DNA from: Salinigranum rubrum
Lineage (GTDB): Archaea > Halobacteriota > Halobacteria > Halobacteriales > Haloferacaceae
DNA: 64,000 nt
NCBI RefSeq assembly: GCF_002906575.1
Contig: NZ_CP026312.1
Location: forward strand, 1-64,000
Reading direction: 5' to 3'
In this document: one piece after another, positions 1-64,000 of the stretch
Layout of the letters: each line of letters opens with the position of its first letter
Position numbering within the stretch: position 1 is the first letter of the stretch
Notes under the pieces: model-generated
What the model was told of the DNA's origin: nothing
Seen by the model: only the letters and a program-made list of their open reading frames with translations
Databases searched by the model: none
Program-made: the position numbers and the translations under genes

Positions 1-2
1 AT

Positions 3-914
3 ATCATCCCGGTCGGCTTCGACTACGAACGGCTCCTACACCCAATCAGCAAAGGAAACCTGGATGCCGACCGCGTTCGCATCCTCCATTCCTCCCGCGA
101 AACGGACGACCCCGAGGTCCGCAACTTGGCCGGGACCATGGTTGAGAAGCTCCAGTACGCCTTCGAATCTCATCTCGATATCGAGGCCCGTGTCGAGACC
201 GTAGACGACATCTTCGAGTACAAACTCGCCTACCGGAAGGCTCACGAGATGATAACAAATGAGGTCCAAGATGATAACGATGTCTGGATCAATATCTCGT
301 CGATGCCACGGACCGTCGCGTTCGCCTTTGCGACAGCCGCGAACGCCTTGATTATTGAGAACACGGAACGCCGCGACAAGATTCATACCTACTATGTCTC
401 GCCCGAACGGTACCACGTCATCGACATGCTGAATGAGTTGAGGAACGAGAAAACCTTCCTTGAAACCCTTAACGGTAGGTATGATGACCCGGAGATTGAG
501 GAACATCTTAACACGGTCACTTCTCTCCTTGGAAACATCGACCGGAGTGGCATAACGCGCGGCGCCAGAGAGATGGCACCCGGGGAACGACATCTCGAAA
601 TCCCCGCCGCACCCCTTCCCGAACTCCGCGATTTCGAGATCACTATCCTGCGGTTCCTTGACGAAACTGGTCCGATGGCTTCCACCTCTCGTCTCGCGAA
701 AGCCCTTGCTGACCGGATGAACGAGGAGCCCGATTCTGAGTCTTTCCGAAGCAAGGTCCAGTACAACGTCGGAAAATTGGAAGCGAAAGGATTCATCAAC
801 CGAGAAAAGACCGAGAAAAGCTTCGAGACCGAACTCTCCACCATGGGCGAACTCTGGCTGGCCACCCATGACGAAAACGGCGATAACAAAGCCCTGGCCG
901 GAGAAACCGATTAA
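3..914 (+). CDS. HFX_2341-type (DUF6293) regulator, 5' partial
   Basis: The reading frame is open from base 3, so the start lies upstream of the window; the first ATG inside it (126) is internal. The visible N-terminal part (IIPVGFDYERL, then HTYYVSPERYHVI) matches the N-terminal domain of the haloarchaeal HFX_2341/DUF6293 family as I remember it, which resembles the Rossmann-like CARF-type sensor fold. A C-terminal winged helix follows (about the last 90 residues, RFLDETGPMASTSRLAKALADRM). The family is annotated as a transcriptional regulator; ligand and targets cannot be read from the sequence. No partner gene is adjacent: about 500 bases without a gene follow. Family assignment is fairly sure, function inferred. 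Confidence 0.8.
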   Translation: MIPVGFDYERLLHPISKGNLDADRVRILHSSRETDDPEVRNLAGTMVEKLQYAFESHLDIEARVETVDDIFEYKLAYRKAHEMITNEVQDDNDVWINISSMPRTVAFAFATAANALIIENTERRDKIHTYYVSPERYHVIDMLNELRNEKTFLETLNGRYDDPEIEEHLNTVTSLLGNIDRSGITRGAREMAPGERHLEIPAAPLPELRDFEITILRFLDETGPMASTSRLAKALADRMNEEPDSESFRSKVQYNVGKLEAKGFINREKTEKSFETELSTMGELWLATHDENGDNKALAGETD

Positions 915-1423
915 AATCCGGTGTCTTTCATTTGAGCCGCGACCCTCTGACGCCACACCGGCTTCCACTCCAGCGCTTCAGTGCCGGATCTGAGGTACCG
1001 CTCATCCATTACCACGTGACACCGGGGATGGCCTACGGTTGGACAACCAACTGCACTGGTTGATCCTGGCTCTCCAGTAGATTCGTCACGATCTCCTAAG
1101 GCCGCTGCCTAGAGCCCGCTCAGCAGGTATCCGGTTTCTCAATGGGCAACCTCATAGTATTAGCTCAGTCGAACCCGTAGATCTCGTATGTGTAGTCTCT
1201 TTCAATTTTTATACGCATCTCCGAGCGCTTGTACGTCTGCATCCTTGTGGGCCGGATAGACACCTCGGGTCGCGCACCCTTTGTCTGGTTTTCTGAAATA
1301 AATAAATGATCGATTCTCGAGGTCGTGGCTGCGCGCGCAGCGAAGCGAGCACGGAGCGGAGGGTGGGGAGGTGGGGTCTGGGTCGGTCCGGCACGTGGCA
1401 AAAAAGAAGGCCGCGACGACCGG
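915..1423. other. Intergenic stretch without a supported gene
   Basis: About 510 bases with no convincing reading frame on either strand. A small inverted repeat (GTTGG/CCAAC) lies near 1040-1055. An AT-rich patch at 1195-1215 and another at 1285-1315 could hold promoters, but no downstream gene in the right orientation uses them: the flanking genes converge here. A transcription end zone is the simplest reading. Confidence 0.5.
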
Positions 1424-2320
1424 TTACTCCCACCACCGACCGCGCTCAGGGAAATGCAGGGTCGACCACCCAGTGACGGCCAGCGAGACGCGTCCTTCGT
1501 ACCAATTTCTCGCCGCCCCGTGGATGCGCACCTGTTCGCCTTCTTCGATCCATGGGGCATCCGATTTCTCCCAGATCGTCACCTTCGTTTTCCCGCTCTC
1601 GTCCGCGATGAGGCCAACTTGAGCGATGGCTGGTGAGTCACTATCCCAGAGCACCTCGACCTGACCCTCGATGCTCACCTCTTTGCGATTGACGTCCTCG
1701 AGCTTCCCGATGGGAACCACCGTTCCGGGTGCCGTCTGCAACTCTTCGAACACCCCGACGACCGCGCTCATCAGATCTTTCCCACCGACGACGGCTTCAC
1801 CCAGCCGCCGACCAATCGCTGCTCGCGACCAGCCATCCAGCTTCTTCGCCAGCCGCATCGACTGCTTGTTGACCGCCGCCAACTGCTCCTGCGTCAGTTC
1901 TGCACGAGGATCACCTCGTTCCGGGTCAGCCATCGGATTCACGCTCGCCGCCCGCTTCTGGAACTCTGCACGCCGCTCAGCGCTCCGCTTCGCCGCGATG
2001 TTTCGCGTCCGCTTCTCCCGACCTTCCTGCGTCCCCAGCTCTGCCTGGGCACTGATGCGCTCCAGCTCAGCCTCTCGTGCCCGAATGCGCTCTTCCTGTT
2101 CGAGGGTCGCACCGTAGATCCGCTCGTCACTGGTGTCGACCATCCCGTCCGGGTGGTTCGCATCGACCTTTGCCTGCACCTCCATCTGCACCGTCGCCTG
2201 GAACTCCGGCGTCTCATCGACGACCTCGAAGCCCTCTTCGTCGACCGCCGCTTCGTCCGCCTTTTCGAATGCCTGTTCATCGACCGAAACTACATTACTG
2301 GTTGCGTTGTTACTTGACAT
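1424..2320 (-). CDS. OB-fold nucleic-acid-binding protein, plasmid type
   Basis: A 298-residue very acidic protein. The N-terminal two thirds are charged and helical (residues about 60-190, rich in Glu, Arg and Ala; likely coiled coil). The C-terminal 90 residues look like a single OB fold of the RPA/SSB kind (VSIEGQVEVLWDSDSP, VTIWEKSD, VRIHGAARNWYEGRVSLAV). Similar RPA-like proteins are common on haloarchaeal plasmids and are thought to bind single-stranded DNA in replication or transfer; that role is inferred. Its upstream side opens into a long hairpin-rich gene-free stretch. The start is the ATG at 2320, which gives the expected Ser/Asn-rich haloarchaeal N-terminus. Confidence 0.75.
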   Translation of the reverse strand: MSSNNATSNVVSVDEQAFEKADEAAVDEEGFEVVDETPEFQATVQMEVQAKVDANHPDGMVDTSDERIYGATLEQEERIRAREAELERISAQAELGTQEGREKRTRNIAAKRSAERRAEFQKRAASVNPMADPERGDPRAELTQEQLAAVNKQSMRLAKKLDGWSRAAIGRRLGEAVVGGKDLMSAVVGVFEELQTAPGTVVPIGKLEDVNRKEVSIEGQVEVLWDSDSPAIAQVGLIADESGKTKVTIWEKSDAPWIEEGEQVRIHGAARNWYEGRVSLAVTGWSTLHFPERGRWWE

Positions 2321-2419
2321 TGGAATCTTCCCGGATTCCGAAGGCGCTCACTCGGCGTCTTCTTCCGACACCACGACTCTCCAGCCATGGCTGTCCACAA
2401 CGACCGACAGAACCATCTG

Positions 2420-2474
2420 CGCGCTCTCGCTCGCGCCTTCGCGAGCGCCCCCCTGGGGCGCGAGCGAGAGCGCG
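2420..2474. repeat. 18-bp perfect inverted repeat
   Basis: The arms at 2420-2437 (CGCGCTCTCGCTCGCGCC) and 2457-2474 are perfect reverse complements separated by 19 bases. The stem is pure GC/CT and very stable. No T run follows on either side, so a classic terminator is not indicated. It lies 100 bases upstream of the OB-fold gene. Confidence 0.85.
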
Positions 2475-2536
2475 CCTCAGGGAGGCCACCCAACCAGCAC
2501 CGCGCGCCGTCCTGCCGAGCGCAGCGAGGCAGGGCT

Positions 2537-2563
2537 TGGAAGACGAACGGAGTGAGTCTTCCA
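2537..2563. repeat. 8-bp inverted repeat (hairpin)
   Basis: TGGAAGAC at 2537-2544 pairs with GTCTTCCA at 2556-2563 across an 11-base loop. It is part of the cluster of hairpins in this gene-free stretch. Confidence 0.7.
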
Positions 2564-2654
2564 GCGACCCGCCCGGAGCGAGCGGCCAGCTTTAAGCCGT
2601 TTCTCGTGTCCGGTCCGGACTGCGGGTCCGTGTCCAGGGCGACGGTCGTGAGCA

Positions 2655-2679
2655 CGGCGAGTCGTGGTGTGACTCGCCG
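2655..2679. repeat. 9-bp inverted repeat (hairpin)
   Basis: CGGCGAGTC at 2655-2663 pairs with GACTCGCCG at 2671-2679 across a 7-base loop. This is the third strong hairpin in the stretch. Confidence 0.7.
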
Positions 2680-3013
2680 CGCGGAACGGCCCAAAGCGCT
2701 GGAACGCGAAAGCCCGCGAGGGGCGCAACCGAAAACGCGCTTAATGCTGGCGTCGAGACCAGATTCACTTTAGCCCGGAACGCGGTCGAGTGACGAAGGA
2801 ACGAGACCGCGACAGCCCGGAATGGTCGGTCGCGAGCGACGCGGAGGGCGGCAGCGGCGAGCGGGGCGGGCTGTAGAGTACCATACCGAACAACCGTGGG
2901 GCGCGCTGACTCCACAACGGACCCCCGGGCTGGACTGAAAGGGGCCGAACGCTCGACGTGCCCCGACGACGCAAGCACCTTTCAAATATCCAGTGAATTT
3001 GGCGAAGCTAATT

Positions 3014-3940
3014 TTATGAAGAACTATCTGGTGAGTTCGGATCGTCAGCAGACAATACATATGGCTGACCATTAACAGATATTTTCATGCGGCTTGATAT
3101 CCTGAACGCTGGAACTGACTGCACATCGGTAGTTATCATGGCTCTTGAATCGGAGTCGTTCATGAGCGCGAGGCAATTCCGCAACGGAATCGTATATCTG
3201 GTATATCTGTTATATAGATCTTCGATCAACAGTCTATTTTGACAATCGACTGTCTCTATTCCAAAATCCCCTCGTTCGACAATCAATGTTGCACGTCGAA
3301 CATCGTCATTAGCCGAAAACCACGGTTGGCTTGATGAAATATTAATAGTTTCATTTTCTCGGCTGGTCACGGTTGCTTGGTCCGTAGCAACAAGTTCAAG
3401 AGGATCTCCAGAGATGGAAAACTCTCGTCTGAAGCTCTGGAATTGGAACAGATAGCGCCCTGGGCCTGCTCTACGGATTACTCGAGTCCCATCCTCTGGC
3501 AGAAATGGTTCCTCTAATCCCGTGTTATCGACATGAAGAACTAGTTCAAACGAATCTCCAGGATCAAGTGTTTGTATATCGGGCGAAGCTGGTCCGCTTT
3601 GTGGATAAAACGGATACAAGTCCTTACCTAGATTCTTGAATACGATTGCAGCTCGAACATTTCCTTCCCAAACCTCACGCGTGTTATTTCGAGCTGAAAG
3701 TGTTATTTTCTCAACCGGGAGACTCGGATTTTCCGGGGTGATTGTAATTCCAAACGGACTGGAGTCTTCAGTCATATACTGGATGTCAGTTCTGTCTTGT
3801 GACACAAAGCATGAACTCGTCTGTTTCGTAGTTGTCTGTTGGGTTCCACGGACTGATGATCGAGCCACACATCCGCCCATTCCTGATGTTATTGCTGCCG
3901 CTCCTGTTCCGGACAGAAATAAAAATTGTCTTCGGTTCAT
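3014..3940 (-). CDS. Tat-exported lipoprotein, function unknown
   Basis: 308 residues. The N-terminus (MNRRQFLFLSGTGAAA) is a twin-arginine signal ending in a lipobox-like GGC with Cys24, the usual haloarchaeal way of anchoring lipoproteins to the outer face of the membrane. The mature part looks all-beta and has four more cysteines, but I recognise no catalytic motif or family. It lies 36 bases downstream of a Tat-exported protease on the same strand and shares its AT-richer base composition and less acidic residues, so the two probably arrived together. A role as partner or inhibitor of the protease is only a guess. Confidence 0.7.
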   Translation of the reverse strand: MNRRQFLFLSGTGAAAITSGMGGCVARSSVRGTQQTTTKQTSSCFVSQDRTDIQYMTEDSSPFGITITPENPSLPVEKITLSARNNTREVWEGNVRAAIVFKNLGKDLYPFYPQSGPASPDIQTLDPGDSFELVLHVDNTGLEEPFLPEDGTRVIRRAGPGRYLFQFQSFRREFSISGDPLELVATDQATVTSRENETINISSSQPWFSANDDVRRATLIVERGDFGIETVDCQNRLLIEDLYNRYTRYTIPLRNCLALMNDSDSRAMITTDVQSVPAFRISSRMKISVNGQPYVLSADDPNSPDSSS

Positions 3941-3976
3941 TGTGCACTTATTTTCGGTCCATGTTCCTGTGATTGG

Positions 3977-5131
3977 TTATGTGACGAGTGGGTCAATATC
4001 GTACTCGTCTTCAATCCGATACCAAGCTGCTCCTAGGGTATTTTTGCCCTCTATCAGGGTACTTCCGCCACAGCCAGAAACATTTCGGTTGAAACCCGCC
4101 CATTGCTGGATCATACCCGCCAGCCCGACTACCATTTCGCCGTTTCGTTCCAGCATTTGATATATTGGCCCGCCAGAATTCCCTTGAGCGTTGTTTGCAC
4201 TGGTTTCAATGCCGAACCCTTCTTGAGTCCCTGGTCCGCCCCAAGTTACACAATCTACATCTGGATCATTTGAGGAATCGGCCTCATTAAGATCCATCTC
4301 GAGCATTTTTCCATCTGAAATTCCAGTTGTTACACCAGCTTGCCGGATAGTATCATTATCGCTAATGAGCATTCCAATCCCACCATCTGAGAAGTGAGCG
4401 TACACCGGTTCGTAGTGCGCGTAAATGTCGGTTTCCTCCCGAATTCGATTGTCGTACGTTAGGTTGTTATTAGTAATCTCGACGAGGGCAATGTCCTCGG
4501 AGGGTTCTGTCCAAACAACTTCTCCCAGGGATTGACCTGCTTGGTCGACGGACAGTCCGACACCTTCGTCAGATCTCGTACAACCATCGAAGATATGTGC
4601 ACAGGTCAAAAGTCGAGTGTTATTTGATGGATCCTTCACGACTGCATTTGTTGTCCCGTATGTTGACCCGTATTCGATCTTCGCACCACCCGGTACACTA
4701 GAAAATTGATTGTCACTGTAACAGCTTGGCCCCGTCTCTCTGGGCTCTATCGTTTCGATTGGAATCTTATCTTTCTTTCGAGGAGGAGTACCTCTGTAGT
4801 TCTCTGAATCGACCTCAAGCCGAATCCGAAAGCCACGCTGTCCACCGAACTTTTTCGAGCCGCGGCCAAGAGAGACGGATTTAACACCGTTCTTCTCAAG
4901 CTCTGAGCTCCCGAGCCGGCGAGTTGCTCGCCGCGCATTTTGGAAATGCTGGTGCCACGACCGAGGAACAGTTCGTTTCTCAATTGGATCACCATTAGCG
5001 ATCAGAGTTACTATTTCCACAGTATCCTCTGACGCGCCCGCAACGTTAGATAACCCAACGAGCGAGAGTCCACTACCGATGGTCTTGACGAAATTTCTAC
5101 GAGTAGCCGGTTTCTTAGTTCGTTTTGTCAT
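3977..5131 (-). CDS. Tat-exported trypsin-like serine protease
   Basis: 384 residues. A Tat signal at residues 10-33 (TRRNFVKTIGSG, ending AGAS) has no lipobox Cys, so the protein is likely secreted. The chymotrypsin/trypsin fold triad is visible: His179 in LLTCAHIF, Asp213 in SEDIALVEI, Ser319 in GNSGGPIY. A long propeptide-like region (residues 34-140) precedes the catalytic domain and may be removed on activation. Several Cys in the mature part suggest disulfides. Base composition is AT-richer than the neighbouring genes. Substrate unknown. Upstream is an AT-rich intergenic region with a plausible promoter (5150-5215). Confidence 0.85.
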   Translation of the reverse strand: MTKRTKKPATRRNFVKTIGSGLSLVGLSNVAGASEDTVEIVTLIANGDPIEKRTVPRSWHQHFQNARRATRRLGSSELEKNGVKSVSLGRGSKKFGGQRGFRIRLEVDSENYRGTPPRKKDKIPIETIEPRETGPSCYSDNQFSSVPGGAKIEYGSTYGTTNAVVKDPSNNTRLLTCAHIFDGCTRSDEGVGLSVDQAGQSLGEVVWTEPSEDIALVEITNNNLTYDNRIREETDIYAHYEPVYAHFSDGGIGMLISDNDTIRQAGVTTGISDGKMLEMDLNEADSSNDPDVDCVTWGGPGTQEGFGIETSANNAQGNSGGPIYQMLERNGEMVVGLAGMIQQWAGFNRNVSGCGGSTLIEGKNTLGAAWYRIEDEYDIDPLVT

Positions 5132-5427
5132 TCGAACTCATTCTACATATAATCAGTATAATTGATAAATCTTTTCTAGCCGAATGTATTTTACACTTAT
5201 ATAATTTATATGGATAATCATCAAATTTGATCCTGTAGTTAATTAATCCCCTATGGACTGCCTTCGCCGTGCATCCACACGGCCTCTGCAACCTACCCAG
5301 AGTATCCGGCAAGGATACGGAACGTAGCGTCGTGGAGTTCCCGCTTCGCGACGTCGCGGACGCCCTCATCACGGAGTTGATGCTGCACATAAAAATTGTG
5401 CCGTGTTGAATAGACGCTGAGTCACGG
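5132..5427. other. Intergenic region with decayed sequence
   Basis: The first 100 bases are AT-rich and probably hold the promoter of the protease gene. At 5245-5395 the minus strand reads as a short protein-like stretch (QHQLRDEGVRDVAKRELHD) broken by stops, which looks like a gene remnant that I do not recognise. The segment at about 5400-5427 is the outer edge of the transposase remnant that follows. Confidence 0.4.
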
Positions 5428-5628
5428 TTAGAGCGTCTCACAGAGCAGTTCTATGTTCGCGATGGCGAACATGAGGCCGATTTCACGGAACTGTCGATAC
5501 CAGCCAAGCGATCGCACGGCATCGCTGAGCGAACGCTTCGTTGTCGAGTACGAGGTTTCGGCCATCCAGCGCTGAGAGTAGCCCTTTGCCCGGATGAGTG
5601 CGTTATGACCCACCGTGAGTGGCTTCGA
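5428..5628 (-). mobile_element. Remnant of IS5-type transposase (C-terminus)
   Basis: Only about the last 66 residues of a DDE transposase remain (with the WYRQFREI motif that resembles WFGQFREI of the intact IS5-type element at 53.2 kb). The N-terminal part with the first catalytic Asp residues is absent. No inverted-repeat partner was found, so the element is dead. Confidence 0.65.
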
Positions 5629-5838
5629 CCCACACTGTAAGATGAGCGTGTCGACGACGAGGCCACAGCCGTCGCAGGCGTGGTGGTCACGCTCGTCGGG
5701 ATTCGGTCGTGCTTGGATCGCACAGTCGACACAGATCGGATGCGTCACCCGCTCGTCTTTCCCCCACGTATGTGCCTCACCCATCTCTGAGCCGGGCAGT
5801 GCATCGCAGAACGCACAGCCGGAGAGCGTCCGTTGCAT
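5428..5838 (-). CDS. Zinc-ribbon protein fused to a transposase tail
   Basis: 136 residues with two unlike halves. Residues 1-60 carry CxxC pairs at Cys8/Cys11, Cys36/Cys39 and Cys55/Cys58, a small zinc-binding protein of unknown role. From about residue 71 (GHNALIRAKGYSQRW, then KRSL and WYRQFREI) the sequence is the C-terminal end of an IS5-type haloarchaeal transposase. The likely history is insertion of an IS into the 3' half of the zinc-ribbon gene, followed by deletion that left one open frame. The start (ATG at 5838) overlaps the stop of the next gene upstream, so it was the second gene of a coupled pair. The fused product is probably not a working transposase. Confidence 0.65.
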   Translation of the reverse strand: MQRTLSGCAFCDALPGSEMGEAHTWGKDERVTHPICVDCAIQARPNPDERDHHACDGCGLVVDTLILQCGSKPLTVGHNALIRAKGYSQRWMAETSYSTTKRSLSDAVRSLGWYRQFREIGLMFAIANIELLCETL

Positions 5839-6128
5839 CAGTCGCCCCCCGCGTTGACGTCGGTGGCGGCCTGCCAGCCGCGATGGAAGACGGCAAGCTG
5901 GGTGATCGAATCGAAGGCCTCGCCACTGGGCTCGTGAACGAAGACTCGCTGATCGACCACCGGCGTCACCCTGCCACCCTCGATGAGTTCGTTGACGAGC
6001 TGGTGGGCGGTCGTCTCGTCGACGTCCGCTGTTGTGACCTGGGCCGCATCCCGGTCCTGTGCAACGAGTTCGGTTTCGAACCGTTCGTAATCGGCCGTCG
6101 TATCGTCGATAGTGTCTGGATCAGTCAT
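5838..6128 (-). CDS. Small acidic protein, unknown
   Basis: 96 residues, strongly acidic, no recognised family. The C-terminal half (VFVHEPSGEAFDSITQLAVFHRGWQAA) has regular hydrophobic spacing and looks like a folded domain. Its stop overlaps the start of the zinc-ribbon gene (TGATG), which implies translational coupling. Upstream lies a cluster of three hairpins. Similar small proteins are common on haloarchaeal plasmids; I cannot assign a function. Confidence 0.6.
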   Translation of the reverse strand: MTDPDTIDDTTADYERFETELVAQDRDAAQVTTADVDETTAHQLVNELIEGGRVTPVVDQRVFVHEPSGEAFDSITQLAVFHRGWQAATDVNAGGD

Positions 6129-6166
6129 GGAACATCACGCTGGCATGCGCTTTTCGAGCGCGCCTC

Positions 6167-6229
6167 ACGCCTCCTGGCGTTAACGAGACGCTCGCGTCTC
6201 GTTCGCACACCAGAACGCAAACGTTCTGG
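6167..6229. repeat. Three tandem hairpins
   Basis: Within 63 bases: ACGCC/GGCGT around TCCT (6167-6180); AACGAGACGC/GCGTCTCGTT around a 2-base loop (6182-6203); CCAGAACG/CGTTCTGG around CAAA (6210-6229). All stems are perfect. They lie between divergent small genes, about 40-100 bases upstream of the minus-strand pair. Confidence 0.8.
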
Positions 6230-6373
6230 AGACGCTGATATACCTCTCCAGCGGGACGTACTGTCTCTGGTCGATGCTGCTGCGTCCAGTCGGCTGCTGG
6301 ACTGCTGGACTTCCAGATGAGGGCGCAGCCTGACCCGAACATCCTACTGGGTCGCATCCCCTAGCTGTACCTG

Positions 6374-6607
6374 ATGGATAATCCGAGGACACCGCTCGGA
6401 CCGAGTGAACGAGAGATCCTCGAACACCTCGAGGCGTACGTCGACGCGAGTCCCGACGACGAGTCGCTCACGCGTGAGACGGCGGTTACGTACCTGACGG
6501 AGCAGGGCTTCGGGCGTGTCGAAGCCCGCGACCGGATTGAGCAGCTGCTTCTCAAGGGCTATCTGTACGAGGTCGGTGAGGAACTCCGGATTCCGCCACG
6601 ATCCTGA
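6374..6607 (+). CDS. Small winged-helix-like protein
   Basis: 77 residues. The pattern GPSEREILEHLEAYVDASPDD, then TRETAVTYLTEQGF and RIEQLLLKGYLYEVGEEL, resembles a compact winged helix: three helices followed by a short beta wing. DNA binding is likely but unproven. It is a single gene transcribed away from the hairpin cluster. Start at ATG 6374; no better start is visible upstream. Confidence 0.6.
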   Translation: MDNPRTPLGPSEREILEHLEAYVDASPDDESLTRETAVTYLTEQGFGRVEARDRIEQLLLKGYLYEVGEELRIPPRS

Positions 6608-6716
6608 CGATCTGGTGTCTGGTCGGGCAATGGGATGACCGCTACTTGGAGCCGGCATTGAGAGTGACAGATCGAACGCAATGTGCCGTGAAGGAGCGCC
6701 TCACAGCCGAATCGCT

Positions 6717-6761
6717 ATTAACCAACAAACTCTATCAAAAGGCACGACTGTTGGTTAACAC
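6717..6761. repeat. Bipartite palindrome, copy 1
   Basis: ATTAACCAACAA at 6717-6728 and GTTGGTTAACAC at 6750-6761 form a perfect TTAACCAAC/GTTGGTTAA inverted repeat with 21 bases between the 12-base blocks. The same arms with the same 21-base spacing occur at 22300-22344. This copy lies between the 3' ends of two converging genes, so it is not placed like a promoter operator. Confidence 0.85.
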
Positions 6762-7210
6762 CCACTCGCAGAACGCGACCACAGCTGATGCGTGGGCTTC
6801 ACACTGAACATGTCTGGTGCGTCGACTGGATCAGAGTGACTTCGATTTCGTGCCAGTGACGCCGACCGCGAGAGTCGCCAGACCAGTTTCTCTCGGACTT
6901 CGTCGCGGGAGATCCGGTCTTCGAACCAGCCGAGGCGTTCATCGTACCGGCGCTCTCTGAACTGCTGGCCGGTCGCATCGGTGGCAATATACTGATCGAT
7001 TGTCGCGCCGAACACGTTCGAGGACCGGTACTCCGCACCGACGTCCTCGTGTGTGAGCTCGACGAGGACACACTCAACGAATGCAACGATCGATTCGCCA
7101 CTCCGGTCGTTGGGTACGTCAAGTCGGAGGTCGGCCCAGGGCACTGTGTTGGACTCAACTGAGTGGTGCTCGATACGGCAGTCTTGGGTGTGCTGTCGCT
7201 CAGAAGGCAT
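6755..7210 (-). CDS. Acidic protein, unknown function
   Basis: 151 residues. The central part (residues about 25-110: WADLRLDVPNDRSGESIVAFV, then RYDERLGWFEDRISRDEVREKL) has the acidic composition and periodicity of a real haloarchaeal protein; the last 35 residues are Ser/Arg-rich and less convincing, so the true end may differ through a frameshift. No family recognised. Its last codons reach into the bipartite palindrome. An overlapping frame at 6799-7158 was judged a shadow. Confidence 0.45.
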   Translation of the reverse strand: MPSERQHTQDCRIEHHSVESNTVPWADLRLDVPNDRSGESIVAFVECVLVELTHEDVGAEYRSSNVFGATIDQYIATDATGQQFRERRYDERLGWFEDRISRDEVREKLVWRLSRSASLARNRSHSDPVDAPDMFSVKPTHQLWSRSASGC

Positions 7211-7316
7211 GTGTTGATACCGAGGTCGTTCGGGACCCCGTCACCCTTCTCGGGGGTAATAGACGCTCTATAGGGTCGAACACACCAGTCACCCAGCTGC
7301 GTGCTGCCTGGGAACG

Positions 7317-7760
7317 TCAGGATTCGCTCGTCGCTCGGAGGGCGTCGGGAAGGCGATCAAGACAGATTTCGAGGAAACCCAGCGGCGCTTCGACCTCGAT
7401 CTGCCCAGGCTCGTGGACGACCTCGCCACTGGCTTCGAGCTGAAAATGTGTCGTCCCCAGATCAGGGTGATCATCGTCTTTGTGCCAGCCCAGACTCACC
7501 GCATTGTCGGCCCACTGGACACGCTGGACGTCCTTCCCTTCACGAGGCCGCCACAGCACTTCCACTGTCGCCGTCTGCCGTGGAAACGCATCGCCAAGGT
7601 ACATCTCGATATCGATGTCTGCAACGACGGTTCGCGGCCGAAGCCGAGAGGGCTCGTATCGAACGTTAGCGGCTCCGGGGATATTCTCGATTCGTTCTTT
7701 GAGCCGCCGAAGTCCTTCACGTCGGGTGAAACCCCGGCCACCCGCCAGCAATAGCACCAT
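7317..7760 (-). CDS. DUF6516-like protein, possible toxin
   Basis: 147 residues. Residues 15-95 (GLRRLKERIENIPGAANVRYE, then VADIDIEMYLGD and ATVEVLWRPREG with HFQLE near the end) resemble the DUF6516 family, which in haloarchaea and bacteria is often encoded next to a helix-turn-helix protein. It starts 8 bases after the upstream winged-helix gene, so the two are co-transcribed. The arrangement is that of a toxin-antitoxin module with the antitoxin first. The toxic activity is inferred from the pairing only; no catalytic motif can be named. Confidence 0.6.
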   Translation of the reverse strand: MVLLLAGGRGFTRREGLRRLKERIENIPGAANVRYEPSRLRPRTVVADIDIEMYLGDAFPRQTATVEVLWRPREGKDVQRVQWADNAVSLGWHKDDDHPDLGTTHFQLEASGEVVHEPGQIEVEAPLGFLEICLDRLPDALRATSES

Positions 7761-7768
7761 TTGGACGA

Positions 7769-8320
7769 CTACCCTTCCTGGGGGAGCGTCGCGGACGACT
7801 CACCGGAGAGCGAGTCGGCATCCAACGTTGTCAGGGAATTCTTGAGGCTGATCGCCAGCTGGATGGCTTCCCGAACCTCGACGTTGTACGCCCACTCTTC
7901 GATGACGCCGAGTCGTTCACGGCGCTCGTCGCCAGCAAGGTCGTCGCGGCCGATGCTCTGGCGGAGTGCTGCAAGTGACTCGACCTCGTAGTCGTCTTTC
8001 CACGCATCGATTTCGTCCCCGATAGCGTTGAGTTCTCGAGTCAGTTCGTCGAGCGTGTGTTCTTCGGCGAGTTGACGAACCTCTCCGAGAAACTGCGTGA
8101 CGCTATCCGGCTTGTAGGCGTCCCCGTTCCTCGTCTCGACAACTTCGAGGTCGCCCTGTTCGACCATGCGGGTGAGGTATTTGACGGCTGTATCACGTGA
8201 GACGGCTGCTTCGTCGGCGATCCATCCTGCATTCTGGGGCTCGGTCCGCGTCAGTGCGACATGACGGACACGCTCTCCGGCGTCCATATTATCGGGCCAG
8301 ATGGGTTCTTTCTCACTCAT
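7769..8320 (-). CDS. Winged-helix protein (DUF7342-like), possible antitoxin
   Basis: 183 residues. Residues 10-70 form a winged helix (DMDAGERVRHVALTRTEPQNA-like start, then AGWIADEAAVSRDTAVKYL, MVEQGDLEVVETRNGDAY with a beta wing). The rest is helical and acidic, probably a dimerisation or partner-binding region. It precedes a DUF6516-like gene by 8 bases. In such pairs the DNA-binding member usually represses its own operon and neutralises the partner; this is inferred here. The upstream region 8330-8390 is AT-rich (AATAGTTTAGTAC) and likely holds the promoter. Confidence 0.65.
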   Translation of the reverse strand: MSEKEPIWPDNMDAGERVRHVALTRTEPQNAGWIADEAAVSRDTAVKYLTRMVEQGDLEVVETRNGDAYKPDSVTQFLGEVRQLAEEHTLDELTRELNAIGDEIDAWKDDYEVESLAALRQSIGRDDLAGDERRERLGVIEEWAYNVEVREAIQLAISLKNSLTTLDADSLSGESSATLPQEG

Positions 8321-8460
8321 TACTGTAGCCTTCGCAACGAAGAAACTAATAGTTTAGTACTCACACTAATATTTTCGCACAGGGTCACTGTCGGCATCGA
8401 AGCTCACTATCAGGGTCGTCATCGCATATGCCCCAGTCCTCGTGGTACAGAACATCGGCG

Positions 8461-9732
8461 TTACGCAGAGTCACGCCCAAACCACTGCTTCGTCCGACCC
8501 CACACAGACGTTGTCTCTGACTCATTACCGCTCTCCCCTGCAGTACCGGCTTGCTCGTCCTGGGACTGCTCAGTCTCTCGGTCACGGGCGGCTATTTCTT
8601 GTTCGAGCCGCTCGATCTCCGCCTCCAGTGTCTCGATCCGCTCGGTTTTGTGTTCGAGCGCCGCTTCGAGTTCGTCAACCCGCTCGGCCAACAGCCGATT
8701 CTTCTCGGTCAGATACGCACGACTGCGCTCTGAGTCGTCACGGCTGGTAGTGGCGATCGATTCGTCCGATGTGGCGTCAGAGCGCGGAGAATCCTCGCCA
8801 GTGTCTGGGTCGTAGAATTCCGAGGAGGTCGCAATCGCTCGTTCGATCGTCTTCTCCCCGTACGTCGACCCATCGGCGTAGTGGACCTCGTCCCATTTCT
8901 GGCGGTGGAGTCCCGACTGGCGGAACAGCTGGTCCATCTGTGTCGGGTCGCCGCCGGTCCAGAACGCCAGCAAACAGCACAGCGCCATATCGGCTTCCGA
9001 TTGGCTGTCGTAGCCGACCGTGTTCCCGTTCCAGAGCCGCTCGAACTTCTCGCCGTTCGACGCAGCTCGGGCTTTCTCGAGGAGATCCTCGTCGTCGAGG
9101 TCGACGTCGACGGCGGCTGTCTCGGTCGTCGGTGACTGGTCGTCAACGGTTTCCTGGTTCCCAGGTTCGGATGTCGCCTCACTCTCGGAGTCTTGGACGT
9201 ACTCGCGGTGGATCGCCACGAGCGCGTCTTGCCGACGTGCAACGCGAGTGGGCGTCCGCTCGACGTGGTCGCCGGTGACGGTGAAAAATCGTGCCGTGTC
9301 ATACAGTTCGATGCTCCCACGACGGTTCCGGCCCTCCGGGAGTTCGCCTTTGATGAGGACGTGATAGCCGGTGCCGGACGGCGACACCTCCGTATAGGAA
9401 TCGAGTCGCTCGATGATGTCCAGCGCTGCGTCGTCGACGTCGTCTGTCTCGGGGTCACGGCAGTCGTCCAGGTCGACACCGACGATGGGGCCGTCGTCGG
9501 TAAAGACGAAGCCGACGCCATCGGCCTGTTCCGTCTCGGTATACTCGAGCGCGGTCTCGAAGCTGGCCCACGTCTCGGGGTCCGTCGACGACGCGAACGC
9601 GCCGGTTCCCGGCGTTACCGGAATCTTCGTCGGTTTGCCGTCGCGGTCTTCTTCTCGCCAGCACACCCACTGCTCGCGCTCACGCAACTCCTCCGGAATG
9701 ATCTCTTGATTCTCGATGAGTCGACTATTCAT
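8461..9732 (-). CDS. NrS-1-like primase-polymerase, stand-alone
   Basis: 423 residues. The N-terminal 170 residues match the archaeo-eukaryotic primase fold of the phage NrS-1 polymerase type: metal-binding Asp87 and Asp89 in VGVDLDDC, His124 in SPSGTGYHVLIKG, and the IELYDTARFFTVTGDH strand. A helical domain follows (residues about 235-300, FWTGGDPTQMDQLFRQSGLH and YGEKTIERAI), as found after the primase core in this family. The C-terminus is a long coiled coil (about 340-400). The SF3 helicase domain that usually completes such proteins is absent here. It should make primers or copy the element. An iteron-like array lies directly upstream. Confidence 0.8.
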   Translation of the reverse strand: MNSRLIENQEIIPEELREREQWVCWREEDRDGKPTKIPVTPGTGAFASSTDPETWASFETALEYTETEQADGVGFVFTDDGPIVGVDLDDCRDPETDDVDDAALDIIERLDSYTEVSPSGTGYHVLIKGELPEGRNRRGSIELYDTARFFTVTGDHVERTPTRVARRQDALVAIHREYVQDSESEATSEPGNQETVDDQSPTTETAAVDVDLDDEDLLEKARAASNGEKFERLWNGNTVGYDSQSEADMALCCLLAFWTGGDPTQMDQLFRQSGLHRQKWDEVHYADGSTYGEKTIERAIATSSEFYDPDTGEDSPRSDATSDESIATTSRDDSERSRAYLTEKNRLLAERVDELEAALEHKTERIETLEAEIERLEQEIAARDRETEQSQDEQAGTAGESGNESETTSVWGRTKQWFGRDSA

Positions 9733-9837
9733 TGGCTCCTGTCACCTCGCATGGCTCTCACTCGATTCGAGCCCGGACAGAATGCACTCCCTTCCGCCTC
9801 CCGATCCAATCCCTTGGTCCCAACGGGGACCCCCCGT

Positions 9838-9850
9838 TCTATACTAGTTG
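9838..9850 (-). promoter_or_regulatory. Possible TATA box for the primase gene
   Basis: On the minus strand the sequence reads AACTAGTATAGAAC, a TATA-like element about 110 bases upstream of the primase start, with the first iteron (9856-9870) just upstream of it. The position suggests that an iteron-bound protein could control primase expression. Weak evidence: the match to the haloarchaeal TATA consensus is only fair and the leader would be long. Confidence 0.35.
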
Positions 9851-9855
9851 GTTTT

Positions 9856-10031
9856 TGGGTGGAACACCCACGACGAATGGCTGGAAACCGCCGGACGTGA
9901 ACGTGTTCCACCCATTTTGAGTGTAGCGTTGGTGTTACACCCATTCGGGGATTGGGTGGAACATGCTGCCGCCGGGTGATTTTCGAGGTGCCTGTTCGAT
10001 GGGATGGAGATGGTTCCGCTTGGGTGGAACA
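9856..10031. repeat. Iteron-like array, possible replication origin
   Basis: Five copies of TGGGTGGAACA occur in 176 bases: direct at 9856-9866, 9953-9963 and 10021-10031; inverted at 9904-9914; inverted with one mismatch at 9933-9943 (TGTTACACCCA). The first copy extends to a palindrome TGGGTG-GAA-CACCCA (9856-9870). The array sits in the gene-free gap between the primase and the end of the conjugation operon. Repeated binding sites next to a replication gene are typical of plasmid origins; an operator role for the primase gene is the alternative. Confidence 0.75.
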
Positions 10032-10081
10032 GCTCTCGAAGTTCCGAGATGGTACGGAGCATTGGCCTGTATACGTCCTGT

Positions 10082-13000
10082 TCATAACTGAGAATCCTCT
10101 CCAGAGCGGATGCGAACACCAGTGTAATGCCATACGGGGTCGCCTTCGATTCGCTTTTTCGTGGAGTCCACCTCGATGTGGGTGTTGAGCTTCCGTGTGA
10201 ACCAGCTCTTATTTAGCGGGTCGTCGATGCCATGTTCGTCGGCCCAATCGGTGTAGATGTCGAAGACGTCGTCTTTCGGCACGGCCTCATCCGGGTCTTC
10301 GACCAGATATTCGTCGACGAACGATTCGAACGACGGTGGAGACGCTTCATTCTGTTCTCCCCCAACCGTGTTATCCAACTGGGCAGTCTGGCCAGTTGGT
10401 TCTTCAGCAGCTGCTGCTTCGGTCGACGCTGGGTGGAGCGTGTCCTCAGTGAGTGCCGAGAGGGGCTGCTTCTCGCTGTCTTCATACACGACCGACTCCG
10501 CCTCATCGTGAAGGATGACGACGCCGTACGTTGAACGCTCGTAGTCTGGTATGGAAAGATCCTCTTCGGGGATGAATGGCTGCTTGATCCGCACCCACTC
10601 GGATTCGAATGCCGATTTCGACTCGTAGACATGGCGTTCTCCGTGTTCGTGAACAACGTATTCGTCGGCAGCGTGATCGTAGCTATAGACAGCCGGGACA
10701 CGATCCTTCGATAGCTTCCCAAGCGACGAAAGGCGGATGTGTTCCGTTCCCTTGCTATCACGGAGGACGATTTCGTCCCCATCAGGCTGCCAGATATTCT
10801 GGGTACTAGCTTCGTCGTCGCTCGCCGGTCGAACTGCTGTAACACCACTCTTCTCGGTCGCCCCGCCGTTGAACGTGACGTTCGAGTCAGTCGTATAGAA
10901 CCGAGTCTCGCCGTTCTGGAGTTCCCGAACTGGTGGTGTGAGGATCCCTTCGACTCGCTCAGCCCAGTCCGTTTCGTTCTTCCCAGATCGAACGACGAAC
11001 AACGGGATGTCTCCTGCCTCCTGAGCTTTCCGGAGATTCGTGAGTATCTTTGCCGGGTTCTCGGGAGTTGTCGTCTCGACCTCGATAGCGAATCGGTCAT
11101 CACACTCGGGATGCGTTGCCTTCGCGTCTGGCTTCTCGCTGCCATCCTGTGCGAGGATTGAGACGGTGAATCCGAGCGCCGCGAGTTCTTCTTCAATCTG
11201 GAGGAGCGCGCTGTCGTGCTCACTGCCCCCGGCGGCTTGGACGTTCCCGGTCTCGGGTGTCGCCACGTCTTCACCTGCCTCGGTCAGTCGGATAACGAGT
11301 TCGTCGGCGTCGATGTCGACGGTCGTATCGAGATAACGTGAGCGGTTGCGGATGTCCGCGAGTGCATCATACGACGGTGGCTCGGCGTCGACGTCATCGA
11401 AGAGCCGTCTGAGTTCGTCGTCGACCGCTTCGACGGCCACCCACCCGTTCTCGTCACGATTCCCTTCTCGAAGCTGGAGACTCCGAACCACCTTCGCAAT
11501 TGCAACGTCCAGCGCCTCGTCAGTGACGCTCAGAACCTCGCCTAGTTCTGTGGGGGTTCTCGTCTGTGGAGCGTCTGTCTCCTCACACACGCCGTAGTCG
11601 TCGTTGACGCGCTCGTGCATCACAGAGAGCGTTTCCTCGAACTGTGTTTCTTCGCGTGCAGTGAGCGGCTGTTCGCTCTCGGGATGACCCGGTGGAATCG
11701 GCAGCGGTTTGAGACTGAACGGGTACGGCCCGGTTTCACCAAACGCCGGACTCGGCAGACTGGCGATCCACTCGCCACGGGGCAACGCGCGAATTCGGTT
11801 GGCGAAATCAGCGGGGTCCATCTCCTCGTGGGCCATCGCTCGGGCCAGTTCGCGGTCGACGTTGATCTTCCCGATGAGTGAGCTCCCGATGTTGTTCAGA
11901 GCGTTCAGGTAGATCTTCCGGCCGCCTTCGGCCTCCATTTGCTCGGGGAACTGCATCGACAGTCCAACAGAGAGGCGGAAGCCCCGTCCCTTCTCGAGGA
12001 GGTCGTTCATGATGTCGGAGACCACGACCGACGCGGCCTCGTCGACGAGCAGGTTCACGACGTAGTCGTCCGGATACTGGGAGAGGTCCTGTTTGCGATC
12101 CTTGAGGGCAGCATCGAGATTGGTCAGAATCACGCCGGTCATGATCCGGGCCGCCTCGTCGCGGAGGTCGCCGAGGTCGAAGAGGATGACCGTGTTCTCG
12201 TCGAGGAGATCCCGGAAGTCGAACTGGTTCTCGGTGTTGTTGAAAATCTGCCGCAGGTGGGTGTCCTGTGAAATGTACGCGAGGCGGTTCCCGACACCAC
12301 CCATCACGTTCGCGAAGGTGTTCGAGTCCAACTGGAGCTGTCGTCGGATCGTCCGGGTAACTTCCTCGTCGCTCGACCGCGGGGCGTCACCGATGTTCGC
12401 GTTCGGCGGCCCGGCAGCCCAGAATTGATCGACGGCGTGTTCCAGTTGTCGGTGGGCGAAGTAGCCCGTCGACTCTCGGTACAGCCCGTTCTCCCGACCG
12501 TGTTCCTCGTCGAACAGCGCCTTGATGAGTGTCTTGATCAGCGTCGGGGCCACAGTCGCCCGCTCGTAACGGTCGCTCCCCATAACGAGCTTTAGAATCT
12601 CTTCGTAGTGGTCGGCCTTCCGTTGGACGGCGTCTTCGCGGCGACGGCCCGTTTGCATCGACGGTTCGAGATCGAAAAACGAGAAGCCAGGAAGCACGTC
12701 TGGCAGCGGGAAGTGGACGACGTTCTCCGCGAGGTCGGTCATTCCGAAGCGGCGTGCGTGAGCCCGCATGTAGTTCTGGGCCATGTCGTCGTTCTTCGGA
12801 TTGATGAGGATGGTCGGCCCCTCGGTATTCTCGTACAGCGACAGTATATCGTTGATCAGGGCTTTCGACTTCCCGGAGCCAGTCGTCCCAAACCGACCGT
12901 AGTGGGTGGGAAGGAGTCGAGGCGGGATATGTGTCGACTCGTCTTCGGCCTCGGCGTTGTCATCGAGAGCGTAGCCGATGGCCATCCCGTCACGGAACTC

Positions 13001-14401
13001 GGTCATGAGGTCCTGGTGGGGTCGTGGTAGTGGATTCCGGCTCTGCTGTTCTGCGCGCGTGCCCCGTGTCCCTTCGACGGTAAGCTGTTCCGAGGAAGGC
13101 ACGAGCACGAAGTGTGCGAGCTCTCGGCCACTCAGGACGAACTCCGGTCGTGTCTTCCCACGGCCAGTCGTGATCTCGCGGTCCAGCAGCCGCTGGAGCG
13201 CCGCTCGTGCGTTCTTTTCCTTCTTGGCCGCCCGAAAGCCACTAGCACGTAACCGTTCAGCCTCGACCTCGTAGTACGGCCCGTCGAGTGGGTCGAAGAC
13301 CGGAGCAAGTGACTGCATCCGCTCATCGAGGTCGTCACGCCCGGCGTCATCGTGCGGAACACCGATTGCCCGAATGTTCGCAGTGAACGACCGCGTGGCG
13401 TTTTTCGCCTCGATTGCTTCGACACGCTTTGCGACTGCGTCATTCAGCTGGTTTCTGTCTCGGCTCTCCGACCGCTCATCGAACTCGAAGAGCGACCCAA
13501 TCATCTCCTGGGCGAGAGTATCCCGTCCGTCGACGACGTCCTCCTTGCGAAGCTCGGCATCGGACTGCCAGCTCTCTCGCCGCTGGAAGACGACCTGAAA
13601 CGCGACGGGGTTGGTCGCCTCCACCAGGTGGTCGACGAGCGATGCGAGCGCACTCCCAGGCTGGTCGACGGCCGGAACTGCCTCCTCCGTAGTGTCGGCA
13701 GTGAACGGCGCAAGTGACGTCATCCAGTCTTTCTTCCGGGCGGCCGACCCCTGCCATCGCACGCCGAGAGGCGAGACGGTATCGGTCGCGGGACGGGCGA
13801 GTATCGTTCCCTCGGCGGTCACTGTTGGTTTTGCAAGCGTCGTGAGCGGCTCATCTACGGGAATCGCACTCGACGGCGCGAGTTCGAGGGCTGTATCCCC
13901 GACGTCAATGATGTGGTCAGCAGACGGATCGACCACTGCACCGCCATCCGCGAGCGAGTCGCTGTCGGCTGTCGCCTGAGTTTCGTTGTCCGAGGGCAGT
14001 TCGTATCGCTCGTCAGGACCGAACTCATGCTGGAGTTGACCCGCTTCATAGTGGTCGACGAACGCCTCGCGGTCGAATTCGACAGGTTGCACGAGACGTG
14101 ATGCGACGTCAATCTCGACGTGTTCGATGTCAAACGTCTCGGGATAGATCGACCGGAGACGCTTTGCAAGGGTATCGAGGTGTTTGTCGGCACCGTAGTA
14201 GAACTCGACTGGCTCGTCTGCACCCTCGCTAAGCGCGAGGAACTCGAACCGAGGGGGTGTCTCACTATGCAGTGGATTCAGTTTCTCCACAAGCCCCGTG
14301 GACGCTGTTGACGCCAGTTTGTGGAGACTCTCCAGTACCTGCGGAATGCCCTCCGGATCGAGCCGTTCGGATGTTGGCGTGACTCGGAGATACTCACGCA
14401 T
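10082..14401 (-). CDS. Coupling-type conjugation ATPase with extra C-terminal domains
   Basis: 1,439 residues from the ATG at 14401; a longer open frame exists, but this start overlaps the upstream stop (ATGCGTGA) and begins the acidic protein. An N-terminal region of about 450 residues precedes a HerA/VirD4/TraG-type motor: Walker A GTTGSGKS near residue 505, Walker B NLLVDEA near 784. After the motor come a nuclease-like segment near residue 1,100 (FAIEVETTTPENPAKIL, with an EVE motif) and, at 1,360-1,430, a winged helix like the C-terminal domain of D5/P4-type primases (VPKDDVFDIYTDWADEHGI, then VWHYTGVRI). It probably couples DNA processing to the transfer channel. The domain calls beyond the motor are my reading and need a profile search. 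Confidence 0.8.
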   Translation of the reverse strand: MREYLRVTPTSERLDPEGIPQVLESLHKLASTASTGLVEKLNPLHSETPPRFEFLALSEGADEPVEFYYGADKHLDTLAKRLRSIYPETFDIEHVEIDVASRLVQPVEFDREAFVDHYEAGQLQHEFGPDERYELPSDNETQATADSDSLADGGAVVDPSADHIIDVGDTALELAPSSAIPVDEPLTTLAKPTVTAEGTILARPATDTVSPLGVRWQGSAARKKDWMTSLAPFTADTTEEAVPAVDQPGSALASLVDHLVEATNPVAFQVVFQRRESWQSDAELRKEDVVDGRDTLAQEMIGSLFEFDERSESRDRNQLNDAVAKRVEAIEAKNATRSFTANIRAIGVPHDDAGRDDLDERMQSLAPVFDPLDGPYYEVEAERLRASGFRAAKKEKNARAALQRLLDREITTGRGKTRPEFVLSGRELAHFVLVPSSEQLTVEGTRGTRAEQQSRNPLPRPHQDLMTEFRDGMAIGYALDDNAEAEDESTHIPPRLLPTHYGRFGTTGSGKSKALINDILSLYENTEGPTILINPKNDDMAQNYMRAHARRFGMTDLAENVVHFPLPDVLPGFSFFDLEPSMQTGRRREDAVQRKADHYEEILKLVMGSDRYERATVAPTLIKTLIKALFDEEHGRENGLYRESTGYFAHRQLEHAVDQFWAAGPPNANIGDAPRSSDEEVTRTIRRQLQLDSNTFANVMGGVGNRLAYISQDTHLRQIFNNTENQFDFRDLLDENTVILFDLGDLRDEAARIMTGVILTNLDAALKDRKQDLSQYPDDYVVNLLVDEAASVVVSDIMNDLLEKGRGFRLSVGLSMQFPEQMEAEGGRKIYLNALNNIGSSLIGKINVDRELARAMAHEEMDPADFANRIRALPRGEWIASLPSPAFGETGPYPFSLKPLPIPPGHPESEQPLTAREETQFEETLSVMHERVNDDYGVCEETDAPQTRTPTELGEVLSVTDEALDVAIAKVVRSLQLREGNRDENGWVAVEAVDDELRRLFDDVDAEPPSYDALADIRNRSRYLDTTVDIDADELVIRLTEAGEDVATPETGNVQAAGGSEHDSALLQIEEELAALGFTVSILAQDGSEKPDAKATHPECDDRFAIEVETTTPENPAKILTNLRKAQEAGDIPLFVVRSGKNETDWAERVEGILTPPVRELQNGETRFYTTDSNVTFNGGATEKSGVTAVRPASDDEASTQNIWQPDGDEIVLRDSKGTEHIRLSSLGKLSKDRVPAVYSYDHAADEYVVHEHGERHVYESKSAFESEWVRIKQPFIPEEDLSIPDYERSTYGVVILHDEAESVVYEDSEKQPLSALTEDTLHPASTEAAAAEEPTGQTAQLDNTVGGEQNEASPPSFESFVDEYLVEDPDEAVPKDDVFDIYTDWADEHGIDDPLNKSWFTRKLNTHIEVDSTKKRIEGDPVWHYTGVRIRSGEDSQL

Positions 14402-16601
14402 CGTCCTCCCCCTCCATCGCCCCGCCATCAGGTTTCGCAGAGGCGGGTTCGGATTCTTTCGACTGTCCGTTCGTGGCCTGCTGTTCCAGCTCTTCACGGA
14501 ACTGCTGTACGTCCGTATCGACTGCCTCCTCGCCAGCGCCGGGGAGTGAAGACCGCCGCTGCTCAGTCGGTTCGAAGTCGATGACTTGCTTCTCCTTGGG
14601 CATTGCTTTGACCTGGATCCCCCGCCACTCGCCGTCGACGCCGACGAGTGCCTCCGAGAACCCGGCGTCCTCGTTTCCGGGGACGGCATCCTGAACGAAT
14701 CGCATCTGCGCGTAGTTCAGCCCAAACTCGTTCGCCCACTGTTCGTCCATTCCGTCCAGCTGATGGAACTGCTTGACCGCACACTGGTCGAGAATCGCTT
14801 CGGACTCGGGGTGCTCGAAGAATTCGTCGACGGTCTGGGTGACCAGCCGGATCGAGAGATCGTGGTGGCGGTGATGTCGGAACACTGTTTCGAGGAACGC
14901 CAGACTCGCGGCGTCCTGCATGATGTACCGGGCCTCGTCGATGACGAACACGACCTCCTTGTCAGTCTCCTTCGCCCGCTCGTACACGAGCGATATGAGC
15001 AACTGCATCGTCAGCGCCGTGCTGCTGTCGACGCTGCCCTCCTGCTGTGCAAGGTCGAGGTAGATGACCTTCTCGTCACGGATGTCGAACTCCGAGGACT
15101 TCCCGAGATTAGCGTGACGACCCTCCTCTTCGAAGGGGCGAAGCTGGTCGAGATGCCACGTCGCGTCTTCGCGGATCTTCCCAGCCTCTTCGTCGGACCG
15201 AACCACGAACGACTCTGGGTCGTCGACCATGTCCTCGAAGACGTCCATCATGTCTCGGATGGTCGGACTGGGATTGCTGTGCGTCGAGATATCGTCGGTG
15301 ATGTCGTTGCGCTTGTAGGCGCGCTTGAGGCCGAGTTCGAGCGTTGTCCGGCGGTCACCGAGCGAGATACCACGCAGTGCGAAGAAGTTCGTCAGGAAGC
15401 TCATGGCGTCGTCGAGCTTCTCGTTGAACGGGCTCGCGTCCTCGCCCATCGCTCGCTGGACGTGGTCGGGCGTCTGGCGGATCTCCAGGGGATTCAGCCC
15501 GAGTGTCCCACCGACGGTGATGCGTTTCGCTCCGAGTGCTTCGGAGACGCCTGCCCAGTTGTTGAGCGGTTCGAGAATGATGCCGATGCGGTCCTTACTC
15601 TGCTCGATAGAGCGGATGAAGTTCTGCTTCGAGCCGAACGACTTCCCAGACCCAGTATCGCCGACGGTGAACATCGCATACCCGTTGTCACGGGCGAACG
15701 GGTCGATGACGACGGGACTCTGGTTGTCCTTGTGGATTCCGAACTCGACTCCGCCCTCTTCGAGGATGGTCGCGTTATGCGGCGACGAAAGGAGTGCGCC
15801 AACGGCTCCACCGAGGGCGATTGACTCGCGCCCGAATACGTTGTCTCCGATGGGAGCAGCCGACTGCAGCGCGAGGTCCTGCCGACAGATCGCGGTCTTC
15901 GGCGTGAGGTTTGCTGGGTCGTCGCGGAGGGCGCTCTTGACCTTCTGGACTGAGTCCCTGAGGCCGTCCTTGTCGTCGGCGCGGACCGTGACGAACATCC
16001 CCTGGTCGAAGACGTTCGCGCCACTCTCGACGGCCTTGTACGTCGCAGCGGCTTCGTTTGCCCGCTCTTGGAGGTACGCACTGCGGACACTCTGTTCCAG
16101 ATCCGCGTCAACCTGGAGGTCGTCAGCGATGTCCTGCAGTTCGTTCCGTGCCCGCTGCTGGTTCTTCGGGGTGATGTGCGCTGTGAGGCCGAACTCGACG
16201 TCGGTAAGCTCGAAGAGGTCGCTCAGATAGCCGTCGTTCGGGTAGTCGGCGTAGTCAGCGATGTACAGCGTCGTCGTCCACTGCTCACCAACCCGAGCGG
16301 CTCGTGTCTCCCACTCGATGGCTGCCGGCGCGGTCACCGTCTTGTGAGACTCGGAGATGTCGTCGAGGAGCTGTCCCTCCGCTTGACCCGCTTCGAGCGT
16401 CTCCTCGTCGAGGACGTCCGAAAAGTCCACTTCGGGTTCGTCGTCGGCGGTGTGGCGGTCCCAGAGGAGTTTTCCGACGACTCCGAGGACCACGACCAAC
16501 AGGAGGTAACTCGCCGCACCTTCGGGCGACGTTGGATTCAGTAGCCACTCTGTGAGCTGGGTGAGGGGCCCGCCACCCGCCTGCAGGACGACGCTATGCA
16601 T
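14394..16601 (-). CDS. VirB4-like conjugation ATPase
   Basis: 735 residues. The start ATG at 16601 is preceded by GGAGG at a good distance and overlaps the stop of the gene before it; the longer frame upstream is not used. One membrane segment lies near the N-terminus (YLLLVVVLGVVGKLLW), then a VirB4/TraC N-terminal domain, then the motor with Walker A (VGDTGSGKSFG, near residue 317) and Walker B (VVFVIDEARYIM, near 552). VirB4 ATPases power assembly and transport of type IV secretion systems at the inner face of the membrane. Overlaps on both sides show tight translational coupling within the operon. Confidence 0.9.
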   Translation of the reverse strand: MHSVVLQAGGGPLTQLTEWLLNPTSPEGAASYLLLVVVLGVVGKLLWDRHTADDEPEVDFSDVLDEETLEAGQAEGQLLDDISESHKTVTAPAAIEWETRAARVGEQWTTTLYIADYADYPNDGYLSDLFELTDVEFGLTAHITPKNQQRARNELQDIADDLQVDADLEQSVRSAYLQERANEAAATYKAVESGANVFDQGMFVTVRADDKDGLRDSVQKVKSALRDDPANLTPKTAICRQDLALQSAAPIGDNVFGRESIALGGAVGALLSSPHNATILEEGGVEFGIHKDNQSPVVIDPFARDNGYAMFTVGDTGSGKSFGSKQNFIRSIEQSKDRIGIILEPLNNWAGVSEALGAKRITVGGTLGLNPLEIRQTPDHVQRAMGEDASPFNEKLDDAMSFLTNFFALRGISLGDRRTTLELGLKRAYKRNDITDDISTHSNPSPTIRDMMDVFEDMVDDPESFVVRSDEEAGKIREDATWHLDQLRPFEEEGRHANLGKSSEFDIRDEKVIYLDLAQQEGSVDSSTALTMQLLISLVYERAKETDKEVVFVIDEARYIMQDAASLAFLETVFRHHRHHDLSIRLVTQTVDEFFEHPESEAILDQCAVKQFHQLDGMDEQWANEFGLNYAQMRFVQDAVPGNEDAGFSEALVGVDGEWRGIQVKAMPKEKQVIDFEPTEQRRSSLPGAGEEAVDTDVQQFREELEQQATNGQSKESEPASAKPDGGAMEGEDDA

Positions 16602-17715
16602 TGGTCTCATCCTCCCGGCGCGAGTGGCCGATGATCGGTTGCTCGCGAACAACACGCTCTGCTTCGTCGTAGTCGTGCTCTCTCCCGTTCCAGAAGTCCA
16701 TGTTCAGGACGAACAGTTCGACCGTACAGAGCCGACGAGCAGACCAGCCGGACGCCTGCTGGATGAACTCGGCGCGAACATCGTTGACGCGGCTGTCCAG
16801 CTTCTCGAACATCTGGGCGCGGCGCTCGACATCGGTGAGGTTCTCACGGCGGGTGACGAACGGGTTGAACAGGAACCCGATGACGGGGAACTGCGTCAGC
16901 TTCTCGGCCGGTGTCCCCTCGTCCCGGAATCGGTCGTAGACTTCGAGTGGCGTGACCTCGACGCCGATGTAGTAGCGCACCTGCTGGATACCCCGGTCGC
17001 GCATCTCCTTCGGACGCGTCTCGCGGTACTCCTCGAGTAGTTCGCGAAAGATCGGATTCGCCTTGACGTCCTCGTCGGTGAGGCGGTCTTCGATGTTCTC
17101 CGTGATTTGTTCCACCGGAAATGATCGGGTTGTGGCGTGGAGTTTGAGCTTCGAGTCGAGTTCCTTGTTAGCAAATTCTTCTCCGGCGTCCTGGAGTTGC
17201 GCCCAGTCGTCGGACATCGCGAAGTCCATGTTTGCCGGGTCGATCTCGATGAACGCCTCCATCGCGCCATCCTCGCGTTGGATGGCACCAGCGCCGGGCC
17301 ACGCTCGCTTGACGTTCGTGAGGTCCTGCGTTCGTTCGTCGGGCTTGAATGGCGTGTAGTTCGCGAGGCCGCCCTCGTTCCGCGCTGTCTCGTTCGTGCT
17401 GCTGTCGGCCTCGTCGGGCGCACTGAACGTCATCTGGGGGCGTTTGAAGTAGCGATAGACGTCTTTCGTCCACGTCCAGGCGTTCAGATGGGTCGGGGAG
17501 ACATAGATGACGGCGACGCCAAAGCCGAGCCCGCCAGCGATGAACGGGAGGGCAAGCGACTCGATCCCGGTGAGGCCAGCGATGAACAGGCCGATGATCG
17601 GGAAGGCGATGAGCACGCCGACGTCTCCCTCCTCGATGTTGAGGTAGGGAATGCGACTCTCTTCGCCGAACTGGTCCATGATGCGCCGTGCGGCTGCGTC
17701 TTGATCTGCTGACAT
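16594..17715 (-). CDS. PrgI/VirB3-like membrane protein of T4SS
   Basis: 373 residues. Two adjacent membrane segments near the N-terminus (VGVLIAFPIIGLFIAGLTG and LALPFIAGGLGFGVAVIYV) are followed by a large cytosolic part of about 280 residues without cysteine. The layout, and its place immediately before a VirB4-like ATPase, fit the PrgI/VirB3 class, here extended by a long soluble domain as in the SCO6880-type proteins of Gram-positive systems. It probably ties the ATPase to the membrane channel. The start at 17715 is 2 bases after the previous gene. Class assignment is mainly from topology and context. Confidence 0.7.
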   Translation of the reverse strand: MSADQDAAARRIMDQFGEESRIPYLNIEEGDVGVLIAFPIIGLFIAGLTGIESLALPFIAGGLGFGVAVIYVSPTHLNAWTWTKDVYRYFKRPQMTFSAPDEADSSTNETARNEGGLANYTPFKPDERTQDLTNVKRAWPGAGAIQREDGAMEAFIEIDPANMDFAMSDDWAQLQDAGEEFANKELDSKLKLHATTRSFPVEQITENIEDRLTDEDVKANPIFRELLEEYRETRPKEMRDRGIQQVRYYIGVEVTPLEVYDRFRDEGTPAEKLTQFPVIGFLFNPFVTRRENLTDVERRAQMFEKLDSRVNDVRAEFIQQASGWSARRLCTVELFVLNMDFWNGREHDYDEAERVVREQPIIGHSRREDETNA

Positions 17716-17717
17716 TG

Positions 17718-18833
17718 TTAGTGGATTCCTCGATCAAACTCCATCCCGCGTTCGTCACTCGTCGCATCCGCAGTGGCTCCGCTCGGATCGTTCTCGGTTC
17801 GGCGGTACGATGGAGTTCCACCATTCTCGCTACCGTGGCCTCCACGAGCAGCTGCTTTCTGGGCGACGGCATGACCAGCAGCGGCTTTTGGCCCCCACCG
17901 CGCTGCGGTCGTCGCGACGCCAGCGCCGCCGACGTACGCGCCAGCAGCGACACCGCCAATAAGGGCCGCCCCTTTCGTTGCTCCGCCCACGACCTTGGCG
18001 GTCAGTGGAGTTGCGTACTTGAACGTCTTCCACGTGAGGTAAAGCGCAATCAGGGGTAGCGACGCAGCTACTAGGTACTTCAGAAATGAGCTGTTAGGGG
18101 TGAGAGCTCCTTCCGAGTAGAGTAGATCATATCCTTTGAACACGACTGCTGCTGGAAGCGGAAGAACTGCGAGAGGCACAAATCGTTTGGAAAACCCCAT
18201 AGCGATGTCAGAAAGAACCGGGATATTTCCGTAAGCGAGGGCGAACGCAATCGGCATCCCATACACATAGACGTAGAGGAGAACCTCTCGAATGTAGTAC
18301 AGTGCTTCAAGCGCCCACATCGAGAGACCACCTATAACAGCAAACAGAAGGCTGAGTCCCGGGTTAGTCAACGACTCCTTGAGGAAGTTTAGCATCGCAT
18401 CACCCAGCGAGCTTAGACTCGGCATGAGGGCGATTGTGAATCCGTCAACCAAGTAGAGCCCCAGAACGCTCATCCAGTACCAACTGATGATGAGAAACGC
18501 TCCAATCCACGCGGTCTTCTTTGTCCGTCTTGCCTCATATGCACTCCCGACATTGAAAATGCGAATTGTATGTCGACCTTGGACGGACATCACCAGAAGA
18601 AGCAGTGAAATCAGCATTATCTCACCACCGACCAAGGCATCGCGGATTGCTGGCCAGGCCCCGTTTGTTGGGGCACCGAAGACAAACGCTCCCTCTGTTT
18701 CAGGCGTAGGTGTTCCGAACATCTCCGCTGTGAGGGTCTCATAACCGGTGTTCAGCCCCTCCATGAAGAGGCTAATCACCCAATCGACGACATCTTTGAA
18801 TCCCTCTAAGACGACATCAATTAGGTCAACCAT
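17718..18833 (-). CDS. VirB6/TrbL-like multipass channel protein
   Basis: 371 residues with about six to seven membrane segments between residues 70 and 300 (for example MLISLLLLVMSV, WIGAFLIISWYWMSVLGLYLV, LLFAVIGGLSMWAL, YLVAASLPLIALYLTW) and a Gly/Ala-rich cytosolic tail. This is the VirB6/TrbL layout, the polytopic core of the inner-membrane channel of type IV secretion. The middle of the gene is clearly AT-richer than its ends (about 18,080-18,700), which may mark a recombined segment. It lies within the conjugation operon with 2-base spacing on each side. Confidence 0.75.
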   Translation of the reverse strand: MVDLIDVVLEGFKDVVDWVISLFMEGLNTGYETLTAEMFGTPTPETEGAFVFGAPTNGAWPAIRDALVGGEIMLISLLLLVMSVQGRHTIRIFNVGSAYEARRTKKTAWIGAFLIISWYWMSVLGLYLVDGFTIALMPSLSSLGDAMLNFLKESLTNPGLSLLFAVIGGLSMWALEALYYIREVLLYVYVYGMPIAFALAYGNIPVLSDIAMGFSKRFVPLAVLPLPAAVVFKGYDLLYSEGALTPNSSFLKYLVAASLPLIALYLTWKTFKYATPLTAKVVGGATKGAALIGGVAAGAYVGGAGVATTAARWGPKAAAGHAVAQKAAARGGHGSENGGTPSYRRTENDPSGATADATSDERGMEFDRGIH

Positions 18834-18835
18834 AG

Positions 18836-19690
18836 CTATGTCTCACGAATTGTGATATCACAGTTATCGAACTGTTCTGATGCGGAGTACTGAATGTTAT
18901 ATGGCTTAGAGATCCTATCTGCTCCAACTTGTGTTTCCAAAATGAGGTCGAACTCACCAGACTGCTCTTCGCTCTTACACGATGTTCCCTCTCCTCGAAG
19001 AAAAGCAAACGGCGATCGGTAGCTGTACAGGGTAAGCTGCTCCCCAGGTTCTATGACTACCGCATCGATCTCTGAATCTGTTTCAGGATCGTAAATTCCA
19101 CTTACATCGTCGTTATCGGCGTAATTCGTCCCTTCTTCATCCGAGGGATATGGGACGTCTCCGATGAAGAGCAGTTTCGTAATTGCATCTGGGCCGCTTC
19201 CCTGATTCTCGACCGTCACGAATGCTTCTTCCGCAATTTTGTCGCTCGAACTATCCCACATCTTGTCCGGCTGATTCCTCCCGATTCCCATCTCTACAAT
19301 ACTGAGATTCGGTTGGATGGACAGGGAAGTCTCGACCACAGTCTCCTCACCCTTCAGGGCGATCACTCGGTACTCTCCGGGCGCATACGCAGTTCCGATC
19401 TCGAACGAGACCTGTTGGGCTCCTGTGGCCACGTCGCGCTTTCCGAACAGCTCTCCGTTCGGCTGGATGAGATTGACCTGGTCGATGTCGGCCTCTTCGG
19501 AGACCTCGACGACGAGTGTCGTTCCCTCTACGGCGATGCGCGTGAGCGGCCCTTGACTCACTGGGGAGGTGGTACCGTCACTAGGCGTTCCGGAACTTCC
19601 ATCGTTGTTCAGACAGCCAGCGACGCTCGCGAGCGCAGCGCCTGCGACTGTTCGGAGGACGTTTCGGCGACTGATCTGTGGGTGATTCAT
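18836..19690 (-). CDS. Tat-exported lipoprotein of the conjugation operon
   Basis: 284 residues. A Tat signal (ISRRNVLRTVAGAALAS) ends in the lipobox AGC at Cys26, so the protein is anchored on the outer surface. A Ser/Thr-rich linker follows, then a beta-rich region resembling an Ig-like domain (residues 50-130) and a second domain with a Cys pair. Its place between the VirB6-like gene and another exported protein suggests an extracellular part of the transfer apparatus or an adhesin for mating contact. I recognise no specific family. Confidence 0.7.
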   Translation of the reverse strand: MNHPQISRRNVLRTVAGAALASVAGCLNNDGSSGTPSDGTTSPVSQGPLTRIAVEGTTLVVEVSEEADIDQVNLIQPNGELFGKRDVATGAQQVSFEIGTAYAPGEYRVIALKGEETVVETSLSIQPNLSIVEMGIGRNQPDKMWDSSSDKIAEEAFVTVENQGSGPDAITKLLFIGDVPYPSDEEGTNYADNDDVSGIYDPETDSEIDAVVIEPGEQLTLYSYRSPFAFLRGEGTSCKSEEQSGEFDLILETQVGADRISKPYNIQYSASEQFDNCDITIRET

Positions 19691-19699
19691 TGTTATGGG

Positions 19700-21436
19700 C
19701 TATGGATTCCGTTGGAAGAGGTCTTCTGGACCCAGCATTCGAAGGAGACGGTGTCCGGCGTAGAACATCACGAAGAATGGGATGAGCTGCCAACCGACCT
19801 CGAAAATGAACGCGAACCAGCCGTCGATGGTTCCGAGTGGATGCCACCGAGCAGTTGCCGTGTCACTCACGTAGGCCGGGTTGTGACCGAGCCACGAGCC
19901 GGGGTGATACCGCGCCGTGTAGATCCCTGGCTCAGCAATGGTCACGAGAGCCACCCCGGATGCGTTGGTCTCGACACGCTGATTCGCGATGGTGATGTAC
20001 CCGTCTCGGGGACTTCTACCGATGGGATACCGCCGGTCGCTGTCGCTCAGTGCAATCGGAGCGCCCGTCTGGTTGTCCCGAAGCTCGACCCTGAGCGTGG
20101 CCTGGCTCTCGTTCTGCTGGATGACCGTGACGCTCAGATTGCTGCGGCGAAGCTGCCGCTCGGAACCGGCGTCGGGTTCGACGATAGACGCGTTCACACT
20201 GCGGACGATGCCCGCGACGTGGAGTGCCTCTTTGTCGACGTTCTCGCCACGGACGGCGACACCGTACGTCGTCTCGTAGGACTGGTTGACGACCTCGATG
20301 TTGACGTTCTCGCCGATGGTCCCCAGCGGAGAGGGCCATTCCGTGCCCCAGGTATCGATGATTTCCGGGCCGTCGCGAACGGGTTCTGCACGTGGTCCGA
20401 TTCGGGACGGATACGCGTGGACGTACACGGGGATCGCATCGGATTCGACTTCGGCGCTGTCGGTTCGGCTCGACCTGACGAGCGTGTCCCAGTTGGTGTT
20501 GCGGGCGGTGTAGAACCGCCAGACACCGCGTACGCTCGCGTTCCCCTCGTCGGTGAGCGTGTAGCCTTGCCACGGCCGAGACTGGAAGATGGCAACGCCA
20601 GCATCGCCGTTGGGGTACTCGGCGTAGTAGGGGTACGCAGAGAGGTCGTAGATCTCGACATCGATCGAGTCCGAGACGTTTCGCGTCTCCTCACGGTAGA
20701 CGACGTCGACGTCGGTGCTGTTCCCCACGTTTGTCCGTATCGTCTTCTTCAACCGGACGTGGATCTCTGCCTCAAGCGTGAGGGTTGCGCTCCAGTCCTC
20801 ATCGATCTGGTAGTCGATGGCCGGCGTGTGCGATCCATCGGTCCTCGCGATGGTTTCCCTGTCTTTCTGCAGCCGAACTTCCTCAATCTCGTGGTTCGTA
20901 AGCGACCACTCGACAGTTCTGTTCCCCGAGGAGCTCCCGTTTGGAACACGGACGCGGTAATCGACGAACCCGCGCATCGTCCCATTCGGTGCGATGTAGA
21001 GCGGGGTTTCGCCGGACTCGAGGTGGCCCCGCGTCGACGGCTGAACCGCGAATACGGTTGCGTGGGCGTCCGCGATGAACACGCCATCTTCGAGCGACGC
21101 GTGGGGCGGATGAACGGACATATCCGAGTCACCGGCGTCGAGGTCCTCGAAATCGTTTCGGGTCCACGTTGCGGCAGTCGCGGGCGGCCGCTTGAACGTA
21201 ATATCCGTCCCATTCGCGAGCTGGTGGATAGCCGTCCGCTCGTCACCGTAGCGCTGGCGGTACTCCTCTTGACTGATGTAGTCATCCGCATCGCGAGACC
21301 AGAGGGTCGCGGATTCGTTCTCAGAGAGCCCATTTCCTTCCGTACCCGGCCGTGGCGGGCTTGCCGTGACGATACCCGTGACTAGACTCGTCACGAACAG
21401 GACGGCCATGAGCACGGAGAGCTCTCGTTGTTCCAT
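19700..21436 (-). CDS. Exported membrane-anchored protein of the conjugation operon
   Basis: 578 residues from ATG 21436 (a TTG 12 bases upstream is possible but has no ribosome site). An N-terminal signal (VLMAVLFVTSLVTGIVTASP) and a C-terminal membrane segment (FIFEVGWQLIPFFVMFYAG) flank a large extracellular part with many Asn-X-Ser/Thr sites and Ig-like stretches. The topology is that of a surface protein held by its C-terminus. In haloarchaeal transfer operons a large surface protein often sits here; it may act in mating-pair contact. No named domain recognised. Confidence 0.7.
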   Translation of the reverse strand: MEQRELSVLMAVLFVTSLVTGIVTASPPRPGTEGNGLSENESATLWSRDADDYISQEEYRQRYGDERTAIHQLANGTDITFKRPPATAATWTRNDFEDLDAGDSDMSVHPPHASLEDGVFIADAHATVFAVQPSTRGHLESGETPLYIAPNGTMRGFVDYRVRVPNGSSSGNRTVEWSLTNHEIEEVRLQKDRETIARTDGSHTPAIDYQIDEDWSATLTLEAEIHVRLKKTIRTNVGNSTDVDVVYREETRNVSDSIDVEIYDLSAYPYYAEYPNGDAGVAIFQSRPWQGYTLTDEGNASVRGVWRFYTARNTNWDTLVRSSRTDSAEVESDAIPVYVHAYPSRIGPRAEPVRDGPEIIDTWGTEWPSPLGTIGENVNIEVVNQSYETTYGVAVRGENVDKEALHVAGIVRSVNASIVEPDAGSERQLRRSNLSVTVIQQNESQATLRVELRDNQTGAPIALSDSDRRYPIGRSPRDGYITIANQRVETNASGVALVTIAEPGIYTARYHPGSWLGHNPAYVSDTATARWHPLGTIDGWFAFIFEVGWQLIPFFVMFYAGHRLLRMLGPEDLFQRNP

Positions 21437-21466
21437 AGGGGCTCGCAACGGGGATTGTGAAGTGGC

Positions 21467-21889
21467 TTACCAGGGGACGAGATCAACACACTGCGCCAGC
21501 GGGAGACCCATCATCGACCCGGCAACCGTGTACAGCGGGCCAAGGACGACGAGGACGACCGTGGACTTCATCGCCGAGCGCTTGTGGCGCTTGAGTCCCT
21601 TCTTTTGCTCTGGCGTGATGGTGAACATCTCGATGAGGGAGTCAGCCTGCCAGACCACGGCAAGGCCGACGATGCCGAGTCCAGTGGTGAGCTGGAAGAA
21701 CCCCTCGATCATGCTGGGGAGGTTATCCGCACTACAGACGGCGTTTGTCTGTGCGGCGGCTGGGTCCACAGCGAACAGGCTCAGGAGGACGACAGTGAGC
21801 GCGGCCTGCCTGGTGACTCTGTTCGTCGCCGTCGGCTGGCTGTCGGCGCGATTCGGAGCTGTCTCGGAAGTGGTACTATCCTGTGACAT
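21467..21889 (-). CDS. VirB2/pilin-like small membrane protein
   Basis: 140 residues. A signal-like segment (ALTVVLLSLFAVDPAAAQ) is followed by a short extracellular Cys-containing stretch and two further membrane helices (TTGLGIVGLAVVW and STVVLVVLGPLYTVAGSM) joined by a basic cytosolic loop (KKGLKRHKRSAMK). A cleaved signal plus two helices and a basic loop is the layout of VirB2/TrbC pilins. Position near the front of the operon supports this. Assignment is by topology, not sequence identity. Confidence 0.65.
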   Translation of the reverse strand: MSQDSTTSETAPNRADSQPTATNRVTRQAALTVVLLSLFAVDPAAAQTNAVCSADNLPSMIEGFFQLTTGLGIVGLAVVWQADSLIEMFTITPEQKKGLKRHKRSAMKSTVVLVVLGPLYTVAGSMMGLPLAQCVDLVPW

Positions 21890-21895
21890 AGCGAG

Positions 21896-22150
21896 TTATT
21901 CCTCTGCGTCTGCGTCTTCGACGAGTGCCTTCAGATCGACGTACCGATTGGTCTCGTCAACGATTTCGTCTTTCGTGTAGCCCTGCTCGCGGGCCCGTTC
22001 GAAGAGGTCACGAAGCTCGTTCGGGTCAACATCGCGGATCTCCATTTCCTCGCGGAGAGCGCGGCGATAGAGGGCCGAAGCGTTGATGTGCTCGTTCCAC
22101 TTCAGGTACAGGTCATCGATGTCTTCGATGGTGACTGCACGAGTTATCAT
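21896..22150 (-). CDS. Small RHH-like protein, first gene of transfer operon
   Basis: 84 residues, acidic and helical. The stretch NEHINASALYRRALREEM resembles the helix-turn region of ribbon-helix-helix proteins (compare CcdA-type INASELFRQALREE), preceded by a possible beta strand (AVTIEDIDDLYLKW). As the first gene of the conjugation operon it could be an autoregulator or a relaxosome accessory protein that binds near oriT. Both ideas are inferred. It lies 6 bases before the pilin-like gene. Its upstream region holds the second bipartite palindrome. Confidence 0.6.
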   Translation of the reverse strand: MITRAVTIEDIDDLYLKWNEHINASALYRRALREEMEIRDVDPNELRDLFERAREQGYTKDEIVDETNRYVDLKALVEDADAEE

Positions 22151-22204
22151 GTGTGCGAGTTGGGGTATGCACCGACTGGGTTACGGCACATATTGGCTGA
22201 ATAT

Positions 22205-22235
22205 TTGAGTGTGAAATAAATATTTTCTGGTCAAC
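22205..22235 (-). promoter_or_regulatory. Candidate promoter of the conjugation operon
   Basis: On the minus strand AAAATATTTATTTCAC lies about 70 bases upstream of the first gene of the operon and is the only strong TATA-like element in reach. The transcript would carry a leader of roughly 40 bases. Confidence 0.4.
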
Positions 22236-22299
22236 GAGATTGTTGCTAATTAGAGCTGGAATGGTCATCTCAATCAGAAGAATCCATCAGCGTGTTGTC

Positions 22300-22344
22300 A
22301 TTAACCAACAATGGTGACATCGCGGCCACATCGTTGGTTAACAC
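22300..22344. repeat. Bipartite palindrome, copy 2
   Basis: ATTAACCAACAA at 22300-22311 and GTTGGTTAACAC at 22333-22344, with 21 bases between the blocks, exactly as at 6717-6761. The spacer sequence differs. It lies about 150-195 bases upstream of the conjugation operon. A TATA-like CACTATATAG follows on the plus strand (22342-22351), pointing away from the operon into a gene-free gap. Confidence 0.85.
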
Positions 22345-22515
22345 TATATAGAGGCATTTCCGTCGATCCTGTTCGATATTCTCGATTTCTGCATCATTAG
22401 CTGTGGTTACGGAATTAGTCACAGACCGAGAGTGATTAACAAGGATACTAGCCTCTACATCTTTGCGGGAATTTGACAGCTCCCATGCTGGGTCGGCAAT
22501 CGATTGGAGCAGTAC
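22345..22515. other. Gene-free gap beside the second palindrome
   Basis: AT-rich sequence with no open frame. If the plus-strand TATA-like element at 22342-22351 is used, an untranslated RNA would start near 22375 and run toward the minus-strand gene at 22516. No structure strong enough to name an RNA class was seen. Confidence 0.35.
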
Positions 22516-22905
22516 TCACTCGGGAGGGTACTCCTCTCGAATCTCCTGGAGGCATTCGCCGACGAAGCGATGGAGTTGACTCGCTGCCTCGGGATCGAGG
22601 CTGACGAGTGCGCCCGATGTCTCGTCGTGGAAGAACTGCATGACGACGCCCTCATCAAAACACTGGACCGTACAGTTCAACGTACCGAGGTTGTACAACC
22701 CTTCTTGATTAGATTTGGCGAAGCTTCCCCATCGGAGTTCCTCGACGATCTCCTCGATCTGATCTTCAGCATATTTCGTTTGGATGTCGTCTCGCAGATA
22801 CAGTATCTCGTACGAGTCCTGTGTGTAGTGGCCGACGGCTCGCAGATAGTCCCCTGCTCTCTCTTCGAGGAAGCCAGCCAGATCACGAGTGAGGGGACGG
22901 GACAT
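22516..22905 (-). CDS. DUF7522-like haloarchaeal protein, copy 1
   Basis: 129 residues, acidic, cytosolic. The pattern ADYLRAVGHYTQDSYEILYLRDD-like, then EDQIEEIVEELRW, LNCTVQCFDEGVVMQFFHD and QLHRFVGECL recurs closely in the gene at 23430-23819, so the two are paralogs. They correspond to a small haloarchaeal family (DUF7522 as I recall). Members often occur near signalling or archaellum-related genes, but no activity is known. The start at 22905 is the only reasonable Met. Confidence 0.7.
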   Translation of the reverse strand: MSRPLTRDLAGFLEERAGDYLRAVGHYTQDSYEILYLRDDIQTKYAEDQIEEIVEELRWGSFAKSNQEGLYNLGTLNCTVQCFDEGVVMQFFHDETSGALVSLDPEAASQLHRFVGECLQEIREEYPPE

Positions 22906-23073
22906 CGTGACGACTCACTACCGGTACAATCCCTCTCGTGCAACAAAAAACCGCCCCCTACTTCGCTCCCCGTCTCCCCAGCTATCCTGTTTGTCCCCAA
23001 GCTTTCGCAATAACATCCATTACGTTCACCTCGTTCTCCAAAGACTAAACAAGTGACACACACCACGTCGGGT

Positions 23074-23400
23074 ATGGGCAAACCGCATAGCCTGACTCGG
23101 TCGAACGTCGAACGAATCGTCCCGAGACGAATCGGTGTCTATCGCCTCTATAATTCCCGTGGTGGCCCAGTTCGCTACGTCGGATCGACGGAGTCGCTTC
23201 GTCAGCGACTCACCCACTGGGCAAGCACGAGCTCCTACAGCCACTTCGCGTACGAATTCGAGGAGAGCATCGAACAGGCGTACAAGCGGGAGGCAGCACT
23301 CTATCACCACTATGGCGGCAAACAGAACCTCGACAATGAGAAGCATCCGCCTCGGCCTACTCAACGCGTAAAATGTCCGTCGTGTAGCCTTCACGACTAG
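23074..23400 (+). CDS. GIY-YIG domain protein with zinc-knuckle-like end
   Basis: 108 residues from ATG 23074; an earlier Met at 23053 adds only 7 residues. GIY-YIG motifs: GVYRLY (residues 21-26) and VRYVGST (33-39), Arg44 in SLRQRL, Glu73 in YKREAALYHHYG and Asn85. These are the core residues of GIY-YIG nucleases. A C-terminal CPSC pair (Cys101, Cys104) might bind zinc or pair with another subunit. Stand-alone GIY-YIG proteins can act in DNA repair or on invading DNA; the role here is open. It lies between two DUF7522-like genes on the opposite strand. Confidence 0.8.
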   Translation: MGKPHSLTRSNVERIVPRRIGVYRLYNSRGGPVRYVGSTESLRQRLTHWASTSSYSHFAYEFEESIEQAYKREAALYHHYGGKQNLDNEKHPPRPTQRVKCPSCSLHD

Positions 23401-23429
23401 CTGCTAGGATTGAGATGTCTCTGCACAGC

Positions 23430-23819
23430 TCAGCCCGATGGAGCATTGCCGTGTAACTGGTCAAGACAATCGTCGGTGATCGAGTAGAGTTCTGGGACTG
23501 CCTCGGGGTCGACAGCGACGGCCACGCCCGACAGCTCGCCCAGTGGGAAGTGCATCTCGACGGCGTCGTCAAAACACCGAACGATCGAGTTGAGGTTGCC
23601 GTGGGCATAGAGCGTCTCCTGCTGGAACCGTCCCCAGGTTTCGAAAAAGAGATCCTGGAAGATTTGCTCGATTTGCTCGTCCGTGTACTGCTCGGTGACA
23701 TCGTCTCTGGCATACAGGATCTCTCGCTCGTTTTCCTCATAGTAGGCGACACTCCGCAACTGCGGCCCGAGTTCGTGCTGCAGGAACGTGACCAACTCCT
23801 GCGCGCTGGCACGTGACAT
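23430..23819 (-). CDS. DUF7522-like haloarchaeal protein, copy 2
   Basis: 129 residues from the ATG at 23819 (the upstream extension is not haloarchaeal in composition). It shares the layout of the 22516-22905 protein: EENEREILYARDDV, DEQIEQIFQDLFF, LNSIVRCFDDAVEMHF and the Asp/Pro-rich VAVDPEAVPEL. Identity is moderate, so the duplication is old or the copies were acquired separately. Function unknown. Confidence 0.7.
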   Translation of the reverse strand: MSRASAQELVTFLQHELGPQLRSVAYYEENEREILYARDDVTEQYTDEQIEQIFQDLFFETWGRFQQETLYAHGNLNSIVRCFDDAVEMHFPLGELSGVAVAVDPEAVPELYSITDDCLDQLHGNAPSG

Positions 23820-24011
23820 TTCTCGGTGATTCTCCCGTACAGTACATAATGGTCCCGACCGTCCTAGATCTCGTTCGTGGCCGCCTCTACTGAGCGTTGA
23901 AGGATTTCTTATATAGGGTGCGGACACTGGACCGACATACTCGGTTGGGTATCTATCACAAGGTTCATACTACCGGCTGGTAACTCATCGCACAATACGG
24001 AGGGCACGCGG

Positions 24012-24650
24012 ATGGGAACAACGGAGGATGGACACACTAGGGAACAACCTGAATCACTTTCCGAACAGATTGGATCCTCGTCGAATGCCCTGCTCTGTGG
24101 GCCAGCAACGAGTGACGTCGACACGATGGTCTGTCGAACGCTTCTCACCGGCCCATATGACAGAGAGTCGAACGTATTGCATGTCGAGTTTACCCGGTCG
24201 CTCGACGAGTGCGGGCGGGTTGGGGAGGAGACAGTTCAACCAGCACGGATGAAGATCGTCAAAGTGGGCGACATGATACGGTCGGTGGCCACGCAAGCCA
24301 CATCTGTGGGAACGCAGTCATCCGAGTCTCTCATCGAGACGGTCCACGATCCGGCTGATCTCACCGCGTTGGGGGTCGCAGTAACGCGCATCCTCGACTC
24401 GTGGCAGGAGACCGATCAGCAGACTATCGTGTGCTTTCACTCGGTGACTGCATTGCTCGACCACGTCGACTGCTATCTCGCTTTCCGGTTTCTGCACGTC
24501 CTCACGAGTCGCATCGAGACTGCAGGCGCAGTTGCGCATTATCATCTCGATCCGACAGCCCACGATGACCAGACCGTGACGACAATCATACAGTTGTTTG
24601 ATACTGTCGCCGAATTCGACGACGGCGACTGGACCGTCAGAACGCGGTAG
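24012..24650 (+). CDS. DUF7504-like (RecA/KaiC-superfamily-like) protein
   Basis: 212 residues. NALLCGPATSDVDTMVCRTLL sits where a P-loop would be but lacks the GKT/S residues; QQTIVCFHSVTALLDHVDCYLAFRFLHVLTSRI matches the Walker-B-side helix of KaiC/RecA-like folds. This combination is typical of DUF7504, a haloarchaeal family of inactive RecA-like proteins often linked to signal transduction. It probably binds a partner rather than hydrolysing ATP. Single gene; upstream region 23900-24010 is its promoter area. Confidence 0.7.
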   Translation: MGTTEDGHTREQPESLSEQIGSSSNALLCGPATSDVDTMVCRTLLTGPYDRESNVLHVEFTRSLDECGRVGEETVQPARMKIVKVGDMIRSVATQATSVGTQSSESLIETVHDPADLTALGVAVTRILDSWQETDQQTIVCFHSVTALLDHVDCYLAFRFLHVLTSRIETAGAVAHYHLDPTAHDDQTVTTIIQLFDTVAEFDDGDWTVRTR

Positions 24651-24729
24651 CCTTCAATGGGTGGCATCCATCCCTGCCACCAGAGAGCTGACTCGTTGTC
24701 ACGAGTCGCCGGCACGACGAGAGGTTCGG

Positions 24730-24954
24730 TTAGTCCGGTCTGATCGACCTCGATTGGTCGTCCAGATTCGCGCCACACTCCCAACAATCACCGTGAGTAC
24801 CGGCATTCGGGGCACCACACTCCGCACAGACGTGAGTCGGGACGTTCGTGTCGAGTCGATGCTCGGTCGACCCACAGTCCGGGCACTGGCCAGCGTCCTC
24901 TGGGAGGGGGTGCTCATAGCGACGACAGTTTGGGGACGTGCAATAGCGAACCAT
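24730..24954 (-). CDS. Double zinc-ribbon protein
   Basis: 74 residues from ATG 24954. Cys pairs: YCTSPNC, QCPDCG, VCAECG and DCWECG, forming two zinc ribbons with little else. Such small proteins often bind DNA, RNA or a protein partner; no specific role can be assigned. Haloarchaeal accessory regions carry many of them. Confidence 0.65.
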   Translation of the reverse strand: MVRYCTSPNCRRYEHPLPEDAGQCPDCGSTEHRLDTNVPTHVCAECGAPNAGTHGDCWECGANLDDQSRSIRPD

Positions 24955-25165
24955 CGATGGTGCCTTCGAACAGAGACGGGATAACATTATGGGAAGTTGA
25001 TAGAATCCCTCAGTGACGAGTGCCTTTCCGAGATGAACGAATGTCTCTGTCGATCACGAATGAGTAGCGATTTCGACAGACCTCGTCACGAGCCCTGACG
25101 ACGGTGGCCAATCCGAGTCGATTAGAAACTCGCGATCACCCGCCCCATTTTGCTCGGTTCGTGTC

Positions 25166-25726
25166 TTACTCGAGCAGGCCGAGGTCATCGAGTCGAGTCA
25201 CGACTGTGTCAGTCGCCTGGTCGATCTCTTTGGGGTGTTGGCCGCCGGTGATCACCGCTTTGCCACTACCGAACAGCAGCGCGACGACTGACGGCTCGTC
25301 GAGCCGATACACCAACCCGGGAAATTGCTCGGGTTCGTACTCGATATGTTCGAGCCCGAGTCCGATGGCGATGGCGTTGAGGTTGAGCCGATGATCGAGA
25401 TCGACGCTTGCGACGATGTTCTGGACTTCGATCGCCGGCGTCTCCGCGATAGCAATCCCGAGGGCGCGCAATTCCTCGAATACGATGTCGAGTGCGTCTC
25501 TGACCGCCTGCTCACTATTCGCCCCGGTACAGACGATCTTCCCCGACCGGAAAATGAGCGCCGCGGCCTTCGGGTCCTGCGTGCGATATACGAGCCCCGG
25601 GAAGTGCTCCGGATTGAACTCGGCACCGGAGAGGTCCTCCCCGACCTGGTCGAGATCGAGTTCCTGCTCGATATCCGTCGAGGCGACCACGTTTTCGATC
25701 TCAATCGTCTCCTTCGGATCAGTCAT
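25166..25726 (-). CDS. tbp: TATA-binding protein (extra copy)
   Basis: 186 residues from ATG 25726, the normal archaeal TBP length. Two imperfect repeats of about 90 residues are visible, each with IEVQNIVAS or IEIENVVAS at its start and PEHFPGLVYR or PEQFPGLVYR in the middle, followed by the LIFRSGKIVCTG or LLFGSGKAVITG strand. It binds TATA boxes and recruits TFB and RNA polymerase. Haloarchaea often carry several TBPs, some on plasmids, that favour subsets of promoters; whether this one serves the element's genes is inferred. Confidence 0.95.
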   Translation of the reverse strand: MTDPKETIEIENVVASTDIEQELDLDQVGEDLSGAEFNPEHFPGLVYRTQDPKAAALIFRSGKIVCTGANSEQAVRDALDIVFEELRALGIAIAETPAIEVQNIVASVDLDHRLNLNAIAIGLGLEHIEYEPEQFPGLVYRLDEPSVVALLFGSGKAVITGGQHPKEIDQATDTVVTRLDDLGLLE

Positions 25727-25790
25727 GTACCCGAGAAATAGAGATGGGGTCCTAATAAACCACCACGCTCTCACTAACTCGATGACGGCG

Positions 25791-26537
25791 TCAGTCGCTC
25801 AGCTCGTCGATAGCCTGAGATGCGTGATGGATTGGTTTCCCGATACCAATCCCCGAGTTCGCATTGTGTTTCAGTACCTGTTCGAGGAGTTCCGACGTTT
25901 CGGCTAACACGCGGGTTTGATTCTGCATGTCGGCGCCCCGCTCGTGAATAAATCCGGTTCGGTCCGCTGCTTCGTCCCGTACCTCTCGAAGTTCTCGAAT
26001 GACTCTGCGGAGGTCGTCGGGTTCGACGTACCGCTTGTACGTGACGAGTCCAACAACTGCTCCGGTTTCGGCATCGATGATCGGCCCGCCGGAGTTCCCG
26101 CCGTTGACAGACCCATCCATGTAGAACCCGGCATCACCGTGCCCGGACACGCGGGCGTGATGCACGAGTAAATCGCCGATACCATGCGGATAGCCGGCAA
26201 AGAGCACCTCGTCGCCTCGGGTCACACCTGTGGTGTGGGGGTGAAGCGTGAGTCTGTCGTCGCCTAGATCCCCTTGGAGTTCGAGAATCGCGTAGTCGTG
26301 CCCGCCCGCGTTCGCTGGCGGAGAGTACGTACGGAGAGATAACTCCGCTTCTTCACCGGATTCCGTGTGCGCGAAAACGGGAACGGAGCCGTGTACTGCT
26401 GGCTCGACAACGTGTGCATTCGTCACGACGAGGTCCTCGCTGTGGAAGTGGAACCCCGTTCCATCACCGAGAGGCGTCGACTCGCCGCACGAGATCTGGA
26501 GGGTTGCCGCAGGAAGTCGCTCAAACTGGGATTCCAT
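25791..26537 (-). CDS. Trypsin-like (HtrA-type) serine protease, no signal
   Basis: 248 residues. The catalytic triad is visible: His42 in VVTNAHVV, Asp81 in GHDYAILEL, Ser149 in GGNSGGPI. There is no signal peptide or membrane segment and no PDZ domain; the C-terminal 80 residues are helical (LRRVIRELREVRDEA). It is therefore likely cytosolic. Domain proteases of this kind coupled to helical tails occur in stress responses and in defence-type systems; here no effector partner is adjacent, so the role remains unknown. Confidence 0.85.
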   Translation of the reverse strand: MESQFERLPAATLQISCGESTPLGDGTGFHFHSEDLVVTNAHVVEPAVHGSVPVFAHTESGEEAELSLRTYSPPANAGGHDYAILELQGDLGDDRLTLHPHTTGVTRGDEVLFAGYPHGIGDLLVHHARVSGHGDAGFYMDGSVNGGNSGGPIIDAETGAVVGLVTYKRYVEPDDLRRVIRELREVRDEAADRTGFIHERGADMQNQTRVLAETSELLEQVLKHNANSGIGIGKPIHHASQAIDELSD

Positions 26538-26618
26538 GAGTGGCTAATATCTGACTGGACAAAGTGACAAAACTGTTCACATACCTTCCGAGTTCATCGA
26601 TGAATGTCGTTTCTGTCG

Positions 26619-26900
26619 CTAACAACTGGGCTGTTTCAGAAGATTGTCCTGTGGAGTGTCATTTGGTTCTGTTCTGACATACTTCGTACTGCCATCTTGA
26701 ACCGCGTCTAAATATGTGCGTGACCCTTGGTACTCAACATAGAATTCTTCGTCTTCATCTTCGATTCGGTCATGAATTCGTTCAGGTGTGTATGTGTTTG
26801 TTCCACCACCCTTACTCGGAATTCCTATGGTCGTGATGCAGCGGCAGTCATCGTAATCAGAGGAATCACTGGTGTTGACGCATTCAACTGGATAAGCCAT
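26619..26900 (-). CDS. DUF3892-like small protein
   Basis: 93 residues. CRCITTIGIPSKGG near the middle, TPERIHDRIEDEDEEFYVE and VRTEPNDTPQDNLL at the end follow the DUF3892 pattern (a compact beta fold of about 80 residues). Function of the family is unknown. AT-richer than its neighbours. It ends a block of small accessory genes before the IS6 insertion. Confidence 0.65.
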   Translation of the reverse strand: MAYPVECVNTSDSSDYDDCRCITTIGIPSKGGGTNTYTPERIHDRIEDEDEEFYVEYQGSRTYLDAVQDGSTKYVRTEPNDTPQDNLLKQPSC

Positions 26901-27123
26901 TGCGCTACAACCAAAACACGGTGTTGCAATAGTTGTTTGGCTAATACCTATGAGAATGATTTCTGACCGAACATCGTCTGGTTGAGGTAACGACCGCGAG
27001 AGACCTCAGCAAGAGCGATGTGTGCGTGCTCATCCTCTCGGTAGATGCACCACGAATTCGCATGGGTTCTCTACCTTGTGAATCGTTCTATGACACCCAT
27101 CCTGGCCGGATTGAGTATACTGA

Positions 27124-27131
27124 CCGGCTTG
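27124..27131. repeat. Target-site duplication, left
   Basis: CCGGCTTG, repeated at 27843-27850 on the other side of the IS6-type element. Eight bases is the length made by IS6-family transposition. Confidence 0.85.
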
Positions 27132-27842
27132 GGCACCGCTAACTTAGGCAAACGTTCCAGACCCACGCGAACTGCCGAAGCCAGTTGTTCGTGGTGACAA
27201 CGTCGTTACCGGTGAACGACGCGTAGAACGTGTCGATGCGGCGTTTGAGTTCCTGTATCCAGCGTTCAATTCGATTTCTCACGCTATGGCGGCGAATGAT
27301 ACGGGTGACACCCATTCTGGTGAAGACGGGGCCGTAGCTGGCCCCGTCTGTCACCACGATTGGCGGCGCTCGTCCATACAACTCGGCGATTTCGACCAGA
27401 AATCGCCGTGTTGTCAGGTAGTTTCTCGACGGCGCGACCGACGCGTGGATGAGGTGACGCGTTTCCGGATCAACCGCCGCAAACAGCGTGAACTCTTGCC
27501 CACGCTGGGTGATCACGGTCTCGTCGATCAACAGCACAGCCGGCAGGTCGGCGGCCGGCCGCCGACCAGCCTCTCCGAGTCGTTGACCGAACTTCTGGAC
27601 CCACTTCCACACCGCCACGTCCGACCGTTCGACGCCGATCCATCCGAGAACGCACGCAACCTTCCGGAAGCTCACCCCGAAATTGTACAGCAGGATCGCC
27701 AGCTCGACGAGGTGGCGATCCGTCCGCTCTCGCTCGAAAAATTCAATCTCGTCTAAGACTTCGGTTAGTTCGGGGAGGTTGGTTTTCATCAGCTCCAACA
27801 GGAGCCAAACCTCCCCAACCTTTTCGCTAAGTTAGCACTGCC
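27132..27842 (-). mobile_element. Intact IS6-family insertion sequence, 711 bp
   Basis: Terminal inverted repeats: GGCACCGCTAACTTAGGC at the left end and, on the other strand from 27842, GGCAGTGCTAACTTAGCG; 14 of the first 18 positions match by my count. It carries one transposase gene and is flanked by the 8-bp duplication CCGGCTTG. The perfect duplication suggests a fairly recent insertion with no later rearrangement. Confidence 0.9.
27139..27798 (-). CDS. IS6-family transposase
   Basis: 219 residues, full length for haloarchaeal IS6 elements. DDE residues: Asp92 in LLIDET, Asp151 in VVTDGA and Glu178 in RIERWIQELK with the usual Lys seven residues later. An N-terminal helix-turn-helix (VSFRKVACVLGWIGVERSDVA) binds the ends. 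It moves the element by replicative transposition, so co-integrates with other replicons are possible. Confidence 0.92.
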   Translation of the reverse strand: MELMKTNLPELTEVLDEIEFFERERTDRHLVELAILLYNFGVSFRKVACVLGWIGVERSDVAVWKWVQKFGQRLGEAGRRPAADLPAVLLIDETVITQRGQEFTLFAAVDPETRHLIHASVAPSRNYLTTRRFLVEIAELYGRAPPIVVTDGASYGPVFTRMGVTRIIRRHSVRNRIERWIQELKRRIDTFYASFTGNDVVTTNNWLRQFAWVWNVCLS

Positions 27843-27850
27843 CCGGCTTG
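27843..27850. repeat. Target-site duplication, right
   Basis: CCGGCTTG, identical to 27124-27131. Confidence 0.85.
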
Positions 27851-27905
27851 AGGGGGTACACTCACAACGGTAGCCGGTGGTTCCCCCAACAGCCGAAGGC
27901 TCGGA

Positions 27906-28073
27906 TTACAGGTCGCGGGGCTGGACCGTCTTCCGGTCGTTGGCGGCGGCACGACGAGCGGCGTCCTCAAGGAGTTCTGCAACTTCTTCGTCCAGTGCGT
28001 CGTAGAAGTCCGCTGCAACGTTCTGTCCATCGAGTCCCTCTTTGACGGCCGCTTTGACGATCAGGTCAGACAT
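27906..28073 (-). CDS. Histone-fold (DUF1931-like) small protein
   Basis: 55 residues from ATG 28073. The sequence MSDLIVKAAVKEGL, then ADFYDALDEEVAELLEDAARRAAANDRKTVQPRDL has the three-helix pattern and the final TVQPRDL strand of histone-fold/CBF-NFY proteins. It is short and acidic, so it may act as a dimer partner rather than a packaging histone. It may help regulate this region; unproven. A leaderless or near-leaderless start is likely. Confidence 0.75.
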   Translation of the reverse strand: MSDLIVKAAVKEGLDGQNVAADFYDALDEEVAELLEDAARRAAANDRKTVQPRDL

Positions 28074-28296
28074 TCCATCGCGGAGTTCTCTTGTCCGCCA
28101 CATAAAGGTTCGAAGTTCTCACGCAGGATTTCGACCTGTCTATTGCGACGATACCGCGTAACGTCGCCACGTGGACTCATTGTCCAGATTTCCAGTGGGG
28201 AGTCTTTGTGATACCAGGAGGCAAAACAGTACTGCTTTCAGAATTGGTTGTGAGACTGCGTACTCCGTCCGGCCTTAAGTGGGAACAGTAGCTGGA

Positions 28297-28440
28297 TTAC
28301 TCCGTGTATATTGTTGGCTGTTCTTCAAACCGTTGCTGACACTCTTCGCTACAGAAATAGTACGTCGTCCTACCGTGCTGGACAGTAGCGACGGCGTCGC
28401 TAGGCGAGAGTTCCATCCCACAGACCGGATCAATCGGCAT
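28297..28440 (-). CDS. YHS-domain microprotein
   Basis: 47 residues, translated by hand. It begins MPIDPVCGMELSPSDA, continues with TTYYFCSEECQQRFEEQP and ends YTE before a TAA. This is a complete YHS domain: DPVCGM plus YFCS..C..F, with three Cys that can bind a metal ion. Stand-alone YHS proteins of this length occur next to copper ATPases in haloarchaea. Here the P1B ATPase and chaperone genes follow within a few kilobases. It probably binds or buffers copper or another soft metal. Confidence 0.8.
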   Translation of the reverse strand: MPIDPVCGMELSPSDAVATVQHGRTTYYFCSEECQQRFEEQPTIYTE

Positions 28441-28468
28441 TCATCAGAACGATTCGGCGCCCACCCGA

Positions 28469-30112
28469 ATGATGATTTCGGAACACCGCCAACACGTATC
28501 TATTAGGGAACGACGGGCGAATTCGCTGGTGACTCTGATGGTTCGATTTTCTCTTCGACTCTTCCGGATTCTGGGCAAACTCGTTCCGTTTGTGATTCTC
28601 TTCCTCCGCGACCGGCGTCGGTTTTTGTTCTTCGGACGCTCCCGTTCGATCTCTCGTGAGGCGCACGAACAGCGGGCTCGCAAGCTTCGCGACGTAATGC
28701 TTGCCCTCGGGCCGACGTTCGTGAAAATCGGACAGGTCCTCTCGACTCGCCCCGATGTCGTCCCACAGGTGTATGCCGAGGAGTTCGTCACGCTCCAGGA
28801 TGCGGTTCCGACAGGCCCGTACCGCGAGATGATCCCCGCGCTTGCAGATGATGTCGGCTATCACTCCTACGATGACTTCGATCCGGAACCGATTGCAGGT
28901 GGGTCACTGGCGCAGGTCTACCGAGCGACGTATCAGGGCGACCACGTCGTCGTGAAGGTTCGACGACCTGGCGTCAAAGACCTCATCGAAACTGATCTTC
29001 GCATCATCCGCCGACTCATCCCGCTGGTGATGCTGCTTGCCCCGGAACGCCTCCAGTTTTCGCTCCGAAACATGGCTGACGACTTCGAGCGCATCATTCT
29101 GGAGGAACTCGACTTCGAGCGGGAAGCCCGAATGATGGCGGAGATCCGGGCAAACTTCGAACGCGACGGCAACGAGCCGGTCGTCATCCCACGTGTCTAC
29201 CACGATGTTTCCTCGGGACGTGTGCTCACTATGGCCTACGTTAAGGGGACGAAGGTCACCGATGTCGACGAACTCGAAGCCGATGGACACGACCCGAGCG
29301 AGGTCGCCCGAAACGTGGCGAACGCGTACTTCACGATGGGGCTCGAACACGGTGTGTACCACGGGGATCCCCATCCCGGCAACCTCGCCGTCGACGAGGA
29401 GGGACGTATCGTTTTCTACGATTTCGGGATGAGTGGTCGATTCACGCCGGCGATGCAGAACAGCGTCGTGAATCTCTATCTCGCTGCTGTCAATCGAAAC
29501 GTGGATGGAATCATTGACGAACTCGTCGCTCTCGGTGCGCTCGATCCTGACGCTGATCGAGCCGCCGTTGGGCACGTCCTCGAGTTAGTCATCGAGGACT
29601 TGGAGGGCAGCGAGACGGTGAACTGGCAGCAGATCATCAGCGAAGTGACCGGGATGCTCCACGAATTTCCGTTCCGTATTCCGCCCGACATCATGCTCGT
29701 CCTCCGGGTGGGTTCGATCAGCGAAGGGGTCCTCAGACAGCTCGATCCGGAGTTCGATTTCCTCGCTGCGGCACAGACATTCCTCCGCGAACATGGGTTC
29801 ATGGAACGAGCAGCCCGGATGAAACTTGAGGAGATGCGGGGTGAACTTGAGGCGTCGCTCTGGGCACTACTCCGCCTGCCAACGAAGCTCGAACGAGAGC
29901 TGGATGCACGGGCGGAAGAGCGAACCCAAGCCATCGTTCGCAGGCAGCAACAGGATTCCCTGTCGCTCGGCTATGCGTTACTCGCTGCGTCGTCACTTAT
30001 CGGAACGGCGCTGCTTGCTGCTGTCGACCTCACCTATGCGCTGATTGGTCTGGGAGTCGCCCTCGTCTTCATCATCCTGTTCCTGACCTCGTCTGGTCGT
30101 CTGTCTCGATAA
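28469..30112 (+). CDS. UbiB/ABC1-family atypical kinase
   Basis: 547 residues. Motifs of the ABC1 family: VKIGQVLSTRPDVVP (the KxGQ motif), GGSLAQVYRA (the Ala-rich nucleotide loop), VVVKVRRP (catalytic Lys), EELDFEREA, then HGDPHPGN and FYDFG (catalytic loop and DFG). Two membrane helices close the C-terminus (LGYALLAASSLIGTALLAAV and LIGLGVALVFIILFL). The family supports quinone synthesis or lipid handling as an ATPase. An alternative start at 28538 would remove 23 residues. Divergent from the YHS microprotein. Not known as a copper gene, so its link to the island is positional. Confidence 0.9.
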   Translation: MMISEHRQHVSIRERRANSLVTLMVRFSLRLFRILGKLVPFVILFLRDRRRFLFFGRSRSISREAHEQRARKLRDVMLALGPTFVKIGQVLSTRPDVVPQVYAEEFVTLQDAVPTGPYREMIPALADDVGYHSYDDFDPEPIAGGSLAQVYRATYQGDHVVVKVRRPGVKDLIETDLRIIRRLIPLVMLLAPERLQFSLRNMADDFERIILEELDFEREARMMAEIRANFERDGNEPVVIPRVYHDVSSGRVLTMAYVKGTKVTDVDELEADGHDPSEVARNVANAYFTMGLEHGVYHGDPHPGNLAVDEEGRIVFYDFGMSGRFTPAMQNSVVNLYLAAVNRNVDGIIDELVALGALDPDADRAAVGHVLELVIEDLEGSETVNWQQIISEVTGMLHEFPFRIPPDIMLVLRVGSISEGVLRQLDPEFDFLAAAQTFLREHGFMERAARMKLEEMRGELEASLWALLRLPTKLERELDARAEERTQAIVRRQQQDSLSLGYALLAASSLIGTALLAAVDLTYALIGLGVALVFIILFLTSSGRLSR

Positions 30113-30182
30113 CGTCTTTTGACTTCAGATCTGCTCTATCAACGCTTCGACAGGGGCAAGGAGACGGAGGGACTGTACGCCC

Positions 30183-31280
30183 TCAACGTACGAGAGTGCC
30201 CGCTTCCCGGATCTGTTCGCTGTTCGTGAGACGATACCCATGTTCTCGCAAGGCATCGAGAACCGGCTCGGGTTCGAGAACCTCGTGGACGTGGTGAACC
30301 CCATCAGAGAGCGTCGTATCCCGGGTAGCCAACGACACAGTTGCCGCCACGATACCCGTCACTCGACTCTGTTCTCGTCCGTCGACTGCCGTCGTCAGCG
30401 TCTTCGCGGTCGAATGCTGCTGCCCATCGACCTCGACCGTCACGGCAAAGCCGTCCCCGCCGACCGAGAGTGTCGAGACGAGTTCCGTTAATCGGTCGAG
30501 CCCAATCGCCTCGACGGCTGGTCGGTACAACCCGAGCTGTGAGAGCCCATAGGCAGCCGAGGTGACGGCTCGGGAGTCGAAACACAGGTACGTTCTGGCT
30601 GGCACGTCGAGCGTTCGGTGGAGGACGTGCTGATCCGCGAAGTCGAAGCTGTAGGCCCGCCGCCGGCCATACCGAGGGAACTCGACCGACTCTGGATTCG
30701 AAAAGCCACGGACAGATTCGGAGTGTCCCGCTCTGGGGACCTCGAACTCTCGACCGATTCGTTCGAGCGTCCATCGACTTGCCGCGGGACCGAACGCTTC
30801 CCCGAGGCCGAGGAGCACGCCAATCCGGATCTCTGAGACCGTCGACAGCTGGTCAGCCATGCGTTTCGCGAGCAGGTTCGTGATGCCTGGTGCGAGTCCG
30901 ACGCTCAGTATCGCTGTCGCACCATTGTCTCGCGCGACATCGTCGAGTTGTTCGACCTTGCGGAAGAACTCGTCGGAGGCTGTGATGTCGATATAGTCGA
31001 TTCCCCGTTCGAGACACGCCTCGACGAACGCTGTCCCCGACTGATCCACGCACATTACGACTTGGTCCAGATCTTCGAGGACACGGGTGTACGAATCCGT
31101 CTCCTGGAAGTCGAACTCGACACCAGAGACGTGGTCTCCGAACTCACCAGCGACGGCGTTCGCTTTGATCCCGTCGCGACCAGCGATAATCACTGCGCTT
31201 GGATCGTCAGGCGCAGTGGCCAGTTCTTCCGCTATCGTGCGACCGACAGATCCGTAGCCTCCGACGATCAGCGTCGTCAT
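30183..31280 (-). CDS. Saccharopine dehydrogenase-like NAD(P)-binding protein
   Basis: 365 residues. An N-terminal Rossmann fold ([26 protein letters not shown]) and the family's [27 protein letters not shown] and [18 protein letters not shown] identify a saccharopine dehydrogenase-type oxidoreductase. The substrate cannot be named; haloarchaeal members mostly lack the lysine pathway. The start ATG overlaps the stop of the copper ATPase gene (ATGA), so the pair is translated together, which is unexpected for a metabolic enzyme. Confidence 0.85.
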
Positions 31281-33670
31281 GCCGAGAGGTCGACTCCCCG
31301 GAGTCGGCGGGCGTTGATTGCGACGATGATCGTCGACAGCGACATAAACACGGCACCGATGGCCGGCGACAGCAGAATCCCGATGGGTGCGAGGATTCCC
31401 GCAGCGAGAGGCAGCGCGAACACGTTGTAGCCGGTCGCCCAGACGAGATTCTCCTGCATCTTCCGGTAGCTCGCCTTCGAGAGCTTGATGAGACGGACCA
31501 CGTCGAGGGGATTGTTGTCGACGAGGATGATGTCACCCGACTCGATGGCGACGTCGGTTCCCGAGCCGATGGCGATGCCCACGTCAGCTCTGGTGAGCGC
31601 TGGCGCGTCATTGACGCCGTCGCCAACCATCGCGACCAGTTTCCCCTCGGACTGGAGCTGTTCGACCTTCGTGTCTTTCTCCTCCGGGAGCACCTCAGCG
31701 AAGTACTGGTCGATGCCGAGTTCTTCAGAGACGGCCTTCGCGACGTCTTCGCTGTCCCCCGTAAGCATCGCCACCTCGATGCCCATCCCGTGCAGTGCCT
31801 CGATGGCCTGTCTGCTCTCTTCCCGAATGACGTCGGCCAGCGCGAACGCCGCGACGACCTCGGATTCGTCGTGAATCAGATAGATAACTGTCTCTGCGTT
31901 CGATCCGGCTTCCTCGGCGAAGACGGTGATGTTGTCGGGTCGGTCGATGCCGAGTTTCTCGATTAGGTTGGGGCCACCCAGGTGGACCGTCTCGCCGTCT
32001 CGCGGGTCGCTGCGCTCCCCGCTCGCCTGTTCGGAGCCGCTTCGCGGCTCCAACTCGACGGTGGCTCTGACGCCGAGGCCACGGAGGTTTTCGAAGCTCG
32101 AGACCTTCGCCCGTTGAATGTCACGTTCGGCGGCGGCGTTCCGGATAGCGCGAGCGATCATGTGTTCGGAATCACCTTCGACGCCCGCCGCGACCTCGAA
32201 CGCCCGCTGTTCGTCCCAGTCGCCTGCCGTCTCGACGCCGACGACGCCCTGCTCGCCCTTCGTGAGCGTCCCGGTCTTGTCGAACATCACCGTATCGAGG
32301 TTCCGGGCCTCCTCCATGGCGATACGGTCGCGGATGAGCATCCCGTTCTGGGCAGCCGTGGAGGTGTTGATTGCCACCACGAGCGGGACGGCCAAGCCGA
32401 GGGCGTGTGGACACGCGATAACGAGGACTGTCACGACGCGCTCGAGGACGGTGATGTTGAACCCGACCGCGACGACCCACGCAACGGCCGTAATCGCCGC
32501 GACGCCGAGTGCGACGTAGAACAGCCAGCCAGCTGCCCGGTCGGCCAGCAGTTGCGTGCGGGATTTGGACTGCTGGGCCTCGTCGACCAGTCGCATAATG
32601 CCTGCCAGCGTCGTCTCGTCACCGGTCTTCGTGACGCGAACGCGGAGGCTGCCGTCCTGGTTGACCGTACCAGCGACGACTTCTGACCCGGGTTCCTTGT
32701 CGACAGAACGAGACTCGCCGGTGATCATCGATTCGTCGACCGAGGACTCCCCCTCGACGACTTCCCCATCCGCAGGTACACTCGCACCCGGACGGACGAG
32801 AACGACGTCGTCCTCGCCGAGTTCGGAGACAGGAACCTCTTCCGTGTCCCCACTCTCGGTGACGCGCTCGGCGATGTCGGGCATGAGCTTCGCCAGCTCG
32901 TCGAGCGCCCCGGACGCCTGCCGGACCGACCGCATCTCCATCCAATGGCCCAGCAGCATGATGTCGATCAGCGTGACGAGTTCCCAGAAAAAGGGCGTCG
33001 TCCCCGGGAGGAACAGACTCCCGATCGAGTAGACGAACGCGACGGTGATGGCGAGCGAGATGAGCATCATCATCCCCGGCTCACGGTTCTCGAGTTCCGT
33101 CCGGGCCATCGAGAGGAATGGCACCCCACCATATCCGAAGACGATCACCGCGAGAACGGGCGTGATCCAAGCGCTGCCAGGGAATGTCGGTGCCGTGTAC
33201 CCGAAGACATCCTGGATGAACTCGCTGAAGAAGATGACTGGCACCGAGAGGACGAGCGACACCCAGAACCGCCGGCGGAACATCCCTTCATGGCCCGTGT
33301 GGTCCGTGTGGGCTCCGTGATCGTCGTGTGAACCCCCTTTGTGACCGTTCGCCCCGTGGTCGTGCGTTGCGTCTCCGTGGTGAGTGTGTTCGGGTTCGGC
33401 TTGGCGGTGATCGTGCTCGGCTTCGTGCTCGTGCTGTGCGTGTTCGTCCGGGTGTTCAGATTCCGTGGTGGCCTCATCCGCCGCAGTGTGAGCTTCGTGC
33501 TCCGAGAGGTGGGACTGCTGCTCGGATGACGCGTGGGCTGTTGCTCGCGCTCCAGCATCTGCTTCTAACCGGCAAATTCGACAACAGTAGACGGATCCTT
33601 CGGATCGATGCGGTGGGTGAGGCTCCGGTTTGGGAGCCTCGGAATGGCCGTGGTCTGGATGATTGCTCAT
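31277..33670 (-). CDS. CopB-type heavy-metal P1B ATPase
   Basis: 797 residues from ATG 33670; the nine residues upstream are less likely. The N-terminus is His-rich (repeated HDHGAN, HDDHGAH, EHEHE) and carries a CCRIC motif, in place of an HMA domain. Core motifs: TGES actuator loop, [10 protein letters not shown] in the membrane (the CPH signature of P1B-3/CopB types), DKTGTLTKG phosphorylation site, HMIARAI in the nucleotide domain, [19 protein letters not shown] pumps export Cu(II), Cu(I) or Ag(I). It lies upstream of the saccharopine dehydrogenase-like gene, overlapping it by 4 bases. Confidence 0.93.
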
Positions 33671-33793
33671 GTCGTGGGGTTTGATGCCGTTTCTCATTGT
33701 ATTGTCCAGACCCTGACACTGCGCAGTGCCATCGAGAGGGTCGGAATCGAACGAGAACGGCGGGGCGTTCGTCGGCGTTCGTTCCGGCGTGTC

Positions 33794-33991
33794 TCAGGCG
33801 TGGGCGGTGTATCCAGCGTCCTCGACGGCTTGAACGAGTGCCGTGACGTCGGCGTCGCCATCGACGCTCGCCTGTTCGGCTTCTCGGTCAACGGCCACGT
33901 CGGTCACACCGCTTACCTCTCGAAGTGCTTCTTCGACAGTCTGTTCGCAGTGGCCGCAAGTCATTCCCTCGACGGTGATGGTCGTCGACAT
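33794..33991 (-). CDS. HMA-domain metallochaperone (CopZ-like)
   Basis: 65 residues from ATG 33991. ITVEGMTCGHCEQTVEEAL contains the MxCxxC metal site, followed by GVTDVAVDREAEQASVDG and the closing EDAGYTAHA. One complete ferredoxin-like HMA domain. It carries Cu(I) to the P1B ATPases nearby. It is transcribed divergently from the Lrp/AsnC-TRASH regulator, so the 130-base gap between them is probably the copper-responsive control region. Confidence 0.92.
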   Translation of the reverse strand: MSTTITVEGMTCGHCEQTVEEALREVSGVTDVAVDREAEQASVDGDADVTALVQAVEDAGYTAHA

Positions 33992-34122
33992 ACACGAATA
34001 CGTACGACCCCCACTCTTATGCGGATTTTCCCTTCGAAGCAGCGATTCAAGGGCCATTCAAAGTTTGGAATCAAAGCGGATAGCACCGAGATGCTTTAGT
34101 CACTCGTTGCCGTTGGCCCACT

Positions 34123-34722
34123 ATGCGCGATCTCGACGAAACCGATCTGGAAATCCTCCAGCTCCTGCTGTCGAACGCTCGTCGACCATACAGTGATATC
34201 GCGGACGCCGTCGGTCTCTCGGCACCGGCCGTGTCGGATCGGGTGGCGAGACTGCAGGAGAGGGGCATCATCAACCGATTCACGCTCGATGTCGACCGCT
34301 CGCAACTCCGGAAGGGGATTCCTGTGTTGCTGACGCTGGATATCGCCTCGGACAGTCCGGGAGTCGCGTCGATCAAAGATGTCCTGCTCGACGAGGGCGC
34401 GGTCGAACACGTATTCACCACCGCTGAAGCCGATCTGGTCGTCTATGCACGCGTTCCGGACAATGACGTTTCGAGCTGGCTCGACGACACGCTCGAAGAC
34501 GGCGCAATCGCAGATTTCGGAGTGACGCTTCTAGCAGGCGCTGATTGGTCGCCCGATCTCGGCGGGACGGAGTTCGCCCTCACCTGTGCACAGTGTGGGA
34601 ATACAGTCGATAGCGAGGGTACAGCGACCCGCATCGACGGGGAGTTGTACCAGTTCTGTTGTCCCTCGTGTGAATCCCGGTTCGAGGAGAAATACGAGCA
34701 GCTTCAGCAAGGGGCCGATTGA
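34123..34722 (+). CDS. Lrp/AsnC-type regulator with TRASH metal domain
   Basis: 199 residues. The N-terminal helix-turn-helix of Lrp/AsnC type (DETDLEILQLLLSNARRPYSD, then VSDRVARLQERGII) is followed by a RAM-like part and a C-terminal TRASH/YHS-like zinc finger (residues 155-190: LTCAQCGN and YQFCCPSCESRFEEKY). This architecture is a known archaeal copper sensor type. It likely senses copper through the Cys cluster and controls the copA, copZ-like and copB genes around it. A TATA-like CTTTAGTC about 30 bases upstream suggests a leaderless transcript. Confidence 0.9.
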   Translation: MRDLDETDLEILQLLLSNARRPYSDIADAVGLSAPAVSDRVARLQERGIINRFTLDVDRSQLRKGIPVLLTLDIASDSPGVASIKDVLLDEGAVEHVFTTAEADLVVYARVPDNDVSSWLDDTLEDGAIADFGVTLLAGADWSPDLGGTEFALTCAQCGNTVDSEGTATRIDGELYQFCCPSCESRFEEKYEQLQQGAD

Positions 34723-35180
34723 TTAGTAAAGTCTAGCGTGTCATAGAATCGCTCCCAACGAATTGTGTTCACTCTGCTATTCTGCGAATCGAGCGTTAGA
34801 TAGATGTGCGTGTCTATGACCAAAAATACCGATATAGGAGGTAGCCCACCACAGCAAGCGCTAGAAATACGATGAAAACGTCTCCCAGACTAATCATATC
34901 CGGAAACGACCCACCGGGGTGCGCTTGTAACAGCACGTGTCTGGGTCATCCCGACGAAATATCAATCTTCTACCAGCCTTTCTTTGGGTGAAGGGAGAAA
35001 TGTTCGATTGCTGACTACACTCCCTGTATCTATCACTTCAGTCACTTCAAAAAGTACAACAAGAGTTCTATGACACGTTCAAGATCTACTAGACTGCTTT
35101 GGATTCGAAATTTCACACCCTCATTCACCGAACATCTGAAAGGACAAACCGATTGAAGAAGGGGGCCGTATGAGTATGTA
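34723..35180. other. Intergenic region upstream of copA
   Basis: About 460 bases between the regulator and copA. It contains one possible microprotein on the minus strand (34814-34897) and an AT-rich copA promoter area (35100-35170, ending in GAAGAAGGGGGCC before the start). No other gene is visible. Confidence 0.5.
34814..34897 (-). CDS. Possible 27-residue single-helix membrane microprotein
   Basis: ATG at 34897, stop TAG at 34814-34816. The product is MISLGDV, then a hydrophobic helix (FIVFLALAVVGYLLY), then RYFWS. The charge pattern (Asp outside the helix, Arg after it) fits a single membrane segment. It lies between the copper regulator and copA, on the opposite strand. A frame this short arises by chance often, so the call rests only on its clean membrane-protein character. 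Could assist a transporter. Confidence 0.3.
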   Translation of the reverse strand: MISLGDVFIVFLALAVVGYLLYRYFWS

Positions 35181-37850
35181 ATGAGTACGCGGAAAAGCCA
35201 CATCGACATCCAGGGGATGAGTTGCGCGAACTGCTCGCAAACCATCACTGACGCCGTCGAGTCCGTAGATGGCGTCTCGGAGGCGAACATCAATTTCGCG
35301 ACCGACGAGGGGAGTGTCGAGTACGACCCGGACAACGTTTCACTCGGCCAAATATTCGATACTATCGAGGACGCTGGCTACTCACCGGTCACGGATTCGG
35401 TGAGCATCGGTATCACGGACATGTCGTGTGCGAACTGCTCGGAGACGGTGCAGGACGCGCTCGAACGGACTCCCGGTGTCGTCACAGCGGACGTGAACTT
35501 CGCGACCGACGAGGCACAGGTCACGTACAACCCGGCCGAGGCGAGCCTCACGGACTTCTACGACGCTATCGAGGACGCTGGCTACTCACCCGTTCGCGAG
35601 GACGCCGAAACTGGAGATGGATCAGGAGGTGACGCGAGAGAGGCGGCCCGGCAGGAGGAGATCAGGCGACAGTTACGGCTGACGCTGTTCGGTGCGGCGC
35701 TCGCGGCCCCGATGCTGTTCTTCCTCGCCGAGAAGTTCCTGCTCGGTGGTGGCGTCCTCCCAGAAACGATTCTCGGGATCGAATTCGGCTGGGCAGAGTT
35801 CCTGCTGGCGACGCCCGTTCAGCTGGTACTCGGCTGGCCGTTCTACAAGAACTCCTACAAGGCGCTCGTGAAGAACGGTCGCGCCAACATGGACGTGCTG
35901 ATCGCGCTGGGCTCGACCACTGCGTACGTCTACTCCGTCGCAGTCTTGCTCGGCGTAATCGCCGGCGGGCTGTACTTCGACACGGCGGCGCTCATCCTCG
36001 TGTTCATCACGCTGGGCAACTACCTCGAAGCTCGCTCGAAGGGTCAGGCCGGCGAAGCGCTTCGGAAGCTCCTCGAAATGGAGGCCGAGACGGCCACTAT
36101 CGTCGACGAGGACGGCAACGAGGAGGAGATCCCGCTTGAGGACGTCGAGGTGGGCGACCGGATGAAGGTCCGACCCGGTGAGCAGATTCCGACTGACGGC
36201 GTCGTCGTCGACGGGCAGTCGGCTGTGGACGAGTCGATGGTGACCGGCGAGTCCGTCCCTGTCGAGAAGAGCGAGGGCGACGAGGTGGTCGGGTCGACTA
36301 TCAACGAGAACGGCGTGCTCGTCGTGGAGGCGACGAAGGTCGGCAAGGACACGGCGCTCCAGCAGATCGTTCAGACGGTCAAGGAAGCCCAGTCGCGCCA
36401 GCCCGACATCCAGAACCTCGCAGACCGCATCTCGGCGTACTTCGTGCCGGCAGTCATCGCGAACGCCGTTCTCTGGGGCGTCGTCTGGTATCTGTTCCCC
36501 GAAGTCCTCGTCGGAGTTGTCGACGCGCTTCCGCTTTGGAGCCTCGTTGCTGGCGGTCCCGTCGCTGCCGGCGGCGTATCGGTCTTCGAGTTCTCTATCA
36601 TCGTCTTCGCGTCGTCGGTGCTCATCGCCTGTCCCTGTGCGCTCGGACTCGCAACGCCGGCGGCGACGATGGTTGGAACGACTATCGGCGCACAGAACGG
36701 CGTCCTGTTCAAGGGCGGCGACATCCTCGAACGGGCGAAGGACGTCGACACGGTGGTCTTCGATAAGACGGGCACGCTCACGAAAGGCGAGATGGAGCTG
36801 ACCGACGTGGTCGTCTTCAACGGAGACGGCCAACCGGTTGCAGACGGTGGGGACCCTGCCGCCGATGGGGGCCAGCTAACTGCACAGGAGCGACTCAGCG
36901 AGGACGACGTGCTGCGGCTGGCAGCCACCGCCGAGAGCGGGAGCGAACATCCGCTCGCTCGCGCTATCGTCGACGGTGCCAGAGATCGTGGCATCGACGT
37001 GACCGACCCCGAAAGCTTCGAGAACGTCCCGGGCCACGGCATCAAAGCGACCGTCGGTAACAGTGAGGTGCTGGTCGGGAATCGGAAGCTGCTCCGGGAC
37101 AACGGGATCGACCCATCGCCCGCCCAGGAGACGATGGAACGCCTCGAGAACGAGGGGAAGACGGCGATGCTCGTCGCCTACGAGGATGAACTCGTGGGTG
37201 TGGTCGCCGATGCCGACACGGTCAAAGAAAGTGCGAAAGACGCCGTGAGCCAGCTGCAGGAACGCGGCGTCGACGTGATGATGATCACCGGCGACAACGA
37301 GCGGACCGCCCGCGCGGTCGCCGAGCAAGTCGGCATCGACCCCGAGAACGTCCGCGCGGAGGTCCTCCCCGAGGACAAGTCCGACGCGGTCGAGGCCATT
37401 CAGGACGAAGGCCGGAAGGCGATGATGGTCGGTGACGGCGTCAACGATGCGCCTGCGCTCGCCGTCGCGTACGTCGGCACGGCCATCGGCTCAGGGACGG
37501 ATGTCGCCATCGAGGCGGCGGACGTGACGCTGATGCGCGACGATCCGCTCGACGTGGTGAAAGCCATCCGTATCTCGGACGCCACGCTCGCGAAGATTAA
37601 GCAGAACCTCGTGTGGGCACTCGGCTACAACACCGCGATGATCCCGCTGGCGTCGCTGGGCCTGCTCCAGCCCGTGCTTGCGGCCGGCGCGATGGCGTTC
37701 TCCAGCGTGTCGGTGCTGTCGAACAGCCTGCTGTTCCGCCGGTACACCCCGATCACGACTACAAACTGCTCGGAAAACTCCGCTGAACGCCAAAGCCACT
37801 TGATCCATGTCATCTATTTCCCGCCGCACGGTGCACGCGTACCTCGTTGA
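35181..37850 (+). CDS. copA: CopA-type Cu(I) P1B-1 ATPase, C-terminus frameshifted
   Basis: 889 residues as read. Two HMA domains ([10 protein letters not shown] and [10 protein letters not shown], each MxCxxC), then eight membrane helices, [15 protein letters not shown] (the CPC copper site), [18 protein letters not shown] and [16 protein letters not shown]: a Cu(I) exporter of the CopA type. The last codons are odd: after FRRYTP the frame reads ITTTNCSEN and runs 44 bases into the next gene. Adding one base in the CCCC run at 37747-37750 restores [11 protein letters not shown] and a stop at 37784-37786, 20 bases before the next start. The pump core is intact. Confidence 0.93.
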
Positions 37851-38031
37851 GACGGCCGATACCGAGCCCACGTATCTTCGGGCTCGGGATATCGCTAGCG
37901 ATCTCGATGGATCGCCGAAAGCCGTCGCACAGTATCTGAGTCAACTCCAAGACGACCTCACCGACGTGTCGCTCGAACAGTGGGGGCGCTCGAAAAGTAT
38001 CACGTGGCGAGTAGAGGTGAACGAGTCGTGA
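37807..38031 (+). CDS. Small winged-helix-like protein (DUF7123-like)
   Basis: 74 residues. [21 protein letters not shown], then [20 protein letters not shown] and [11 protein letters not shown] describe a short winged helix. Haloarchaeal copper ATPase genes are often followed by a protein of this family (DUF7123 as I recall), which may be a DNA-binding regulator or adaptor. Start ATG 37807; its stop overlaps the GTG start of the next gene. With the copA frame corrected the gene is free of overlap. Confidence 0.75.
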
Positions 38032-39029
38032 GCACCGTCACTCGGCGCGTCGAAACCGTCCTCCCCGACACCGGGACTCGGGAGTGGTGGGTGCTGTTTC
38101 TGCTTGCCCCGGTCGCCCTCATCGGTGCTGTACTCCTCGCGTTCCCGACGCTCGTCTACGACCGATTCGTCTGGCAGTACCTCTGGGGCCCGGTCGTCGC
38201 CGACGCTGCCGGCCAACCAGTCACGCACGAGGGAATACGGGCCGTCAGCGGATACAACGCCGTGAACACGGTGACCTATCTCGCGGCAGTCGTGTACAGC
38301 CTCCCCGGCCTCCGAGCGTATCTCGACGCCCTGAACGTTTCGTTCGACACTCGACTCGCGTACGGGTTCGCGCCGATCATCGTCGCCGGCGGGGCGATGC
38401 GCGCCCTCGAGGATATCGGACTGCTCGGCGACTACGCGGTGTGGTTCATCACGCCGTCGATCTACTTCGTCGTCACCGCCGTCACTGTCCTCTCACTCGG
38501 CGTCGGAGCACTCGCACGCGACCGGGATATTGGGTCCGTCCCGTCGACGGTCGGACTCGTCGGATCGGTCTGGGCTGTCGGAGCCGTCGGATGGGCACTC
38601 TGGTACGGGCTCTCAACGACGGCTCCACTCCGCCTGTGGGTGCCGGTCGCGACGACGGGGATCGCCCTCGGCGTGACCGCGCTCTACTACTGGGGGACGA
38701 ACTTCGTCGACGGCACACAGCTCCGGCACCCACTCTTCCTGCTGGCCGTCTTCGGACAGACGTGGGACGCCGCACAGAATCTCATCGGCGTCACGTTCCT
38801 CGGCTATTCCCCGAAGCTGGTCATCACGAATTTCGTCTATCAAGCGACTGGCTTCTCCGGATCGACGTTCGTGCTCAAACTCCTCGTGACCGGCGGGATC
38901 GTCTGGTACCTTGCGGACGCGAAAGACGAGATGAGTCACACCTGGTGGTGGCTCATGACGTTCTTCATCGGGGCGATCGGGCTTCCGATGGGCGTCCGTG
39001 GGTCACTTCGGATGATGCTCGGAGTCTAA
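38028..39029 (+). CDS. DUF63-family multipass membrane protein
   Basis: 333 residues from the GTG at 38028, which overlaps the upstream stop (GTGA) and gives the usual charged start [13 protein letters not shown]. At least eight membrane segments, with the DUF63 pattern (FAPIIVAGGAMRALEDIGLLGDY, then FGQTWDAAQNLIGVTFLGYSPK). DUF63 is an archaeal family of unknown function, normally chromosomal. It is likely co-transcribed with copA and the DUF7123-like gene by overlap; why it sits there is unclear. Confidence 0.85.
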   Translation: MSTVTRRVETVLPDTGTREWWVLFLLAPVALIGAVLLAFPTLVYDRFVWQYLWGPVVADAAGQPVTHEGIRAVSGYNAVNTVTYLAAVVYSLPGLRAYLDALNVSFDTRLAYGFAPIIVAGGAMRALEDIGLLGDYAVWFITPSIYFVVTAVTVLSLGVGALARDRDIGSVPSTVGLVGSVWAVGAVGWALWYGLSTTAPLRLWVPVATTGIALGVTALYYWGTNFVDGTQLRHPLFLLAVFGQTWDAAQNLIGVTFLGYSPKLVITNFVYQATGFSGSTFVLKLLVTGGIVWYLADAKDEMSHTWWWLMTFFIGAIGLPMGVRGSLRMMLGV

Positions 39030-39031
39030 CA

Positions 39032-39490
39032 ATGGATTCGATGAACACCAACGATACAATACGGCAGTACGGCGCGGCAATCGCACTCGTCTCGGGCCTC
39101 TACTCGCTGATCTCAGCGACTGGTGGCACCGGGATGATGGGCTCGAACAGCGGACTCCTCATGGCCCTGCTCGGCGTCGTCGTGGTCGTCCACGGTGTCG
39201 TCCTGCTGACGCCCTATGTGGATCGGCTCGGGAACGCGAGTGGTCCCCTGATGATCGGGTATTCACTCGTGATGTTGCTCAACCAGGCGCTGGTTGGTGT
39301 TACCGGCAACGCGAACTGGGGTATGGGAAGTGGTATGGGGTCCGGAATGGATGGCGGAATGACCGGTGGTATGGGATCGACGATGACCGCCGGTATGGGG
39401 TGGGACCTCGGTATGGTCGGACTCGCGGTGCTGATGCTGATTAGCGGTGTTATCATGACGAACCGCTCTGGTTCGGAGAACGGTATATAA
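39032..39490 (+). CDS. Met/Gly-rich membrane protein
   Basis: 152 residues from ATG 39032. Three to four membrane segments (residues 12-28, 38-60, 70-88 and 124-140) and, between the last two, a loop with the pattern GMGSGMGSGMDGGMTGGMG. Methionine-rich loops bind Cu(I), so an export or copper-buffering role on the outer side is likely. It is 2 bases after the DUF63 gene, so it belongs to the copA transcript. No named family. Confidence 0.75.
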   Translation: MDSMNTNDTIRQYGAAIALVSGLYSLISATGGTGMMGSNSGLLMALLGVVVVVHGVVLLTPYVDRLGNASGPLMIGYSLVMLLNQALVGVTGNANWGMGSGMGSGMDGGMTGGMGSTMTAGMGWDLGMVGLAVLMLISGVIMTNRSGSENGI

Positions 39491-39539
39491 CCTGCCCACC
39501 GGGTGTACGATACGATACGTTGCTCTGGAGAGAGGTGGG

Positions 39540-42320
<2,781 letters not shown>

Positions 42321-42421
42321 ACCCTGAGCTACGCCGACCTGGCTCTTGAATCGTTTCCCGTGAGCGATCTGACGACTGGATTAGCGCTCCCATGACTCTA
42401 GTCGGTCGTGGGGCGCTCCGG

Positions 42422-43153
42422 TCACAGAATCCGGTCGAGTGCATCTGTAATCGAGGGGGATTCGACGATTCGGAGCCCTTGAACAGCCACGTCCGTCGGT
42501 GCGCCCGCCGGGACGATCAGCTCCCGTGCGCCGACTGCTCGCGCGGCGCGGGCTTTCGTCTCGATCCCGCCGACGGGGAGCAACGCGCCTGCGTCGTCGA
42601 CGATTCCCGTGATGAGCGTCTCCTGTGAGAGTGACCGCTGGCGGAGACTGGCGACGAGTGCGACGGTGAGCCCGGCCTCCCAGCTCTTCCCGCGGAGTGC
42701 GAGCACGCCAGAGGAGGGGGACTCGAACGTGACGTGCGTCGCCGTGTTGGTGAGCGAACCCCCCGTGAGACGCGTGGCCGCCTCCCTCGCCTCTCGGAGC
42801 GCAAGCTGGAGGTCGTGACGGACCTCGATCCCGTTCAGATTCACAAATAGCTCACCCTCCCCGTCGGTGAACTCCACCTCGAACGGGACGACGAGGCCGT
42901 CGTCGGAGCCGTCGACTGCTGGGAGATAGTACCGTGTTGGTGCGGGAAGCGTGGCCCCACCCGCAAGCGTCGCCAGCGACTGAAACCCTTCTCCCGCTCG
43001 CGTGAGGCCGAGAACCGCCCCAGCGCCGCCGCCCCCGAGGCCGAGTCCTGCGAGGAACCCCCGCCGTGACAAGAGCGTCTCTTCGACCCGACCGATCACG
43101 TCGCGCTCCGTATCGGACGGTCGAGAGACGGCAGCTGAGTTGTCGGAGGACAT
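42422..43153 (-). CDS. Tat-exported Lon-type (S16) protease domain
   Basis: 243 residues. A Tat-like signal occupies residues 29-50 (LSRRGFLAGLGLGGGGAG). The remainder is a Lon protease C-terminal domain without the AAA+ motor: nucleophile Ser157 in LRGKSWEAGLTVAL and general base Lys200 in LLPVGGIETKARAARA, the Ser/Lys dyad of the S16 family. So it is an ATP-independent peptidase placed outside the membrane or held in it by the N-terminus. Substrate unknown. The gene stands alone between acnA and a divergent membrane protein. Confidence 0.85.
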   Translation of the reverse strand: MSSDNSAAVSRPSDTERDVIGRVEETLLSRRGFLAGLGLGGGGAGAVLGLTRAGEGFQSLATLAGGATLPAPTRYYLPAVDGSDDGLVVPFEVEFTDGEGELFVNLNGIEVRHDLQLALREAREAATRLTGGSLTNTATHVTFESPSSGVLALRGKSWEAGLTVALVASLRQRSLSQETLITGIVDDAGALLPVGGIETKARAARAVGARELIVPAGAPTDVAVQGLRIVESPSITDALDRIL

Positions 43154-43299
43154 GATGGTGTGTCAGGTGGTTGCGCTCTAATTCCGTGCTACAGTGTAAC
43201 AGGGGCGCGATACTAAAGACTCTTTGCAGCACACGTTTCCGAACGGGTACGCCTATCTCGGTCGCGCACCGACGGATAGACACAGTCTCGTCACCACGT

Positions 43300-43833
43300 A
43301 TGACGCTCCAGGATCGGTCACTGGTCGGGCTCGTGGGTGTGAGCAGCGTCGTGACCGGGGTCGGCGTGTGGATCGCCTATCAGTTCGAACTCCTCTTGCT
43401 CGGAGCGACGGCTGTCGCCACCTGGACACTCCTAGTCGGACTCGTCGAAGAAGCGTTCGTCCGATTCGTCCCGCTGATACTCGTCTTCTACGGCTGGAGT
43501 TACCGTCGGGGGACTCTCCTCTCGAAAACAGAGGGACTACTCGCGACCGTGGCCTCCGGGCTGACCGTTGCGCTCCTCGAACTCGTGCTCAAACTCGAGT
43601 ATCTGTCGCGGCTGGAGGCGACAGTCCGGTTCGACTCGCTCGTGCTCCCGCTGGTGTTCGTCCACCTGCCGTTCGCGTTACTCGCCGGGCGGTTCGCGTA
43701 CGCGCTCGGCGAGCGAATTCACGGCTCCGACGACATCGGGCTCCCATCACTCTCTCGGCGAACCCTGGCGGCGCTCGTGCTCGGGTATCTCGCCCTCGCA
43801 TTCGCCCACGTCGGGTACAACGTACTCATCTGA
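43300..43833 (+). CDS. Multipass membrane protein, possible CPBP-type peptidase
   Basis: 177 residues from ATG 43300. About five membrane segments. EEAFVRF (residues about 47-53) matches the EExxxR motif and the terminal AHVGYN matches the HxxxN motif of CPBP/Abi intramembrane peptidases; HLPFALLAGRF may give the middle His. The family can prenylate-process or act in immunity. With only the motifs to go on the assignment is tentative. It is convergent with the next gene, overlapping its end by 8 bases. Confidence 0.6.
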   Translation: MTLQDRSLVGLVGVSSVVTGVGVWIAYQFELLLLGATAVATWTLLVGLVEEAFVRFVPLILVFYGWSYRRGTLLSKTEGLLATVASGLTVALLELVLKLEYLSRLEATVRFDSLVLPLVFVHLPFALLAGRFAYALGERIHGSDDIGLPSLSRRTLAALVLGYLALAFAHVGYNVLI

Positions 43834-44251
43834 GAGCCGCTCGAACAGAGGGAAGTACTGCAAGACCGACGATCACCACACCCTGGACGAGGTGGGGATA
43901 CTGCAACCGTTTCCCGAATCCGATGACGACCCCTTCGACGAGGACCCAGACGACGAGCGCGACGCCGACGGCGATGGCCGCCGGCCACGCCCATCGTTTT
44001 CGACGGAAGAGGCCGTACACGACGACCAGCGGGAACACGCCAAGGATACTGAACAGAATGAGACCGGGAACCAGATAGCTCTCGAACGGCGAGTTAGCCA
44101 GAAGCGTCGGCGAAATGCCGATAAGACGCCCCGAGGGTGCGAGGATGAACTGTCCGCCACCGACAATCCCCGACACGCCGAGCACACCAATCGTCGCGAT
44201 GAGTGCCCAGAGCGCGGGTGGTCGATCTTGTTGCTGTGTTGAAATGCCCAT
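43826..44251 (-). CDS. Four-helix membrane protein, unknown
   Basis: 141 residues with four membrane segments (residues 14-32, 58-80, 87-108 and 118-136) joined by short loops; a basic pair FRRKRWAW sits between helices 2 and 3. No motif recognised. Possibly co-transcribed with the halocyanin gene upstream on the same strand (60-base gap). Confidence 0.65.
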   Translation of the reverse strand: MGISTQQQDRPPALWALIATIGVLGVSGIVGGGQFILAPSGRLIGISPTLLANSPFESYLVPGLILFSILGVFPLVVVYGLFRRKRWAWPAAIAVGVALVVWVLVEGVVIGFGKRLQYPHLVQGVVIVGLAVLPSVRAALR

Positions 44252-44311
44252 CCGTCGACGCTCCTCGGCCCTGATGGGAAGTGCTTGCTACGGTGGCAAA
44301 GCTATGTGGGT

Positions 44312-44977
44312 CTACTGGCTGTCCTCTTCGTGGTCGTCGCCGAGTGCCGTCTGGATCATCCCGTTCAGCTCGTCGAGCTTCTCGCGGACGCGCTCGGGCT
44401 TGTCGGCCGGCGGCTCTTCGAGTGCGACCTGCTCGTGGGGGTCCGGCTCGCCGACGATGACACTGCCGATCATCCCGAGGCTCTCGTGGGGCGTACAGTA
44501 GTAGTGGTAGACGCCCTCGGTCTCGAAGGTGTGTTCGAACGTCGCACCCTGCTCGGAGACGATGCCGCTGTCCCACGTGGCTGCGCCGTCGGGAACGAGC
44601 TGGGGCTGGTCGTTGTCGGGGTGGTAGGCGGTCGTCGAGTGACTCCCACTCTCGTTGTTCCAGGTGACGGTTCCCCCGACGTTCACCCGCACGACGTGGG
44701 GCTCGAAGTGGTAGCCGCCGTCCTCGGTGATCATCCGCACCTCGGCCGTATCCGTGGGTGCGCCGACCGCCTCGTCGTGGCCATCCTCCCCGTCGTCGTG
44801 GCCGCTCTCGTCCTCGCTGTGTTCGGATTCCGCGGTGCTGTCGTCGTGTTCGGTGTCGGTCGGCGTGCCGTTCGCCGCCCCATCGTTGGTTTGCGTCCCG
44901 GTACAACCCGCGAGCCCAACAGCCGCTGCACCACCGGTCAGCTGGAGCATCCGTCGGCGCGTGAGTGGGTCGGTCAT
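44312..44977 (-). CDS. Halocyanin-like blue copper lipoprotein
   Basis: 221 residues from ATG 44977. Tat signal and lipobox: LTRRRMLQLTGGAAAVGLAGC. A long His/Asp/Glu-rich linker follows (residues 35-75), then a plastocyanin fold with the copper ligands His in SGSHSTTAYH, Cys in YYCTPH, the adjacent His, and Met in SLGM. It carries electrons at the outer face of the membrane or buffers copper there. A helical tail (ERVREKLDELNGM) closes it. It is divergent from a winged-helix regulator, with a perfect palindrome between them. Confidence 0.9.
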   Translation of the reverse strand: MTDPLTRRRMLQLTGGAAAVGLAGCTGTQTNDGAANGTPTDTEHDDSTAESEHSEDESGHDDGEDGHDEAVGAPTDTAEVRMITEDGGYHFEPHVVRVNVGGTVTWNNESGSHSTTAYHPDNDQPQLVPDGAATWDSGIVSEQGATFEHTFETEGVYHYYCTPHESLGMIGSVIVGEPDPHEQVALEEPPADKPERVREKLDELNGMIQTALGDDHEEDSQ

Positions 44978-45034
44978 AGCATCGGTCACCTTGCATGTGA
45001 GCCTACACGGGCTGGTCATAAAGACCGCCAACCA

Positions 45035-45055
45035 GATTTGCTGACTCAGCAAATC
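45035..45055. promoter_or_regulatory. Perfect palindrome, operator of the divergent promoter
   Basis: GATTTGCTGA (45035-45044) and TCAGCAAATC (45046-45055) are perfect reverse complements around one base. It lies between the halocyanin and regulator starts, directly upstream of the regulator's TATA box. A related site occurs at 59332-59352 in the second copper/redox cluster. Confidence 0.8.
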
Positions 45056-45063
45056 GCCGTTTC

Positions 45064-45071
45064 TTTATATA
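45064..45071 (+). promoter_or_regulatory. TATA box of the winged-helix regulator operon
   Basis: TTTATATA, about 26 bases upstream of the GTG start at 45094. This spacing implies a leaderless transcript. It is 8 bases downstream of the palindrome, so a bound repressor would hinder TFB/TBP entry. Confidence 0.7.
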
Positions 45072-45093
45072 CTCCTCCGAAGAAACGTGAGTT

Positions 45094-45444
45094 GTGAACG
45101 AGGAGCGGGACACGTCGGCGATCTTCGCCATCCTCGACGACGACTATGCACGCGCGATCCTTGAGGCGACTCGTCGCGAGCGGCTCTCAGCGAAGGCGCT
45201 CAGCGAAGAGTGCGATATGTCTGTCTCCACCGTGTCCCGCCGGGTCAACATCCTGCTGGAGCACGACCTCCTCGAAGAACACACCCACGTCGACCCTGAC
45301 GGCCACCACTACAGCGAGTACGAAGCGCAACTCGAAGGAGTCGATGTCGAACTCCGAGAGACGGGGTTCGACGTGCGCGTTGAACTGCGCGAGGACGCCG
45401 CCGACCGGTTCACCCGCATCTGGGACGAAATGAGAAACGAGTAA
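45094..45444 (+). CDS. Winged-helix transcriptional regulator
   Basis: 116 residues from the GTG at 45094. AIFAILDDDYARAILEATRRE, then LSAKALSEECDMSVSTVSRRVNILLEHDLLEEHTHVD is an ArsR-like winged helix with recognition helix VSTVSRRVNIL; GHHYSEYEA forms the wing. The C-terminal part (ELRETGFDVRVELRED) is a dimer segment. No metal-binding Cys. It probably binds the palindrome at 45035-45055 and controls the halocyanin gene and its own operon, which continues with two membrane proteins. Confidence 0.8.
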   Translation: MNEERDTSAIFAILDDDYARAILEATRRERLSAKALSEECDMSVSTVSRRVNILLEHDLLEEHTHVDPDGHHYSEYEAQLEGVDVELRETGFDVRVELREDAADRFTRIWDEMRNE

Positions 45445-45446
45445 CC

Positions 45447-45731
45447 ATGCACGCTGAACTCATCATCGCGAAGTTCGTCACGATGGTCCTCGGGTTTCTG
45501 ATCGCTTATCAGGCCTACCGAGGCTACCGCCGCAACAACAGTCGACCGATGCTGTACGTCGCCATCGGCTTCGTGTTCGTCAGCTTCGGGGCCGTCATCG
45601 AGGGCATCCTGTTCGATGTCGTCGGACTCACCCTCTCGGATGCAGCGACCATCGCAACGGCCATCGTCGCCATCGGGATGCTCACTATCCTGTATGCACT
45701 CTACGGCGGGCCGAGGGAAATGGAGGGATAG
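45447..45731 (+). CDS. Small membrane protein (DUF7521-like), copy 1
   Basis: 94 residues, three membrane segments (residues 4-22, 36-60 and 66-86) with a basic loop YRGYRRNN between the first two. It is 2 bases downstream of the regulator and 3 bases upstream of a paralog of the same topology (45735-46010). The haloarchaeal DUF7521 family usually follows such regulators. They may act together as membrane partners; function unknown. Confidence 0.75.
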   Translation: MHAELIIAKFVTMVLGFLIAYQAYRGYRRNNSRPMLYVAIGFVFVSFGAVIEGILFDVVGLTLSDAATIATAIVAIGMLTILYALYGGPREMEG

Positions 45732-45734
45732 CTG

Positions 45735-46010
45735 ATGGTCGACACCGCGACTGCGATTCTCGTCCTCGTTCGCGTGCTCGTCCTCCTGCTGGGTGTGCTC
45801 ATCACGTACTATAGTCTCCAGGCGTACCGACGGACGGGGACGCCCTATATGCGGAACGCGACACTCGGGTTCGGCATCATCACCGTCGGCGTCTTCCTCG
45901 AAGGCGTCCTGTTCGAATTCGCCGGGCTCGATCTCGCCGTTGTCCACATCGTCGAGTCGGTCGCAATCGGGCTCGGGTTCCTCGTCCTCCTGCACTCGCT
46001 CCGACAGTAA
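45735..46010 (+). CDS. Small membrane protein (DUF7521-like), copy 2
   Basis: 91 residues with the same three-helix layout as the preceding gene (YSLQAYRRTGTPYMRNATLGFGIITVGVFLEGVLFE is the counterpart of the first protein's middle part, read here as two adjoining stretches). The tandem pair looks like an old duplication; a heteromer is likely. Co-transcribed with the regulator. Confidence 0.75.
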   Translation: MVDTATAILVLVRVLVLLLGVLITYYSLQAYRRTGTPYMRNATLGFGIITVGVFLEGVLFEFAGLDLAVVHIVESVAIGLGFLVLLHSLRQ

Positions 46011-46082
46011 CCCTTCCATGGTTCGAGGGACCAGTCGTCACGCCGCAAGCCATTTATCCTCGCCCCATCAATATTGTATCGT

Positions 46083-46484
46083 ATGCACTATACAATGCAG
46101 ACCTCCGTCGACGGGGAGTTCGACGCGGTCGTCGACGCGACGGTCGATGCGCTCGAAGACGAAGGATTCGGCGTCCTCTGTGACATCGACGTTCGGGAGA
46201 CGCTCAAGCAGAAACTCGACGAGGAGTTCCGCAGCTACCGTATTCTCGGAGCGTGTAATCCCACACTGGCGCATCAGGCGCTCGAAGAAGAGCTCGGGCT
46301 CGGCGCGCTGCTCCCGTGTAACGTGGTGGTGTACGAGACCGACGACGACGAGGTCGCCGTTCGGGCTGTCGACCCAGAACGGCTGGTGGGCGTTGCGGAC
46401 AACCCAGCACTCGACTCGGTCGCCTCCGAGGTCCACGGGCGCTTCGAGCGCGTCTTGGCCGCCGTCGAAGCGGGGTCGTACTGA
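46083..46484 (+). CDS. DUF302 protein, copy 1
   Basis: 133 residues from ATG 46083. The DUF302 core is clear: a first strand, DALEDEGFGVLCDIDVRETL, then RILGACNPTLAH and LLPCNVVVYE, with two conserved Cys (LGACNP and LPCNV) that could bind metal or a thiol. DUF302 proteins often accompany thioredoxin-like and copper genes. A TATA-like CATTTATC at 46051-46058 suggests a leaderless transcript. A 7-bp inverted repeat ATTGTAT/ATACAAT spans the start. It heads the DUF302-SHOCT-CuA transcript. Confidence 0.85.
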   Translation: MHYTMQTSVDGEFDAVVDATVDALEDEGFGVLCDIDVRETLKQKLDEEFRSYRILGACNPTLAHQALEEELGLGALLPCNVVVYETDDDEVAVRAVDPERLVGVADNPALDSVASEVHGRFERVLAAVEAGSY

Positions 46485-46486
46485 CG

Positions 46487-46849
46487 ATGGTGGAGACGAG
46501 CCAGCGCGACCTCACGACGCTCTTACTCGTCCTGCTGGGCGTGGTCGTCCTCTGGCCCATCGTGATGATGGGCTTCGGCGGCATGATGGGGTACGGCGGT
46601 ATGGGCTTCGGTGGGATGATGAGCGGACCGTACGGCGGGAGTGGGGGGTTCGGCGTTCTCGGGATCGTCCTGCAGCTCGCCGTCCTGCTCGTGCTCCTCG
46701 GTGGCGGCTACCTGCTCGTTCGCCGCGTTCTCGACCAGCAACAGTCACACGACACGGCACTCGAGGAGCTTCGAGTCGCGTACGCGAGAGGCGACCTCTC
46801 CGACGAGGAGTTCGAGCGACGCCGGGAGACGCTCGAATCGAGCGAGTGA
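46487..46849 (+). CDS. SHOCT-domain membrane protein, Met/Gly-rich, copy 1
   Basis: 120 residues. One membrane segment (LLLVLLGVVVLWPIVMM), a Met/Gly-rich loop (repeats of GGMMGYGGMGF), a second membrane segment (LGIVLQLAVLLVLLGGGYLLV), and a cytosolic SHOCT tail (ALEELRVAYARGDLSDEEFERRR). The Met-rich loop would face outward and may bind Cu(I); the SHOCT tail is an oligomerisation or adaptor motif. Starts 2 bases after DUF302. Two similar proteins occur at 58863 and 60169. Confidence 0.85.
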   Translation: MVETSQRDLTTLLLVLLGVVVLWPIVMMGFGGMMGYGGMGFGGMMSGPYGGSGGFGVLGIVLQLAVLLVLLGGGYLLVRRVLDQQQSHDTALEELRVAYARGDLSDEEFERRRETLESSE

Positions 46850-46854
46850 TTCAG

Positions 46855-47456
46855 GTGACGTCTTCACTCGGTCGCCGTGCGTTCCTCTCGACCGCTGCTG
46901 GCGCGACCGTTGCGCTCGCTGGCTGTGTCTTCACCGGGACACCCGGCGCTCGGAGAGAAGCAGACGTGACGCTGTACGTCGGCTCGTACCACTGGGGGTT
47001 CGTCCTGCTCGACGAGACCGGTACCGAACAAACACAGTGGGAGGTCAACCGCGGTGATGTCGTCGAGATCGTGGCGTTCAACACGGGTGCAGGAAGAGCA
47101 CTGGAGGCGCTGCCGGTCGCCGTGCGCGATGCAGTTCCCGACCACGAGACGCTCGAGGCGCGGAACGAAGAACAGATTCCGTCACCGTCCGGTGGCGACC
47201 TCCACGAGGCGCTCGAAGTCGCGAACCGACGGTATCCCAACCACAGTCTGGCCGTCAGGCCGTCAGGCCGGAATATGGGGGGTGGGATGGGTGGCGGGAT
47301 GATGCTCCACCCGGTTCCACTCCCCGGGGATGCCACGTCGCCGACGGTAGCACGACTCACCACCCCCAGCGCGGGGACTACACACTCAGCTGTCTCACCG
47401 ACTGTGGCTACGGGCATCCCTACATGGAACTCGACGACGCGCTCCTCGTTCGATAA
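46855..47456 (+). pseudogene. CuA-type cupredoxin lipoprotein, copy 1, frameshifted
   Basis: Starts with GTG at 46855. Tat signal and lipobox (GRRAFLSTAAGATVALAGC, Cys24), then TLYVGSYHWGFVLLDE with His46. A Met-rich stretch (MGGGMGGGMMLHP) follows. In the first frame the end is unlike its paralog; after a one-base deletion in or just after the C run at 47362-47366, the other frame reads RGDYTLSCLTDCGYGHPYMEL and stops at 47454-47456. CxxxCxxxHxxM is the CuA copper-site motif of cytochrome oxidase subunit II and N2O reductase. The repaired protein would be about 200 residues. Either a real pseudogene or a base-calling error. Confidence 0.75.
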
Positions 47457-47581
47457 AGGGACCATCGAACGTCTGGACAGGCTTTCGCAGCCGGCTGGGT
47501 CGGCACAGCGATTCCCGGTCTCGCACAGTATTGTCTTTCTCGTGCAAACGCTTTTTCCTCCAGCGTCCCTATTTCGTCTCG

Positions 47582-47986
47582 ATGACCGATTCGATGAGCG
47601 AGCTCCTCCGACAGGACATGACCTGTGAGGGGTTGTTGGAGTGTTTCCACGGGCTGAAAGAACTGGACAAGGAAGTCTTTCGAGTGGTGACACAGAGTGA
47701 CGACTCTCTGACCGTGGACGAGATCGCGGAGCAGATCGACCGTGAACGCTCGACTGCGTACCGGTCGGTCCGGCGACTGATGCAGACGGGATTCGTCCAA
47801 AAAGAGCAGATCAACTACGAACAGGGTGGGTACTACCACGTATATCGACCGACTGATCCCGATGTCATCGCCGACGAAATGCAGCGACTCCTCAACGACT
47901 GGTACGCCAAGATGGGACAGTTGATCGGGGAGTTCAGGGAGACGTACGCCGACACGGCGTCACAATCCGCTGCCGCTGAATCGTGA
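47582..47986 (+). CDS. Helix-turn-helix regulator
   Basis: 134 residues from ATG 47582. LLECFHGLKELDKEVFRVV, then LTVDEIAEQIDRERSTAYRSVRRLMQTGFVQKEQ is a TrmB/MarR-like winged helix with wing YEQGGYYHVYRP; a long C-terminal helix (VIADEMQRLLNDWYAKMGQLI) likely dimerises it. No metal site. It lies downstream of the CuA cluster with its own promoter area (ACAGTATTGT at 47525-47534). It may control the preceding cluster. Confidence 0.8.
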   Translation: MTDSMSELLRQDMTCEGLLECFHGLKELDKEVFRVVTQSDDSLTVDEIAEQIDRERSTAYRSVRRLMQTGFVQKEQINYEQGGYYHVYRPTDPDVIADEMQRLLNDWYAKMGQLIGEFRETYADTASQSAAAES

Positions 47987-48165
47987 ACTTCCTCGGAGTC
48001 AAGTCCCGAGGCACTCGCCTTGAAAACCTGTAGAATAGGTTCTGTTGAAACCCTCGCTACCTGATAGAACCGGCGTGCGAGAGACAGAGGATGAGTTCAG
48101 CAGCGCGGTACGACATAGAACGGTACGGTCCCTGTTTCTGAAGCGAAGGTCACTCCCTGGCTCCG

Positions 48166-48687
48166 CTATTCATTGTCATCGGCATCCTCCGATCGGTGCC
48201 CGTCGCCCGGTATCGAGCGCCCCGTCGTCATGCCAAAACGGCGCGTGTGCTCCGCCATCGGGACAAGTTCTGTCAGACTGCCCAATCCCTTGGGGGGCAT
48301 GTCCCGGTAGAAGGTCTCGTAGTTGCCGTTCTCGATCAGGTAGATCTCGGCCCAGAAGCCGACTTCACCGTTTTGCAGGTTCTCGTTGACCCACTTCCAG
48401 GCCGGGACGTGCATGTCGTTCGGGTCCTGTGCAAACCGCTGGAGGTCTTCGAGCGACCGCCAGTATTGGATCGAGCCGCCCCCGCGGAGACCCTGCAGGG
48501 CAGGCTGATACCCGAGGAAGCCGCTGTCGGGGTCGGCCGCCAGTTCCTCGAACATCACACCTATCTTCCGACCCGCGCGGATCCACTTGTGGACGGCCCG
48601 GAGCTTGTTGAGTCGAAATCCGTTGATGTAGATCACGAAATCGCCGTCTATCTCCGCAGCCATCCGGCCCCTGATTACTTTCGACAT
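48166..48687 (-). CDS. DUF4188-type dimeric alpha/beta-barrel (monooxygenase-like)
   Basis: 173 residues. DGDFVIYINGFRLNKL, then FLGYQPALQGLRGGGSIQYW and LEDLQRFAQDPNDMHVPAW match DUF4188, a member of the dimeric alpha/beta-barrel fold shared with antibiotic-biosynthesis monooxygenases and EthD-type proteins. No cofactor motif; such proteins can act without one. It lies 13 bases downstream of the hydrolase gene on the same strand, so both belong to one transcript. Confidence 0.8.
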   Translation of the reverse strand: MSKVIRGRMAAEIDGDFVIYINGFRLNKLRAVHKWIRAGRKIGVMFEELAADPDSGFLGYQPALQGLRGGGSIQYWRSLEDLQRFAQDPNDMHVPAWKWVNENLQNGEVGFWAEIYLIENGNYETFYRDMPPKGLGSLTELVPMAEHTRRFGMTTGRSIPGDGHRSEDADDNE

Positions 48688-48700
48688 AGTATCCTAATAG

Positions 48701-49828
48701 TCACGCGTTCTCACCGAGGAATCCACGAACCAACTCACCACAGGCTTCGGGGGCATCCAACCACGGAAGGTGTCCAACCCCCGCTTCGTGGAACTCCGCG
48801 TCCCGGAAGTGTTCCGCACCGGCTCTCCCCGTCTCGATGCTCCCGAACGGATCGTTGCCCCCCCACAGGAGCAGGACTGGCGAGCGAATCTCCCGGAGGT
48901 CCTTCGGCTGCAACGACGGTCCAGGGCGGTTTCCCCAGAACCCCATTACACTCTGAATCAGGCTCGTCCAGGAGAGTGTGAAGTACGGCAGGTTGTCCAT
49001 CCGATACGTCGCTTCGGCGTACGCTTCCGGGAGTCCCGTCGCCGTCTCCTCCGGATGCCCGTTCCGTTCCCATCCTTCCCGGACATCCGCAGTATTGTCG
49101 GGTTGGACGACGTTTTCGAACATCACGCCACTAATCATGGGGAGCGATGCGATACGCTGGGGCACGTCCACGTTCTCCCCTGGGAACGTCGCGGGCGTCC
49201 CGAGGAGGGCAATGGGTCCCACGCGCTCCGGGTGGGCGAGCGCGAACCGGAGGGTCCAGAGCCCGCCCATCGAACTTCCGACGATCGGGGCCTCGTCGAG
49301 GTCGAAGTTGTCGAAGAGCGCCTTCGTCGAACTCGCAGCTATCTCCCGGAGCGGTCGTGTTCGGTGATCGATCCCGTCGCTCAGACCACCGCCCGGGCGG
49401 TCCATGACGTATGCGGTGTACCCTTCCAATTCGGGAAGGAGCGGGAGCCACTTCATCCCCTCACCGATTCCACCGGGAATCACGACGACCGGCGGGCCTG
49501 CCCCGACCTCGACGACCCGGATTTCGAGGTCCAACTCCGGTACCCCGACGAGATGCTCGCTGAAATCGAGCCCGTAGTGTTCGTACGCCCGCTTTTCGGC
49601 CACGCGGGCCGCCCGTACCGTGGGGTCGTCCCTGTCGAGCGGATAGGCGACCTGTTTCGATCTGCCCGGTCCACCGAGACACCCTGCTACCGATCCGAGT
49701 GCTGCCGTCCCGGTGAGGGCTGCCCCGGTTCGAAGCACCCGTCGACGTGTATACGTACTCGGTCGGCCCTGGTCGTGAGTCGGTTCGTCGATCGTTTCCC
49801 TTGTCGGTGTGACAGATAGTTCGGACAT
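48701..49828 (-). CDS. Tat-exported alpha/beta hydrolase lipoprotein
   Basis: 375 residues from ATG 49828. Tat signal TRRRVLRTGAALTGTAALG, ending in the lipobox AGC. The alpha/beta hydrolase triad: nucleophile Ser in VGSSMGGLW, acid Asp in WGGNDPFG, His in GVGHLPW; the oxyanion region is VVIPGGIGEG. Likely an esterase or lactonase at the cell surface. In one minus-strand unit with a membrane protein upstream (20-base gap) and the DUF4188 gene downstream. Confidence 0.85.
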   Translation of the reverse strand: MSELSVTPTRETIDEPTHDQGRPSTYTRRRVLRTGAALTGTAALGSVAGCLGGPGRSKQVAYPLDRDDPTVRAARVAEKRAYEHYGLDFSEHLVGVPELDLEIRVVEVGAGPPVVVIPGGIGEGMKWLPLLPELEGYTAYVMDRPGGGLSDGIDHRTRPLREIAASSTKALFDNFDLDEAPIVGSSMGGLWTLRFALAHPERVGPIALLGTPATFPGENVDVPQRIASLPMISGVMFENVVQPDNTADVREGWERNGHPEETATGLPEAYAEATYRMDNLPYFTLSWTSLIQSVMGFWGNRPGPSLQPKDLREIRSPVLLLWGGNDPFGSIETGRAGAEHFRDAEFHEAGVGHLPWLDAPEACGELVRGFLGENA

Positions 49829-49847
49829 GTGATTGCGTGGTGATGGA

Positions 49848-50696
49848 TCAGGCCGGTTCGGCCTCGGTCTCCGCTCTCGGCTCGATGGCCTCGGCGTCGC
49901 CACGGCGGACGTACTCGACACCCGCTACGAACACGACGGCCCAGAGGAGCAACAGCGAGCCCGCGAGCGGACCGACGCTGGACTCGCCGGTCGGGAACGC
50001 AATCGACACGACCCCAACGTAGCCAGCGAGCAGACCAGCGCTCCAGGTGGCAAACCGCCAGTCGCGTCGGCGGAAGACGGCCAGCGCACCCATGAGCACG
50101 ACGAGGAACGCGACTACAGCCATCCCGCCGTAGTGGACGAACAGCGCGTGCTCGTCGACGCGCCCGATCTGCTTCGCTACCTCGAACCCGGCGTAGACCA
50201 GCAGGGGAATCGCGGCGATGACGTACAGCCCAACGAGTCGACGGTCGAGGGACTCGACCCGGTCGAACCGGGCGAGCGAGCGGCCTGCCGGGTGGAGCAC
50301 GAGCGCGGCGAGCGCGAGGGCGCTCCCGATCAAGAACCCCTCGAACAGGAATGAGCCTGCGAGGAACGCCATGACCGCGATGGAGACGGCAGCGACGAGC
50401 GGTGGCAGGATGGTGTTGACGCGGTCGGTGGGGTGATACAGCAAGAGCGCCATCGGGATGATGAAGGCGAACCAGATCAGCGCGGCGACCGTCATATCGT
50501 GGACCTGGTGGATCCCCATCTCCTGGAACCACCCGGTGGCCGGGGAGACCAGGAGGTAAGTGGGCGTCATTACGAGGTTGGTCATGATAATCGCCAGCGC
50601 GACGAGGGTGAACGCTACGAACCGAATCTTGCCAGCGGTGCTCAGCGATCCGAGTCGGGAGCCGCTGATGTCTGATGATCTGTTGATGGTAGTCAT
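49848..50696 (-). CDS. Multipass membrane protein, unknown
   Basis: 282 residues from ATG 50696. About eight membrane segments, Arg-rich loops, and an acidic tail (RRGDAEAIEPRAETEAEPA). Its topology resembles DUF998-like or cytochrome-assembly type proteins but I see no conserved His or Cys pairs. First gene of the unit with the hydrolase and DUF4188 genes. A 37-bp conserved site lies 38-74 bases upstream. Confidence 0.7.
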   Translation of the reverse strand: MTTINRSSDISGSRLGSLSTAGKIRFVAFTLVALAIIMTNLVMTPTYLLVSPATGWFQEMGIHQVHDMTVAALIWFAFIIPMALLLYHPTDRVNTILPPLVAAVSIAVMAFLAGSFLFEGFLIGSALALAALVLHPAGRSLARFDRVESLDRRLVGLYVIAAIPLLVYAGFEVAKQIGRVDEHALFVHYGGMAVVAFLVVLMGALAVFRRRDWRFATWSAGLLAGYVGVVSIAFPTGESSVGPLAGSLLLLWAVVFVAGVEYVRRGDAEAIEPRAETEAEPA

Positions 50697-50733
50697 GGAT
50701 GACCGTCCGAAGAAACGCCGTTTGAACATATCG

Positions 50734-50770
50734 TGATGCCGACTGGTAGAATTTCACTCGATGAAATCGA
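50734..50770. promoter_or_regulatory. Conserved 37-bp operator-like site, copy 1
   Basis: TGATGCCG, then GGTAGAATTTCA and GATGAAATCGA at the right end; it matches the site at 52942-52978 at 32 of 37 positions. Its core is an inverted repeat ATTTCA/TGAAAT around five bases (50751-50767). It lies between the divergent membrane-protein and regulator genes, 38-74 bases upstream of the former. Confidence 0.8.
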
Positions 50771-50832
50771 ATCCGCGTGACGTCCACACTAAACGAATGA
50801 ACGCTTTTCAACGGTCGGACCCAAGTCCAGTT

Positions 50833-51648
50833 ATGGCGGGAGGAGATGGCGACCGTACCCCACGCGACGATCTCGATCATCTCTCCCGGTCCCCTCACCG
50901 CGCTCGGGTCATCCAACTCTTTGCGCAAGACGACCGGACTCGACGGGAACTCCACGAGGAGACGGACATTCCTCAGCCGACGCTCGGGCGTATCCTGGGC
51001 TCGTTTCAGGATCGAGGCTGGCTCATGCGGGACAGCGAGACGTACTCGCTCACGGTCCGGGGTGAGCTGGTCGCGAGCGGATTCGCCGACCTCCTCGAGA
51101 TCATCGAGACCGTCCAGCGGCTTCCGTCCGACGGGCACTTCGAGCCGATCTTCGACCTCGGATTCGACCCGGAGTGGCTCGCGCACGTCGATGTGGCCGA
51201 CAGCGATAGTGAAATCGACTGGTACGGCCATCTTCGGGACGTACACGATTCCGTCGGGACGGTCGAAAACGTCCGGGAGATCGCTCCAAGTCTGTTGCCC
51301 GGGATGCCGAAATTGCTCGTCGAACAACTCCGCACGAACGAGTTCAGTATCGAATCGATCTTTTTTCGGGAGTCGTTCGAGGCCTACGTTGCCGACCCCG
51401 AGAACCGGTCGATCGTCGCCGACATGCTCCGCACCGGGAATGCCCGAGTGCATCTCACGAATGAGTCGATCCGGTACTACATCGCGCGTCACGGCGATCG
51501 AGCCGTCTTCGATATCCCCTCCGACGGTGGGGGGTCAGTCGTCCGGTTCACGACCGATCAGCAAGCGGTCGTCCACTGGGTTGATGCGACCGTCGACGAG
51601 TTCCGTGATCGGGCGGATACAGTGACGGTCGAGGACCTCACCGAGTGA
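50833..51648 (+). CDS. FilR1-type winged-helix regulator
   Basis: 271 residues from ATG 50833. An N-terminal winged helix (SPHRARVIQLFAQDDRTRRELHEETDIPQPTLGRIL) is followed by a long C-terminal region with VREIAPSLLPGMPKLLVEQL and FFRESFEAYVADPENRSIVADML, which resembles the FilR1/DUF1724 domain of archaeal regulators. Likely ligand-responsive. It is divergent from the membrane-protein unit and is the best candidate to bind the two 37-bp sites. Confidence 0.8.
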   Translation: MAGGDGDRTPRDDLDHLSRSPHRARVIQLFAQDDRTRRELHEETDIPQPTLGRILGSFQDRGWLMRDSETYSLTVRGELVASGFADLLEIIETVQRLPSDGHFEPIFDLGFDPEWLAHVDVADSDSEIDWYGHLRDVHDSVGTVENVREIAPSLLPGMPKLLVEQLRTNEFSIESIFFRESFEAYVADPENRSIVADMLRTGNARVHLTNESIRYYIARHGDRAVFDIPSDGGGSVVRFTTDQQAVVHWVDATVDEFRDRADTVTVEDLTE

Positions 51649-51705
51649 TCCGTCGTGCGTGCCGTTGCTGCGTCGACAGAATCGTCGAGACGAATCGTCC
51701 GCATT

Positions 51706-52386
51706 CTAGTCGGCGCTCGTGGTCTCGCTAGCGGATCGAAGCGCGCCCCAGCCAGCAAGGAACCGGCGACCGATCCATATCGACCAGAGGAGGGTGCCCG
51801 TGAGCTGGACGATCGAACCGAGACCAAATCCAGGATGCCCGACGCCGCCGATCAGCAGACTGGACTGCAACAGGACCATACCACTCCCGGCCACGATGCC
51901 CGCGACGGCGACCCGCCGATCGAAGGCCTTCGCGAGTAGCTCCTGCCCACTCACGGCGAGCAGCCAGATACCGACGACGAGGCTTCCGATTCGTTGTCCG
52001 GCAAGAAAGGCCCCCGCTGTTCCAACTGGGGCGCCCAGGTCGTTCGCGGCGAGTCCAACCCCCGCGACAACCGAGACGCCGATTCCGGCGACTCCAAGGG
52101 CGAAGACCGCCCTACTGACCGCCGGGGCGGTCGGGCGATAGATTCGGTAGAGGATCCAAGCCACGACCACGAGTGGGAGTTTGTAGACCAGCGAACCGAG
52201 ATCCGAAAGCGGAGCATAAATGCCGCCGCTCGTCAGGAAAAGAATGCCGAATATCCACGAGAGAACCAGCCCTGTTAGGCTCAGAAGGGCTGCCCGTCCG
52301 GCGTTCCGAAGCGACGACTCTGTAGGGGTCTCGTCAGTACGAAATGGTTCTGCTACTTCTTTACGGGTATCGTCGGTTTCTATCAT
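51706..52386 (-). CDS. Multipass membrane protein, unknown
   Basis: 226 residues from ATG 52386; the longer open frame upstream is a shadow of the next gene. Six to seven membrane segments (for example ALLSLTGLVLSWIFGILFL, GSLVVGIWLLAVSG and TGTLLWSIWIGRRFLAG), no conserved polar residues visible inside them, so not obviously an enzyme. DUF4386-like topology. 75 bases downstream of another membrane protein on the same strand. Confidence 0.7.
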   Translation of the reverse strand: MIETDDTRKEVAEPFRTDETPTESSLRNAGRAALLSLTGLVLSWIFGILFLTSGGIYAPLSDLGSLVYKLPLVVVAWILYRIYRPTAPAVSRAVFALGVAGIGVSVVAGVGLAANDLGAPVGTAGAFLAGQRIGSLVVGIWLLAVSGQELLAKAFDRRVAVAGIVAGSGMVLLQSSLLIGGVGHPGFGLGSIVQLTGTLLWSIWIGRRFLAGWGALRSASETTSAD

Positions 52387-52460
52387 TTCCGGGAGTGTCT
52401 TCGAACGAAGGTGGGCACCGAGCACGCCTCGTGCCGAAGCAGGTCGAAGTCCCACTGGGA

Positions 52461-52904
52461 TTACTGCGGATCCTCCGCTCCGCGGGCACTTCTCTGGCGT
52501 ACCTCGTCCGTGGTGCCACGCTCCCGCAACGCGAGGACGGCTACCACGATTAGAACGACCGCGTACAGCCCCTGAGCGAGCGGTCCGAGGACGAAGCCGA
52601 TGGCCGGGCCGTCGGACGGGAGGGGACCGAGCAGCCCCGCCATGAGGATGCCGGTAAACGCGAGATAGAGGAGACCAGTAAGAGCCGATAGCCAGTATCC
52701 GACCGTGAGGTCCCGGCGGAGGGTTGCGTAGCCTACGATGCCAACGACTGTGACCCACAGCATCAGCTGTGACGCTCCAGTGGGGACGAACCCGGCTCCC
52801 TGGATGAACGTCTGATGTAAGAGTACGGCAAGGGCGATGAACCCGAGCAGGAGCGCTTTCGTGACTTCCGTCCACCAGTTCTTGACGGTGATTGCGTTAG
52901 TCAT
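52461..52904 (-). CDS. Four-helix membrane protein, unknown
   Basis: 147 residues with four membrane segments (residues 17-36, 46-62, 70-92 and 105-125) and an Arg/Glu-rich tail. The second 37-bp operator-like site lies 38-74 bases upstream, the same distance as at the other membrane-protein unit, so both probably share a regulator. Confidence 0.7.
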   Translation of the reverse strand: MTNAITVKNWWTEVTKALLLGFIALAVLLHQTFIQGAGFVPTGASQLMLWVTVVGIVGYATLRRDLTVGYWLSALTGLLYLAFTGILMAGLLGPLPSDGPAIGFVLGPLAQGLYAVVLIVVAVLALRERGTTDEVRQRSARGAEDPQ

Positions 52905-52941
52905 GACAGACCGACAATATAGACATCGCGTGAGTACATTA

Positions 52942-52978
52942 TGATGCCGCTCGGTAGAATTTCACCGGATGAAATCGA
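52942..52978. promoter_or_regulatory. Conserved 37-bp operator-like site, copy 2
   Basis: Same layout as 50734-50770 with the core ATTTCA/TGAAAT at 52959-52975. It ends 38 bases before the start of the downstream minus-strand gene, exactly as in copy 1. Confidence 0.8.
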
Positions 52979-53152
52979 GCTTGTGGGGCCAATGCCCGTC
53001 GCCAATGGGGGACAGAGCACGACCCAACAGGGGATCTAGAAGTTCAAATTCGAAGTGAAAATATTAATCGCCCACATTCGGGAACGACCGTTCAGACACA
53101 TAGCGTATGCAGCATATCTGACTCTCCCACCATTGGCGTTGGGCTCAACCAG
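52979..53152. other. Short gap before the IS5-type element
   Basis: No gene. A TATGCAGCA at 53106-53114 is an inverted copy of the element's terminal TGCTGCATA and may be a leftover of another insertion. The frame at 53036-53224 is not supported. Confidence 0.4.
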
Positions 53153-54122
53153 TGCTGCATATGCGCCCTGGGCCTTGTTTAGGCGCTCGAAATCGCATGT
53201 TTCAGGCGGTGAGAGACTGTTCAATGTTTCTGACAGCTGCCTTTAGGACGATCTCTCGGAACTGCCCGAACCACGTTCTGGCTTTAACTGTTGAGCCGAA
53301 TCGCTTGCGAAGCGCGAAAAATATCGATTCGACGACAGACCGTTGATGGTACGTTTTATCATCAATCCGAACATTGTGAGCGGCATCAAGTGAGTAGAAT
53401 TCTCGGTGCTTGATCACTGGTCTAACACCTTCATCCCGCAGCATATGACGAAGTTTGTCCCAGTCGAAGCCTTTGTCAGCGACCACAGTTCCCAAACGAT
53501 CGAGATTTCTCGTGAGGACTTGCCACGCGATTTGTGTGTCGTGTGGAAGATTCATCGAGCAGTGAACGTCGAGGATCGCTCTTGTCGAGCAATCCACGAG
53601 AAGCGTGGTTTTCACCGACTCAAACGTTCCTTTGACACGTTTCGCGTAGTTGTGGCTGGACGAGCGATGAGCGATGCTGGTGGAGTCGATAGCCTGAATC
53701 TCTCCAGTATCAAACAAGTCTACCGACAGCCGCAACAGCACCCGCCAGACCCGCATCTTCAGCGCCTGCTTCCGGGCACAGACCGTGGTGAAGTCCGGTA
53801 ATTCCTCGACCGACAGCCCGAGCTTCTCCACGATATCAGGCATTTCACGGAGGATATCGAGGAGTCGGCGGTACGGAAGGTCGAGATATTCACGAAGTCC
53901 GTGAATCGCAACGATCACCCAATCGGCGTAGCCACCTTTTCCTTTTCTGAGAGGTGGCTGAGGATCGCATCCGACAGCTTTTTGAGATAATTGGACACAT
54001 CGTTCGGTGAAGCGAGCCAGTTTGGAGTGCACACCCGACTGTGCTCGCTTCAGTTCCTAGAAATTCCGGTTCTTAGGCAATATTACTAGCGTCTAAACAC
54101 GGCCTGCGCCCTGTATGCAGCA
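53153..54122 (-). mobile_element. IS5-type insertion sequence, about 970 bp
   Basis: Terminal repeats at 53153-53189 and, on the other strand, 54122-54086, matching at 27 of 37 positions by my count, both starting TGCTGCATA and sharing GGCC and TGTTTAG blocks. One full-length transposase gene lies between. No target duplication could be recognised, so the flanks may have recombined. Confidence 0.75.
53202..54032 (-). CDS. IS5-family transposase
   Basis: 276 residues. Acidic residues in AIDSTSIAH, VVADKGFDW and the Glu in RSVVESIFFALRKRFGSTVKARTWFGQFREIVLK fit the DDE layout of haloarchaeal IS5-type transposases (shown here in parts). The frame is complete, so the element may still be mobile. 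The remnant at 5.4-5.6 kb belongs to a related element. Confidence 0.9.
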   Translation of the reverse strand: MHSKLARFTERCVQLSQKAVGCDPQPPLRKGKGGYADWVIVAIHGLREYLDLPYRRLLDILREMPDIVEKLGLSVEELPDFTTVCARKQALKMRVWRVLLRLSVDLFDTGEIQAIDSTSIAHRSSSHNYAKRVKGTFESVKTTLLVDCSTRAILDVHCSMNLPHDTQIAWQVLTRNLDRLGTVVADKGFDWDKLRHMLRDEGVRPVIKHREFYSLDAAHNVRIDDKTYHQRSVVESIFFALRKRFGSTVKARTWFGQFREIVLKAAVRNIEQSLTA

Positions 54123-54238
54123 GGCCCTCTGAAACCTATCACTGTCCGAGGGTTTCAACAAAGCCGTAGAATACGGTTTCAAAGACGCTGAGCCTCGAAG
54201 TTTGTTCGCGTCGGTGAGCCGGTCGAAGCCTGATTCTG

Positions 54239-54772
54239 CTATGGACCCTCGTCCGTCGGTATTGGCGGCTCATGGACTGTCGACTCGATGCGTTCCTTGA
54301 AGAAGACGAGTTCCTTGTTGGTGTGGTCGTAGAGCTTGGCCTTCCCGTCGAGAACAGTGGTGAAGAGCTGCTTTAGCAGCTGGCCCCGACGGTTGTTCGG
54401 GAAGTCCATCCAGACGGCGTGTGACATCCGAGTCCCGTCCTCGGTTTCTTCGAGTCGAATGGTGCCACCCTCTGGAATACGAACGGTGACGAGTCCGCGA
54501 AGGACCGGATAATACGCCGTTCCAGTCCAGACCGCCACGTGTGGATGATCGATGTACTGAAATCGGCCGTGCAGGTCGGCGTACATCCCGGCGACCTCTT
54601 CGCGCTGCTGGAATGTTGCACCCTCACGTGGGCGATTGTCGGGCGTGTCGTATTCGAGTCCGTAGTGCTCCTCGGGGTTCGATGCCGTCCAATGGACGGG
54701 GTCAGTTACGTAGTCCCAGATCTCCTCGGGCGATGCGTCGATGACGATTTCGGCTTTGTCGGTGACGTACAT
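54239..54772 (-). CDS. SRPBCC-family protein
   Basis: 177 residues from ATG 54772. YVTDKAEIVIDASPEEIWDYVTDP, then HWTASNPEEHYGLEYD and MSHAVWMDFPNNRRGQLLKQL follow the START-like/polyketide-cyclase SRPBCC fold, a cavity-forming fold that binds hydrophobic ligands or lipids. No catalytic residues evident. It lies downstream of two membrane proteins on the same strand. Confidence 0.8.
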   Translation of the reverse strand: MYVTDKAEIVIDASPEEIWDYVTDPVHWTASNPEEHYGLEYDTPDNRPREGATFQQREEVAGMYADLHGRFQYIDHPHVAVWTGTAYYPVLRGLVTVRIPEGGTIRLEETEDGTRMSHAVWMDFPNNRRGQLLKQLFTTVLDGKAKLYDHTNKELVFFKERIESTVHEPPIPTDEGP

Positions 54773-54801
54773 GGTGGTCTCTCTACTCTCTCTTTCTTCT
54801 C

Positions 54802-55101
54802 TCACCGTGCGAACGCGTTGTACAACCACGCGAAGGCGTACACGAGAACGAAGCTAATGACAGCTGCCTCGACCATGCCCGCCACCGTCCCGACGACGGT
54901 CGGCTCGAAGAACAGGTGCCACTGTTCCATCATCGCTACCGCACCCTCGTACACTCCGACAGCACCGAAGACACCGAGCAGTAGCATCACGGCTGCTGCG
55001 ACGACCGCCCCGGATGCCCCGAGCGCAATCGCGTTCAGTTCTCGGACTACATCCTCAGCTTGGTCAGTACGGTTTGCGGTGTTGCTGGTAGTCGTGCTCA
55101 T
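54802..55101 (-). CDS. Two- to three-helix membrane protein, unknown
   Basis: 99 residues from ATG 55101. Two strong membrane segments (GAVVAAAVMLLLGVFGAVGV and AAVISFVLVYAFAWLY), the rest soluble and acidic. In haloarchaea such proteins are often next to SRPBCC or DoxX genes, as here; no function known. Confidence 0.7.
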   Translation of the reverse strand: MSTTTSNTANRTDQAEDVVRELNAIALGASGAVVAAAVMLLLGVFGAVGVYEGAVAMMEQWHLFFEPTVVGTVAGMVEAAVISFVLVYAFAWLYNAFAR

Positions 55102-55237
55102 GTCTAGTGATACGTCGGCATCATTCAATGCGATTGTCGTTACGATTCGAAAGCGAACGCCCGTCGAAGGGGATCACCGACGTTTCGTCGACATACGAAA
55201 ACGGTACAGGAGGACGTTTTCGAGGCTTCCTTTCGAA

Positions 55238-55810
55238 TCACCCGAGCAAGTACCGGAGCCACGGATTGGACTGCACGATCTCGAGGTCTTCGAGATAGGC
55301 ATCCAGCCCGAGAATCCGCCCAGCACCGAACGCACCCAGCCCGAACAGGAGGACGGCGTACACGATGTGGTCGTCGACGACCCACCCGTGGGCGACAGGA
55401 AGCCCTGCCAGAAGCCCGCCGGTCAGCGACGCGAGCCAGTAGAACAGCATCATCACCGCACCCCAGAAGGCGCTCCAACGGACGAACGCACCCAGAATAA
55501 GTGCGAGTCCGGTCAACGTGAGCCCCCACATATTCAGCTGGTCGATGAGGGGGTTACCGGCCATACTCCCCCAGAACCCCATCAGCGGATTACCTTCCGG
55601 GACGGCGTTCATCAGGAAGCCAGCGGCAGTCCAGTTGTTCTCCGGGTTGGCGTCCAGATACGTGACGAGCTTCGTGACGCCGCCCTGGAAGAGCGTCCAC
55701 CCCATCACGATCCGAAGGAGGAACAGTGAGTATCCGACCCAGTGCTCGGAGTAGTCGAACGTGACGGGACGGCCCCAGATTTCCGTTTCGAGGGTTTCTG
55801 TCGTTGCCAT
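55238..55810 (-). CDS. DoxX/DoxD-like membrane protein
   Basis: 190 residues from ATG 55810. Four membrane segments and the DoxX features LLRIVMGWTLFQGGVTKLV, WGLTLTGLALILGAFVRWS and WAGAVMMLFYWLASLTGGL-like (here FWGAVMMLFYWLASL). In Sulfolobales DoxD is part of thiosulfate:quinone oxidoreductase; in most organisms DoxX proteins act in redox or envelope stress. Its promoter region to the right is AT-rich. Confidence 0.85.
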   Translation of the reverse strand: MATTETLETEIWGRPVTFDYSEHWVGYSLFLLRIVMGWTLFQGGVTKLVTYLDANPENNWTAAGFLMNAVPEGNPLMGFWGSMAGNPLIDQLNMWGLTLTGLALILGAFVRWSAFWGAVMMLFYWLASLTGGLLAGLPVAHGWVVDDHIVYAVLLFGLGAFGAGRILGLDAYLEDLEIVQSNPWLRYLLG

Positions 55811-56198
55811 AGTGCAGCTATAATGATTCATTCATAATTTATTACGATTGTGCTTATTAAGGGGCGGATATCAGGGCGAGAAATCTTCGAATCGAAACCG
55901 ACCGATGAGTATGGTCGCTTCTCCCGAATTGCTGGTCTGCTCAATCCGATGGGATGGTGTATTCCCGTATACACGCTCGCTCTCTCTGAGTAACCGGGAG
56001 TTCGTGGGGCGGCGGTTTCAGACAGCATTTAGACTCAAACAGTGAACCGCATACGCTCCCCTCGCAGTCGTTTGGCCCCGTGGGAGGCGGCGAACCCGGA
56101 CGAAGCCAGTTCACGATTTAGATTCTATGAGTAAGTGACGCCCCTGTTTTTGATTTGTAAGAGCAATCGACAAAGATGATGCCTGCGATGGTGTACAT
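55811..56198. other. Intergenic gap with divergent promoters
   Basis: About 390 bases without a supported gene. An imperfect inverted repeat near 55819-55837 (ATAATGA and TCATAAT around CATT-like bases) lies close to the DoxX start and may be an operator. The other half probably holds the promoter of the permease. No structured RNA seen. Confidence 0.45.
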
Positions 56199-57602
56199 AT
56201 GCAGGCCGCGCTCGTCGAGGGGGTTCTCGAATCGCTGCGGATCGGTATCGGGTTTCTCTGGACAGCCGCGTGGGCGATTATTATGGGGCTCGTCATCACG
56301 AGCCTCGTGCAGGTCTACGTCTCGAAGGAACGGATGGCCAACGTTCTCGGAGAAGGGAACCTGAGTGGACTCACAAAGGCGACGCTGTTCGGCGCTGCGA
56401 GTAGTGGCTGTAGCTTCGGGGCCGTCGCCATCGGGAAGGGACTGTTCAAGAAAGGCGCGCACACGGTGAACTTCCTCGCGTTCATGTTCGCGTCGACGAA
56501 CCTCATCGTCGAGCTCGGACTGATGATTCTGATTCTCCTCGGGTGGGAGTTCCTCGTCGCGGAGCTCCTCGGTGGCATCATCCTCATCGCGGTGATGGCG
56601 CTTCTCGTCCATCTGACGCTCCCAGAGAATCTCTTCGATCAAGTTCGCCAGGAACTGAACCAGCGAGACGACGAGGGGGGAATCACCGAGGATCCGACCT
56701 GCGGGATGGAAGGGAAAAACGAGTACTCGCTTACGACCGATGGGGGCGAGACGCTGAAGTTCTGCTCGAAGGGTTGTATGGAAACCTACGAGCAGGAGGC
56801 CGCCAGTAGCGGCGGGTGGCGCGACGAACTCCTCTCGTGGGGTGGGTGGTACAAGATCGGGAATCAGTACCGCAAGGAGTGGTCGATGATCTGGAAGGAC
56901 ATCATCGCCGGCTTTCTGATCTCGGGGTTCGTCATCGTGTTCGTGCCACAATGGGTGTGGAACTCGCTCTTCCTGCAGGGTGAGGGATTGCTCGTCAGCG
57001 CGGAGAACGCGATCATGGGTGTCACAATCGCCGTCCTCAGTTTCGTCGGGAGCATGGGGAACGTCCCGTTCGCCGTCGCGCTGTGGGGTGGTGGTATCAG
57101 CTTCGCGGGCGTCATCGCGTTCGTCTACGCCGACCTCATCACGATTCCCGTCCTCAACGTCTATCGGAAGTACTACGGCTGGAAGGTGATGCTGTACATT
57201 CTCGGCGTATTCTTCGTGACGATGGCCTTCACCGGCTTTCTCATGGAGGAACTGTTCAACGTCCTCGGCATCGTTCCGAATCTCGCCGGCGGGCAGACCG
57301 CGTCCGAACAGACGTACTTCGAACTCAACTACACGTTCTATCTCAACATCATCGCGTTCGCGCTCTCCGGGTTCCTCCTCTACGTCTATCGTCGAGGATT
57401 GGGTGCTCCCGGCCAATACCGCGACCCCGTCTGTGGGATGCGGACCGACGATAGCGGGCCGAGTCTCACCCACGACGACGAGACGTACTACTTCTGCTCG
57501 AAGCGATGCAAGCGGTCGTTCGAGCATCGACCCTCCGAATTTGCACATCAACACCCGGAGGTCTCTGGGGCGGGGACGTCCCAGAGTCATGAACACCACT
57601 GA
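56199..57602 (+). CDS. ArsP-type permease with two YHS domains
   Basis: 467 residues. Two blocks of permease helices (the second begins near residue 235) with the typical GAASSGCSFGAVAIGKGLF and GSMGNVPFAVALWGGG loops of the ArsP_1/DUF318 family. A YHS domain lies in the middle (ITEDPTCGMEGK, then FCSKGCMETYEQ) and another near the end (YRDPVCGMRTDD, YYFCSKRCKRSF), followed by a His tail. The Cys pairs face the cytosol and may deliver a metal or an organo-metal to the permease. Substrate unknown; export of an arsenic or copper-type ion is a guess. Confidence 0.85.
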   Translation: MQAALVEGVLESLRIGIGFLWTAAWAIIMGLVITSLVQVYVSKERMANVLGEGNLSGLTKATLFGAASSGCSFGAVAIGKGLFKKGAHTVNFLAFMFASTNLIVELGLMILILLGWEFLVAELLGGIILIAVMALLVHLTLPENLFDQVRQELNQRDDEGGITEDPTCGMEGKNEYSLTTDGGETLKFCSKGCMETYEQEAASSGGWRDELLSWGGWYKIGNQYRKEWSMIWKDIIAGFLISGFVIVFVPQWVWNSLFLQGEGLLVSAENAIMGVTIAVLSFVGSMGNVPFAVALWGGGISFAGVIAFVYADLITIPVLNVYRKYYGWKVMLYILGVFFVTMAFTGFLMEELFNVLGIVPNLAGGQTASEQTYFELNYTFYLNIIAFALSGFLLYVYRRGLGAPGQYRDPVCGMRTDDSGPSLTHDDETYYFCSKRCKRSFEHRPSEFAHQHPEVSGAGTSQSHEHH

Positions 57603-57734
57603 CCGCCATGTCTCGATACATCGTCCCGAAATCAAGCAGCCCCGAGACTAACCTCGATCAATCACAACTGGTACAGCGAAGTCTCACCAACTCTCGGGCA
57701 TGAACGAGTATCACGCTAGATCGAGGTGGGAGGG

Positions 57735-58328
57735 ATGAATCGACGGCGAGCCGATACGGTGGTCGGTTTCCTCGTCGCTGCCGTTCTCATCGTCGGCGGT
57801 GCGCTCAGCTGGGATGCGTACCAGCAACAGCAAGCATTCGAGGAGATGGGATCGATGATGGGGATGTCGATGGGGGCGGTTCACGGAACGAATCCGCTCT
57901 GGTACGTCCTCGGAACCCTCCTCGTCTCGGCGGTCATCGGTGGGGGGTATCTCGTGGTTCGGGACGACCTCACCGGCACAAATGCACCCGACCGCTCACA
58001 GGACGAGCTGGCGAGCGCAACCGCTCGCGAGAGCGCCGAATCACCAGAGGGGGCAGTGCAGCCGAACGGAGCTATCAATCCGGAGTCCCAGCCACAGACT
58101 CGCGTGTTAGACCTCCTACCGGAAGACGAACGCCGCATCCTCGAGCCGGTGCTCTCCTCGCCCGGCATCACGCAGATCGAACTGCGGGATCGCTCGGACT
58201 TCTCGAAGAGCAAGGTAAGCCAGACGGTCAGTGCCCTGGAAAAGCGTGGGTTGCTGTATCGCGAGCGACAAGGACGGACGTATCGGATCTACCCGAGCGA
58301 CGATCTGCATCAGAACCAGGAGCATTGA
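57735..58328 (+). CDS. Membrane-anchored winged-helix regulator
   Basis: 197 residues from ATG 57735; a GTG 9 bases upstream is possible but the GGAGG sits right before this ATG. Two membrane segments (DTVVGFLVAAVLIVGGALSW and LWYVLGTLLVSAVIGGGYLVV) frame a short outside loop with Met residues (MGSMMGMSMGA), then a cytosolic winged helix (ILEPVLSSPGITQIELRDRSDFSKSKVSQTVSALEKRGLLYRERQG read in two parts). One-component membrane regulator, perhaps sensing copper through the Met-rich loop. Precedes the second copper/redox cluster. Confidence 0.8.
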   Translation: MNRRRADTVVGFLVAAVLIVGGALSWDAYQQQQAFEEMGSMMGMSMGAVHGTNPLWYVLGTLLVSAVIGGGYLVVRDDLTGTNAPDRSQDELASATARESAESPEGAVQPNGAINPESQPQTRVLDLLPEDERRILEPVLSSPGITQIELRDRSDFSKSKVSQTVSALEKRGLLYRERQGRTYRIYPSDDLHQNQEH

Positions 58329-58507
58329 TCACCGGTACAGCGTCCGAGGAGGGAGCCGAGTACCGACGAATTCGGCACGGATGAACGATTCTATCCCTGA
58401 AAAACGATTAGAACGCCCTATACACGTTCTCGGACGTTCTCCTGCGCGGGTTCATACCCATCGTGATAACTCCCGAGCGGTCCTACGACCAACCGAGGAG
58501 AAAGACA

Positions 58508-58804
58508 ATGACCAACTTCGAACTCGGCCGCTGGCTGCTCGTGGCGCTCGCGATCATCGGACTCGCGGTTGCCGTTCCCGCGGTCAGCGCACACGGCACC
58601 GACACGGCTGCTGACGACACGCCCCCGTACAATGGGACTGCCGACGACTGGGCGGCCTGGATGGAGGCGCAGATGACCGAGCACATGGGCCCTGGTAGCG
58701 TCGAGTGGATGGAATCGCACATGGGTGTGACCGTCGACGAGATGGCCCAGGACATGGCTGACGACGACTACAACGGCGGGATGTACGGGCAGGGCCACTG
58801 CTGA
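58508..58804 (+). CDS. Small exported Met/His/Asp-rich protein
   Basis: 98 residues from ATG 58508 (GGAG 10 bases upstream). A signal peptide (LGRWLLVALAIIGLAVAVPAVSAHG) is followed by a soluble part with WMEAQMTEHMGPG, VEWMESHMGVTV, DEMAQDMADDD and a terminal GQGHC. Spaced Met and His suggest copper binding outside the membrane, like small periplasmic copper buffers. No known family. Starts the second copper/redox cluster. Confidence 0.75.
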   Translation: MTNFELGRWLLVALAIIGLAVAVPAVSAHGTDTAADDTPPYNGTADDWAAWMEAQMTEHMGPGSVEWMESHMGVTVDEMAQDMADDDYNGGMYGQGHC

Positions 58805-58862
58805 GAGGCCCTGACCGTTTCGATCGCTTCGACAGAACACCGCGACTACCCAATACACGACA

Positions 58863-59222
58863 ATGACGCAACTCACCACTAACCTCGGACGCACTGCTCG
58901 TCGACTAACAATATTCGCCGTCCCGCTGCTGGTCGCGACGACCGGCACGGCCGCCGCGATGGGCGGAGGCTACGGCGGCGGCATGATGGGGGGCGGCTGG
59001 GGCGGTATGGGCGGACTCGGCGGCTTCGGGATGCTCGGCGGCGGGATGTTCCTCTGGCCGCTCCTCCTGATCGGCCTCATCCTGTTACTCGTGTACGGAA
59101 CTAACCGCGAGGAACCGTCCTCTGGGCAAGATACTGCACTCGCCGAACTCCGCAAGCGCTACGCGCGGGGTGAACTCTCGGACGAGGAGTTCGAGTCCCG
59201 TCGAAGCTCGCTCACACAGTGA
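58863..59222 (+). CDS. SHOCT-domain membrane protein, Met/Gly-rich, copy 2
   Basis: 119 residues. Signal-like first segment (LTIFAVPLLVATTGTAAAMGG), a Gly/Met-rich loop (GGGYGGGMMGGGWGGMGGLGG), a membrane segment (LWPLLLIGLILLLVYGTN) and the SHOCT tail (ALAELRKRYARGELSDEEF). Same design as the proteins at 46487 and 60169. 58 bases after the Met/His-rich gene. Confidence 0.85.
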   Translation: MTQLTTNLGRTARRLTIFAVPLLVATTGTAAAMGGGYGGGMMGGGWGGMGGLGGFGMLGGGMFLWPLLLIGLILLLVYGTNREEPSSGQDTALAELRKRYARGELSDEEFESRRSSLTQ

Positions 59223-59331
59223 GTCCTTCCACCCCTCACATGCTTTTCCGTGTCTCCCACGCGGATTCGTATCGCGGGCGTGGATTCGCAGGAGGACAGG
59301 ACAACGAGAGAGTCCGCTTAAACGACGGAGC

Positions 59332-59352
59332 GATTTGCTGGGTCAGCAAACG
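59332..59352. promoter_or_regulatory. Second copy of the cluster operator (imperfect)
   Basis: GATTTGCTG at 59332-59340 and TCAGCAAAC at 59343-59351, matching the site at 45035-45055 at 17 of 21 positions by my count. It lies between the SHOCT gene and the DUF302 transcript of the second cluster, in about 345 bases without a supported gene. A TTAAAC-type AT-rich element lies just upstream (59319-59324). Confidence 0.65.
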
Positions 59353-59568
59353 GACTCGGCCGGTTATGCCTCCAGCAACCGTCCATAGTATTGTGAAGAA
59401 GGGGAACAGACACACAAAATATGACAAGGGATTGAACTACCCCGACGACAACGATCTCTCCGATCTATCAGGGATGACTCGAGCGATCTGAACAGAACTC
59501 GATCTGCGTCGACTCCAGTCACGGACTGACTCGAAACGCGCGCCACGACAAGACCGACCACCACCATA

Positions 59569-59742
59569 ATGAACGACTCGCAACACACAGCCCGAATCGA
59601 CTCACGAAAACAGCGCAGACAGGCTACTGAACGCCGGCGACTCCGTGCATTCACCGCCTCAGATGCGTCTGGCGGTGGTGGATTGACCAAAGAGGAAGCA
59701 ACGAAGCTCATCACGAGCTTGGAAATCAAAAACACCCAATAG
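59569..59742 (+). CDS. Small basic-then-acidic protein, unknown
   Basis: 57 residues, translated by hand from ATG 59569 to TAG 59740-59742. Very Arg-rich N-terminal half (RIDSRKQRRQATERRRLRAF), Gly stretch, then GLTKEEATKLITSLEIKNT, a helix like the one in small winged helices. It ends 4 bases before the DUF302 gene, so it is likely co-transcribed. No family recognised. Confidence 0.5.
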   Translation: MNDSQHTARIDSRKQRRQATERRRLRAFTASDASGGGGLTKEEATKLITSLEIKNTQ

Positions 59743-59746
59743 ACCG

Positions 59747-60166
59747 ATGACGTATACCATTACCACAACGATTGATGCACCGTTCGACGATGTCGTAACC
59801 GCAGCCACGACCGCACTACAGGACGAAGGGTTCGGACTCCTGTGTGACATCAACGTCAAAACAACCCTGAAGGAAAAACTCGATGTCGACGTCGACCAAT
59901 ACCGAATTCTCGGGGCGTGTAACCCTCCACTCGCCCACGAGGGGCTCACCGAAGAGCCAGAATTGGGGGCCCTGCTCCCGTGTAACGTCATCGTCTACGA
60001 GACAGATGGCGGTGACGTCGTCGTGAGCGCCGTCGACCCCCAACAACTGGTCGGAATCACGGAGAATCCAGACCTCGACGAGATCGCGGTTGACGTGCAC
60101 GACCGATTCGAGCGCGTCATCGCGACGGTCTCAGACGAGTTGGGAACGGTCTCAGGGGTTGAGTAA
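59747..60166 (+). CDS. DUF302 protein, copy 2
   Basis: 139 residues. Clear paralog of the 46083 protein: same order ALQDEGFGLLCDINVKTTL, RILGACNPPLAH and LLPCNVIVYE, and both conserved Cys. The copies have diverged at many positions, so the duplication is not recent. It is followed by a SHOCT gene 2 bases later, exactly as in cluster 1. Confidence 0.85.
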   Translation: MTYTITTTIDAPFDDVVTAATTALQDEGFGLLCDINVKTTLKEKLDVDVDQYRILGACNPPLAHEGLTEEPELGALLPCNVIVYETDGGDVVVSAVDPQQLVGITENPDLDEIAVDVHDRFERVIATVSDELGTVSGVE

Positions 60167-60168
60167 CG

Positions 60169-60522
60169 ATGTCTTCATCGAATCAACTCGACACCACGAC
60201 TATCGTCCTGCTCATCCTCGGGGCGATCATCGTCCTCCCCTTGCTCACGATGGGGATGGGGTTCGGCGGGATGATGGGCTACGGTGGAATGATGGGCGGA
60301 TACGGGACGACCAGCGGCTGGTGGCCACTCGTCGGGATGCTCGTCCCATTGGTCTTCCTCCTCGTCCTGCTCGGTGGGGGATACCTCGTCTTCCGACGAG
60401 CGAATGAAAGCCAGACGTCTCGAAACCCCGCGATGGAGGAGCTGCGTATGGCGTACGCTCGTGGTGATCTCACCGAGGAAGAGTTCGAGACGCGTCAGAA
60501 CAAGCTCGAACGCTCTGAGTAA
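60169..60522 (+). CDS. SHOCT-domain membrane protein, Met/Gly-rich, copy 3
   Basis: 117 residues. Membrane segment TIVLLILGAIIVLPLLTMG, Met/Gly loop (GFGGMMGYGGMMGGYG), second membrane segment (LVGMLVPLVFLLVLLGGGYLVF), SHOCT tail (AMEELRMAYARGDLTEEEFETRQ). Closest in design to the 46487 protein; both follow DUF302. Confidence 0.85.
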   Translation: MSSSNQLDTTTIVLLILGAIIVLPLLTMGMGFGGMMGYGGMMGGYGTTSGWWPLVGMLVPLVFLLVLLGGGYLVFRRANESQTSRNPAMEELRMAYARGDLTEEEFETRQNKLERSE

Positions 60523-60624
60523 TCGGGTCGGCCACCAACTCCGGGGTTGCTTCCGCACGCTTCCTTGGAATCCGAAATATGTGGCCCTCACGGCTTTCGG
60601 ACATAAATAGAAATGTGAAAAAAT

Positions 60625-60636
60625 TACAATACTGTA
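60625..60636. promoter_or_regulatory. Short palindrome near the thioredoxin start
   Basis: TACA-ATAC-TGTA at 60625-60636, about 10 bases before the start of the thioredoxin gene and downstream of an ATAAATAG TATA-like element (60603-60610). A reverse-complement relative (ACAGTATTGT) occurs at 47525-47534 upstream of the regulator in cluster 1. Confidence 0.45.
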
Positions 60637-60645
60637 CTAGCTACT

Positions 60646-60954
60646 ATGACCGAAGTACTCCTCTTCACGCAGGAGACCTGCGGGGCGTGTGCAACGCAGC
60701 GAGAGAAGAACGAGGGCATCGAGGACGCGTATCCGGACGTCGAGTTCCGCGAGGTCGACATCCAGACCGATCTGGAGACGGCCGAGAAGTACGGTGTCCG
60801 AAAGACGCCCACGACACTCGTGTACGCGAACGGAAATCAGACTGACGAGTTCATCGGCATCGTCGAGCGAGACGAACTGGAGGCGGCTATCGAACGCGCA
60901 GAGCAGCCATCCACCGGGCTCGCGCAACGGCTCGCCAGCATCGTCCGCAGATGA
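60646..60954 (+). CDS. Thioredoxin-fold protein (CGAC)
   Basis: 102 residues. Active-site Cys12-Gly-Ala-Cys15 in FTQETCGACATQ, cis-Pro in KTPTTLVYANG, normal thioredoxin length without signal. A cytosolic thiol-disulfide carrier or reductase. CGAC is less common than CGPC. In this place it may keep Cys of DUF302 or cupredoxin precursors reduced; inferred. Confidence 0.85.
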   Translation: MTEVLLFTQETCGACATQREKNEGIEDAYPDVEFREVDIQTDLETAEKYGVRKTPTTLVYANGNQTDEFIGIVERDELEAAIERAEQPSTGLAQRLASIVRR

Positions 60955-60975
60955 CGGAAACCAAACAATCAGATA

Positions 60976-61749
60976 ATGACCTACAGTAGACGCCAGTTTC
61001 TGGGAGCGCTCGAGGCCGGCACAGTCGCGACTGCGGGACTCACCCGACCAGTCGATGCACAGGAGACGCCCGTCGTCAGGATGGGGAACAACTACTTCGA
61101 CCCGATCGGACTCCACGTCGACCCTGGCACGACCGTCCGTTTCGAGATAGCGGCCGGGGCACACTCAGCGACCGCCTACGAGAACCGGATTCCATCCAAC
61201 GCCAGCGCATTCGATAGCGGGGTCATCTCGTCGGGAGCGTTCGAACACACGTTCGAAGAACCGGGCACGTACGACTACTACTGCATCCCGCACAAGTCGG
61301 TCGGGATGGTCGGTCGCATCGTCGTCGGCAGCCCCGGCGGGGCAGCCGAATCGAGTTCGATACCGGACGGCGGCGTGCCCGAGAGTGACGCAATCATCGA
61401 ACAGGGCGCGATAGCGTATGGATCCAGCACCGGAGGAGATGAGAACTCCGGTGGCGGAATGATGGGCCCAGGGATGGGGTCTGGTCCTGGGATGATGAGC
61501 GGTCGAAACGGCGGTATGATGAACGGCCGGAGCGGTGGCTGGTTCGGCGGGCTGCCGTTCGTTGGCGGGGCACTCGGACTGCTCGGGCTGGTAGGTGGAC
61601 TCCTCTACTGGGCACTGGGTCGGGAGGACTCACCTCCCGGGAATGGCGATTCTGCGACAGAAACCCTCCACCGCCGATACGCACGAGGCGAGATCGACGA
61701 AGCGGAGTTCGAGGAACGTCGCGCGAAACTCAGCCGCGAGGAGCCATGA
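60976..61749 (+). CDS. Plastocyanin-like copper protein fused to a SHOCT tail
   Basis: 257 residues. Tat signal without lipobox Cys (YSRRQFLGALEAGTVATAGL). A plastocyanin domain follows with ligands His in AGAHSATAYE, Cys in YYCIPH, His beside it and Met in VGMVG. Then a Met/Gly-rich segment (GGGMMGPGMGSGPGMMSGR), a membrane segment (GALGLLGLVGGLLYWALG) and a SHOCT tail (LHRRYARGEIDEAEFEERR). The fusion joins in one chain what cluster 1 has as halocyanin and SHOCT protein. Confidence 0.85.
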   Translation: MTYSRRQFLGALEAGTVATAGLTRPVDAQETPVVRMGNNYFDPIGLHVDPGTTVRFEIAAGAHSATAYENRIPSNASAFDSGVISSGAFEHTFEEPGTYDYYCIPHKSVGMVGRIVVGSPGGAAESSSIPDGGVPESDAIIEQGAIAYGSSTGGDENSGGGMMGPGMGSGPGMMSGRNGGMMNGRSGGWFGGLPFVGGALGLLGLVGGLLYWALGREDSPPGNGDSATETLHRRYARGEIDEAEFEERRAKLSREEP

Positions 61750-61759
61750 TAGCACTATC

Positions 61760-62350
61760 ATGTCTCCGACAGTACAGCGGCGAAAGTTCCTGACGGCGCT
61801 TGGAGCTGGCATCGTCGGTCTCTCGGGATGCGTCGGGAATCTCCCTGGCAGTGGCGGCGGCGTCGACAGGACGATCTACGTCGGAGCCTACCACTGGGGC
61901 TTCGTCATCGTTGATGAATCCGGCGAGGAACAGGAACGTGTCAGCCTGCAACGGAACGATGTTCTTCGCGTCGTTTCGTTCAATACCCTCTCGAGTCAAG
62001 CCGTCCGGTCCCTTCCATCGTCGATCCGCGAGGCCCTCCCAGACCACGAAGCGCTCGAAGAGCGAAACGAGTAGCGTATCCCGCCTCCGGCCGACGGCGA
62101 CTTTCACGCACTGCTGGAGGAAGCAAACGAACAGTACCCCGACCACAGCCTCGCGATCATGCCCTCCGGACAGGTTCACATGGGTGATGGCATGATGATG
62201 CACCCGGTCGCGCTCCCGCAGAGTGCCACCAGACCTGTTGTTCGTCAACTCGGGGCGACACGACGTGGTGATTACACGCTGAGCTGCCTGACCTACTGTG
62301 GCTACGGCCACCCCTACATGGAGATCGACGGCGGCATCGTCGTCACGTGA
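61760..62350 (+). pseudogene. CuA-type cupredoxin lipoprotein, copy 2, with in-frame stop
   Basis: Tat signal with lipobox Cys24 (QRRKFLTALGAGIVGLSGC), AYHWGFVIVDE with His45, then a TAG at codon 105 (62072-62074) exactly where copy 1 has a Glu codon (NEEQIP). The frame continues open for 91 more residues to the TGA at 62348-62350 with HMGDGMMMHP and CLTYCGYGHPYME: Cys176, Cys180, His184, Met187 form the CuA motif CxxxCxxxHxxM. A single G-to-T change would explain the stop. The remaining reading frame is free of further damage. Confidence 0.8.
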
Positions 62351-62420
62351 CGGGTTTGACTGACCTGATCACTGACGAAAGTGAACCACGCAACTAGAGT
62401 AGAGATATTATTAACTCACA

Positions 62421-62449
62421 TCGGAATTTTTGTTATTCATTTCGGAATT
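62421..62449. promoter_or_regulatory. Direct repeat upstream of the CDF transporter
   Basis: TCGGAATT at 62421-62428 and 62442-62449, 21 bases apart (two helical turns), in an AT-rich region about 60-90 bases upstream of the transporter start. A two-site regulator binding region is likely; the NikR-like gene at the end of the window is a candidate binder. Confidence 0.5.
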
Positions 62450-62507
62450 ACCGCTCCATCTATGATATAGAGATTAATAAGAAGTGATCGGGTACGGAGT
62501 ACCACGG

Positions 62508-63457
62508 ATGTCTGACAAGGGTGGCGTCGCCCATCACGAGCACGCTAGCGATGAGAACGGACACTCGCATGATCACGACCACGGCGGATCAGCGAGCAGT
62601 CGCAAGCTAGCGCTGGTCTCCGGCATCAACCTCCTGGGGTTCGCCGCCGAACTCGCTGGAGGGCTCCTCTTTGGATCGGTCGCGCTCATCAGCGACGCCG
62701 TCCACATGCTGTTCGACGCGCTCGCGTACGTGATGGCGTTTACAGCCTCCTACGTCGCGGACCGATACGAGGGGTCAGAGTGGTGGTCGTACGGGCTCCA
62801 TCGACTCGAACCGCTAGCTGCCTTCCTCAACGGTGTCTTGCTCATCCCGATGGTGGGATACATCCTCTGGGAATCCTATCAGCGTTTTCTCATTCCCATC
62901 GAGATTGGAACTGTACCAACACTTGTGATTGCACTTGGGGGTTAGCAGTGAATGTCGGCAGCGTGTTCATCCTCCAGGGTGGGGAGATGAGTCTCAACGA
63001 GAAGGGGGCGTTCTATCATCTACTCGGCGACGCCGGCGGGTCGGTCGCCGTCATCGTCTCCGTGGTCGTCGTCGAAGCCACCGGAATCACGATCATCGAT
63101 CCGATTGCCGCTGCGCTCATCGCTGGCATCGTCCTGTGGTCGGCCGGGAAGGTTCTGCGTGGAAGCGGCGCAATCTTCTTCATGAAAACGCCGTTCGATC
63201 CCGAGCACGTCCGGGACGAGATCGAAGCCATCGACGGGGTCGACCACATTGATGACTGGCACGCGTGGCAGATCTGTAGTCAGATCACGGTCGCGACGGC
63301 ACACGTCGAAACGTCGGTCGAGACGATGCGTGAAGCCGAGACAGTTACCAAGGAGATTCATCACGTCCTCGAGGAGTACGGGGTTGATCACGCGACCATC
63401 GAATTGAGCCCGGCATATGGTGACCGTCGGACTCATCTCAACTCCCACGTCCACTGA
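62508..63457 (+). pseudogene. CDF cation-efflux transporter, frameshifted
   Basis: Starts at ATG 62508 with a His-rich N-terminus (HHEHASDENGHSHDHDHGG) and membrane helices with the CDF motifs FAAELAGGLLFGSVALISDAVHMLFD (read in parts). At the GGGGG run 62937-62941 the frame breaks: the first part stops at 62943-62945, and the second part goes on in another frame (LAVNVGSVFIL, then HLLGDAGGSVAVIV and the cytosolic domain HVRDEIEAIDGVDHIDDWH). One added G restores the whole protein of about 316 residues. Zinc, cobalt or nickel efflux is likely. Real inactivation or base-calling error. Confidence 0.8.
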
Positions 63458-63513
63458 CGAAACGAAAGCAGCCCGGGGAACGACTGCGGGCAGGTTGATA
63501 CGGTTTCGAGTCG

Positions 63514-63927
63514 CTACTGGACGTGGTGTTTGGTCGTGTCGCTGTCGCGGATGACCATAATTTTCACTCGGTTGACCTCGTCGAAATCACGAAGTCGATA
63601 GCTCAGTTCTCGCACCCGTTCGACAGGGCCACGACAGAACAGGGATTCGAGGCACCATTCGCCCTGATGGGTGTGGCTCGTATTGAGGATGATGTCCTGG
63701 TACTCGTGCTGCACACCGTGCAGGTCTTCGATAACGTCCGGATGACGGTAGTCGAAGGCGACGAGCGCAACCACCTCCCCGGTCAACTCTTCAAGCCGGG
63801 AGTGAGCCTCGATGTACTCTTGCATCGCTTCACGAACTGCTCGCGACCGATTGTCGAGGCCTTCATCCTGCCATACTCGATCGAACTCCTCGACGACCGC
63901 ATCCGGGATATTGAAACTCGTCCGCAT
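63514..63927 (-). CDS. NikR-like metal-responsive RHH regulator
   Basis: 137 residues. A ribbon-helix-helix (RTSFNIPDAVVEEFDRVWQ, then NRSRAVREAMQEYIE) is followed by an ACT-like metal domain with His74 (GVQHEYQ), His85 and His87 (SHTHQ) and Cys92 (EWCLE), which follow the spacing of the four nickel ligands of NikR. It should respond to nickel or a related ion. It is convergent with the CDF transporter, so it is a plausible regulator of it. Good confidence in family, metal not proven. Confidence 0.85.
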   Translation of the reverse strand: MRTSFNIPDAVVEEFDRVWQDEGLDNRSRAVREAMQEYIEAHSRLEELTGEVVALVAFDYRHPDVIEDLHGVQHEYQDIILNTSHTHQGEWCLESLFCRGPVERVRELSYRLRDFDEVNRVKIMVIRDSDTTKHHVQ

Positions 63928-64000
63928 GGACTAGTCGTTCGTCATCCTCGCACAAGAGTTCCGAGTATGACGGCTCCCCCGATTCGGTATTAACAACCGG

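Follow-up and report, generated by a model that had tools for sequence, protein, structure and literature searches.

A plasmid-specific repeat array beside a conjugation ATPase gene in Salinigranum rubrum as a candidate recognition site for DNA transfer

Five 11-bp repeats lie between a conjugation ATPase gene and a primase-like gene, at positions 9856-10031 of the window, the 64,000-nucleotide stretch that was analysed and that forms the first 64 kb of C4, a Salinigranum rubrum replicon of 118,877 bp. The array probably acts in cis as the site that the conjugation machinery of this plasmid recognizes, with a role similar to that of an oriT or clt locus. Across related plasmids, the repeat sequence covaries with only one part of the neighboring proteins, the C-terminal winged helix of the ATPase encoded immediately upstream. 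In the proposed mechanism, this hexameric TraG/TrwB/HerA-like ATPase would grip the repeats by its RFX/P4-type winged helix. Binding would load the type IV secretion system (T4SS) motor onto the plasmid that encodes it, rather than onto any other DNA, and would thereby select the plasmid for export. Two further shared elements, CR1 and CR2, would mark the remainder of the site, and the primase would make the complementary strand while the DNA is being transferred or afterwards. That the tail physically binds the array, that the motor loads there, that the site serves transfer, and that the primase plays this part are what we infer from the computed patterns, as is whether one strand or two would be moved.

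For the way in which archaeal plasmids choose the DNA to be transferred, the array and the ATPase tail are a candidate start site and a candidate reader. Although conjugative plasmids of archaea encode homologues of VirB4 and VirD4, no relaxase has been recognized in them (PMC9905601, PMC12857230). Of 137 plasmids that have this primase, 135 are typed as non-mobilizable, and a scan of the operon proteins gave no relaxase match and no nicking enzyme, a divergent nuclease being possible. It is perhaps an even call whether such relaxase-free choice of DNA is widespread in archaeal conjugation, with a coupling-type ATPase reading a plasmid-specific array through the winged helix of a viral primase-helicase, and with helix and array swapped as a specificity cassette among haloarchaeal plasmids. 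No description of this system was found in the openly accessible, published literature that was searched. If the proposal is true, the array would provide a DNA marker for transfer-competent haloarchaeal plasmids.

The array and its surroundings

Every gene in this region is encoded on the minus strand. They are, in order, those for a TrbL/VirB6-like protein (17718-18833), a conserved 373-aa conjugation-operon protein without a family match (16594-17715), a VirB4-like conjugation ATPase (14394-16655), and a TraG/TrwB/HerA-type conjugation ATPase (10082-14689), which is 1535 aa as an open reading frame and whose true start is probably further in. The array follows downstream of the ATPase stop codon and upstream of the start of the primase-like gene (8461-9732), whose product has an NrS-1 type helix-bundle domain and corresponds to the N-terminal half of the viral family phrog_1829. 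The winged helix of the ATPase, which is of the RFX, Pox_D5, and P4 origin-binding type and is the predicted repeat reader, is encoded at 10103-10330 on the same strand. Further along, the window encodes an OB-fold protein (1424-2320) that 33 of 80 relatives also have downstream of their primase gene, at a median identity of 77%, and that is possibly a single-strand-binding partner.

The repeat TGGGTGGAACA is present in four exact copies and one near copy, three of them direct and two inverted, which bears out the initial annotation. Repeat 1 (9856-9866, plus strand) is closest to the primase and is exact, as are repeat 2 (9904-9914, minus strand, inverted), repeat 4 (9953-9963, plus strand), and repeat 5 (10021-10031, plus strand), which is located 50 bp past the ATPase stop codon. 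Repeat 3 (9933-9943, minus strand, inverted) has one mismatch (TGGGTGTAACA), and the corresponding site is an exact copy in most relatives with the same repeat type. An inverted repeat, TGGGTGgaaCACCCA, spans repeat 1 (9856-9870) and reads TGGGTG-GAA-CACCCA; the earlier description of this copy as a full palindrome is thus correct for its 6-bp arms but not for its odd 3-nt center. Similarly, the 176 bases said to be gene-free are indeed so, although the actual gap between the genes is larger (9733-10081).

The array is a genuine feature. The exact 11-mer occurs four times in the 4,973,118-bp genome, all within the array, while a control search with the reversed pattern gave no matches. The intergenic region has a repeat score of 16, compared to a mean of 6.6 in dinucleotide shuffles, and none of 100 shuffles scored as high. 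The array contains no AT-rich stretch, its AT fraction being at most 0.50 in 50-bp steps.

Two additional elements are independent of repeat type. CR1 (9968-9983, minus strand) is positioned, in the direction towards the primase, a few bases before repeat 4; here it is AAAATCACCCGGCGGC, a diverged form, as read off the sequence, of the motif AAAnnCGCAnGACnG, which is found in 67 of 106 relatives and in approximately 1% of shuffles. CR2 (9820-9851, minus strand) is a 32-bp element, CCAACTAGTATAGAACGGGGGGTCCCCGTTGG, in which an inverted repeat, CCAAC-N22-GTTGG, encloses CTAGTATA. Its arms covary: all five positions are paired in 59 of 81 sequences, and the arm pairs (CCAAC/GTTGG in 49, CCGAC/GTCGG in 8, and ACGAC/GTCGT in 2) show compensatory changes between lineages. 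CR2 is a candidate promoter core, hairpin, or nick region.

Covariation of the repeats with the ATPase winged helix

Other haloarchaea yielded 80 relatives of the primase. About 25 of them have TGGGTGGAACA-type sites at the same positions nearly to the base; other relatives retain four to five similarly placed sites whose repeat sequence differs. These other types include TGTCCACGCA, TGTTACGGCAA, TGTTCAGGGCA, GGTCAGGGGA, and GGTTACGACAG, as well as TGTCCAGGCA, TGTCCAGGGTA, TGTCCAACCA, GTGTGACACCCAA, and more. The order of winged-helix ATPase, array, and primase is kept in more than 100 loci from many genera. Repeats are significant (p ≤ 0.01 relative to shuffles) in 64 of 79 non-redundant intergenic regions, and seven of the 79 have no significant repeats.

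Of 69 members, 66 match the Pox_D5 profile over the last ~80 residues of the ATPase, and 34 match RFX_DNA_binding there. The closest solved fold to the winged-helix model (pLDDT 81) is the RFX1 DNA-binding domain on its X-box (1dp7; Z 12.3, TM 0.88 on target); the model also matches RFX5 and the phage P4 origin-binding domain (1ka8; Z 9.6). Shared fold and sequence profile therefore both place the domain among the RFX, Pox_D5, and P4 winged helices. The ATPase also matches profiles of SXT_TraD and CedB, and also of DotL and FtsK, and its motor is most similar by fold to VirB4, TrwB, and HerA in a low-confidence model (pLDDT 69). Together, the profiles and this low-confidence fold model indicate a RecA-type motor of the VirD4/TrwB/HerA class.

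For comparisons between loci, repeat consensuses were derived automatically and 10 of 103 were removed by hand as weak or contaminated with CR1; loci without a measurable primase or with too little ATPase sequence were also dropped from the covariation test. Among the 66 non-redundant loci, repeat distance is correlated with winged-helix distance when the ATPase body and primase are controlled for (partial r 0.453, p 0.001), and neither the body (0.012) nor the primase (0.008) adds anything significant. In sliding windows, the partial correlation with the repeats reaches 0.28 over the last 110 and 0.38 over the last 80 ATPase residues, whereas it does not exceed 0.19 in other parts of the ATPase or 0.15 in the primase. 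When the VirB4-like and 373-aa proteins are added, the winged helix is the sole significant term (r 0.42, p 0.002, n 29). The primase, the VirB4-like protein, and the 373-aa protein were each considered as readers and set aside, as none covaries with the repeats. A DUF7342 winged-helix regulator (7769-8320) was likewise rejected, being present in just 10 of 80 loci.

Individual pairs of plasmids illustrate this pattern. For instance, loci L013 and L044 are 87% identical in the ATPase body and 94% in the primase but only 38% in the winged helix, and their repeats differ. Similarly, L007 and L012 share 88% of the body and 83% of the primase but 38% of the winged helix, and again their repeats differ. 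Judged from such pairs, winged helix and array swap together between plasmids as a block. The statistical link can be due in part to physical neighborhood, since the winged-helix codons adjoin the array; however, the N-terminus of the primase, which flanks the array on its opposite side, is nearly free of signal, which argues against linkage alone. Recognition of the repeats by the winged helix is thus a well-supported prediction, and many natural specificity pairs are available for binding, swap, and mating tests.

The array is also found apart from the primase. Loci L199 and L177 have the winged helix, array, and CR2 with no primase adjacent; the sole primase in the genome of L199 is on another contig, and none was found in the genome of L177. 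Conversely, the array is mostly absent from primases that are not flanked by a winged-helix ATPase, with the exception of L051, where an array is present with no recognizable ATPase gene beside it. In L026, an insertion with a TnpB-like gene (4594-6496, identified by eye) parts the array and CR2 from the primase, and the array remains on the ATPase side. No array was found within 2.9 kb downstream of the ATPases of a divergent winged-helix clade (L163, L165-L171, and L174). In these loci, the winged-helix ATPase is followed directly by a gene whose start is, by eye, similar to that of a PriS-like primase. Paralogous conjugation ATPases without the winged helix could be read at two of seven loci (L304 and L307), neither with an array, a sample too small to carry weight. 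There too the ATPase is directly followed by a gene that is primase-like by eye, and pairing of a conjugation ATPase with some primase may be general.

Replication, regulation, and partition as alternative roles

The initial annotation proposed a primase-type replication origin, on the grounds that the window contains no Orc1/Cdc6 gene. This is literally true, but the same replicon has a full-length Orc1/Cdc6 frame outside the window (C4:73315-74514). Adjacent to it, at approximately 74.5-75.4 kb of C4, a repeat of 24-27 bp, of the AATTGGTGAAATGGTGGTGGGTGT type, occurs at least five times and in both orientations, with an AT-rich stretch between the copies. Orc1/Cdc6 together with repeats that flank an AT-rich stretch is the expected layout of a haloarchaeal Orc1/ORB origin, and this region (C4:73315-75400) is likely the replication origin of C4. 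Additionally, Orc1/Cdc6 is present in all 12 of the complete plasmids with the ATPase-array-primase module that were examined for it. The argument from its absence therefore fails, and the proposal that the array is the primase-type origin of the replicon is further weakened by repeats that do not track the primase, by arrays without a neighboring primase, and by the lack of an AT-rich stretch. In contrast, the iteron-like character noted earlier is well founded: the array is conserved, of a protein-binding type, fixed in its spacing, and located beside a primase gene, and the domain that tracks it shares the fold of the phage P4 origin-binding domain.

A narrower reading, in which the repeats would serve as iterons for an origin that is secondary or induced and the ATPase and primase form a split primase-helicase of the P4 alpha or pRN1 type, is doubtful, although it has several points in its favor. 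The primase and winged helix match the two ends of phrog_1829, and the winged helix has the fold with which P4 alpha binds its origin repeats (PMC4234260). The detrended cumulative GC skew of C4 also reaches its lowest value at the array, at position 9844 (block shuffle, p 0.002); however, a minimum near the array was found in just three of seven plasmids, and the skew step at the array is inconsistent across 47 loci. An initiator that reads the repeats was not found, the primase showing no tracking once the winged helix is accounted for and Orc1/Cdc6 being present with ORB-like repeats elsewhere on C4, and no AT-rich unwinding element adjoins the repeats. Same-type arrays moreover coexist within a single strain (L033 with L038, and L055 with L060), which also argues against an origin.

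Slightly less improbable, but still unlikely as the main role, is a promoter operator, where the ATPase tail or another protein would bind the repeats to regulate the primase operon from a promoter in CR2. About 115 bp ahead of the primase start, CR2 contains CCAACTAGTATAGA, which is similar to a TATA-type promoter core, the nearest repeat abuts CR2, the CR2 arms form a conserved inverted repeat, and autoregulation through a DNA-binding tail would yield the same covariation. However, four to five sites at fixed spacing over ~180 bp exceed the needs of a simple operator, L177 and L199 retain the array and CR2 without an adjacent primase, and candidate regulators downstream are infrequent (DUF7342, for example, in 10 of 80 loci). 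Since the primase may be transcribed from CR2, the array may additionally act as an operator, a second function compatible with a role in transfer. Finally, partition systems too can have repeat arrays beside an ATPase gene. A partition site, or another DNA-handling site unrelated to transfer, is nevertheless very improbable here, given that the covarying ATPase ends a VirB4/VirB6 operon and resembles TrwB, VirB4, and HerA, not ParA. Recognition by the conjugation ATPase at the start of transfer is accordingly the reading that we prefer.

Relation to known systems and origin of the module

The closest functional parallel to the preferred reading is the TraB/clt system of Streptomyces plasmids such as pSVH1 and pWTY27. 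As here, a DNA-translocating ATPase carries a C-terminal winged helix, and short repeats that vary between plasmids form a site that abuts the 3' end of a gene, with no recognized relaxase (PMC3583192). In TraB, helix 3 of the winged helix binds 8-bp repeats in clt, and the clt of pWTY27 covers the traA 3' end and the adjacent 159 bp (PMC3583192). TraB, however, is FtsK-like and acts with no T4SS, whereas the ATPase here is TrwB/HerA-like and is preceded by VirB4- and VirB6-like genes in one operon. Its winged helix is also of the RFX/P4 type, a primase, CR1, and CR2 follow, and the host is archaeal. The locus has the repeats beside a translocating-ATPase gene and the C-terminal winged helix of that system but not its FtsK/SpoIIIE-type motor; because of this different motor class within a T4SS, it would at most work like clt/TraB and is not a member of that family.

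Classical oriT sites of MOB systems are similarly cis-acting and associated with a conjugation operon that encodes a coupling protein, but no relaxase is recognized here and the covarying partner is the coupling-type ATPase itself. Haloarchaeal Orc1/Cdc6-ORB origins also have repeat arrays, and a likely one is on the same replicon; that locus differs in being ~64 kb away, in its 24-27 bp repeats, and in its AT-rich stretch. The P4 repeat, which we take to be GGTGAACA, resembles GGTGGAACA of the array, as a lead only. Phage P4 alpha has in common with the module a winged-helix fold (Z 9.6) that binds repeats near primase functions (PMC4234260), although P4 alpha acts in replication and combines primase and helicase in a single chain, while the domain here belongs to a conjugation ATPase, on a replicon that has ORB-like repeats beside its Orc1/Cdc6 gene. 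RFX proteins recognize X-box half-sites such as GTTACC/GTTGCC (PMC2375033), which resemble the type C repeat GTTACGGCAA, but they are eukaryotic transcription factors with ~16% sequence identity to the winged helix here.

Within phrog_1829, a primase-helicase family of 772 positions, the match to the primase covers positions 4-341 and that to the winged helix 686-754, and the chromosome of this organism encodes intact primase-helicase-winged helix proteins. The module thus has the appearance of a split primase-helicase, in which the primase would have become its own gene and the winged helix would have moved onto the conjugation motor, if this was the direction of change. A conjugation motor would then have taken over the origin-binding domain of a viral replication protein. 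Viral contigs yielded no primase relative with the patterns used. Full-length viral-type primase-helicases with the same winged helix, on chromosome C1 and in relatives, have no adjoining repeat array, and thus an ancestral link to iterons could not be shown. One such chromosomal protein, a 926-aa frame, is encoded at approximately 23000-26000 of C1 (G000:C1; L105, L269). Elsewhere in the window, the plasmid carries as cargo a heavy-metal P-type ATPase with two HMA domains (35181-37850).
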